From contig DASTZC010000224.1 of assembly GCA_035764505.1 (NCBI GenBank), positions 1-38,860 on the forward strand: a stretch of 38,860 nucleotides of DNA. The letters are read 5' to 3'. Within the stretch, counting starts at the first letter, position 1. Each line of letters begins with the position of its first letter. Below the pieces are notes generated by a model. The model was not told the DNA's origin and searched no databases. It saw nothing but the letters and a program-made list of their open reading frames with translations. The position numbers were made by a program, and so were the translations under genes. The DNA comes from Candidatus Polarisedimenticolia bacterium (GTDB taxonomy: Bacteria; Acidobacteriota; Polarisedimenticolia; Gp22-AA2; AA152). Below, one piece after another: positions 1-38,860 of this stretch.

Positions 1-1
1 T

Positions 2-183
2 TTCTTCGGCAATCTGGACACCTGCATCACCCTGCGCACGGCGATCCTGAAGGGGACGCAGGCCTACGTCCAGGCGGGGGCGGGGATCGTGGCCGACTCC
101 GACCCGGCGCGGGAAGAGCAGGAGTGCCTGGACAAGGCGAAGGTCGTCTTCGAGGCGCTGGACGAGGCGGAGGGGATGATGGC

Positions 184-187
<4 letters not shown>
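2..187 (+). CDS. trpE: Anthranilate synthase component I, C-terminal fragment
   Basis: Only the last 61 residues are in the window; the gene begins upstream. The visible end carries the chorismate-binding signature DTCITLRT followed by [12 protein letters not shown], which is the usual last motif of TrpE/PabB-type enzymes. With TrpG it makes anthranilate from chorismate and glutamine, the first committed step to tryptophan. That it is TrpE rather than PabB is inferred from the trpGDCFBA genes that follow. Its TGA overlaps the GTG start of trpG by four bases, so the two subunits are probably translated in a coupled way. The promoter and any attenuator lie outside the window. Confidence 0.93.
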
Positions 188-749
<562 letters not shown>

Positions 750-753
<4 letters not shown>

Positions 754-1778
754 GCCGGATGGAGGAGGCCCTGAAAGAGCTGGTCCTGGGCCATGATCTG
801 CCGGCCGATTTGGCGGGCGCCTGTTTCGAAGAGATTATGGACGGCAGCGTCGACGGAGCTCTCCTGGGAGGGTTCCTCATCGCCTTGCGCATGAAGGGGG
901 AGACACCGGAGGAGATCGCCGCCTTCGCCGCGGCGATGCGGGAACGGTCCGTCGGGCTCCCCGGAGCGCGGGACGAGGAGCTGCTCGACACCTGCGGCAC
1001 GGGAGGCGACGATCTGGGCGGGTTCAACGTTTCCACCCTCACCGCGCTGGTGGCCGCGGGAGCGGGAGCAAAGGTCGCGAAGCATGGCAACCGCGCCAGC
1101 TCGGGCCGGTGCGGCAGCGCCGACCTGCTCGCGCACCTGGGAGTGCGCATCGACGCCGATCCGGGCACGGTGGCGCGCTGCCTCGACGAAGCGGGCATCG
1201 GGTTCCTGTTCGCGCCGGCGATGCACCCTGCGGTGAAAGGGGCCACGCCGGCGCGGCGTGCCCTGGGGGTGCGGACCGTCTTCAACCTCCTCGGGCCTCT
1301 CAGCCATCCGGCCCGCGCCGCCTCCCAGCTCATGGGGGTGTTCGACCGGCGCTGGGTCGAGCCGGCCGCCCGGGCCCTCGCGGCCCTCGGGTCGCGCCGG
1401 GCCCTGGTGGTGCACGGCCAGGACGGAATGGACGAGATCACCACCACCGCCCCCACCTGGGTCGCGGAGCTGTCCAACGGCCAGGTGCGCTCCTACGAAA
1501 TCGATGCGCGGGATTTCGGGATTGCGCGGGCCGATGCGGCGGCGCTGCGCGGCGGCGGGCCGGAACAGAACGCCGCCATTGCCCGGTCGATCCTCTCGGG
1601 CGAGCGCGGCCCAAGGCGGGACCTGGTGGTGGCCAACGCCGCCGCGGCGCTGTGGGTGGCGGGCAAGGGGGCCGATCTGGGGGAGGGAAAGAGGCTGGCG
1701 GAGCAGTCGATCGATACCGGCGCGGCCGCGCGCAAGCTGGACGACCTGGTGCGGCTGACGGGGGAGAAGGAAAGATGA
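750..1778 (+). CDS. trpD: Anthranilate phosphoribosyltransferase
   Basis: A 342-residue protein that transfers phosphoribose from PRPP to anthranilate. The PRPP/Mg loop is seen as DTCGTGGD (GTGGD at 83-87), followed by KHGNR at 111-115 and [10 protein letters not shown] around 122-131; these are the family's diagnostic motifs. Length is normal for TrpD and there is no fusion to TrpG as in enterobacteria. The ATG at 750 overlaps the trpG stop by four bases. An alternative in-frame ATG lies three codons downstream, but the overlapping start fits the pattern of the whole operon. Confidence 0.97.
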
Positions 1779-2566
1779 CCCGGGCCACGGGTGATTTCCT
1801 GGAAAAGATCATGAGCGGCAAGCGCTCTGAGATTGCCCGGCTCGCGGAGCCTGGCGCGCGCCGCCGCATCGAAGAGGCGCTGAGTCGCGCACCGCGGGTC
1901 AGGAGCTTTCCCGCGGCGCTCGCCGCGGGAAGCGGGTTGCGGATCATCGCGGAGGTGAAGCGCGCTTCTCCCAGCCGCGGGCGTCTGGTGGAGCACTACG
2001 ATCCCGCCGCCCGGGCGAGGGATTACGAAGCGGGCGGCGCCGCCGCCTTGTCGGTCCTTACCGACGCCGAACACTTCGAGGGAGAGCTGGCGCATCTCGA
2101 GGCGGCGCGCTCGCAGACGGCAATCCCGGTGCTGCGCAAGGACTTCATCCTGGATGCCTCCCAGATCGACGAGTCGCGCGGCGCGGGGGCCGATGCCATC
2201 CTGCTGATCGTTGCGGCGCTGCCCCGGACGGCGGTGGTCGATCTGCTGGGAAAAGCGCGGGGTCTCGGCATGGAGGCGCTGGTGGAGGTGCACGATGAGG
2301 AGGAGCTGCGGCAGGCTCTGGAAGCCGGCGCCCGTCTCATCGGCGTGAACAATCGCAACCTGCGGACTTTCGAGGTCGACCTCGAGATCTCCGTGCGGCT
2401 CGCCGCGCTGTTTCCGACCGGGATCCTCAAGGTGAGCGAGAGCGGCATCACCTCGCGCGCGGACATGAAAAGGCTCGCGGATGCCGGCTACGATGCCTTC
2501 CTGATCGGCGAGTCACTGGCGCGCTCTTCCGATCCGGGCGCCGCCTTGCGGGAGTGGACCCGATGA
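1775..2566 (+). CDS. trpC: Indole-3-glycerol phosphate synthase
   Basis: A 263-residue single-domain (beta/alpha)8 enzyme that closes the indole ring of CdRP with loss of CO2 and water. Recognisable active-site motifs are [11 protein letters not shown] (Glu60, Lys62), VLRKDF (Lys122), ALVEVH (Glu171), IGVNNRNL (Asn192) and VSESGI (Glu222, Ser223), all at the positions expected for the family. It is not fused to TrpF. The ATG at 1775 overlaps the trpD stop by four bases. A much longer in-frame open stretch upstream is only trpD read in another frame. Confidence 0.97.
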
Positions 2567-3186
2567 GACCACGGATCAAGTTCTGCGGCATCACGCGGCG
2601 GGCGGATCTCGAGGCGGCCGCCGCGGCCGGCGCCGATGCCGTGGGAGTCATCCTGGTGGCCGGCACGCCGCGCTCCCTCGATCCGGCGAGGGCACGCGAC
2701 CTGCTGCGCTCGGCGCCCCCCTTCCTGGCGCGCGTCGGCGTCTTCGCCGACGAGGACCCGATCCGCATCCGGAGGATCCGCGAAGATCTGGGACTGACGG
2801 CGGTCCAGCTGCATGGATCGGAGTCGCCCGGCCACTGCGCCGCCGTCGGCGGAGTCCGGATCAAGACGCTGCGGGTCCGGGAGGACTTCTCGCCGGCGAG
2901 CATGGAGCCCTTCGATGTCGAGGCCTTCCTGCTGGAGGCCCCCGTCCCTGGCGCGCTCGGTGGGGGAGGGGTCGCCTTCGACTGGTCTCGTCTCGCGACC
3001 CACGGCGCCTTCGGGCGTCGGATCATCGTGGCAGGAGGATTGACTCCGGACAACGTGGCGGAGGCGGTGCACCTCCTGCGTCCCTATGGCGTCGACGTCA
3101 GCAGCGGCGTGGAGCAATCGCCCGGAGTAAAGGATGCAAAGCGGATGGAGGATTTCGTGCGGGCGGTACGGGGAGCGTCGTCATGA
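2563..3186 (+). CDS. trpF: Phosphoribosylanthranilate isomerase
   Basis: A 207-residue (beta/alpha)8 barrel catalysing the Amadori rearrangement of PRA to CdRP. KFCGIT near the N-terminus gives the general-base Cys8. VQLHG (81-85) and the C-terminal phosphate site GVDVSSGVE with GVKDAKRM also match the family. Where most members have the general-acid Asp (about position 126, in LLD followed by a GGTG loop) this protein reads [14 protein letters not shown], so a Glu (125) seems to take its place. The start is ATG 2563, overlapping the trpC stop; a GTG three codons earlier is possible but has no support. Function is otherwise secure from the operon. Confidence 0.95.
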
Positions 3187-4370
3187 AGCCGGAAAAGCCG
3201 GGGCGCTTCGGAAGATTCGGCGGCCGCTTTGTCCCTGAAACCCTGATGGGGCCGCTGATCGAGCTGGAGGAAGCCTACGAGACATGCCGCAAGGATCCCG
3301 CCTTCCAGCAGGAGCTGGACCGCCTCCTGCGCGACTATGTCGGGCGACCGACGCCGCTGACCCCGGCGGCGCGCCTCGGGGAGGAGCTGGGCGGCCTGCG
3401 CATTCACTTGAAGCGCGAGGATCTCTGCCATACCGGCGCCCACAAGATCAACAACACCCTGGGACAGGCTCTGCTGGCGCGGCGCATGGGCAAGCGGCGT
3501 GTCATCGCCGAGACGGGAGCGGGGCAGCATGGCGTGGCGAGCGCCACCGCGGCGGCGCTGCTGGACCTCGAATGCGTCGTCTACATGGGATCGGAGGACA
3601 TGGCGCGGCAGTCGCTGAATGTCACCCGGATGCGGCTGCTGGGGGCGCGCGTCGTCGAAGTGGCCGCGGGCAGCCGGACACTCAAAGATGCCATCAACGA
3701 GGCGATGCGCGACTGGGTCACGAACTGCGCCGGCACCCACTACATTCTCGGCTCGGTCCTGGGAGCGCATCCCTACCCGGCCCTGGTGCGCGATTTCCAG
3801 TCGGTGATCGGGAGGGAAGCGCGGGCGCAGTATCTGAAGACCGAAGGGCGGCTTCCGGACCTGCTGGTGGCTTGCGTCGGGGGTGGCAGCAACAGCCTGG
3901 GACTGTTCACGGCTTTCCTGGCGGACGAGGCGGTCGAGATGGTGGGCGTGGAGGCCGGCGGCGAAGGAATCGCCGCCGGGCGGCACGCGGCCCGCTTCGC
4001 CGGCGGGTCGCCAGGAGTGCTGCATGGCACCTACACCTTCCTGCTCCAGGATGCGGCCGGGAATATCGCGCCGACCCATTCGGTCTCGGCGGGACTGGAC
4101 TACCCGGCCGTCGGCCCCGAGCATGCCGACCTGCGCGAGCAGGGCCGGGTGCGCTACGAGATCGCCTCCGACGTCGAGGCGCTCGATGGCTTCCGGCGGC
4201 TGGCGCGCTGCGAGGGGATCCTGCCGGCTTTGGAATCGGCCCACGCGCTCGGCTGGCTCGCGGCGCATGCATCACGGCTCCCGCAGGGGTGCCGCGTCCT
4301 GGTCAATCTGTCGGGGCGGGGCGACAAGGACGTCGACCAGGCGGCCGCGCGGCTCGGAGTCGAGCCATGA
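3183..4370 (+). CDS. trpB: Tryptophan synthase beta chain
   Basis: A 395-residue PLP enzyme that condenses indole with serine. The N-terminus [15 protein letters not shown] is typical of TrpB1. The PLP lysine is Lys88 in HTGAHKINN, the catalytic Glu110 is in AETGAGQHG, and [10 protein letters not shown] holds the cofactor phosphate. [13 protein letters not shown] and LSGRGDKD close the sequence as expected. It forms the alpha2-beta2 complex with TrpA encoded next to it. The start overlaps the trpF stop, and its own stop overlaps the trpA ATG, by four bases each. Confidence 0.98.
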
Positions 4371-5149
4371 GCCGGATCGCGGCGGCCTTCGCCAAGGCGC
4401 GCCAGGCACGCCGTATCGCTTTCATTCCCTACCTGACGGCGGGAGATCCGTCGATCGAGGCGACCGTCGATCTCGCGCTGGTACTGCGCGGCTGCGGCGC
4501 CGATTTGATCGAGCTGGGCGTGCCCTTCTCCGATCCGCTGGCCGACGGCGAGGTGATCCAGCGCGCGGCGGCGCGCGCCCTGGCCCGCGGGACGACGCTG
4601 GAGACGGTCCTGGAAGCCGCCGCACGGATCCGGCAGATGAGCGACGTGCCGCTGCTCCTGTTCAGTTACCTGAATCCGCTGCTGCGCATGGGCTGGCCCC
4701 GCCTCGCGCAGGCCGCCTCCGCCGCGGGCGTCGACGGCGTCCTGGCCACCGATCTTCCCGTGGAGGAGGCGGACGATTACATCGCCGCCCTGGGCGAGAA
4801 GAACCTCGACCCGGTCTTCATGGCCGCCCCGACCACCGCCCAGGACCGGCTCGATGCCATCGGACGCGCCTCGCGAGGGTTCCTTTACTACGTGACGCGC
4901 GCCGGGGTGACCGGAGAGCGTGCCACGCTGCCGCCGGAGACCGCCGATCGGGTACGCCGGCTGCGCCAGTCGACCTCACTGCCGATCGCGCTGGGCTTCG
5001 GTGTCTCGGATCGGGAGCAGGTGCGCCAGGCCGGGGAGTTCGCCGACGGCGTGGTGGTGGGCAGCGCCCTGGTGAGGGTGGTGGAGCAATGCAGCGAGCC
5101 GGCTGTTCTGGCGGAGCGCCTGAAGCGGCGCGTGGCCGAGCTGTTCTGA
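4367..5149 (+). CDS. trpA: Tryptophan synthase alpha chain
   Basis: A 260-residue (beta/alpha)8 enzyme that splits indole-3-glycerol phosphate and passes indole to TrpB. Catalytic Glu49 ([10 protein letters not shown]) and Asp60 (LADG) are at the same numbers as in the Salmonella enzyme. Further motifs are [29 protein letters not shown] and the phosphate-binding ALGFGVSD and VVVGSALV. This is the last gene of the trp operon; a 58-base gap follows, in which I see no clear intrinsic terminator. Confidence 0.97.
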
Positions 5150-5207
5150 CAATGCAACGCGCGCGGGAGCGGCTCGCTTCCGCGCCGATTCATGAAAGGA
5201 GCTTCTC

Positions 5208-5741
5208 TTGACTCGAAAAACCTCCGGCTGGCTGCCGGTTCTGTGCGCGGTGGGCTGCCTGGCGGCCGCCCCAGCCCCCGAGGGGGTGAAAGTGACTTTC
5301 CGTCGCGACGCCATCCTGTCGCTGCTGTCGGCAACGATGCCTTACAAGATTGACGTGGGCACGGGGATGCTCAAGGAATCCCTGACGTTCTCGGACCCGA
5401 AGGATCTGACCTTTGGCAACAACCAGATCACTTTCGCGGTGCGCTGCCAGGGAGCGCCGATGCCGGTGGACCAGGTCCTCCATCCCGTGCTGGTGTTCCA
5501 GCAGTCGGGCGGGGGCTACCAGGTGGTCGTGCAGAGCCTGCCGATATCCATCCCCGGCTTCGGAAAGGTCGACATCAAGGAGTTCTTCCAGCCCGTGGAT
5601 CTGCGCAACCTCATGAAGCAGAGCGTGGACGTGCGGGGCAAGCCGGCCCTCCTGGAATTGCGCGTGGACAAGGTGGCCCTGGCAAAAGAGACGATCGACT
5701 TTTCCTCGACGCTGATCCTCACGCCCCAGCCGGGCCGCTAG
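5208..5741 (+). CDS. Small exported protein of unknown function
   Basis: A 177-residue protein that I do not assign to a family. The start is a TTG at 5208 preceded by a good ribosome site, AAAGGAGC, about seven bases upstream; no ATG or GTG gives an equally complete protein. The N-terminus (MTRKTSGWLPVLCAVGCLAAAP) looks like a signal peptide and Cys17 could be a weak lipobox (AVGC). The rest is rich in alternating hydrophobic residues, suggesting a beta-sheet domain, with no obvious catalytic motif. It follows trpA by 58 bases and may be co-transcribed, but nothing links it to tryptophan. Its last 23 bases overlap the 3' end of the convergent glycosyltransferase gene. Confidence 0.75.
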   Translation: MTRKTSGWLPVLCAVGCLAAAPAPEGVKVTFRRDAILSLLSATMPYKIDVGTGMLKESLTFSDPKDLTFGNNQITFAVRCQGAPMPVDQVLHPVLVFQQSGGGYQVVVQSLPISIPGFGKVDIKEFFQPVDLRNLMKQSVDVRGKPALLELRVDKVALAKETIDFSSTLILTPQPGR

Positions 5742-6996
5742 CGGCACGCGGCGCGGGCGCGCCGGCAGCCGGCAGGGTTTCCCGGAACAGCCGGGCGATC
5801 GTCTCGACGTTGCGGTCGCGATCGAAGTCGCGCTCGACGCGCTCCCGGGCCGCCTGCGCCAGCTCGCGGCGACGGTCGGGATCCCGCAGCAGGACCTCGA
5901 TCGCCTCGGCGAGCCGTGCCGGGTCTCTCTCCGGAACGGTCACACCGTAGCGTCCCGATTCGAGCAGCTCGCGCGAGCCGTCATAATCGGTGGTCACCAC
6001 GGTCGTGCCGCACGCCATCGCCTCGACCAGGACGTTGGCGATGCCGTCCTGAAAGTCGTTGGGCGTACGATAAGAAGCCAATGCCACCAGCGTGGCACCC
6101 GCCATCGCCGCCAGAACCTCGCGATGCGGGGCGATCCCCTCCAGCCGCACCACGTTCCCCAGTTCCAGCCGCGCGCTCTCGCGCTTCAGCTCCTCGCGCT
6201 GCGGGCCGCTTCCGAAAATCCGCAGCCGGAAAGGAACCCCGCGGTCCCGCAGGAGGGCGGCCGCCTGCAGGAGATCCAGAAATCCTTTCTCCGGAGTCAG
6301 CCGTCCCACCGAGACGATCTCGGGCGGGTTGGCACGCTGCACGCTACCCGGCCGGGGGATTTCGCCGAAGTCGACCCCGTGGTAAACGACATGGATCTTG
6401 CCGCTGCTTCCCGGGACGAGCTGCTCCATCCGGCGGCGCGTGGCGCTCTGGCAGGCCAGGATGAAGCGGGCCTCGTGGATCTTCCGGGGCAGGAAGGCGG
6501 CGTTGGAGAAGACGTCGAGGCCGGCGTGCCCGCTGAAGCTGTAAGAGGTCCCCAGCAGGCGCGCCGCGATATAAGCCGCCGTCGCCGGATAGTGGGCCCA
6601 GGTGCCGTGGACGTGCGCCGTTCCCAGCGCGCGCATCTTGCGGGCGAACACCAGGCTCTTGGGAAACAGCGCCACGGCGTGCGCCAGGTAGCGGGGGCTG
6701 CGAATGTTGCCGGCGACGATCCGGGCGAAAGTGCCGAGGGTGCGACCGGGATGGCGCGCCAGGAAGTAGAAGACCGCCGCCGGGACCTCGCTGCCGAAAA
6801 GATAAGCGGAGCGCTGGATGGTCAGCCCGCGATCGCGGCCGGGCTCGTCGGCCGCCGTCTCCTCCCGGAAATTACGGGTCGCGTAAAGGTCCACCGGAAG
6901 CCCGCGGCGCGCCAGCGCGCGGAACTCCCCTTCGACAAAGGTCTCGCTCACGGTGGGAAAGGCGGTGAGCAGGTAGGCGATTCTGCCGGAATTCAG
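5719..6996 (-). CDS. Family 4 (GT-B) glycosyltransferase, WcaL-like
   Basis: About 425 residues. The N-terminus RIAYLLTAFPTVSETFVEGEF is the hallmark of exopolysaccharide GT4 enzymes of the WcaL/AmsK kind; SVGRLTPEKGFLDLL (about 229-243) begins the donor domain and DGIANVLVEAMACGTTVV (317-334) is the nucleotide-sugar site, with Asp in place of the first Glu of EX7E, a common variant. It probably adds a sugar to a capsule or exopolysaccharide precursor at the inner membrane. The start is unusual: there is no in-frame ATG or GTG before the essential first strand. A CTG at 6996-6994 overlaps the asnB stop (CTGA) and is the best candidate; the start is therefore uncertain. Probably the last gene of the asnB operon. 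Confidence 0.85.
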   Translation of the reverse strand: MNSGRIAYLLTAFPTVSETFVEGEFRALARRGLPVDLYATRNFREETAADEPGRDRGLTIQRSAYLFGSEVPAAVFYFLARHPGRTLGTFARIVAGNIRSPRYLAHAVALFPKSLVFARKMRALGTAHVHGTWAHYPATAAYIAARLLGTSYSFSGHAGLDVFSNAAFLPRKIHEARFILACQSATRRRMEQLVPGSSGKIHVVYHGVDFGEIPRPGSVQRANPPEIVSVGRLTPEKGFLDLLQAAALLRDRGVPFRLRIFGSGPQREELKRESARLELGNVVRLEGIAPHREVLAAMAGATLVALASYRTPNDFQDGIANVLVEAMACGTTVVTTDYDGSRELLESGRYGVTVPERDPARLAEAIEVLLRDPDRRRELAQAARERVERDFDRDRNVETIARLFRETLPAAGAPAPRAASGPAGA

Positions 6997-8882
6997 CTCT
7001 GTCCCCGAGACACCGCGTCCACGGGGCGCAGGGCCGTCCGGCACCAGACCTTGAACCAGAGGAGGACCCAGAGAGGAAGCGCCCGGTCGTGTCCCCTGAC
7101 GTAGTAGTCCTGCAGGTAGCGGTCGACCTCGCGCCGATCCACGTGATCGTAGAAGGGATCGTCGGTCGAGGCGAACAGGTCGTGCACGTAGTCCTTCAGG
7201 TCGCTGCGCATCCATTTCGCCACCGGGACCATGAAGCCGTGCTTGCGCCGCTGCACGGTCCTTTCCGGGAGGAAGCCGGGGAAGGCCTGCTTCAGGAGGA
7301 TCTTTCCTTTCCCTTTGTGCAGCTTGTAGGCGCTGGGCAGGGAGAAGACGAACTCCACCAGCCGGTAGTCCAGGAAGGGGACGCGGGCCTCCAGCGAAGC
7401 CTGCATGCTCATCTTGTCCACCTTCATGAGCAGGTCGTCCTGCAGGTAGACCTTGAGGTCCTGGAAGAAGATCTGATTCAGCGCGTCCCCGGCGGGATAG
7501 TCGCGGACGGCGTTCTCGATCGCCAGGGTGGAGGCCGCCTTCTCTTGATCCAGGGGCCGGCGCAGGAGACGGCGCGACTCCTCCAGGGTGAAGGTGGAGC
7601 GCAGCCGGATCTGGCGCGCGGGCCCGGAGAGCGCGGCGGCTTCGATGGCCCGGCGCACCTTCTCCGGCAGACGGGACAGCGGCAGCGCGCTGCCGGCGCG
7701 GCCGGCGAGGCTGCCGAGGATCCCGAATCTGCCGAGCCACTGCTCGAAGCGATACTTGTCGTAGCCTCCGAAGAGCTCGTCGGCCCCCTCGCCCGCCAGC
7801 GCCACGGTGACTTTCTCGCGCGCGAAGTGCGACAACAGGAGGGTCGGCAGGGCGGCCGGATCGCACATCGGCTCGTCCAGCGCGGGAACGGTTTTTTGCA
7901 GCGTCTCGGGAATGTCCAGCGAGGTGAGGTGCAGCGCATGGTGGTCCGTGCGGAAGTGACGGGCCACGGCCTCGGCCTCCCCCGACTCGTCGTACCAGCC
8001 CTCGCCCGCGAAGCCCACCGTGAAGGTCTGCACGGGCTGATTCATGATCTGGCTCATCAGCCCGACCACCAGGCTGGAGTCTAGCCCGCCGCTCAGGAAG
8101 GCGCCGAGAGGCACCTCGGAGAGCAGTCGGACCTTGACCGCGTCGGCAAGGATCTCGTGCACCCGCTCGGCGGCCTCCGGAAGCTCCGGCACGCGATCCA
8201 GCGTGTAGGTGGGATTCCAGAAGCGCTCGACGCGCACCCCGGTGGCATCCGCGATCAACGCGTGTCCGGCGGGAAGCTTGCGCACCTGCTTGTAGATGGT
8301 GGCCGGGCTGGGGATGTAGAGGAGATCCAGGTAGGCGGCGACGGAGGCCGGGTCCAGCTCGTCGGAGACCAGCCCCGATCCAATCAGCGACTTGATCTCC
8401 GAGGCGAAAAGCAGCAGGTCGCCGACCTGCGCATAGTAGAGAGGCTTGATCCCGAGCCGATCCCGGGCCACCAGGAGGCGCCGCCGCGGGAAGTCCCACA
8501 CCGCGAAGGCCCACATGCCGTTCATCCGGTTCAGCCCTGGGACGCCCTCCTCCTCGACCAGGTGCAGGATCGTCTCGGTGTCGCTGGCGGTCCGGTAGCG
8601 GTGCCCTTTCTGCTCCAGGAAGCGCCGCACCTCGACATGGTTGTAGATCTCGCCGTTGAAAATGATGAAGCGGGTCTCGTCCTCGTTGGCGATCGGCTGG
8701 TGCCCGCCGGCGAGATCGATGATGCTCAGGCGGCGGTGGCCGAGCGCGGCTCCCGCGTCGACGTGGAAGCCCTCATCGTCGGGACCGCGGTGGCGCAGGA
8801 GATCGGTCATCCTCCGCACCACCTCGGGACCGGGGAGCTGGACCGACGGGGAGAGTGCCACGATGCCACAAATGCCGCACAT
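6993..8882 (-). CDS. asnB: Asparagine synthetase (glutamine-hydrolysing)
   Basis: A 629-residue two-domain enzyme that amidates aspartate, or a related carboxylate, using glutamine and ATP. The N-terminal Ntn-glutaminase begins MCGICGI with nucleophile Cys2, and has RHRGPDD, HRRLSIIDL and FNGEIYN. The synthetase domain carries the PP-loop SGGLDSS (264-270) and LAGEGADELFGGYDKY. The start is fixed by the need for Cys2 and by a strong ribosome site, GGAGGAAGG, nine bases upstream. It lies 51 bases after the sensor-kinase gene and overlaps the glycosyltransferase. Such AsnB paralogs in surface-polysaccharide clusters often amidate sugar acids or peptides, so the true substrate may not be free aspartate. 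A second, distinct AsnB is encoded from 37295. Confidence 0.94.
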   Translation of the reverse strand: MCGICGIVALSPSVQLPGPEVVRRMTDLLRHRGPDDEGFHVDAGAALGHRRLSIIDLAGGHQPIANEDETRFIIFNGEIYNHVEVRRFLEQKGHRYRTASDTETILHLVEEEGVPGLNRMNGMWAFAVWDFPRRRLLVARDRLGIKPLYYAQVGDLLLFASEIKSLIGSGLVSDELDPASVAAYLDLLYIPSPATIYKQVRKLPAGHALIADATGVRVERFWNPTYTLDRVPELPEAAERVHEILADAVKVRLLSEVPLGAFLSGGLDSSLVVGLMSQIMNQPVQTFTVGFAGEGWYDESGEAEAVARHFRTDHHALHLTSLDIPETLQKTVPALDEPMCDPAALPTLLLSHFAREKVTVALAGEGADELFGGYDKYRFEQWLGRFGILGSLAGRAGSALPLSRLPEKVRRAIEAAALSGPARQIRLRSTFTLEESRRLLRRPLDQEKAASTLAIENAVRDYPAGDALNQIFFQDLKVYLQDDLLMKVDKMSMQASLEARVPFLDYRLVEFVFSLPSAYKLHKGKGKILLKQAFPGFLPERTVQRRKHGFMVPVAKWMRSDLKDYVHDLFASTDDPFYDHVDRREVDRYLQDYYVRGHDRALPLWVLLWFKVWCRTALRPVDAVSRGQS

Positions 8883-8933
8883 GCCGTGCTGCCTTCCTCC
8901 AAATCCGCCGGTTCGTCCGGCGCAGGCGCTAGT

Positions 8934-11900
8934 TTACCGGATCGCGCCTTCGGGAGCGGAATCGGCGCCGCTTTGCGGCACCGGGCTCCAGGCGGGGAGA
9001 TCCAGGAGCACTTCCGTCCCTTGGCCCGGCGCGGAGTGGACCTGGACCCGACCCCCCTGCTCTTCGGTCGATTTCCGGACGATCGACAGGCCCAGCCCCG
9101 AGCCGGACGCTTTGGTCGAGAAGTAGGGCTCGAAAAGGCGGGCACGGGCTGCGGGGTCGATCCCCGGGCCGGTGTCCTTCACCCGGATGCGCACCCGCCG
9201 CGAGGGGAGCCCGGCGCCATCTGGCGCGATGCCGGCCAGGATGCTGAGGGTGCCTCCTTCGGGCATCGCCTCCAGCGCGTTCTGGACCAGGTTGGAGAGG
9301 GCGCGGCGGGTGAGGACCGGGTCGGCCCAGAGGTCGGGAGTACCGGTATCGACGCGCAGCTCGAGCATGGTCCCCGCAGGCGGGGTGGCCCGGTAAGGGG
9401 CCAGCACTTCCTCGAGAAGCTGCGCCGGGGCGATGCGCTGCGGCTTCGGGTCCGGAATCCGCGCATAGTCGGAGAAATCGGCCGCGATGCGCCGCAGCGC
9501 CAGCACCTGCTTCTGAATCGTGTCGAGACATTCCTCGAGGATGTCGCCGAAATCGGGCGCCGAGGCCGAATAGACCTTGCGCAGGTGATCGGCGGAGAGC
9601 TGGATGGGGGTCAGCGGGTTCTTGATCTCGTGGGCGATGGTGCGGGCCATCTCCGCCCAGGCCTGCAGTCGGCTGGAGCGCACCGTCTCGGTGAGGTCCT
9701 CGAGAAGCAAGATCCTTCCCGGAGGCGCGGCCGGGCTCTCGCGGAAGGGGAGCGAGGCCACCCGCAGGGTCGCCGGCCGGTCCTCCCAGCGCAGCTCGAT
9801 CTGCCAGCGGGCCTCGCGATCGGCAGGGGAGCCGGCGAGGGCGTCGCGCAGGGAGGCGAGCGCCGCATCGGAGGAGAGGGTCTCGAACAGATCCGAGCCC
9901 GGGGTGGGCGTGGAGGGCAGCCCCAGCAGCAGGCGCGCCGCCGGGTTGACCGTCACGATGCGCTCCTGCGCGTCGGTGGAGACCACGCCGGTCGTGGCGT
10001 GCAGCAGGATCTTGCGGATGTAGTCGCTTCGGCGCCGAAGGTCCTCGCGCTGTCGGCGCAGGGAGGCGGCCATCCGGTTGAACGAGTCGATGAGCATGGC
10101 CGGCTCGTCGCGCGTGCGCAGGCGGACCTCCGCGTCGTAGTCTCCCGACTCGATGCGCTCGGTGGCCGCGGCGAGCGCGGAGATGGGGCGAGCCACGCGG
10201 CGCGCCAGGATGTCCGACAACAGCGTGGATAGCAGGAGCATCAGCACGGTCACGATCAGGATCGCCTCCTCGACGTCCGCCCGCTTGTGCCGGATCTCCG
10301 TCTCCTTGCCCGACAGCGGCAGCGACAGCACGCCCGCAGCCGGGTTCCCGAGCGACAGCGGCGCGGCGATCACCAGCGTGTTGAGCTTGCCGATCCGCAG
10401 TCGCCCCAGGGCATAGGGCTGACCCTCCAGGAGCAGCCGCCGGTAGAGGGGCGCTTCCAGGCGGGTAGGGAGCAGGCCCGAGGCGAACAGCTCGCGGGTG
10501 CTGGAAGCGGAAAGCACCTCCCCCCGGTAGAGGCTGATGTCCTCGTGCACCACCCGGGAGATCCAGTAAGCCACGCCGTCCTCGATGGGCGGGGCGGCCT
10601 CTTCCTGCGTGTCCGCCGAAAGGTAGTCCTCGACGATGCGCCCCGCCGCCCCCAGCGAGCTGATTCCCTGGGACAGGAGGTTCTCCTCGAATTCCCGCGC
10701 CGCGAAGCGCTGCATGAAGAAGGCCAGGGCGAACAGCGGCAGAAAAGAAGCGGCGAGAAACACCGCCAGCAGCCGGCGGAACAATCCGCCGCGCGGCCGC
10801 AACCGCGGCAGCGTCATCCCTCCCAGCATTCCCAGCACCGCGGCAAACACGAGGCCCAGGAGCAGCCCTATGAGAATCATGCGGGTGAAGCTTCCGGTGA
10901 GCCGCAGCGCCGAGGGGAGGAGAAAGCCCATGGCGAGCACTTTCCCGGAGGAGCGCTTGGCGATAACGCGGAAATCCTCCTCGCCGATGCGGGCTTTGGT
11001 CCAGCGCGGCCGTCCCGCCGGCAGGCGCTCCAGGAAACCGGGCGGAAAGACCGGCGCATTCTCGAGATTGCACTCCTTTATCCTGCCGGACTCGTCGAGC
11101 GAGGCGAGCAGGGGCTCCGATCCGATCAGCTCCGGGTTGGTCTCGCGCGTCTGCGAGACCTGGAAGACGCGCGCGTAGGGGTTGCCTGCGCGCAGCACCG
11201 AAAGATTCTCCGCTTCGTCGACCAGGTAGATCTGGACGCGGTGGGGCGCGACCCCGGGGGCTTTCAGCAGCGTCTCGGCTTCCAGGACGCGCCGCTTCAG
11301 CCCCCCGACGCGCAGCACCAGCCGCTTCGGATGGTCCGGGCCCCGGGAGGGGAGCTCCTGCACCTTCGCCTCGGCCGGAAGGTTCAATCCAAAGCGTCCC
11401 ATCGGCGTGCCGTCCGGGGCGAACAGCCTGAGGGAGGAGCTGAGGCCCTCCTCCTTCAGACGGGTGAGGGACCAGAGACGATACGCGGTTCCCTCACCGC
11501 CTGCTCCGCCGGCCGAGGCCAGGATGCGCCGGGCGCGCGGCGACTCGTCGAGGCGGTCGATCGCCTCTTTCAGGATCTGCTCGCGGATCGAGGCCTGGTT
11601 CTCCACCTCGGGAAGCAGGGTGTCGAGAAAGAACGACTCGCGCTGGCGGATCGAGCTGCGCAGCAGGAGCGGAAGAAAAAGGAAGACGGTGAGAGTGACG
11701 AAGGCGATGGCGCGGGCGGCCGTGGGAAGGCGGACCGGATTCATGGAGATGCGCGGGGATACGGCGCGCCGGATCTCGCTTCCCCAGCTCAGCGCCAGCA
11801 GCAGCCAGCCGCCGAACAGCATCAGCAAGCCGGCCTGCACGAGGAGCCGCGGGGCGTTGATCGGAAGGAGCTCCACCCGCGTCACATCGAAGCGCGCGTG

Positions 11901-13208
11901 CCAGGGGGTCTCCGTGGCGAGGCGTCCCAGGAAGTAGCCCGACGGCACGAGCAGCAGTACGCCGGCTGCGATGCGCAGCGGGCGCGCCGGAATTTCAGGA
12001 TCCCAGCGGCTCCGTGTCAGCTCGGTCACCAGCAGGAGCCAGACCACGGAGGTCAGGAAGAAATCGCCGGCCGAGCGGAACAGCGGCTCGGCGAGCATCG
12101 ATCCGAACAGACGCGGGTCGAACAGCGAAGAGCCGGAAATGCCGTAGCTCAAAGGAAGCAGCGCGGCGCGCGCGGCCACCAGGAATCCGGCACCGGAGAG
12201 CATCCATGTCGTGCTTCCTTCTTCCCGTCGGGCAAAGCAGAGCAGCGCCAGGAGCAGCAGCCCGGCGGCGTTCAAGAGCACTCCGGCAATCCGATGGTTC
12301 CGGCGATCCTGGAGGAGCACCTCGTCGAGCTGCTGGTCGCCCAGGGAGACCACGACCAGCGTTCGGCCGCTGGCATCCTGCAGCGGCACGAAGAGATTAA
12401 CGGAGGCGGGGAGCGCGCCGTGACGCGCCCGGCCCAGACGCGAAGAAGCAAGGTCCGATTCCTCGCTCGGTCGGACGGGGGCCGCGATTCGCAGGCTCAC
12501 GCTGCCGCCCCGGACTGCGGGTCGGTGCAGGGGAAGACGCGGCTCCTCCTCGAGCGGGGACTGCAAGAGGTACTCGCCCAGCAGAAATGTGTCGCTCCCC
12601 ACGGGAGTCGAGGAGGCCAGGATCTGCGAGGCTCCCTGCACGAAAATGCTCGTGCCGCCCCGACCGGCGGGCGCGGCGCCCAGCGCCGTGCGCCCGCCCC
12701 AGGCGATGGGCCCTTCCTTGCTCCAAAGGGTCCAGCCGAACCGATCCCCTTCGGGCCGAGGGCGGGTGGCGGCTGCTTCCAGGACCTGGAACAAGGCGCG
12801 CCGGTCGCCCGCAGGCACGCGTGCCAGGTGGGCAGCCGGCGCCGACAGGTCGCCCAGCAGCTGGGCGAAATCCCGGCGGATCCGCTGTGCCCTCAGCTCC
12901 AGCCGCGTGCTGCGCTGCTCCTCCCACGAGGACACGGTTCGGCGTGCCTGGAGGTGGTGGGTCAGGGCGAAAGCCGCGAGAAGGAAAACGAGGATGGTTG
13001 CGACACCGAGCAGGCGGAGGGTGGGTTGTGGCGCCCGCCGTGACGATCGCCAGGAGAGCTGCAGCAGGATCGCCAGGCCCATCAAAAGGACACATTGCCA
13101 GGCCGCCAGGCGCAGGAACCCGGACAGGAGGTCCCATTCGAGCAGCGCCAGGGCCAGAATGAGGGCCGCGAGCGCGACGGGGGAGACGGCTCGTGCGGTC
13201 TTGCTCAA
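8934..13208 (-). CDS. Very large multi-sensor histidine kinase, NtrY-like
   Basis: A 1424-residue membrane kinase. Order of parts: three membrane helices (about 10-28, 35-52, 66-83); a first periplasmic domain (about 90-300); a bundle of helices (about 306-517); a second periplasmic domain (about 520-755); helices near 777-797 and 812-832; a third extracytoplasmic segment (about 835-978); a last helix (981-1000); HAMP (about 1000-1052); PAS (about 1060-1170); dimerisation/phosphorylation domain with His1193 in TIAHEIKNPLTPIQLS; ATPase domain with Asn1310, DTGPGI (1345-1350) and GSGLGLSIVRK. The H-box and HAMP-PAS order are NtrY-like. Most histidine kinases are less than half this size. No response regulator is encoded nearby, so the partner is unknown. 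The start is TTG at 13208 behind GGGAGG. The downstream asnB and glycosyltransferase genes may share its transcript. Confidence 0.93.
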   Translation of the reverse strand: MSKTARAVSPVALAALILALALLEWDLLSGFLRLAAWQCVLLMGLAILLQLSWRSSRRAPQPTLRLLGVATILVFLLAAFALTHHLQARRTVSSWEEQRSTRLELRAQRIRRDFAQLLGDLSAPAAHLARVPAGDRRALFQVLEAAATRPRPEGDRFGWTLWSKEGPIAWGGRTALGAAPAGRGGTSIFVQGASQILASSTPVGSDTFLLGEYLLQSPLEEEPRLPLHRPAVRGGSVSLRIAAPVRPSEESDLASSRLGRARHGALPASVNLFVPLQDASGRTLVVVSLGDQQLDEVLLQDRRNHRIAGVLLNAAGLLLLALLCFARREEGSTTWMLSGAGFLVAARAALLPLSYGISGSSLFDPRLFGSMLAEPLFRSAGDFFLTSVVWLLLVTELTRSRWDPEIPARPLRIAAGVLLLVPSGYFLGRLATETPWHARFDVTRVELLPINAPRLLVQAGLLMLFGGWLLLALSWGSEIRRAVSPRISMNPVRLPTAARAIAFVTLTVFLFLPLLLRSSIRQRESFFLDTLLPEVENQASIREQILKEAIDRLDESPRARRILASAGGAGGEGTAYRLWSLTRLKEEGLSSSLRLFAPDGTPMGRFGLNLPAEAKVQELPSRGPDHPKRLVLRVGGLKRRVLEAETLLKAPGVAPHRVQIYLVDEAENLSVLRAGNPYARVFQVSQTRETNPELIGSEPLLASLDESGRIKECNLENAPVFPPGFLERLPAGRPRWTKARIGEEDFRVIAKRSSGKVLAMGFLLPSALRLTGSFTRMILIGLLLGLVFAAVLGMLGGMTLPRLRPRGGLFRRLLAVFLAASFLPLFALAFFMQRFAAREFEENLLSQGISSLGAAGRIVEDYLSADTQEEAAPPIEDGVAYWISRVVHEDISLYRGEVLSASSTRELFASGLLPTRLEAPLYRRLLLEGQPYALGRLRIGKLNTLVIAAPLSLGNPAAGVLSLPLSGKETEIRHKRADVEEAILIVTVLMLLLSTLLSDILARRVARPISALAAATERIESGDYDAEVRLRTRDEPAMLIDSFNRMAASLRRQREDLRRRSDYIRKILLHATTGVVSTDAQERIVTVNPAARLLLGLPSTPTPGSDLFETLSSDAALASLRDALAGSPADREARWQIELRWEDRPATLRVASLPFRESPAAPPGRILLLEDLTETVRSSRLQAWAEMARTIAHEIKNPLTPIQLSADHLRKVYSASAPDFGDILEECLDTIQKQVLALRRIAADFSDYARIPDPKPQRIAPAQLLEEVLAPYRATPPAGTMLELRVDTGTPDLWADPVLTRRALSNLVQNALEAMPEGGTLSILAGIAPDGAGLPSRRVRIRVKDTGPGIDPAARARLFEPYFSTKASGSGLGLSIVRKSTEEQGGRVQVHSAPGQGTEVLLDLPAWSPVPQSGADSAPEGAIR

Positions 13209-13218
13209 GCGCCTCCCG

Positions 13219-13692
13219 TCAGGGGACGTCGCGGAGCTCCTTGAGAATCCAACCGCCGTCCCTCCGGACCAGTGTGAAGGCGATCTGTGCCGTTTGTTCC
13301 CGCGAGCGTCCCGTGCGGAACTTCCACCGTCCGACGGCGATGATGCGCTCGGGTTGCTCCGGTGGATTGCCGCCCTTCAGGAAGTTGAACTGCAGGGTAC
13401 TGCGTGAGCGGAAGATCGACTGCAGGACCAGGCAAACCTGGTCGATGCTGTAGTAGCCGTGAGGAAACCCCAGAGTCCCGGAGTCCATGAGGATCTTCTC
13501 TCCCTTGGCGGCGACCTGCCGGATCCGGCCGGGATCTCCTTCCCGGAACATCCTCTCCAGCGGCTCCAGCGGATTGCCTGAGGGTGACCCCTGCCCCGCC
13601 AGAGCCAGGGAAGCGGCCCACAGGAAGATTGCCACGGCGACCATGGGCCGGCGGCGAAAGACCTTGCGAGTCTCTGGGTCCGAAAGGTCCAA
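13219..13692 (-). CDS. Exported DUF4783/NTF2-like protein
   Basis: A 157-residue protein whose second half resembles small cone-shaped DUF4783/NTF2-like domains: GYYSIDQVCLVLQSIF, then FLKGG...RIIAVGRWKFRTG, then IAFTLVRRDGGWILKELR. The resemblance is recognised by pattern only. The N-terminus has an Arg-rich stretch (RRRP) followed by a hydrophobic segment, VAVAIFLWAASLALAG, typical of a signal peptide. Either the TTG at 13692 (with GGAGAG upstream) or the ATG at 13644 could be the start; the ATG gives the neater signal peptide. It is read just ahead of the giant kinase gene (10 bases between stop and start), so it may be a periplasmic partner of that sensor; this is inference. Confidence 0.7.
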   Translation of the reverse strand: MDLSDPETRKVFRRRPMVAVAIFLWAASLALAGQGSPSGNPLEPLERMFREGDPGRIRQVAAKGEKILMDSGTLGFPHGYYSIDQVCLVLQSIFRSRSTLQFNFLKGGNPPEQPERIIAVGRWKFRTGRSREQTAQIAFTLVRRDGGWILKELRDVP

Positions 13693-13725
13693 CTGCTCTC
13701 CAACTCTCTTAAGACGTTGGACTTA

Positions 13726-13734
13726 TGCTAGACT
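13726..13734 (+). promoter_or_regulatory. Possible extended -10 promoter for the M28 peptidase
   Basis: TGCTAGACT fits an extended -10 element (TGn followed by a TATAAT-like hexamer). No good -35 is seen. Transcription would begin near 13741, leaving a short leader before the ribosome site AAGGAG at 13752-13757. Confidence 0.35.
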
Positions 13735-13763
13735 CTCCACCCTTCATCGTCAAGGAGCGCCGC

Positions 13764-16001
13764 ATGAAAGTCCGAGTTCGTCTCCTGGCAAGCCTGCTCG
13801 CGAGCCTGCTGGCGGGCGCCTGCTCGGGAGTCGGATCCACGGATCCCGCTGCGCGCTCGAGGCTCATGCAGGACATGCAGGCCCTTGCGGGGCGTATCGG
13901 CCCACGTCCCGCCGGCAGTCCCGCCGAAGCGCGTGCCCGCGGCTACATTCTCGATGCGATGCGGTCCGCCGGATTGCAGGCGAGCGAGCAGCCGCTGGGG
14001 GAGCTGGAGCTTTGGGAGTCGACCGACCTGATGCTCGACTCGGCCAATGTCATCGGCGTGCTCCCGGGAAGCGTCGCCGGGAGCATCGTTCTCGGTGCGC
14101 ACCATGACAGCCGCAGTCTTTCCTGCCCGGGCGCCGCCGACGACGCCTCGGGGGTGGCGGTCATGCTGGAAGCGGCGCGCCGCTGGGCCAAGAAGGAGCG
14201 GCGCCACACGCTGGTGTTCGCCTCTTTCACCGGAGAGGAGACTTTCGGGTTGCCGGGATCCGCCGGCTTCTTGAGACACTGGGACGGAGAGAAGCCCATC
14301 GCCGCGGTGACGCTGGATTTCGTCTCCACCGGAAAGGTCTTCGTGGCCCCTTTTCCGCGACCGCCGGAGCTGTGGGCGAACCGCCTGCTGGCGCGCGCCG
14401 AAGCGCAGGTCCACACCGGCAGGGCGACCTTCGATCCCTGGCTCGTCGCCGTGCCTCGCATCCTCGATATTCCCTACTTCGCCGATCATGTCTCGTTCCT
14501 GGAAGCCGGCATCCCGGCCCTGAACCTGAGCTGCCAGTTTCCCGCCTGGACCTATCACACCCGCGAGGATACGCCCGAGCGCGTGGAGGGGGAGACGCTG
14601 GTGGCGGCAGCCGACCTGGTCACCGAGATGATCGGGATTCTCGACCGCGGTGAAGCCGACCTGAAGAGCACCGACAAAGGCTATGCTCCGGTGCCGGCTC
14701 TGGGCTCCGCTTTCTTCCTGCCGCTGCTAGGTCTGCGTGCCCTGGAAGCGGCGGTGCTGCTGGCGGGGCTGGCGGTCGCGACGGTGAGGCGCCGCGAGAT
14801 TCTCCGGGTGGATGCCTGGGGAGAGACCCTGCGCGCCCTGTTCATGGCCATTCCCTTCACCCTTCTCGGGATCTCGGGGGGTCTCGCCGTGGAGAGCCTG
14901 CTTGGCTGGATTGCCGGGGTGAGCCATCCTTCTTCGGCCCATCCGTTGGCCCACGTGGGGGGAGCGCTGGCAGCTTCCGCCTTCACATTCTGGCTTGCGG
15001 CGGTACTCTTCCGCTTCGTGCGTCCCGCCACCCGGTCCGGTCCCTACCTGGCCGCCGGATGGCTCGTCCTGGCGTCCGAAGCGGCAGCCCTGTCGGGTCT
15101 TCACCGGCACGAAATCGCCTTTCCCTTGTGGGCCGGCGCCGCAGGTATGCTGCTGGCGTCGCTCTCCGGAAGCGTCATCCGCCAGGTGGCCTGGGCCTGC
15201 CTGGGAGCCCTGGCGTCGATTTCCTACCTTTCGCCGGTGACCTATCGGATGTTCCTCGAGCTTTCCGGTTCGACGGTGCCACCGGCGGCCTTATGGGTCG
15301 GGGCTCTCGCGCTGCTGCTTCCCTGGTTCCTTTTCTTCCAGGGGATTGCCTGCCATCCGGAGGTTCTCCTTGGCGGACGGCCCGGTCGGCTGCTGTCGGC
15401 GCCGGTGGGATTGATCCTGGCACTTCTCGCCGCCGGTTCGGCGGCGGCGAACGGACTGGTTCCGACCTACGACTCCCGTCACCGCGTCCTGGTGCAGGTG
15501 GGCGAAGAGATCGATCTGACGAGGCGGGAGGTCACGGCCCATCTCGCGTCGCTCGAGCCCCTTGCCGCCTTGCGTCTGGAAGGATGGGATTCCCAGGCTC
15601 TGTCCGACGGCACGCGGCAGACCCTCGACATCCCATGGGACCGAATCGATCCTCCCGCGGTCACCCTCGAGACCGAGAACGGCGAAACGGAGAGCATCGT
15701 GCGCCTGCGCGGCCTCCTCCCGGACAACCCGCGGTTCGTGTCGCTTCGGCTGGCCTCGTCGGCATCCTTCCAGGTTTTTCGCGGCGGGAGCTGGGGGACC
15801 TTCCGCAATTACCGCAAGGCCACGCCCTCCATGGAACGGGGGCTGCAGCTCGAGGTCCCTGTCCGCAAGGAAACCGGGGCGCCAGTGCACGTGGAAGCGG
15901 AAATCCTTCTGGATGAGGATATCCTCGGACTGCGACCCCGCGCGGCGACACGCGCCTTTCGCTTCTGGTCGCGCCTGAAGCTCACGGCACGGATTCCCTA
16001 G
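13764..16001 (+). CDS. Membrane-anchored M28 family zinc metallopeptidase
   Basis: A 745-residue protein. ATG 13764 follows AAGGAG by six bases. An N-terminal signal ends in a possible lipobox (LAGAC, Cys20). The peptidase domain (about 30-295) has the full M28 set: His113 and Asp115 (GAHHDS), Asp126 (GAADDASG), Glu158/Glu159 (TGEET), Asp185 (LDF) and His265 (YHTREDT), so it should be an active di-zinc aminopeptidase or carboxypeptidase outside the cytoplasm. After it come about eight membrane helices (about 312-565) and a soluble beta-rich domain of about 170 residues. Soluble M28 enzymes lack this tail; the layout recalls the eukaryotic vacuolar Pff1 and ER ERMP1 proteases. It is divergent from the sensor-kinase operon, sharing a 71-base intergenic region. 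The substrate is unknown. Confidence 0.88.
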   Translation: MKVRVRLLASLLASLLAGACSGVGSTDPAARSRLMQDMQALAGRIGPRPAGSPAEARARGYILDAMRSAGLQASEQPLGELELWESTDLMLDSANVIGVLPGSVAGSIVLGAHHDSRSLSCPGAADDASGVAVMLEAARRWAKKERRHTLVFASFTGEETFGLPGSAGFLRHWDGEKPIAAVTLDFVSTGKVFVAPFPRPPELWANRLLARAEAQVHTGRATFDPWLVAVPRILDIPYFADHVSFLEAGIPALNLSCQFPAWTYHTREDTPERVEGETLVAAADLVTEMIGILDRGEADLKSTDKGYAPVPALGSAFFLPLLGLRALEAAVLLAGLAVATVRRREILRVDAWGETLRALFMAIPFTLLGISGGLAVESLLGWIAGVSHPSSAHPLAHVGGALAASAFTFWLAAVLFRFVRPATRSGPYLAAGWLVLASEAAALSGLHRHEIAFPLWAGAAGMLLASLSGSVIRQVAWACLGALASISYLSPVTYRMFLELSGSTVPPAALWVGALALLLPWFLFFQGIACHPEVLLGGRPGRLLSAPVGLILALLAAGSAAANGLVPTYDSRHRVLVQVGEEIDLTRREVTAHLASLEPLAALRLEGWDSQALSDGTRQTLDIPWDRIDPPAVTLETENGETESIVRLRGLLPDNPRFVSLRLASSASFQVFRGGSWGTFRNYRKATPSMERGLQLEVPVRKETGAPVHVEAEILLDEDILGLRPRAATRAFRFWSRLKLTARIP

Positions 16002-16036
16002 CACCGTCCGGGGACGCCGATTCCGCCGCGGCCCTT

Positions 16037-16045
16037 TGCTATACT
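16037..16045 (+). promoter_or_regulatory. Possible extended -10 promoter for the tusA-like gene
   Basis: TGCTATACT is an extended -10 match lying 35 bases before the ATG of the sulfur-carrier gene. No clear -35 is present. It resembles the element in front of the M28 gene. Confidence 0.4.
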
Positions 16046-16079
16046 TGCCCTCCCGCGCAGACGATGGGAGCTCGACGCG

Positions 16080-16442
16080 ATGCCGCAGCCCGTCAGAATG
16101 AGCAGCGATTCCGGAAAGCCCGCCGACCCGCAGCCCGGGGCGCCGGCAGAAGCGATTTTCCCGGAGCCCGACGTGCGGCTCGATACCGTGGGGCTGTATT
16201 GCCCCGTGCCGATCATCAAGACCCAGGCGCGGATTCGCTCGATGCAGCCGGGAGAGGTCCTCGAGATTGCTTCCGATGACCGGGTGATCCTGCTGGACAT
16301 GCCGGCCTGGTGCCGCTCCACCGGTCACGAATACCTGGGGGGGCGCGAGACGGTGGACGAAATTCTCCTGCTGTACGTGAGAAAGGTGGAGCGCTCCTCG
16401 GGAGGGCCAGGCGCCGGAGCAAGATCCGGAGGAAGACGATGA
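16080..16442 (+). CDS. TusA-family sulfur carrier protein
   Basis: A 120-residue protein with a central TusA/SirA-like domain: LDTVGLYCPVPIIKTQARI has the invariant CPxP motif with Cys41, which carries persulfide sulfur in this family, and VLEIASDDRVILLDMPAWC continues the alpha/beta fold. Compared with the usual length of about 80 residues it has a Pro/Gly-rich extension of about 30 residues at the front and a Gly/Arg-rich tail. The ribosome site GGGAG lies nine bases before ATG 16080; a second ATG at 16098 would shorten the extension. Its stop overlaps the start of the PP-loop gene by four bases, which strongly suggests it delivers sulfur to that enzyme. Confidence 0.9.
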   Translation: MPQPVRMSSDSGKPADPQPGAPAEAIFPEPDVRLDTVGLYCPVPIIKTQARIRSMQPGEVLEIASDDRVILLDMPAWCRSTGHEYLGGRETVDEILLLYVRKVERSSGGPGAGARSGGRR

Positions 16443-17494
16443 CGAGCAGGGTGGCGGGAGAGACGATTCGGGCCCTGGGGCTGATTTCCGGCGGGCTCGA
16501 TTCGACGCTGGCGGCCCGGGTCCTGATCGAGCAGGGGATCGAGGTCCACGGCGTGAATTACGCCACCGGCTTCTGCACCAATGATCAACGGCGTGCGGTG
16601 GGGCGTCCCAACGAGTCGGCCCACCGGCTGCGCAACGAGGCGCTGCGCGCCGGCGGCGATCTCGGGATCGAGGTCGAAATCGAGCCGGTGGAGCGCGAAT
16701 ACTTTGGCATCGTGGTCAATCCCAAGTTCGGCCACGGCGCGCACATGAACCCCTGTATCGACTGCCGCATCTTCATGCTCAACAAGGCGAAGGCGCGCAT
16801 GGATTCGCTGGGAGCGCATTTCATCTTCACCGGCGAGGTCCTGGGACAGCGCCCCATGTCGCAACACCTGGCGGCGCTGCAGACGATCGAGAAGGAGGCA
16901 GGCCTCGAAGGGCTGCTCCTGCGGCCTCTGTCGGCGCGCCATCTGCCCGAGACGATTCCGGAAAAGCGCGGCTGGGTGGACCGAGCACGACTGCTTTCGA
17001 TCTCGGGACGCTCGCGGCGCGGGCAGCTGGCGCTCGCGGAGACCTTCCAGATTGCCGAATTTCCGCAGCCTTCGGGTGGCTGCTGCTCGCTGACCGACGA
17101 CACCTTCTCGCGCCGTCTGAAGGACGCCCTGGACCATCAGGTGCCCTTCGAGCCGGGGACCGAAGATCCGGTTCTGCTCAAGGTAGGTAGACATTTTCGA
17201 GTGTCGCACGGCGTCAAGGTGGTGGTGGGCAGAGACGAGGCGGAGAACGGCTTTCTGGCGAAGCACCGGGCCGGTCGCTGGTGGTTCGAGGTCCCCGATG
17301 CAGGCAGCCCTCTGGTACTGGCCCAGGGAGAGCCCGACACGGCGCTGCGCGAGCTGATCGCGGGAATTGCGGCGCGCTTCTCATCGCGCCGCCGCGAGGC
17401 GGAGGTGACGGTGACGGCGCGCCGGGAGGAGCGCTGCGAGCAGCTGCGCGTGTCGCCGCTTCCCGAGAGCCTGCTGGAAGCCTACCGGATCTGA
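16439..17494 (+). CDS. PP-loop ATP pyrophosphatase, predicted tRNA thiolation enzyme
   Basis: A 351-residue protein. An N-terminal PP-loop, LISGGLDSTLAARVL (SGGLDS at 17-22), adenylates a substrate as in ThiI and MnmA. Cysteines that may carry sulfur or bind an Fe-S cluster are Cys46, Cys106/Cys109 (NPCIDCR) and Cys215/Cys216 (GGCCSL). The C-terminal part (about 240-350; HFRVSHGVKVVVGRDEAEN) resembles the NFACT-R RNA-binding fold seen in some ThiI/MnmA-like proteins. It lacks the THUMP domain of classical ThiI. The coupling to a TusA-like carrier supports a role in tRNA 2-thio- or 4-thiouridine formation; which uridine cannot be told from sequence. Four-base overlap with the preceding gene. 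Confidence 0.85.
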   Translation: MTSRVAGETIRALGLISGGLDSTLAARVLIEQGIEVHGVNYATGFCTNDQRRAVGRPNESAHRLRNEALRAGGDLGIEVEIEPVEREYFGIVVNPKFGHGAHMNPCIDCRIFMLNKAKARMDSLGAHFIFTGEVLGQRPMSQHLAALQTIEKEAGLEGLLLRPLSARHLPETIPEKRGWVDRARLLSISGRSRRGQLALAETFQIAEFPQPSGGCCSLTDDTFSRRLKDALDHQVPFEPGTEDPVLLKVGRHFRVSHGVKVVVGRDEAENGFLAKHRAGRWWFEVPDAGSPLVLAQGEPDTALRELIAGIAARFSSRRREAEVTVTARREERCEQLRVSPLPESLLEAYRI

Positions 17495-17514
17495 TGCGCC
17501 GGCGCCGGACATGG

Positions 17515-17520
17515 TAGAAT
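17515..17520 (+). promoter_or_regulatory. Candidate -10 element of the tRNA-Val gene
   Basis: TAGAAT lies 28 bases before the tRNA and is identical to the -10 of the tRNA-Ala promoter. The -35 region (CTGATG at 17491-17496) is a poor match. Confidence 0.4.
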
Positions 17521-17548
17521 CCCGGCCCGATAGCAGACAGCATTTCTA

Positions 17549-17623
17549 GGGGCGTTAACTCAGCGGGAGAGTGCTATCCTCACACGGTAGAAGTCGCTGG
17601 TTCAAATCCAGCACGCCCCACCA
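17549..17623 (+). tRNA. tRNA-Val (anticodon CAC)
   Basis: Folds as a complete cloverleaf: acceptor GGGGCGT with ACGCCCC; D-stem ACTC/GAGT; anticodon stem CTATC/GGTAG with loop CTCACAC, giving anticodon CAC, which reads the valine codon GTG; T-stem GCTGG/CCAGC with loop TTCAAAT; discriminator A and an encoded CCA at 17621-17623. There is one U-G pair in the anticodon stem. Confidence 0.93.
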
Positions 17624-17630
17624 CCCGCCC

Positions 17631-18188
17631 TCACAGCCCCAGGACCTCCGCGGCGACCTGCAGGGCTTTCAAGACCCGCTCCACGTGCTCCGGCAGCTCG
17701 AGGCCCAGCTCGGCAGCGCCCTGCGCGATGTGCTCGCGATCGACACTGCGCGCGAAATGCTTGTCCTTGAGCTTCTTCATCACCGAGGCGACCTTCACCT
17801 CGGCGAGACGCCGTCCGGGCTGGACCAGGGCGCAGGCGACCAGGAAACCGCACAGCTCGTCCACAGCGAACAGCGATTTCTCCATGGGAGTAATGCGCGA
17901 CACCCCGGTGTAGGGAGCGTGCGACAGGATCGCGCGGATCACCTCGGGCGGGTAGCCTTGCTGCTCGAGGATCCTGCTTCCCACGAAGGGATGCTCTTGT
18001 GGAGAAGGATGCTCCTCGTAATCGAAGTCGTGCAGCAACCCGGAGAGGACCCAGAGCTCCGGGTCCTCTCCGAGCGCCTCAGCGCAGCCCCTCATCGCGA
18101 TCTCGACGGCGAGCGCATGCTTGAGAAGGCCCTCGCCTCGCGTATGCGTCGTCAGAAGCTTCCAGGCGTCCTCACGGCTCGGAGGCAT
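17631..18188 (-). CDS. HD-domain phosphohydrolase
   Basis: A 185-residue protein. Metal-binding residues of the HD superfamily are visible: His24 (LLKHALAVE), His53-Asp54 (GLLHDFDYE) and Asp110 (FAVDELCG), with His66 and His90 also in the helical core. This small stand-alone type is often annotated as an HDIG-like hydrolase; the substrate, probably a nucleotide or phosphate ester, is not known. I chose ATG 18188, preceded by AAGGAG; an in-frame start 16 codons earlier would run into the promoter of tRNA-Ala. The stop lies eight bases from the tRNA-Val CCA end, in convergent orientation. Confidence 0.88.
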   Translation of the reverse strand: MPPSREDAWKLLTTHTRGEGLLKHALAVEIAMRGCAEALGEDPELWVLSGLLHDFDYEEHPSPQEHPFVGSRILEQQGYPPEVIRAILSHAPYTGVSRITPMEKSLFAVDELCGFLVACALVQPGRRLAEVKVASVMKKLKDKHFARSVDREHIAQGAAELGLELPEHVERVLKALQVAAEVLGL

Positions 18189-18200
18189 GCGGGGTTCTCC

Positions 18201-18230
18201 TTGACGGAAGGAGGCTCCGTTTCCTAGAAT
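18201..18230 (+). promoter_or_regulatory. Promoter of the tRNA-Ala gene
   Basis: TTGACG (18201-18206), an 18-base spacer and TAGAAT (18225-18230) make a good housekeeping-type promoter, 24 bases before the tRNA. It overlaps the leader of the divergent HD-domain gene. Confidence 0.65.
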
Positions 18231-18254
18231 GAGCATTCCTCGAGAACGCGAAGG

Positions 18255-18330
18255 GGGCGGTTAGCTCAGCTGGGAGAGCGCTGCGTTCGCAACGCAGAGG
18301 TCGAGGGTTCGATCCCCTTACCGTCCACCA
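18255..18330 (+). tRNA. tRNA-Ala (anticodon CGC)
   Basis: Complete cloverleaf: acceptor GGGCGGT with ACCGTCC; D-stem GCTC/GAGC; anticodon stem CTGCG/CGCAG with loop TTCGCAA, giving anticodon CGC for the alanine codon GCG; T-stem GAGGG/CCCTT; discriminator A and encoded CCA. The acceptor contains the G3-U70 wobble pair, the identity mark of tRNA-Ala, which confirms the reading. The last 13 bases overlap, on the opposite strand, the 3' end of the DUF892 gene. Confidence 0.95.
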
Positions 18331-18884
18331 CGCCCACCGGCCACCTTCCGAGACCTGCCCATCATATCGTTTCCCGCCGCACGCTCGTCGCCGCGTGCCG
18401 CCTTGACGTTGATGTCGCGCATGGCGATGCGCGTCAGCTTCTCGTCGGCCGCCTTTTCCTCGTCCAGCGTCTCCTTGAGCAGCGATTCCACCTCGCTGTG
18501 GCCCAGGAGCTTGGCGAAAGTCGCCATGGTGCCATAGCTGCCGATCTCGTAATGCTCCACCTTCTGGGCGGCGGCGATCAGGCCGGCGTCGTGCACCGGA
18601 GGCTCGGCGTCCTCTTCGATGACTTCCTTGCCTTCCTTGATGAGGCCTTCCATGCCTTTGCAGGTCTTGGCCTTCGCCTTCTCTCCCAGGATCTCGAAGG
18701 CCCTCTCCAGGCGGTCCACGTGGCCCTCGGTCTCGCGCAGGTGATCTTCGAAAGCCGTCCGCAGCTCGGGCGATCGGGCCGCCTTCGCCATTTTCGGCAG
18801 CGCTTTGGTCAGCTGCTTCTCGGCGCTGTAGATGTCTTGCAGCTCTTCCACCAATAGATCTTCGAGCGATTCGAGCTTTTTCAT
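18318..18884 (-). CDS. DUF892 (YciE/YciF) ferritin-like protein
   Basis: A 188-residue protein starting MKKLESLEDLLVEELQDIYSAEKQL, the characteristic opening of the DUF892 four-helix ferritin-like family. Acidic and histidine residues on the helices (EELQDIYSAE, HLRETEGHVDRLE, VEHYEIGSYG, LDEEKAADEKL) could hold a di-metal centre. Relatives are linked to stress and bile or osmotic response, but their function is unproven. ATG 18884 follows AAGGATCGTGAG. A basic, Gly-rich tail of about 20 residues goes beyond the fold. The stop codon TAA sits inside the T-arm of the convergent tRNA-Ala gene. Confidence 0.93.
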   Translation of the reverse strand: MKKLESLEDLLVEELQDIYSAEKQLTKALPKMAKAARSPELRTAFEDHLRETEGHVDRLERAFEILGEKAKAKTCKGMEGLIKEGKEVIEEDAEPPVHDAGLIAAAQKVEHYEIGSYGTMATFAKLLGHSEVESLLKETLDEEKAADEKLTRIAMRDINVKAARGDERAAGNDMMGRSRKVAGGRGGR

Positions 18885-19103
18885 CTCACGATCCTTCCAT
18901 CGACCGGATTGATTGTCATGGAGGAATCCTACACCATCGATTTTGATTTTCTAGGTATTGTGCGATGCAAAATCAATCGGGCGCGGTTTTCGCGCTCCTA
19001 CGGCATGAATCGGGGGACGGAAATCGCGCGAGAAAATCGCGCGAGATGAGGGTCGACGAGCTTGTTCGGGAACCGCTGTAGAGGATCGACGGGAAATCGG
19101 ACA
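18885..19103. other. Intergenic region upstream of the DUF892 gene
   Basis: This stretch of 219 bases is A+T-richer than its surroundings and presumably holds the promoter for the DUF892 gene, although I cannot choose between several weak -10 candidates. It contains an imperfect inverted repeat (CGATTTTGATTTT near 18938 and AAAATCAATCG near 18969) and a tandem 13-base repeat listed separately. No coding sequence is seen. Confidence 0.5.
19021..19046. repeat. Tandem repeat, 2 x 13 bases
   Basis: AAATCGCGCGAGA occurs twice in direct succession. Each copy contains the 8-base palindrome TCGCGCGA, so the two palindromes are spaced 13 bases apart. It may be a regulator binding site or simply a short duplication. 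Confidence 0.8.
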
Positions 19104-19133
19104 ATAAAAAAGCCCCCGGTTTCCCGGGGGCTT
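19104..19133 (-). terminator. Intrinsic terminator of the first Cys-rich gene
   Basis: On the minus strand a ten-base-pair stem (AAGCCCCCGG with CCGGGGGCTT) and four-base loop are followed by a T run. It lies 18 bases after the stop of the gene at 19151-19771. Confidence 0.9.
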
Positions 19134-19150
19134 CGAGTCGGGATTGAAAC

Positions 19151-19771
19151 CTAGGGAGTCGGCTCGGAGGCGCTCACCTCGCGATTCTTGCTGTTGCAGG
19201 CCTTGCCGCAGATGCGGTTCGAGTGCACATCATTCTGATCGGAGCCAAAGAGGGCACGGCAGCACTGCTGGCAATCCTGCGTCTTCGGGAGCTGCTGGCA
19301 GTCGGTAATCGAGTCGAGGCTGGGGGTCGGGAGCGAACTGACTTGCTTGGGTCCGGAGACCTTCGAAGGAGCCGTCCCGGAAGCCTTGGCCGTCAGCGAG
19401 GAGCCGAACACGCCGATCAGTGATTGGACCTGGTTCCGCAGCAGCGGAGCGCTGCCGTTCTGCGACTGAATCGTAATTCCGAGATGGCGGAATGCCTGGA
19501 CCGCGTCCTCCTCGGTGGCGGGAGAGGTGAGATCGTCGCGCAGCTTGATCCCAGCCTTCTGCAGCGTCTCCGAGGCCGTTTCCGCGGTGAGGGGGGCCGC
19601 ATCGGTGTCGCCGGAGAGACGGTCCGCCAGCATCACCGCGAATTCTCCGACGCTCACGCCTTGTGAGGCGGGAGCGGCGCCGAGCAGGAGGGCCATGACG
19701 ATGACCAGGGCGGAGGCCGAAAGAATGGTGCGCATTCTGATGACTCCATTTGAATGGAACATTAGGTTCAT
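19151..19771 (-). CDS. Secreted protein with Cys-rich tail, paralog 1
   Basis: A 206-residue protein of a family I do not recognise. ATG 19771 follows GAGGAG by seven bases; an internal ATG at codon 13 gives a shorter signal peptide. After the hydrophobic signal, ending near GAAPASQG, comes a helical region opening with SVGEFAVMLADRL, a linker (FGSSLTAKAS to PTPSLDS), and a tail with six cysteines (DCQQLP, DCQQCC, ICGKAC) that ends in SEPTP. The neighbour at 19945-20553 has the same plan and many identical positions, so they arose by duplication. The opening resembles the start of an S-layer-homology repeat, but only weakly. It has its own promoter and terminator. Confidence 0.85.
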   Translation of the reverse strand: MNLMFHSNGVIRMRTILSASALVIVMALLLGAAPASQGVSVGEFAVMLADRLSGDTDAAPLTAETASETLQKAGIKLRDDLTSPATEEDAVQAFRHLGITIQSQNGSAPLLRNQVQSLIGVFGSSLTAKASGTAPSKVSGPKQVSSLPTPSLDSITDCQQLPKTQDCQQCCRALFGSDQNDVHSNRICGKACNSKNREVSASEPTP

Positions 19772-19811
19772 GGGGGTTCTCCTCGCAAACCGGAATGTCA
19801 GTAAACTGGCC

Positions 19812-19841
19812 TTAATATGCCGTGAAATACGAAACAGTCAA
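19812..19841 (-). promoter_or_regulatory. Promoter of paralog 1
   Basis: On the minus strand TTGACT (19841-19836) and TATTAA (19817-19812) are separated by 18 bases. The start of transcription would be about 30-35 bases before the ATG at 19771. Confidence 0.65.
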
Positions 19842-19876
19842 CGCAAAATCTGGTGTCAGCATTGTGAGCAATGATA

Positions 19877-19913
19877 CAAAAAAGGCGCACCGAGGAGACC
19901 CTCGGTGCGCCTT
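19877..19913 (-). terminator. Intrinsic terminator of the second Cys-rich gene
   Basis: On the minus strand a perfect 14-base-pair stem (AAGGCGCACCGAGG and its complement) with a four-base loop is followed by six Ts. It lies 31 bases after the stop at 19945 and separates the two paralogs, so they are transcribed independently. Confidence 0.95.
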
Positions 19914-19944
19914 GTTGGAAATGAGTTCGAGTAGGGCGAATCGC

Positions 19945-20553
19945 TTAGGGCGTCGGCTCGCCAGGGCTGACGACCAGGTTCTTCTTCTGGCACAGCCGGC
20001 CGCAGACCTTACCGCTCAGGTTCAGCTGGTTCTTGCAGCAGTCCATGCAGGGGTTGCAGACCGACTGCGGTCCCGAGCAGGGGGACGGAGGCCGGGGCAG
20101 CGCCTGGCAATCCAAAGGCGTCGTGTCGAGCGACGGAATCGCCTCGGTCGTGCCGCCGGTGCGTGCATTGAACGTGCCGGTGTTCTTCTCGGAGGCGGAA
20201 GCCAGGTTGCTGCCGAAGATCCCGACGAGACTGGCAGCCCGATCGCGGCTCAGGAAACTCTCGGGATGGTCCGTCTGAAGGACGATGCCCAGCTGTCCGA
20301 ACAGGCTCGCGGCTTCCTTCTCCGTCAGCGGGCTGTTCAGATCGGCAGCGAGCTTGACGCCATGCTTCTTGAGCAGGTTGGAGGCGCTTTCCTTGGTGAG
20401 GGCCGCATCGTCGCTCTGGATCTTGGACGCGACCATGACCGCAAAGTCGCCCACCGACAGGCCATCGGAGGGAACCGGTGCGGCGGCAAGGAGCACCGAC
20501 AGGGAAAGAGCACAAGCAAGAGAGCCGACAAACAAAACCCTTCTACGATCCAT
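19945..20553 (-). CDS. Secreted protein with Cys-rich tail, paralog 2
   Basis: A 202-residue paralog of the preceding gene. ATG 20553 follows GGGGGAGAA by about seven bases; an in-frame extension of 24 codons upstream would run across the promoter and is rejected. The signal peptide is MDRRRVLFVGSLACALSLSVLLAAAP. Shared blocks with paralog 1 are SVG(D/E)FAVM, LT.E.AS..L.K.G.KL..DL.SP.TE, FGS.L, PSLD, DCQ.LP, the CC pair, CG..C..KN and the EPTP end. The tail here has eight cysteines, two more than in paralog 1, one pair in a Pro-rich insert (PSPCSGPQSVC). The function is unknown; disulfide-bonded extracellular domains are likely. Confidence 0.87.
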   Translation of the reverse strand: MDRRRVLFVGSLACALSLSVLLAAAPVPSDGLSVGDFAVMVASKIQSDDAALTKESASNLLKKHGVKLAADLNSPLTEKEAASLFGQLGIVLQTDHPESFLSRDRAASLVGIFGSNLASASEKNTGTFNARTGGTTEAIPSLDTTPLDCQALPRPPSPCSGPQSVCNPCMDCCKNQLNLSGKVCGRLCQKKNLVVSPGEPTP

Positions 20554-20596
20554 AAGGATTCTCCCCCTCGTTGGCGGAATGCTTTGTCCGGCCTGG

Positions 20597-20625
20597 ATAA
20601 TACGGTGAAGCCGAAGGGCCGTCAA
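20597..20625 (-). promoter_or_regulatory. Promoter of paralog 2
   Basis: On the minus strand TTGACG (20625-20620), a 17-base spacer and TATTAT (20602-20597): close to the housekeeping sigma consensus with ideal spacing. Confidence 0.75.
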
Positions 20626-20778
20626 GCGTTAATTTGGCCAAAAAGTGCGCATTTAGGCCGGGACAAGGCCCAAATATAGGTCTTTCGGCTTCGCCGTCAC
20701 GCGAAGGATGGCGCCCGGGCGACCTCCGAAAAGTCCTTTAAATCCGCTCAAGTAATGGCGTCCGGAATCATTATTACC

Positions 20779-20806
20779 TTGACATCCTTTGGTTTCGCCG
20801 TATTTA
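20779..20806 (+). promoter_or_regulatory. Promoter of the large surface-protein gene
   Basis: A perfect -35 TTGACA (20779-20784), a 16-base spacer and TATTTA (20801-20806). Transcription should begin near 20813, giving a leader of about 45 bases before the small ORF at 20860. Confidence 0.75.
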
Positions 20807-20859
20807 CAGAATCCTGCTTTCTGCTCGTACCAAAAACCAGTAGCGCTGAGGGGGGCTTC

Positions 20860-20919
20860 ATGGCGCGCTGTTGGCGTTATTTCTCTGCCGGTTTGGCCCC
20901 CGGCCGGGGTTGTCGATGA
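20860..20919 (+). CDS. Possible 19-residue leader peptide
   Basis: ATG 20860 is preceded four bases upstream by a strong ribosome site, AGGGGGG (20849-20855), better than any in front of the large gene. The 19-residue product is MARCWRYFSAGLAPGRGCR. Its TGA overlaps the ATG of the large surface-protein gene (20916) by four bases, the arrangement of translational coupling. It has no run of a single regulatory codon, so amino-acid attenuation is not suggested. It may only serve to load ribosomes. It could also be a chance ORF. Confidence 0.45.
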   Translation: MARCWRYFSAGLAPGRGCR

Positions 20920-23900
20920 AGGCGACCCGCTTCCTCGGACGGGTTGCGCTGGGCGTCGCCTTTGCGGTTGCCGCCGGTTTGCAGCCTCCCCCCGCCGCCG
21001 TTTCCGATTTCAGCTATTACGTCGATTTCGCATCCCCTGCGACCACGAACTGCACCCCGACTTCCTCGGGATGCACCGGCCAGTGCGCCAGCCCGACCTG
21101 CGGCACCCAGGCGACGCCCTGCCACAGCATCCAGGCCGCCATCAATATCGCCAACTGCAATATCGGAGCAAACACCGCGCTGGAAGCCGACGTCAACGTG
21201 GCCGCCGGCACCTATCCGGAGCGTCTCTTCGTCTACCCCAACATCCACCTGATCGGGGCGGGGAAAGACGTGACCACCATCGACGCCAAGGGTCTTCTGC
21301 GCTCCGCGGTGATCATGTCGAAGCAGACCCTGTTCGGGTTCGCCAGGCCGGGAGTCAAGTTCTCGATCACGGGATTCCGCATCATCCACGGCAGCGGCGA
21401 TCGGATCGATCTGGTCGACTCGGGTGGGAACCATTATTTCCAGATGGGGGGCGGCGGGATGCTGCTGTTCGGCCAGATCGGAACCACGGGCTGGCCCTCC
21501 GTCACCGATTGCCGTATCGAGGACAACACGATCATCGAGAACACCCCGGCGACGCCGGCCCCGGACTGGAACGGCGGCGGGATCTACGTTGCGGTGGGAG
21601 GCCCGATCATTTCGGGGAACATCATTCAGCGCAACACCATCACCCCGCCCAACCAGAGCGGCCAGGTGGATGCGCTGGGATGGGGGGCCGGAATCTATTC
21701 GCTCAACTTCGACTGCCTCCCGCTCATCACGCGCAACGTGGTACGCAATAACGTCACTGTCGCCCAGGTGGGAAGCGGCGCCGGCATGAACGTCGCAGGG
21801 AACGAGGGAACGATCATCAGCAACAACCTGGTGGTCGGGAACTCCGCCAACATCGAGGGGGGCGGCATCTACATCTACGCGGCCGCGGCTTCCGCTTACA
21901 ACAACGTCGTCTTCGGGAACATCGGCGGCGGCGCGGGAGGCGGCTTCAGCACCGGAAGCCCGATTGCCGACATCGACGTCACCAACAATACCGTGGTCGG
22001 CAATGTCCTGACCGTACATACCGTCCCCAAGGGGGCAATCTTCTCCTCCGTCGGCGGGGGCATCTACTCCTCCTTCATCCTGAGCCAGCAGAGCCAGCCG
22101 CTGAACCATCTGACCAACAACCTGGTCGCCAAGAACGATGCCACCTCCCTGGGGGGCGGCGGCGGGCTTTACACCTATAACGCGTTCGCCACCAACGATC
22201 ACAACGACTACTTCGGTGATGCGCCCAACGAGATTCGCGGCGATTACACCGAAGCGACCGTCGTCGGGACCAACGGCAACCTGTCGGTGGATCCGGTCTT
22301 TGCCAATATCCCGACCTTCTGGGATCACACGAATGCGGCGGGCGCCTCGAACACCGTGGTGGTCTTCGATGCCACGCGTTACGCCGTGGGCAACCAGATC
22401 GAATACAACGACGACGGCGTCGCCCGGCAGATTACCGGCATCAACACCAGCACCAAGACGCTCACCTTCACGCCCGCGATCACCTACAAGACGTGCAGCA
22501 ACGCCGTCAACGCCTCCTGCACCGTGAACACCGACTGCGTCTCCCCGGGGACGTGCAATACGGTGACGACCCAGGCGAACCGGATCCTGGCCAATTGGGG
22601 TGCCAGCACCAACGTGACCGAGGACCTGCGCCTGACGGCTTCCTCGCCGGTGCGCGACGCCGGAACGAACACGCCGCAGTTCGGGACGACTCCCACGACC
22701 GACTACGATCAGCTGCCCCGCCCCGTGGATGGGGACCAGAACGGATCGCTGATCAACGACATCGGCGCCTACGAGTTCCGCCTGCCCGACACCGACGGTG
22801 ACGGAGTGGGGGACGCCCTCGACTGCGATGATCTGGTGAACAGCGTCTGGACGGCGCCGCCCGACGTGGCCGCTCCGCTGTCGATTTCGAGCGCCCAGAT
22901 GCTCTCCTGGATGCATGCGCCGCAGTCGAACGTCTACAACGTCTACCGCGGCACGATCACCTCGCCGTGGACCTGGAACCCGTCCTGCTTCGCCTCCGAG
23001 ATTCCGGGCCTTTCCACGTCGATCGCCGCCTCGGCTCCGGCCCTGGGGACGGCGCAGTATTTCGTGGTCGGCGGGGTCAACTCCTGCGGCAGCGGACCGA
23101 TTCATACCGTTTCGACGGTCTTTCCGCCTTCGGTCTGTGATCCCGCGCCGGGCGATGCCGACGGCGATGGAGTCGCCAACCTCAACGACAATTGTCCGAC
23201 CGTCTCCAACAACACCCAGCTCGACCCCGAGCACGACACCGTCGGGACGGCCTGCGACAACTGTCCGACGACCTACAACCCGAACCAGCTCGACGTCAAC
23301 GCCAACTCCCAGGGAGACCATTGCGAGGACGGCGACGGCGACGGCTCTTTCCTGGTGAACGACTGCAACGACTCCAACCCGGCGATCCACCCCGGCGCCA
23401 CGGAGATCTGCAACGGGGTGGACGACAACTGCACCGCGGGAATCGACGAAGGCTTCGATGGCGATGGCGATGGCGTCACCACCTGCGGCGGCGACTGCAA
23501 CGACGCCAATCCGGCCATCCGGCCCGGGGCGACCGAGATCTGCAACGGGGTGGACGACAACTGCACCGGGGGCATCGACGAGGGCTTCGACGCCGACGGC
23601 GACACCTTCACGACCTGCGGCGGCGATTGCAACGACTCCAACGTGAACATCCATCCCGGCGCCGCCGAGGTGTGCAATGGTCTCGATGACAACTGCACCG
23701 CCGGAATCGACGAAGGCGGCAACGCGTTGTGCAGCGACACCAACAGCTGCACCAGCGACGTCTGCGGCGGCGCCGCCGGCTGCCAGTTCTCGCCGGTCCC
23801 GGACGGCAACGCCTGCAATGACAGCAACGCCTGCACCCAGACCGACGCCTGTGCCTCGGGCGTCTGCAACGGAACCAACCCCGTGGTGTGCAGCGCCCCG

Positions 23901-24617
23901 GACACCTGCCACGACGCGGGTACCTGCAACACCACCAGCGGCGCGTGCGAGAACGCGCCCCCGAAGCCGGACAACACGCCGTGCAGCGACGCCGACCTCT
24001 GCACGCAGACCGACACCTGCCAGACGGGAGTCTGCACCGGCAGCAATCCGGTCGTCTGCTCCCCGTCGGATGACTGCCACGACCCCGGCACCTGCGCTCC
24101 GGCCACCGGAGTCTGCTCGGTCGGAGCGCCCAAGGCGAACGGCTCCAGCTGCAGTGACGGCAACGCTTGCACCATGAACGATACCTGCCAGACGGGGGTC
24201 TGCCAGGCGGGCGGGCTGCGTGACGGCGACGGCGACGCGCACGTCGACGGGCTGTGCGGCGGAGATGACTGCAACGACCTCAACAACGCCGTCTGGCACG
24301 CACCGTTCGAGGTCACGAATCTGATCCTGACGACGACCTCGCCCGCGAACCCGGCGTGGGATTCGCAAGCCGGAGCGGCGGGACCCGAGACGACCTACGA
24401 TCTGGTGTCGGGCAGCTTCGGACCCGGCGGAGGCAGCATCAGCTTCGCAGCCGCGAGCTGCCTGCAATCGGGCGGAGCGGGCAATTCCTTCCCCGATGGT
24501 CGTCCCGATCCGACGGCGGGGCTCGCCTACTGGTACCTGGCGCGCGGCCGGAACTCGTGCGGTACCGGGACCTATGGCACCGTGCCGCGCGACACCAATA
24601 TCCCAGCCTGCCCATAA
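20916..24617 (+). CDS. Secreted mosaic protein: beta-helix, TSP3, MopE-like and Cys-rich repeats
   Basis: A 1233-residue extracellular protein. ATG 20916 starts a signal peptide (MKATRFLGRVALGVAFAVAAG); a TTG 15 codons upstream is less likely. Order: a right-handed beta-helix with DUF1565-like start and many NN-V-x-N-GG rungs (about 35-580), ending in a typical DIGAYEF; a calcium-binding TSP3-like motif (DTDGDGVGDALDCDD); beta-domain A; more TSP3 repeats (DADGDGVANLNDNCP); three MopE-like copper-site repeats (DCND...PGATEICNGVDDNC); Cys-rich repeats of the CTQTDxCxxGVCxGxxPVVC kind; a further DGDGD motif; beta-domain B. No sorting motif, LPXTG or PEP-CTERM is seen. It is probably a cell-surface or released adhesive or metal-binding protein; no enzymatic site was found in the helix. 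Confidence 0.9.
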   Translation: MKATRFLGRVALGVAFAVAAGLQPPPAAVSDFSYYVDFASPATTNCTPTSSGCTGQCASPTCGTQATPCHSIQAAINIANCNIGANTALEADVNVAAGTYPERLFVYPNIHLIGAGKDVTTIDAKGLLRSAVIMSKQTLFGFARPGVKFSITGFRIIHGSGDRIDLVDSGGNHYFQMGGGGMLLFGQIGTTGWPSVTDCRIEDNTIIENTPATPAPDWNGGGIYVAVGGPIISGNIIQRNTITPPNQSGQVDALGWGAGIYSLNFDCLPLITRNVVRNNVTVAQVGSGAGMNVAGNEGTIISNNLVVGNSANIEGGGIYIYAAAASAYNNVVFGNIGGGAGGGFSTGSPIADIDVTNNTVVGNVLTVHTVPKGAIFSSVGGGIYSSFILSQQSQPLNHLTNNLVAKNDATSLGGGGGLYTYNAFATNDHNDYFGDAPNEIRGDYTEATVVGTNGNLSVDPVFANIPTFWDHTNAAGASNTVVVFDATRYAVGNQIEYNDDGVARQITGINTSTKTLTFTPAITYKTCSNAVNASCTVNTDCVSPGTCNTVTTQANRILANWGASTNVTEDLRLTASSPVRDAGTNTPQFGTTPTTDYDQLPRPVDGDQNGSLINDIGAYEFRLPDTDGDGVGDALDCDDLVNSVWTAPPDVAAPLSISSAQMLSWMHAPQSNVYNVYRGTITSPWTWNPSCFASEIPGLSTSIAASAPALGTAQYFVVGGVNSCGSGPIHTVSTVFPPSVCDPAPGDADGDGVANLNDNCPTVSNNTQLDPEHDTVGTACDNCPTTYNPNQLDVNANSQGDHCEDGDGDGSFLVNDCNDSNPAIHPGATEICNGVDDNCTAGIDEGFDGDGDGVTTCGGDCNDANPAIRPGATEICNGVDDNCTGGIDEGFDADGDTFTTCGGDCNDSNVNIHPGAAEVCNGLDDNCTAGIDEGGNALCSDTNSCTSDVCGGAAGCQFSPVPDGNACNDSNACTQTDACASGVCNGTNPVVCSAPDTCHDAGTCNTTSGACENAPPKPDNTPCSDADLCTQTDTCQTGVCTGSNPVVCSPSDDCHDPGTCAPATGVCSVGAPKANGSSCSDGNACTMNDTCQTGVCQAGGLRDGDGDAHVDGLCGGDDCNDLNNAVWHAPFEVTNLILTTTSPANPAWDSQAGAAGPETTYDLVSGSFGPGGGSISFAAASCLQSGGAGNSFPDGRPDPTAGLAYWYLARGRNSCGTGTYGTVPRDTNIPACP
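23328..23720 (+). repeat. Three tandem MopE-like repeats (about 132 bases each)
   Basis: In-frame units at 23328-23456, 23457-23588 and 23589-23720 encode 43, 44 and 44 residues. Each has D-x-DGD, a DCND motif, HPGA or RPGA, a CNG(V/L)DDNCT core and GIDEG. The core matches the protein metal-binding site of MopE. Units 1 and 2 are nearly identical over the core at DNA level, pointing to recent duplication or conversion. Confidence 0.9.
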
Positions 24618-24845
24618 CTCCCAGACGACTCATCCCTGCAGGGCGAAGCCGTGTGCGCCAGGGTCGGCTCGTCTCGCGCCGTGTCCTGGCGCTGAAATCC
24701 GGGAGATCAGCATCGTTTGCCAGTCGAGAGGCGCCGGAGAAAGGCCGCCCTTTCAACGCCTCGATGACGAAAGGGAAGGACTGAGCTAATGGGCAAGCCG
24801 GCAGGGTCCCCGTGTCAGGCAGGGGGGCAGGCTCTCGAGCGAGCG
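24618..24845. other. Intergenic region between convergent genes
   Basis: There is no supported gene in these 228 bases. A six-base-pair hairpin GAAAGG-CCGC-CCTTTC lies around 24741-24757 without a T run, so it is not a clear terminator. Confidence 0.5.
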
Positions 24846-26102
24846 CTAGGCCGACGGGCGATGCCTGAAGAAACGGTCGTGCGCGAACATCAGGAGGGTC
24901 GAGACGAAGCCGATCAGGGAGACGACGATCCACATTCCCGCGGGGCGGCCCCCTTTGAGATAGTGCTCCACGAGATAACCGGAAAGGGGTCCCGCCGCCA
25001 GCGATCCAAGGGCCACCGGCAGGAAGGCGAACCCCATGAAGGTTCCCACCTGGTCGGCGGGCGCCAGGTCGGCCACGTACTCGTAGAAGCGGGGCGCCTG
25101 GAGCGACTCGCCGACCGCGAACAGGGCGATGGCGGTCACCACCACCGGCAGGATCGGCGAGGCCGCAATCAGCAGCCACGAAGCGCTGGCCACGGCGAAT
25201 CCCAGGATCATGGCGCTCAACGGCCGGACCCGCTTCATGAGGGCGGTCACCGGGATGGTCAGGAAGATGATGGCGGCGGCGTCCACCGCCTCGATCAGCT
25301 CGAAGCGCGAATAGCCGACGACGTCGCGGACATAGAAGGGAAGCGAGTAGAAGATCTGCCAGAACATGATCCAGAAGCCGGAGAAGACCACCAGGAAGCT
25401 GATGAACTTGAAATTGCCGAAGACCACCACCATGTCGGCGAAGACTTTGCCGAAGGTGCGGGCCGGCGCCTGCCCTCCTCCCTCCGGCTCCTGGAAGAAG
25501 AGGAAGGTGGCGACGAGATTGAACAGCGACACCGCCGCTGACATCATGAGGACATATTCGATCCCCATGCCTTCGCGGACCTGCAGCGCCAGCACGGGTC
25601 CCAGCGCCCCTCCCAGATTCACCAGGGTGTAATAGATCGAATAGCCCAGCGATTTGGTGTCTTCGTTCGTGGTGCGGGCCACCGTGCCGACGATGCACGG
25701 CTTGATGAGCGATCCGCCGATGGCGGTCAGCAGGAGGGCCCCCACGGCGTACGGTATCTTGCCCATCAGCGACACCAGGCCCTGGCCCTGGGGCATGCCG
25801 GCCAGGCCGACCGCGAAGTACCCGAGGCTGAAGATGAAGAAGCAGGCCGCCAGGCTGCGCTTGAAACCGTAGCGGTCGACAAAGACGCCGGCCAGGATCG
25901 GCAGGAAGAAGACCGCGAATCCGTAGAACCCCACCAGCGAGTTGCCCAGCGCTCCCAGCCCCACCTTCTCCACCAGGTAGACGGCCAGGATCGCCTTGGA
26001 GCCGTAGAAGGCGAAGCGCTCCAGCAGCTCCAGCCCGTTCGCTATCCAGAAAGTGCGGGTGAAGCCGGTTCTCAGGCGCTCGAAGCTCGCGGTCAGCTCC
26101 AC
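24846..26102 (-). CDS. MFS transporter, POT (peptide)-like
   Basis: A 418-residue integral membrane protein with roughly twelve hydrophobic helices. The first helix carries LELLERFAFYG, an ExxER motif characteristic of proton-coupled oligopeptide transporters, and the fourth/fifth region GGSLIKPCIVGTVAR plus YSIYYTLVNLGGALGP matches the GxIKP and FYxxINxG signatures of that family. Between helices 2 and 3 is the MFS loop DRYGFKRSL. A role in uptake of small peptides, or export of a related compound, is inferred. The start is GTG 26102, lying inside the last codons of rmuC (10-base overlap), so translation is probably coupled. It converges with the surface-protein gene. Confidence 0.85.
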   Translation of the reverse strand: MELTASFERLRTGFTRTFWIANGLELLERFAFYGSKAILAVYLVEKVGLGALGNSLVGFYGFAVFFLPILAGVFVDRYGFKRSLAACFFIFSLGYFAVGLAGMPQGQGLVSLMGKIPYAVGALLLTAIGGSLIKPCIVGTVARTTNEDTKSLGYSIYYTLVNLGGALGPVLALQVREGMGIEYVLMMSAAVSLFNLVATFLFFQEPEGGGQAPARTFGKVFADMVVVFGNFKFISFLVVFSGFWIMFWQIFYSLPFYVRDVVGYSRFELIEAVDAAAIIFLTIPVTALMKRVRPLSAMILGFAVASASWLLIAASPILPVVVTAIALFAVGESLQAPRFYEYVADLAPADQVGTFMGFAFLPVALGSLAAGPLSGYLVEHYLKGGRPAGMWIVVSLIGFVSTLLMFAHDRFFRHRPSA

Positions 26103-27259
26103 GGTTCCTCCATGTCGCGGCCGTGCGGCCTATCCAGCGCGGGGCCGGGGTTGGGAATCGCCGTCACGGTGTCAGTCTCGTCGGGCGCGTCGACGCGCGA
26201 CAGCTTCCAGTCGAAGCTCTCGAGGCGCTTGCGGACCTCGTCCAGGTTTCGGGCGGCATTCAGGAAGTGCTTGGACATCAGGTCGAAGGACTCGCGGGTG
26301 GCGCGGAAATCGCCCTGCAGCGTGGCCAGGGTCGCCACGATGCGGCGCGCCCCCTCCTCGATCCGAAGACCGCGCAGGCCGAGCTGCAGGGTGGAAAGGT
26401 AGAGCGAGAAGGTGTTCGGGGACACCGGAAAGACGCGCAGACCGAGCACCTCGGCCCACAGCGCTTCGACCTCCTCGCCCCGCTCGCCGTGCACGAAGGC
26501 CTCGTAGTAGACGCTCTCCGCCGGGACGTACATCAGGGCCAGATCGAGCGTCCCCTCCTGGGGCCGAATGTAGCGCGAGGCGATGGCGCGCGCGTGCCGC
26601 CGGATGTCGTCGGTGAACGCCTTGCGGGCTCTGCGGGACTCGTCCTCCCCGCGGCTGGAGAGGAGCTTCTGGAAATTCTCCAGCGGGAACTTGGCGTCCA
26701 CCGGCACCAGGCCGCCGGGGAGCCGGATCGCCGCGTCGACCTTCTCCCCCCCCGCGAAGGCGTGCTGGATGCGGTAGTCGGTCGGCGGGAGCATGTTGCC
26801 CAGCAGGTTCTCGAGCAGCTGCTCTCCCAGATTGCCGCGCACCTTCGGGGCCCGCAGGATGTCCTGCAGCTTGCGCAGGTCCGCTCCCATCTCGGCGAGG
26901 TGGCGGATCTCGTCACCCAGCCGCACCAGGCGCTCCTGCAGGGCGCCGACGCGGTCGCCCACTTCCTTCGACTGCGAGACCATCTGGCCGGTCACCTGAG
27001 TCTGCGAGGCCTGCACCAGATCGGTGAGAGCCTTGGTCCCGATGGAGAGCTGATCGCCGGTCTCGCGCGTGATCTGGTGGCGGGTCTCGTGCAGCGTGCG
27101 GATCAGGTCGGAGACCTGCTGCTGCAGCTGCGTGAGAGCCAGGTGCTCGCCGTCGCCGGGGCGTGCGGCGCGGCGCTGCAGCAGCCAGAAGAGGCCGGCG
27201 GCACCCAGCGCGCCGAGGAGCATCAGGGCTGCGCCGGAGAGGAGAGTTCCATTCATCAT
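26093..27259 (-). CDS. rmuC: DNA recombination protein RmuC
   Basis: A 388-residue protein: an N-terminal membrane anchor (about 5-26), a long predicted coiled coil (about 35-125), then the RmuC nuclease-like domain with LRKLQDILRAPKVRGNLGE, a YRIQHAFAGGEKVDAAIRLP stretch and PVDAKFPLENF, which includes the D...DAK restriction-like core. RmuC limits inversions at short repeats in E. coli; its biochemical activity is not settled. Two adjacent ATGs (27259 and 27256) are possible; AGGA upstream is better spaced for the second. It is followed by the overlapping MFS gene, with no known functional link between them. Confidence 0.93.
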   Translation of the reverse strand: MMNGTLLSGAALMLLGALGAAGLFWLLQRRAARPGDGEHLALTQLQQQVSDLIRTLHETRHQITRETGDQLSIGTKALTDLVQASQTQVTGQMVSQSKEVGDRVGALQERLVRLGDEIRHLAEMGADLRKLQDILRAPKVRGNLGEQLLENLLGNMLPPTDYRIQHAFAGGEKVDAAIRLPGGLVPVDAKFPLENFQKLLSSRGEDESRRARKAFTDDIRRHARAIASRYIRPQEGTLDLALMYVPAESVYYEAFVHGERGEEVEALWAEVLGLRVFPVSPNTFSLYLSTLQLGLRGLRIEEGARRIVATLATLQGDFRATRESFDLMSKHFLNAARNLDEVRKRLESFDWKLSRVDAPDETDTVTAIPNPGPALDRPHGRDMEEPWS

Positions 27260-27335
27260 GGATCCTGCACCCGAATGAAGAAGGAAGGCGGGCCAGCAAA
27301 GCGGACCGGAGTGTAAGGAGGGGCGAAGCGGAGTG

Positions 27336-28511
27336 TCAAGAGGCTCGCAGGACGGCGAATTTCAGGTAGCGCGTCTCGGGCACCCCTGGAAGCACCGGAT
27401 GATCGGGAGACTGGCCGCGCTGCGCCACCAGGCGCACGGAGCGCTCCGAATCGGCCGCCGCGTCGCGCAGGATAGAGAGGAACTCCTCGGCTCCGAGATG
27501 AAAGGAGCAGGAGGAAGTGAGCAGGAAGCCGCCCGGCGCCAGGATGCGCAGGGCGCGCAGGTTGATTTCCTTGTAGCCGCGGATCGCCTGCGGCACGCTC
27601 CGGGCCGACTTGGTGAAGGCGGGCGGGTCGAGGACCACGATGTCGAAGCGCTCCTTGCGGCGGTCCAGGTCGTGCAGCAGGTCGAAAGCGTTTCCTTCCT
27701 CGTAGCGCGCGCGCTCCTCGAAACCGTTGAGCGCCACATGCCGGCGCGCCTGCCGGATGCATTCGGCCGAGACATCGACCCCTTCGACGTGGGCGGCCCC
27801 CGCCTTCAGGGCATACAGCCCGAAACCGCCGGTGTTGCAGAATGCGTCGAGGACCCGCCTTCCCGCCGCCAGCGGCTGGATCTCGCGGCGGTTCAGCCGC
27901 TGATCCAGGAAGAGCCCCGTCTTCTGGCCCTCCGCGGGACGGACCTTCAGGTCCAATCCGTCGAGCCTCACCGCAATCTCGTCGGGAACGCTTCCGCGGA
28001 GCACCCCCGCCGTGGGAGAGAGTCCTTCGTGGGTCCGGCTGGAAAGATCGCTGCGCTCGTAGATGCCGGCGGGGGCGAGCCGCTCCGACAGCACCTCCAG
28101 AATCGTCTCCCGCCAGCGCTCCATCCCCAGGGTGCCGAACTGCACGCACAGGTAGCGATCGTAGCGGTCCACCACCAGGCCGGGAAGGCGATCTCCTTCG
28201 CTGAAGATCAGGCGCAGGGTGGTTTCTCCCGGGAAGACTTGCTCCCGATAGGCCAGGGCGTCCTCCAGCCGCGCGGCGAAGAAGGCCCGGTCCACCTTCT
28301 CCTCGGCATGTCGCGTCAGGACCCGCAGCGCCAGCGTCGAAGCCGGGTTGTAGGTGGCGCGCCCGAGAAGCCGCCGGCGGAAATCGCGCACCTCCACCAC
28401 GTCGCCCGCGGCGACCCCCTCGTCCACCGAGGCGATCTCGGAGGCGTAGGCCCAGAGGTGTCCCGACTTGATCCGCTGATCCCTGCCCCGCGCCAGCACG
28501 ACCGCGCCCAC
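27336..28511 (-). CDS. rlmI: RlmI-family 23S rRNA (cytosine-5) methyltransferase
   Basis: A 391-residue protein with the RlmI/YccW layout: an N-terminal PUA-like domain (RIKSGHLWAYASEIASVD), a middle domain with RLPGLVVDRYDRYLCVQF and QKTGLFLDQRLNR, and a Rossmann methyltransferase domain with SAM motif VLDAFCNTGGFGLYALKAGA, DPPAFTKSA (motif IV) and a cysteine in LTSSCSFHL. The E. coli enzyme makes m5C1962 in 23S rRNA; the same target is likely here but not proven. GTG 28511 follows GGGAGAA. Its start lies about 120 bases from the divergent dienelactone hydrolase. Confidence 0.9.
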   Translation of the reverse strand: MGAVVLARGRDQRIKSGHLWAYASEIASVDEGVAAGDVVEVRDFRRRLLGRATYNPASTLALRVLTRHAEEKVDRAFFAARLEDALAYREQVFPGETTLRLIFSEGDRLPGLVVDRYDRYLCVQFGTLGMERWRETILEVLSERLAPAGIYERSDLSSRTHEGLSPTAGVLRGSVPDEIAVRLDGLDLKVRPAEGQKTGLFLDQRLNRREIQPLAAGRRVLDAFCNTGGFGLYALKAGAAHVEGVDVSAECIRQARRHVALNGFEERARYEEGNAFDLLHDLDRRKERFDIVVLDPPAFTKSARSVPQAIRGYKEINLRALRILAPGGFLLTSSCSFHLGAEEFLSILRDAAADSERSVRLVAQRGQSPDHPVLPGVPETRYLKFAVLRAS

Positions 28512-28540
28512 GCGCTTCTCCCGCTGAATCCGGCGTTTCG

Positions 28541-28569
28541 TTGACCGCCGGGGGGGAGGAGGCTATCAT
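28541..28569 (+). promoter_or_regulatory. Promoter of the dienelactone hydrolase gene
   Basis: TTGACC (28541-28546), a 17-base spacer and TATCAT (28564-28569). The predicted transcript starts near 28576, with the ribosome site ACGGAGGT just before ATG 28633. Confidence 0.7.
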
Positions 28570-28632
28570 CCGGACGCTCCGGCGCCAAGCGTGACTCATC
28601 CATGGAAGAAAACCTTCCCCGACGGAGGTCTC

Positions 28633-29430
28633 ATGACCGCTTCAGAGTCGTTCACCCGTCTCTGCGCCCGACTCGCGATCCCGGCGCTCCTGCTCTTCGC
28701 TCCCGCTCTCATGGCCGCCGAGGTGCCGGGCAAGCCGGCCGCCGGCCCCCACCGCGGCACCCTGGTCGAGCTCAAGTCCCAAAGACCGATGAAGGGGTAC
28801 CTGGTGAAGCCGGAGGGCAAAGGACCCTTCCCCGGCATCGTGGTTGTCCAGGAATGGTGGGGTCTCAACAACCAGATCAAGGGAGTGGCCGATCGGCTTG
28901 CGGCCGAAGGATACGCGGCGATCGTTCCGGATCTCTACCATGGCAAGATAGCCACCGACCCGGAGCAGGCGCATGTCCTGATGCGCGGGCTGGATGACAA
29001 AGAGGCGCTGGCCGATCTGGGAGCGGCGGTCGATTACCTCAAATCGCTACCCGAGGTCGGCAGCTCGAAGATCGGCTCGGTCGGCTTCTGCATGGGCGGC
29101 GGATTGTCGCTGCAGCTCGATTTGAATCGACCCGATATGGCCGGCGCGGTGATGTTCTATGGGCAGCCGGAGAGCGATCCGGCACGGGTCAAGAAGGCGG
29201 CCGGGCCGGTGCTCGGGCTGTTCGGCGAGCAGGACGAAGGGATTCCGAAAGAGAAGGTCATGGCCATGGAGAAGGCGCTCAAGGATGCGGGCAAGGGGGT
29301 CGAGGTGAAGATCTATCCCGGTGCCGGGCACGCCTTCTTCAACGAGACGCGTCCCTCGTACAATGCCGCGGCGGCGGCCGACGCCTGGAGCCGTACCCTC
29401 GCCTTCTTCAAGACCAACCTGAAGGGGTGA
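28633..29430 (+). CDS. Exported dienelactone hydrolase family protein
   Basis: A 265-residue alpha/beta hydrolase. ATG 28633 follows ACGGAGGT; an upstream GTG would add 14 residues before the signal peptide and is not preferred. The N-terminus (LAIPALLLFAPALMAAE) is a signal peptide. The catalytic triad of the DLH family is present: Cys153 in GFCMGG, Asp201 in GEQDEG and His233 in GAGHAFF, with EWWGLNNQI forming the oxyanion region. Cytoplasmic DLH enzymes act in chlorocatechol breakdown; exported members have mostly unknown esters or lactones as substrates. The next gene starts one base after its stop. Confidence 0.9.
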   Translation: MTASESFTRLCARLAIPALLLFAPALMAAEVPGKPAAGPHRGTLVELKSQRPMKGYLVKPEGKGPFPGIVVVQEWWGLNNQIKGVADRLAAEGYAAIVPDLYHGKIATDPEQAHVLMRGLDDKEALADLGAAVDYLKSLPEVGSSKIGSVGFCMGGGLSLQLDLNRPDMAGAVMFYGQPESDPARVKKAAGPVLGLFGEQDEGIPKEKVMAMEKALKDAGKGVEVKIYPGAGHAFFNETRPSYNAAAAADAWSRTLAFFKTNLKG

Positions 29431-29431
29431 C

Positions 29432-30610
29432 GTGACCCAGCTTGCGGGCCTCCGGCAGGCCTTCGATCTCCATCCCGAAGCGATCTACCTCAACGCCGCG
29501 AGCGAAGGGCCGCTGCCGCGCGCAGCCGCCGAGGCGATGCGCGCCGCGCTCGACCGCAAGACCCATCCCTTCCGTCTCGGGGGAGAGGACTACTTCCAGA
29601 TCCCGCAGCGGGCGCGCGAGCGGTGCGCGCGGCTGGTCGGCTGCCGCGCGGAGGAGATCGTCCTCACCCATTCCACCGGCGATGGGATCAACCTGGCGGT
29701 GGGCGGCTTTCCCTGGAGCCCGGGAGACGAAGCGCTCTTCCTGAAGGGCGATTTCCCGGCCCTGGTGAACCCCTTCCTGCACGCCCGGACGCGTGGCCTC
29801 GCCCCGGTCGAGATCACGCCGGCCGGGAAGTTTCCCGCGCTGGAAGATTTCGCGCGGGCGGCGACGCCGCGCACCCGAATCCTGGCGCTCAGCCACGTTT
29901 CGGCGCTGCACGGCTTCCGGCACGATCTGGCCGCGTACGGGCGGTTCTGCCGGGAGCGCGGGATCTTCTTCGTGGTGGATGCGGCGCAATCGGCGGGCGT
30001 GATCCCGTTGCGATTCGAAGAGGACGGGATCGATCTGCTGGCGGCGCCGGGGCACAAGTGGCTGCTGGGACTGCCCGGCACCGGCTTCGCGGCCATCCGT
30101 TCCGAAGTGATAGAGCGCATGAACCCGCCGGCGGTCGGCTGGATGGGCCTTCTCAGCAATGCCGCCCAGTTCGTGGCGATGCCTCCCTTCGATCTGGCGC
30201 TGTTCCAGGGCGGCAGGAAATTCGAGGTGGGGACGACTCCCTATCCTCAGCTGGCCGCGATGATTGCCTGCCTCGACATGCTCCTCGAGAATGACGTCGA
30301 GTTGGTTCAGGCGCATGTGGCGGCGCTGCTGGAGCCGCTGTGGGAATACCTCCAATCCTCTCCTTACAAGCTGCTCTCCTCCCCCGAAGCGTCGCATCGC
30401 TCCGGGATCCTCGCCTTCACCGGCCGCTTCGCCGCCAAGATCTACCTGCTGCTCAACGAGCGGAAGATCTTCCCCGGGCTGCGCGCCGGGGCCCTGCGCA
30501 TCTCCCCGCACCTCTACAACACGCCCGAGGACATCGCCCGGCTGATCGCCTCCCTCAAGGAGCTGGAGACGGTCAAGCTCGAGGCGGATCGCAAAGGGGA
30601 GAACCTCTGA
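29432..30610 (+). CDS. Class V aminotransferase (PLP-dependent)
   Basis: A 392-residue fold-type I PLP enzyme of the class V group that includes cysteine desulfurases and isopenicillin-N epimerase. Recognisable features are YLNAASEGPLP at the start, the cofactor Asp183 in VVDAAQSAGV and the Schiff-base Lys209 in APGHKWLLG. There is no conserved catalytic-loop cysteine obvious at the position used by desulfurases, so an aminotransferase, epimerase or lyase is more likely; the substrate is unknown. GTG 29432 lies one base after the stop of the dienelactone hydrolase gene, so the two form an operon. Confidence 0.85.
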   Translation: MTQLAGLRQAFDLHPEAIYLNAASEGPLPRAAAEAMRAALDRKTHPFRLGGEDYFQIPQRARERCARLVGCRAEEIVLTHSTGDGINLAVGGFPWSPGDEALFLKGDFPALVNPFLHARTRGLAPVEITPAGKFPALEDFARAATPRTRILALSHVSALHGFRHDLAAYGRFCRERGIFFVVDAAQSAGVIPLRFEEDGIDLLAAPGHKWLLGLPGTGFAAIRSEVIERMNPPAVGWMGLLSNAAQFVAMPPFDLALFQGGRKFEVGTTPYPQLAAMIACLDMLLENDVELVQAHVAALLEPLWEYLQSSPYKLLSSPEASHRSGILAFTGRFAAKIYLLLNERKIFPGLRAGALRISPHLYNTPEDIARLIASLKELETVKLEADRKGENL

Positions 30611-30620
30611 GGCCCGGAGC

Positions 30621-31922
30621 TCAGCGCAGCGCGTACAGGTTCCCGTCCATGCTCCCGACGTAAAGGACGCCGTCCGATACCGCCGGCGATGAGACGATGG
30701 CGCCGATCGAGATGTAGCGGTAGTAGTCGATGTACATGTCCTCGAAATCGCCGAACACCGGCGTGAAGGCCTCACGGTTGAGGCTGCCGTCGGGGTTGAG
30801 CACCTTGAGGCGATCGGTCTTCGAGGATTCGGTCTGGAACTCCCACGCCAGCTTCCCCGATTTCAAATCGACGGCATAGAGCTTGCCGTTGTGGCTGCCG
30901 ACGTAGGCGTTGCTTCCGGCAATCGCCGCCGAGGAGAAGATGTAGGCCTTGGCGTCGAAGTTGAACCGCAATCGGCCGGTGGCGGCATCGAGGGCCATGA
31001 AGCGGGCCGAATCGGAAGTGCCGGCGTAGACGACACCGTCGCGCACAGCCGGCGTGCCGATCACCCACGACTTGCTGGTGGGATAGTCCCACTTCTTGCG
31101 GCCGGTCTTGGCGTCGATCGCGTAGACATGTGCGTCGCGACAGCCGACATAGATCGTGCCGTCCACCACCGCGGGCGAGGACTGGAATCCGACCTGGTTG
31201 TGGATAGCCGGGTCCTGGCCCGCCTTGAACGTCCAGCGCTCCCGGCCGGTCTCCGCGTCGAGCGCGTACAGGTTGCTGTCCCAGCCCCCGATGTAGACCA
31301 CGCCGTCCGCCACGGCGGGGGAGGAGTGCACCACGTCCTGGGTCGCGAACTTCCACTGCAGCACGCCCGATTCGGCGTCCACGGCGTAGACGTTGCCGTC
31401 GCCGCTGCCGAAATAAACCTTCCCATGCGCCACCGCCGGCGAGGAGATGAACAGGTCCCAGGCGTCGGGGATTGTCTGCGCCGGCGAGGGGTAGCCGTGC
31501 AGGTTCTTCGCCTCGAACTTGCGCTCGTACTCGGTGGCGAAGACCCATTTCGGCTTGCCGGTGTCGGCTTCGAGCGCCGCCAGGGCTCCGGCGGAGGAGA
31601 CGAAGTAGACCGTCTTTCCGTCGACAGCGGGCGTCGAGGCGATCGGCATCCGGGACTTGAAGTTCCACTTTTCCTTGCCGTCCATGTCAATGGCGTAGAG
31701 GTTGCCTCCCAGGGAGGCGATGTAGACGACCCCGCCGGCGACGACGGGTGAGGCGACGATCGGCCCCGAGGCGGCAAAGCTCCACTTCATGCCTTCCAGC
31801 TTCGCCAGGCCGGGGCCGGAGTAGACCCCGGTGCGGGCGATGTTCCCGTGGAAGGTCGACTGCGCCAGCAGCGGAGAGCCGAGCAGCGCCGAGCAGGCGA
31901 AAGCCAGGACGATACGCGTCAT
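30621..31922 (-). CDS. Exported PQQ-like beta-propeller repeat protein
   Basis: A 433-residue protein with a signal peptide (MTRIVLAFACSALLGSPLLAQ) and eight repeats of the pattern SPAV.DG.VYVG...G.LYA.DA.TG...W.F, the last copy being short (SPAVSDGVLYVGSMDGNLYALR) and able to close the ring. This is the PQQ-like quinoprotein/BamB fold without dehydrogenase catalytic residues, so it is likely a scaffold or binding protein in the periplasm. AGGGG lies just upstream of ATG 31922. It is downstream of hutU on the same strand, but about 160 bases apart, so co-transcription is uncertain. Its stop lies ten bases from the stop of the convergent aminotransferase. Confidence 0.88.
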   Translation of the reverse strand: MTRIVLAFACSALLGSPLLAQSTFHGNIARTGVYSGPGLAKLEGMKWSFAASGPIVASPVVAGGVVYIASLGGNLYAIDMDGKEKWNFKSRMPIASTPAVDGKTVYFVSSAGALAALEADTGKPKWVFATEYERKFEAKNLHGYPSPAQTIPDAWDLFISSPAVAHGKVYFGSGDGNVYAVDAESGVLQWKFATQDVVHSSPAVADGVVYIGGWDSNLYALDAETGRERWTFKAGQDPAIHNQVGFQSSPAVVDGTIYVGCRDAHVYAIDAKTGRKKWDYPTSKSWVIGTPAVRDGVVYAGTSDSARFMALDAATGRLRFNFDAKAYIFSSAAIAGSNAYVGSHNGKLYAVDLKSGKLAWEFQTESSKTDRLKVLNPDGSLNREAFTPVFGDFEDMYIDYYRYISIGAIVSSPAVSDGVLYVGSMDGNLYALR

Positions 31923-32080
31923 CGAGGACCCCTTGTGCGAGAGGATGGGAGAGCAGTCGGTGGTTCTTTACGGACAACCGCCCGCAAAAGGTGCAGGGTA
32001 GGAAGTAAAAAGTTGTATCCGGCGGGGAAGGAGTCCTGGGCGCGGGAGGCCGAATGTAACGAGATTTCGGATGCGCGACA

Positions 32081-33739
32081 CTAGAGCGACGGCAGGTCGA
32101 TCTTGAAGCGCCGGGCGGCGTCGAGCGCTTCGGGATAGCCGGCGTCGGCATGGCGCATGACGCCGGTCCCGGGATCGGTGGTGAGGACCCTTTCCAGCCG
32201 GGAAGCGGCCGCGCTCGTCCCGTCCGCGACCACCACCATCCCGGCGTGCAGGGAATAGCCGATGCCGACGCCGCCGCCGTGGTGCACCGAGACCCAGCTC
32301 GCCCCCGCCACCGCGTTCAGAAGGGCGTTGAGAATGGGCCAGTCTCCGATGGCATCCGATCCGTCGCGCATCGCCTCGGTCTCCCGATTGGGAGAGGCGA
32401 CCGAGCCGGAGTCGAGATGGTCGCGCCCGATGACGATGGGAGCGGAGATCTCGCCGCGTGCCACCAGGTCGTTGATTGCCAGTCCCAGCTTCGCCCGCTC
32501 GCCGTAGCCGAGCCAGCAGATGCGTGCCGGCAGCCCCTGGAAGTGCACCTTCTCGCCGGCCATTCGGATCCAGCGGCACAGCGCGGGGTTGTCGGCGAAC
32601 AGCTCGAGGACGGCGCGATCGGTGCGCTGGATGTCGCGCGGATCACCCGACAGGGCCACCCAGCGGAACGGCCCCTTCCCTTCGCAGAACAGCGGCCGGA
32701 TGTACTCCGGCACGAAGCCGGGAAACGCGAAGGCGTCGTCGACCCCGGCTTCTTTCGCCACCTGACGGATGTTGTTGCCGTAATCGAAAGTAATCGCGCC
32801 CGCGTTCATGAGGTCGAGCATCCCGCGCACATGCACCGCGATGGAAGCGCGCGAGCGGCGCTGATACTCCTCCGGATCCGAGGCGCGCAGCGCCAGGGCG
32901 TCGGCATAGGGGAGGCCGTGCGGGACGTAGCCCTGCAGCGGATCGTGGGCCGAGGTCTGATCGGTCAGGAGATCCGGAATCACTCCTTCGCGATGGAAGC
33001 GGGGCACGAGGTCGGCGGCGTTTCCTTCCAGCGCCACGGAGAAGGCCCGGCGCTCCTGCTGCGCCTTGCGGGCCAGCGACACCGCCTCCTCGAAGGAGGA
33101 GGTGGCCTCGTCGCAGTAGCCGGTTTCCAGCCGGCGCCGGATGCGTTGTGGATCGACCTCGATGGCGATGATCACGCCGCCGTTCAAAGTGGCGGCGAGC
33201 GGCTGCGCGCCGCCCATGCCCCCCAACCCGGCCGTCAGGACGAGCCGCCCGGCGAGATCGCCGCCGAAATGCCGCCGCGCCGCCGCGGCGAAGGTCTCGT
33301 AGGTCCCCTGCAGGATCCCCTGCGTCCCGATGTAGATCCAGGAGCCGGCGGTCATCTGCCCGTACATCGTCAGCCCCATCCGCTCGTACTCGCGGAAGTG
33401 GGACCAATCGGCCCAGGCGGGGACCAGCATCGAGTTGCTGATCAGGACGCGCGGCACTTCCCTCTGCGTGCGGAAGACTCCCACCGGCTTGCCCGATTGG
33501 ACCAGCAGCGTTTCGTCGTCTTCGAGCCGGCGCAGCGTCTGTACGATCCGGTCGAAGGCCTCCCAGCTGCGCGCCGCCTTGCCGGTGCCGCCGTAGACCA
33601 CGAGATCTGCGGGGCGCTCGGCCACCTCGGGATCGAGGTTGTTCATCAGCATGCGCATCGCGGCTTCCTGGACCCATCCGCGGCACGACATCTCCGACCC
33701 GCGCGGGGCACGAATCAGGCGGGGAGCATCCTTGGCCAT
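32081..33739 (-). CDS. hutU: Urocanate hydratase
   Basis: A 552-residue enzyme, the second step of histidine degradation (urocanate to imidazolone propionate), with tightly bound NAD. Clear family motifs are [43 protein letters not shown] (NAD binding), [21 protein letters not shown] and the C-terminal [14 protein letters not shown]. Length is normal. I chose ATG 33739 because AAGGAG is six bases before it; the ATG two codons earlier touches the ribosome site directly. It follows hutH by 19 bases. Confidence 0.97.
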
Positions 33740-33758
33740 CAACATCTCCTTCCGGATT

Positions 33759-35291
<1,533 letters not shown>

Positions 35292-35370
35292 GACCGGCGG
35301 AGTTTAGCCGTTTTCCGAGTTCCCCTGCAAAGGGTGGAAAACGGTCACGTCGCGCTGGCTTTCGTCGCGG

Positions 35371-35400
35371 TTGATGGGCTTCGAATCCCTTTGATAAGAT
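35371..35400 (+). promoter_or_regulatory. Probable promoter of purA
   Basis: TTGATG (35371-35376), an 18-base spacer and TAAGAT (35395-35400) preceded by TGA, an extended -10. The transcript would start about 75 bases before the purA ATG. I see no purine riboswitch in this leader. Confidence 0.55.
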
Positions 35401-35481
35401 GCCGTGCCCAAGAGAGCGCGGCCCTGGGCGGCCCCGAGTCCCTTGGATTTTTTCTTCCACACAATCCACAGGTAGGACCCG

Positions 35482-36777
35482 ATGCCTTGCGTCGTCGTCG
35501 TGGGCGGTCAATGGGGAGATGAAGGGAAAGGGAAGATCGTCGACCGCCTGACCGAGCGGGCCGAGGTCGTGGTGCGCTACCAGGGCGGCCCCAACGCCGG
35601 CCATACGGTGGTGATCGACGGCAAGCGCTTCGCCTTGCGGCATCTGCCTTCCGGAATCCTGCGCCCGGGGGTCCTCAGCGTCGTGGGCAACGGCGTGGTC
35701 GTCGATCCCGCCGCGCTGCTGGGCGAGATCCAGGACATCCGCGACAGCGGCGTCGAGATCGGCGAGAACCTGAAGATCAGCGATCGGGCGCACGTGATCC
35801 TGCCGGAGCACCGCGTCCTGGACGCGGCCAGCGAGGACGCGCGCGGGGAATCGCGCATCGGCACCACCCGGCGCGGTATCGGCCCCGCCTACGAGAGCAA
35901 GGTGGGGAGGATGGGGGTGCGGATGGGCGACTTGCTGAATCCGCAGCTGCTGCGAGACAAGCTGGAGGTCTACCGCGCGGAGCGCTTCCGCAAGTTAGGC
36001 CTCGAGCCGGACGGCCGGGACGTGGTGGAGGAATACCTGGGCCACGGCGCGGCGCTGGAAGGATTCATCGCCGACACGGTGGCGCTGCTTCACGCTCGCC
36101 TGACCAGCGGCGCGCGCCTCCTGTTCGAGGGGGCGCAGGGGACGCTCCTGGATCTCGATTTCGGCACCTACCCCTTCGTTACCTCTTCGAACTCTTCGGC
36201 CGGCGGAGCCTGCACGGGGACCGGCGTCGGACCGGCGCGCATCACCGGCGTGCTCGGAGTGTTCAAGGCCTACTGCAGCCGCGTCGGCTCGGGCCCTTTC
36301 CCGACCGAGCAGCTCGGCGAGTCGGGAGAGAAGATTCGCGAGCGCGGCCGGGAGTACGGCACGGTGACCGGCAGGCCGAGGCGCTGCGGCTGGTTCGACG
36401 CCGTGCTGGGTCGCTATGCGGTCCGGGTGAACTCGATGGACTGCGCTGCCCTGACGCTTCTGGACGTGTTGGACGAGTTCGAGCATGTTCCGGTCGCCGT
36501 GGCCTATGAGCACCGCGGGGAGCGCTTCGAGACGCTGCCGGCCGATCTGGAGACCTTCGGCCGATGCGAGCCGGTCTACGAGGTGATGGAGGGGTGGAAG
36601 AGGCCTATTGGAACCTTGAAAGGCTTCGGCGATCTGCCGGCGGCCTGCCGCGCCTACATCGATCGCCTGGAAATGCTCCTGGGATGCGAGATCGGGCTGG
36701 TCTCCACCGGTCCGGAGCGCAGCCAGACGCTGATGCGCCCCAATAGCCGGCTGGATGGCTGGCTCGCCGGAAAGTAA
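35482..36777 (+). CDS. purA: Adenylosuccinate synthetase
   Basis: A 431-residue GTP-dependent enzyme that joins aspartate to IMP in AMP synthesis. GQWGDEGKGK gives the catalytic Asp13 and the loop Lys16; GPNAGHT gives His41. Other signatures are IGTTRRGIGPAYESK, LFEGAQGTLLDLDFGTYPFVTSS and TGRPRRCGWFD. Length matches the bacterial family. ATG 35482 has a modest ribosome site (TAGGA). It stands as a single gene between the divergent hutH and a convergent small gene. Confidence 0.97.
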   Translation: MPCVVVVGGQWGDEGKGKIVDRLTERAEVVVRYQGGPNAGHTVVIDGKRFALRHLPSGILRPGVLSVVGNGVVVDPAALLGEIQDIRDSGVEIGENLKISDRAHVILPEHRVLDAASEDARGESRIGTTRRGIGPAYESKVGRMGVRMGDLLNPQLLRDKLEVYRAERFRKLGLEPDGRDVVEEYLGHGAALEGFIADTVALLHARLTSGARLLFEGAQGTLLDLDFGTYPFVTSSNSSAGGACTGTGVGPARITGVLGVFKAYCSRVGSGPFPTEQLGESGEKIRERGREYGTVTGRPRRCGWFDAVLGRYAVRVNSMDCAALTLLDVLDEFEHVPVAVAYEHRGERFETLPADLETFGRCEPVYEVMEGWKRPIGTLKGFGDLPAACRAYIDRLEMLLGCEIGLVSTGPERSQTLMRPNSRLDGWLAGK

Positions 36778-36784
36778 GCTCCCT

Positions 36785-37075
36785 TCAATCCCGCTTGTGG
36801 ACGTAGATCTTCTGCCCGTCCACCACCTCGACCTTGGGAAGGCACCAGCAGCCGGGACCCACCACGTGCTGATCCTTCTGCCGGTTGTAAATCTGGAAGG
36901 TCGGCTTGACCGGCGCGGCGGCCGTTGCGGCCTTGGCCGGCGCCGCAGCAGAGGCTGCCGGTGCAGGCGATGCGGACGCACCGGCCGCTGGCGAGGTCTT
37001 GGCCGGGCTTGCGGTTGAAGGCGCCGGAGGGGCGGGGGGAGTGGCAGCCGGATCAGGGTTTTCGTTCTCGGCCAT
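36785..37075 (-). CDS. Small Ala/Pro-rich protein of unknown function
   Basis: A 96-residue protein starting at ATG 37075 behind AGGAAGGAT. The first 50 or so residues are a low-complexity Ala/Pro/Ser linker with no signal peptide. The last 45 look folded: FQIYNRQKDQHVVGPGCWC, then PKVEVVDGQKIYVHKRD, with a CxC pair. I do not recognise the family. A longer in-frame extension upstream is out of keeping with the ribosome site. Its stop lies seven bases from that of purA. Confidence 0.7.
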   Translation of the reverse strand: MAENENPDPAATPPAPPAPSTASPAKTSPAAGASASPAPAASAAAPAKAATAAAPVKPTFQIYNRQKDQHVVGPGCWCLPKVEVVDGQKIYVHKRD

Positions 37076-37180
37076 CGATCCTTCCTCGAGCAATCGGGCC
37101 TGCCTCCGGCAGGCGGGCCTTGAAGCTCGGATTGTAGCGTAACTCGCCTTCGGCCGCGGCGGATCGCTGCACCTTTCCGA

Positions 37181-37186
37181 TATAAT
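37181..37186 (+). promoter_or_regulatory. Possible -10 of the second asparagine synthetase gene
   Basis: A perfect TATAAT, but with no recognisable -35 at the right distance. It would give a leader of about 100 bases. It could also be chance. Confidence 0.3.
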
Positions 37187-37294
37187 TCCTTCCCTGATTT
37201 CGCGCCGGCTCCCGCGTCTTTCGGCCCCCACGCCGGGAAGCCTTGCCGCCGGCGTCGAAGCCCCACCCACGGGAAAAAGGAGCGTTGTGGATCG

Positions 37295-38860
37295 ATGTGC
37301 GGGATAGCGGGCATTCTACGATTCGACGGAGAGCCGGCACGCGCCGACCAGGCGGCCACCATGGCCCGCTGGATGGCGCATCGCGGCCCCGACGGCGAGC
37401 AGGTCCATGCTTCCGGGTGCGTGGCCCTGAGCCACCGGCGTCTGGCCATCGTCGATCTCAGCGATGCCGCCTCCCAGCCTCTGCCCAACGAAGACGAGGC
37501 GCTGTGGCTGGTCCACAACGGCGAGATCTACAACTATCGCGAGCTGCGCCCGGAGCTGCTGGCCAACGGCCACCGGTTCCGCTCCGAAGGCGACAGCGAG
37601 GTGATCCTGCACGCTTACGAGGACGAAGGCGTGCGCTGCGTCGAGCGCTTCAACGGCATGTGGGCCTTCGCGCTGTGGGACGGACGGACGCGACGGCTGC
37701 TCCTGTCGCGCGATCGGCTGGGCGAGAAGCCGCTCTATTATCACCTCGATTCCCGCGGCCTGATCTTCGCCTCGGAGATCAAGGCGATTCTGGCGATCCG
37801 TCCCGATCTCGCCGAGATTTCGGAACGCGGGCTGGCGGATTTGCTATGCATCGGAGCGCTGGAGACTTTCGGGGAAACCCTGTTCCGCACGATCCAGCAG
37901 GTTCCTCCGGCGCACAACCTGGTGATCACGGCCGGCGGCGACCATCGGCTGGAACGCTACTGGACGCCGCCACCTCCCGAGTCGGCGCGGGAGATTGCAT
38001 GGCCCCGGGCCGTTTGTCAGTTCCGCGAGCTCCTCGAAGACTCGATCCGCCTGCGGCTGCGCAGCGACGTGCCGGTCGGGACCTGTCTTTCCGGCGGATT
38101 GGATTCCAGCTCCCTGGTGGCGCTGGAAACGAAGCTGCTGCGCCCCGCTCCCGTGCATACCTTCTCGTCGGTCTTCATGGTGGAGGGGTTCCGGGAAGAT
38201 CAGTTCATCGATCAGGTCAATCAGCAGTTTGCCACGGTCCCGCACCGGGTGAACCCGGACTCCGACTTCCTGTCGCTGCTGCCGCGCATGGTGTGGCATC
38301 AGGAAGTCCCCATCCCTGACCCCGGCGTCTACCCGCAGTGGTCAGTCATGGCCCTCGCGGCCCGTGACGTGAAGGTGCTCCTGGACGGGCAGGGGGCCGA
38401 CGAGATGCTGGGGGGATACTTCTACTTCTATCCTTACTACATTGCCGATCTCATGAGGGAAGCCTGGAAACCGGCGTCCTGGATCGAGGGATTGGGCGCG
38501 CTGCTGCGAATCTCCGACCGGGTGGGCTGGCGCCGAACCGTGGGGGTGGGACGCGAAGCGCTCGTCAGGGCGTCGGAAACCTGGTCGGAAGCGGGGTATC
38601 AGGGATCCCGGGCGGCCGTACTCGTTTCGCCCGATCTCGCCTCCCGGGCGACCTTGTCGCTCCCGCACGAGCCTGCGAGACAGGCGAGCCGGCTGAACGC
38701 CATCCTCTTCGAGGAGGTCACGCGCACCAGCCTGCCGAAGCTGCTCCACTTCGAGGACCGCAACAGCATGGCGCACAGCGTCGAGTCGCGCACGCCGTTT
38801 CTGGACCACCGCCTCGTGGAGTTTTGCCTGCAGCTGCCGCCGCGCATGCGCATCCGCGGC
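37295..38860 (+). CDS. asnB: Asparagine synthetase (glutamine-hydrolysing), second copy, 3' end outside
   Basis: The frame is open from ATG 37295 to the end of the window, 522 codons, with the rest of the gene missing. MCGIAGI gives nucleophile Cys2; RGPDGE, HRRLAIVDL and HNGEIYNYREL complete the glutaminase. The synthetase half has SGGLDSS (266-272), LLDGQGADEMLGGY and ESRTPFLDHRLVEF. The start is set by Cys2; AAGGAG (37277-37282) is rather far upstream. It differs clearly from the copy at 6993-8882 (for example RDRLGEKPLYY against RDRLGIKPLYY), so this is an old paralog, not a recent duplication. Such copies often open polysaccharide clusters; what follows is not visible. Confidence 0.92.
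   Translation, partial: MCGIAGILRFDGEPARADQAATMARWMAHRGPDGEQVHASGCVALSHRRLAIVDLSDAASQPLPNEDEALWLVHNGEIYNYRELRPELLANGHRFRSEGDSEVILHAYEDEGVRCVERFNGMWAFALWDGRTRRLLLSRDRLGEKPLYYHLDSRGLIFASEIKAILAIRPDLAEISERGLADLLCIGALETFGETLFRTIQQVPPAHNLVITAGGDHRLERYWTPPPPESAREIAWPRAVCQFRELLEDSIRLRLRSDVPVGTCLSGGLDSSSLVALETKLLRPAPVHTFSSVFMVEGFREDQFIDQVNQQFATVPHRVNPDSDFLSLLPRMVWHQEVPIPDPGVYPQWSVMALAARDVKVLLDGQGADEMLGGYFYFYPYYIADLMREAWKPASWIEGLGALLRISDRVGWRRTVGVGREALVRASETWSEAGYQGSRAAVLVSPDLASRATLSLPHEPARQASRLNAILFEEVTRTSLPKLLHFEDRNSMAHSVESRTPFLDHRLVEFCLQLPPRMRIRG

Follow-up and report, generated by a model that had tools for sequence, protein, structure and literature searches.

Small secreted proteins linked to giant beta-helix proteins and to exopolysaccharide export suggest a new cell-surface or biofilm-matrix system in Acidobacteriota

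Introduction

Do adjacent genes for exported, cysteine-rich proteins encode the parts of one extracellular system? The question is raised by a block of three genes (positions 19104-24617) in the window, by which we mean the whole stretch of 38,860 nucleotides of Candidatus Polarisedimenticolia DNA that was analysed. Two of the genes encode small paralogous proteins, P1 and P2, and the third encodes a giant mosaic protein. A first-pass annotation of the sequence had proposed that the three products work together, for example as a surface layer or a metal-binding matrix. To address this proposal, we combined the architecture of the locus with the distribution of both kinds of protein, the promoters that precede their genes and the genomic contexts in which relatives of P1 and P2 are found.

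Results

The block consists of three genes for exported proteins, P1, P2 and the giant, with housekeeping genes on both sides and none among the three; the open reading frames read in the window confirmed this arrangement and its coordinates, as originally described (Table 1). P1 (206 amino acids, six cysteines within the last ~50 residues, C-terminus SASEPTP) and P2 (202 amino acids, eight cysteines, C-terminus SPGEPTP) are paralogs that share 41% identity, and both are encoded on the minus strand, divergently from the giant gene. The start codon of P2 is the ATG at 20553, with GGGGGAG upstream. The giant has 1,233 residues, among them 60 cysteines, with a Sec-type N-terminus, cysteine-rich repeats and a C-terminal region that ends RGRNSCGTGTYG..ACP. 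A terminator scan recovered the terminators proposed after P1 and P2, both of which are strong, with stems followed by T runs. The block is bordered by a DUF892 ferritin-like gene (18318-18884) and an MFS transporter gene (24846-26102), for which gene clustering found no counterpart at the same locus in G001 and G003, two other genomes of the window's family that together with the window's genome represent three genera.

Table 1. Features of the three-gene block, in coordinates of the window
Feature	Position	Strand	Basis
P1, small exported Cys-rich protein	19151..19771	-	ORF with Sec-type N-terminus; family profile match
P2, small exported Cys-rich protein	19945..20553	-	ORF, family member; AF2 N-domain pLDDT ~95
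Giant exported mosaic protein	20916..24617	+	ORF from ATG 20916; beta-helix domain family A3
Intrinsic terminator after P1	19109..19134	-	11-pair stem and T run (terminator scan)
Intrinsic terminator after P2	19882..19913	-	14-pair stem and T run (terminator scan)
P1 promoter, TTGACT-16-CATATT (TTGACT..CATATTAA), variant without CGTA	19813..19841	-	Promoter scan; alignment
P2 promoter, TTGACG-N17-TATTAT, class TTGAC..CGTA	20597..20625	-	Promoter scan; alignment with relatives
Giant promoter, TTGACA-N16-TATTTA, class TTGAC..CGTA	20779..20806	+	Read from sequence; alignment with relatives
Giant, N-terminal right-handed beta-helix-type domain (A3 family)	21081..22328	+	Profile match, E 1.2e-162
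Giant, thrombospondin type 3 (TSP3) repeat	23151..23219	+	PF02412, E 5.5e-5, just under the Pfam cut-off
Giant, three MopE-type putative metal-binding motifs	23361..23714	+	PF11617, E 1.2e-32

Each gene had been assigned its own near-consensus promoter, and such promoters were found for P1 and P2 by the promoter scan and for the giant by reading. Their hexamer pairs are largely kept at the same locus in G001 and G003, which we regard as stronger evidence for a promoter than the match to the consensus; since the hexamers are largely kept in these relatives, the predicted promoters of all three genes are probably real. Those of P2 and the giant do stand back to back, and they are the window's only two TTGAC..CGTA sites. 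The palindrome CGCCCGGGCG reported between them is indeed present (20712-20721), but it is not kept in G001 or G003 and was rejected as an operator or regulatory site; by our estimate, ~0.5 perfect palindromes of 10 bp would be expected in ~290 bp of GC-rich DNA, which puts its occurrence close to chance. The divergent intergenic region also holds three copies of a 17-19-nt repeat, CTTTCGGCTTCGCCGTATT, at 20599-20617, 20681-20697 and 20786-20804, two of which lie inside promoter spacers. This repeat is striking in the window and was dismissed because it is not conserved in the related genera (G001, G003).

Searches of Pfam, NCBIfam and PDB sequences returned no credible family for P1 or P2, a first scan of the genome contigs with P2 as the query gave no match, and nothing relevant was found in the literature on this bacterial group and this combination of proteins. 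An iterated HMM profile search identified 49 family members in the loci retrieved, of which the window's genome has four: P1, P2 and one solo copy each on contigs C113 and C99. P1 and P2 are, by their predicted features, members of an undescribed family of small secreted proteins that has no Pfam or NCBIfam entry. Alignment of the family reveals three parts: an exported helical N-domain with the conserved pattern VGDFAV..A...L...GV....LTEG.AA.IL..LGV.V.T..P, a middle that varies, and a C-terminal tail that is conserved. Members from the window's order have a cluster of 6-8 cysteines (C..CxxCC..C..C) in the middle; most other families have a middle that is free of cysteines and often rich in Lys/Gly. 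The tail, [ST]x(1-3)[EDN]Px?P?, is located at the C-terminus of 44 of the 49 members, compared with 1 of 374 other proteins of the loci, and the small proteins stop at this motif, with no hydrophobic helix or basic end after it. Of 41 genomes of the class, 25 contain the family; the 12 genomes of family f4 all lack it. When the search was extended to 297 genomes of the phylum, distant, single-copy forms appeared in other classes; these, too, end in SPSTP-like tails.

Pfam analysis of the giant gave one Dicty_CTDC match besides MopE and TSP3, and no SLH match. For its A3 domain, relatives match Pfam Beta_helix, and the named relatives of the giant belong to Acidobacteria gp22 and groundwater MAGs. 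Using a profile built from the beta-helix domain and searched in the same 41 genomes of the class, A3 giants were detected in 21, with 1-4 copies per genome, and they are missing from family f4. The MopE motif (PF11617) is carried by the giant only and is absent from P1 and P2. Since MopE motif proteins are common in the window's genome (~24 contigs), the small proteins are linked to this beta-helix kind of giant and not to MopE. The metal-binding matrix of the first-pass annotation was not upheld: most other families lack the cysteine cluster, and the suggestion of metal binding comes from the name of a Pfam motif.

Within the class, an A3 giant is found no more than 10 kb away from 18 of the 37 family loci, where random placement would give 0.49. 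The two also share their pattern of presence and absence in the 41 genomes, where 20 contain both, 5 the small protein only, 1 the giant only and 15 neither (Fisher P 3.4e-6); none of the P values given here is corrected for shared ancestry. The other 19 loci have no A3 giant within 10 kb; in three of these cases the contig breaks off within a giant gene. Family loci without a nearby giant make up >40% of the total. The association is seen in five families and takes several forms: divergent pairs beside tusA and HD genes in f1, a divergent arrangement beside dus and GST genes in f2, and, in f6, f11 and f12, a co-directional order of small protein, MFS-spermidine-synthase fusion and giant. We consider these changing neighbours and orientations more telling for linkage than P values that ignore ancestry. 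They also bear on the possibility that the linkage reflects nothing more than a neighbourhood in which genes for exported proteins were inherited together behind a strong housekeeping promoter, and that the products have no function in common. Within families, much of the linkage is indeed vertical, as such a neighbourhood would be, but it is kept while the surrounding genes and their orientation differ, and f4 lacks the family and the giants alike.

Two further features of the linked loci were recorded. A conserved block of rlmH, a TPR (LapB-like) gene, comF and a cyclophilin gene lies 5' of the small proteins, after which come the MFS/spermidine-synthase fusion and the giant, in loci L043-L046, L050, L052 and L104. 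Locus L047 (8915-9499, genome G021) encodes an exported 194-residue protein with 25 cysteines between the small protein and the giant.

The upstream regions of the family have a common promoter, TTGAC-N9/10-TTGRCCGTAtAt. Its core, TTGAC..[CG]GTA, is present at 35 of 49 family genes and 11 of 22 giants, as against 5 of the 330 remaining genes in these loci (Fisher P 1e-32 for family genes and 1e-11 for giants). Control patterns in which the boxes were scrambled or the spacing was altered gave 2-20 matches, compared with 52 for the real pattern. In the window's whole genome there are 46 sites of this promoter class, compared with 9 for the reversed pattern. Five of the six family or giant genes in this genome carry the class, where 0.0015 per gene is expected by chance; among the five are the two solo family genes and the second A3 giant, each of these three on another contig than the window's. 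Its presence at unlinked members is sequence evidence for a putative co-regulation of small proteins and giants. In G021, the class was not enriched over its control pattern.

The remaining sites of the window's genome mostly precede exported proteins, including MopE giants, FG-GAP proteins and TonB-type receptors. As an apparent rpsA (ribosomal protein S1; G000 C31:35228, L132) carries the same promoter class, this is probably not purely a class for surface proteins. With a list composed mostly of exported proteins together with rpsA, the promoter may serve a wider surface programme or be a single type of strong promoter, and need not define a regulon of its own. Promoters before other exported proteins and rpsA would also be expected of an inherited neighbourhood under a housekeeping promoter. 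However, a crude rule for signal peptides identified 73 other exported genes in the same loci, none of which has the promoter core, and unlinked members retain it; together with the changing contexts described above, this leads us to consider a neighbourhood with no joint function quite unlikely. Contigs C51, C55 and C213 of G000 (L136, L138, L156) encode paralogous very large exported proteins that start with 'LTFRERVEAQRAIERVYYSHQ' and lie behind a TTGAC..CGTA promoter; two of this set contain MopE motifs.

In families f14, f39 and f21, which belong to other classes of Acidobacteriota, distant homologs are encoded directly after Wza- and Wzc-type genes in exopolysaccharide operons, the products of which contain Poly_export/SLBB (Wza-type) and Wzz/GNVR/AAA_31 (Wzc-type) domains. 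A gene for a BBP2_2-type outer-membrane barrel precedes these genes in most of the loci. The operon annotation is derived from Pfam for L092 and L103, the other loci being judged from similar sequences. Profile comparison of the distant forms with the window's family (hhalign 99.2%, E 1.7e-19) makes the predicted homology of these Wzc-following proteins to P1 and P2 clear. Among the loci examined in the window's class, no family gene, P1 and P2 included, is inside a Wza-Wzc operon. Two of the three Wza operons in the window's genome (C104 and C274) start with the promoter class, and in five genomes 4 of 19 Wza loci carry it, compared with 0.17 expected (P 2e-5). From these counts the enrichment appears real but, with 4 of the 19 loci involved, partial.

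These homologs are relevant to the alternative that the small proteins act as periplasmic chaperones or export factors for giant beta-helix proteins and are not part of the surface. Such a role would suit the linkage to giants and the common promoter, the occurrence of several small-protein copies near several giants in the loci compared, and the presence of a cyclophilin-type prolyl isomerase and a TPR protein in the f6/f11/f12 cluster. It sits less well with distant homologs in polysaccharide operons that have no giants and with solo small-protein copies that have no giant nearby, and the middle, with its variable Cys or Lys/Gly content, and the tail, which is conserved, fit a surface or scaffold role as well, so that we regard chaperones as fairly unlikely. 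The idea, contained in the first-pass annotation, that small-protein homologs would not regularly be found far from a giant holds for the 18 of 37 loci near one; it fails for the 19 others and for the distant homologs in exopolysaccharide operons.

In the AF2 model the N-domain is confidently predicted (pLDDT ~95) and the cysteine region is helical. Among PDB structures, the full-length model best matches that of the Sap SLH domain (3pyw; prob 0.98, E 0.29, TM 0.33-0.37), which is also matched weakly by sequence profile (E 0.26), and the class has almost no true SLH domains. Taken by themselves, these observations would be consistent with a family of divergent SLH-like anchors that tether surface proteins to peptidoglycan or polysaccharide in the manner of an S-layer. 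On the other hand, no SLH match rose above the noise for a model of the domain alone, comparison against a thin profile of 12 local SLH units gave a probability of <5%, P1 and P2 have no PF00395 match over the Pfam cut-off, and the giant has no SLH match either. Because the domain-only model and the thin-profile comparison lend no support to SLH membership, we have not filed P1 and P2 as SLH proteins, and we consider SLH-like anchors highly doubtful. Of the surface layer once suggested for this locus, a weak hint of an SLH-type fold is what persists.

Discussion

The location of the family beside giants, and of its relatives in exopolysaccharide export operons, suggests a new cell-surface or biofilm-matrix system. 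We see about an even chance that P1/P2 family members are secreted accessory proteins of a co-regulated matrix of exopolysaccharide and giant surface proteins. The basis of this reading is the set of predicted export-type N-termini, the homology of the N-domain to the Wzc-following proteins of other classes, the tail, the linkage to giants and the common promoter class. The original suggestion that the products belong to one system is largely supported, by linkage in five families, matching presence and absence, and a rare promoter class common to unlinked members.

In a matrix of this kind, the N-domain, once exported by Sec, would dock on the exported polysaccharide or on its export machinery, with the Cys (or Lys/Gly) middle region as a folded or charged linker. 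The small protein might then help in attaching the giant to the surface, assembling it or keeping it there. One transcriptional programme, probably under one sigma factor or activator, would serve the small proteins, the giants and at least some exopolysaccharide-export operons. A more elaborate version, which we think unlikely, envisages an undescribed Acidobacteriota envelope assembly in which the S-P-[ST]-[ED]-P tail would be a recognition or processing signal for some machinery, the N-domain would couple exopolysaccharide export to display of the giant, and a dedicated sigma factor would recognise TTGAC-N9/10-TTGRCCGTAtAt.

The analysis connects a secreted family outside Pfam and NCBIfam with a single kind of giant surface protein and with exopolysaccharide export, and the promoter signature offers a way to catalogue the surface programme of this uncultured soil and groundwater group of Acidobacteria. 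If true, the matrix reading would offer a way to test how the surface or biofilm matrix of these bacteria is built.

Several known systems resemble this one in part. The giant shares three MopE motifs, a TSP3 repeat and a beta-helix-type domain with MopE (PF11617) and TSP3/beta-helix mosaic proteins; it differs in that its linked group is set by the beta-helix domain, and copper binding is here a motif name only. The small helix-loop-helix N-domain of P1 and P2 and the weak fold hint to 3pyw recall SLH-domain surface proteins (PF00395), whereas P1 and P2 have neither a Pfam match nor three SLH repeats, and the profile comparison was negative. Exported proteins whose very C-terminus is a short conserved motif are reminiscent of PEP-CTERM/exosortase and similar C-terminal sorting, but P1/P2 family proteins have no transmembrane helix or basic end after the motif; they end at it, and so lack the pattern of PEP-CTERM/exosortase substrates. 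With Wza-Wzc operons (PF02563, PF02706, PF13807) there is a double connection, since distant P1/P2 homologs directly follow Wzc and two such operons in the window's genome have the same promoter; in the window's class, in contrast, family genes stand apart from these operons and are linked to giants.

The closest functional parallels may be matrix proteins of other bacteria, although we know of no sequence relation between the P1/P2 family and RbmA/Bap1/RbmC or CdrA. As outlined in the sources cited, RbmA, Bap1 and RbmC are Vibrio cholerae matrix proteins made together with the exopolysaccharide VPS (PMC3161981), and CdrA is a Pseudomonas aeruginosa matrix protein made together with the exopolysaccharide Psl (PMC7484184). 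Compared with these proteins, the P1/P2 family is distinguished by its own N-domain, its Cys or Lys/Gly middle and its conserved tail. What the systems appear to have in common is a set of exported small and large proteins apparently co-expressed with exopolysaccharide export genes, as judged in our case from promoter sequence.
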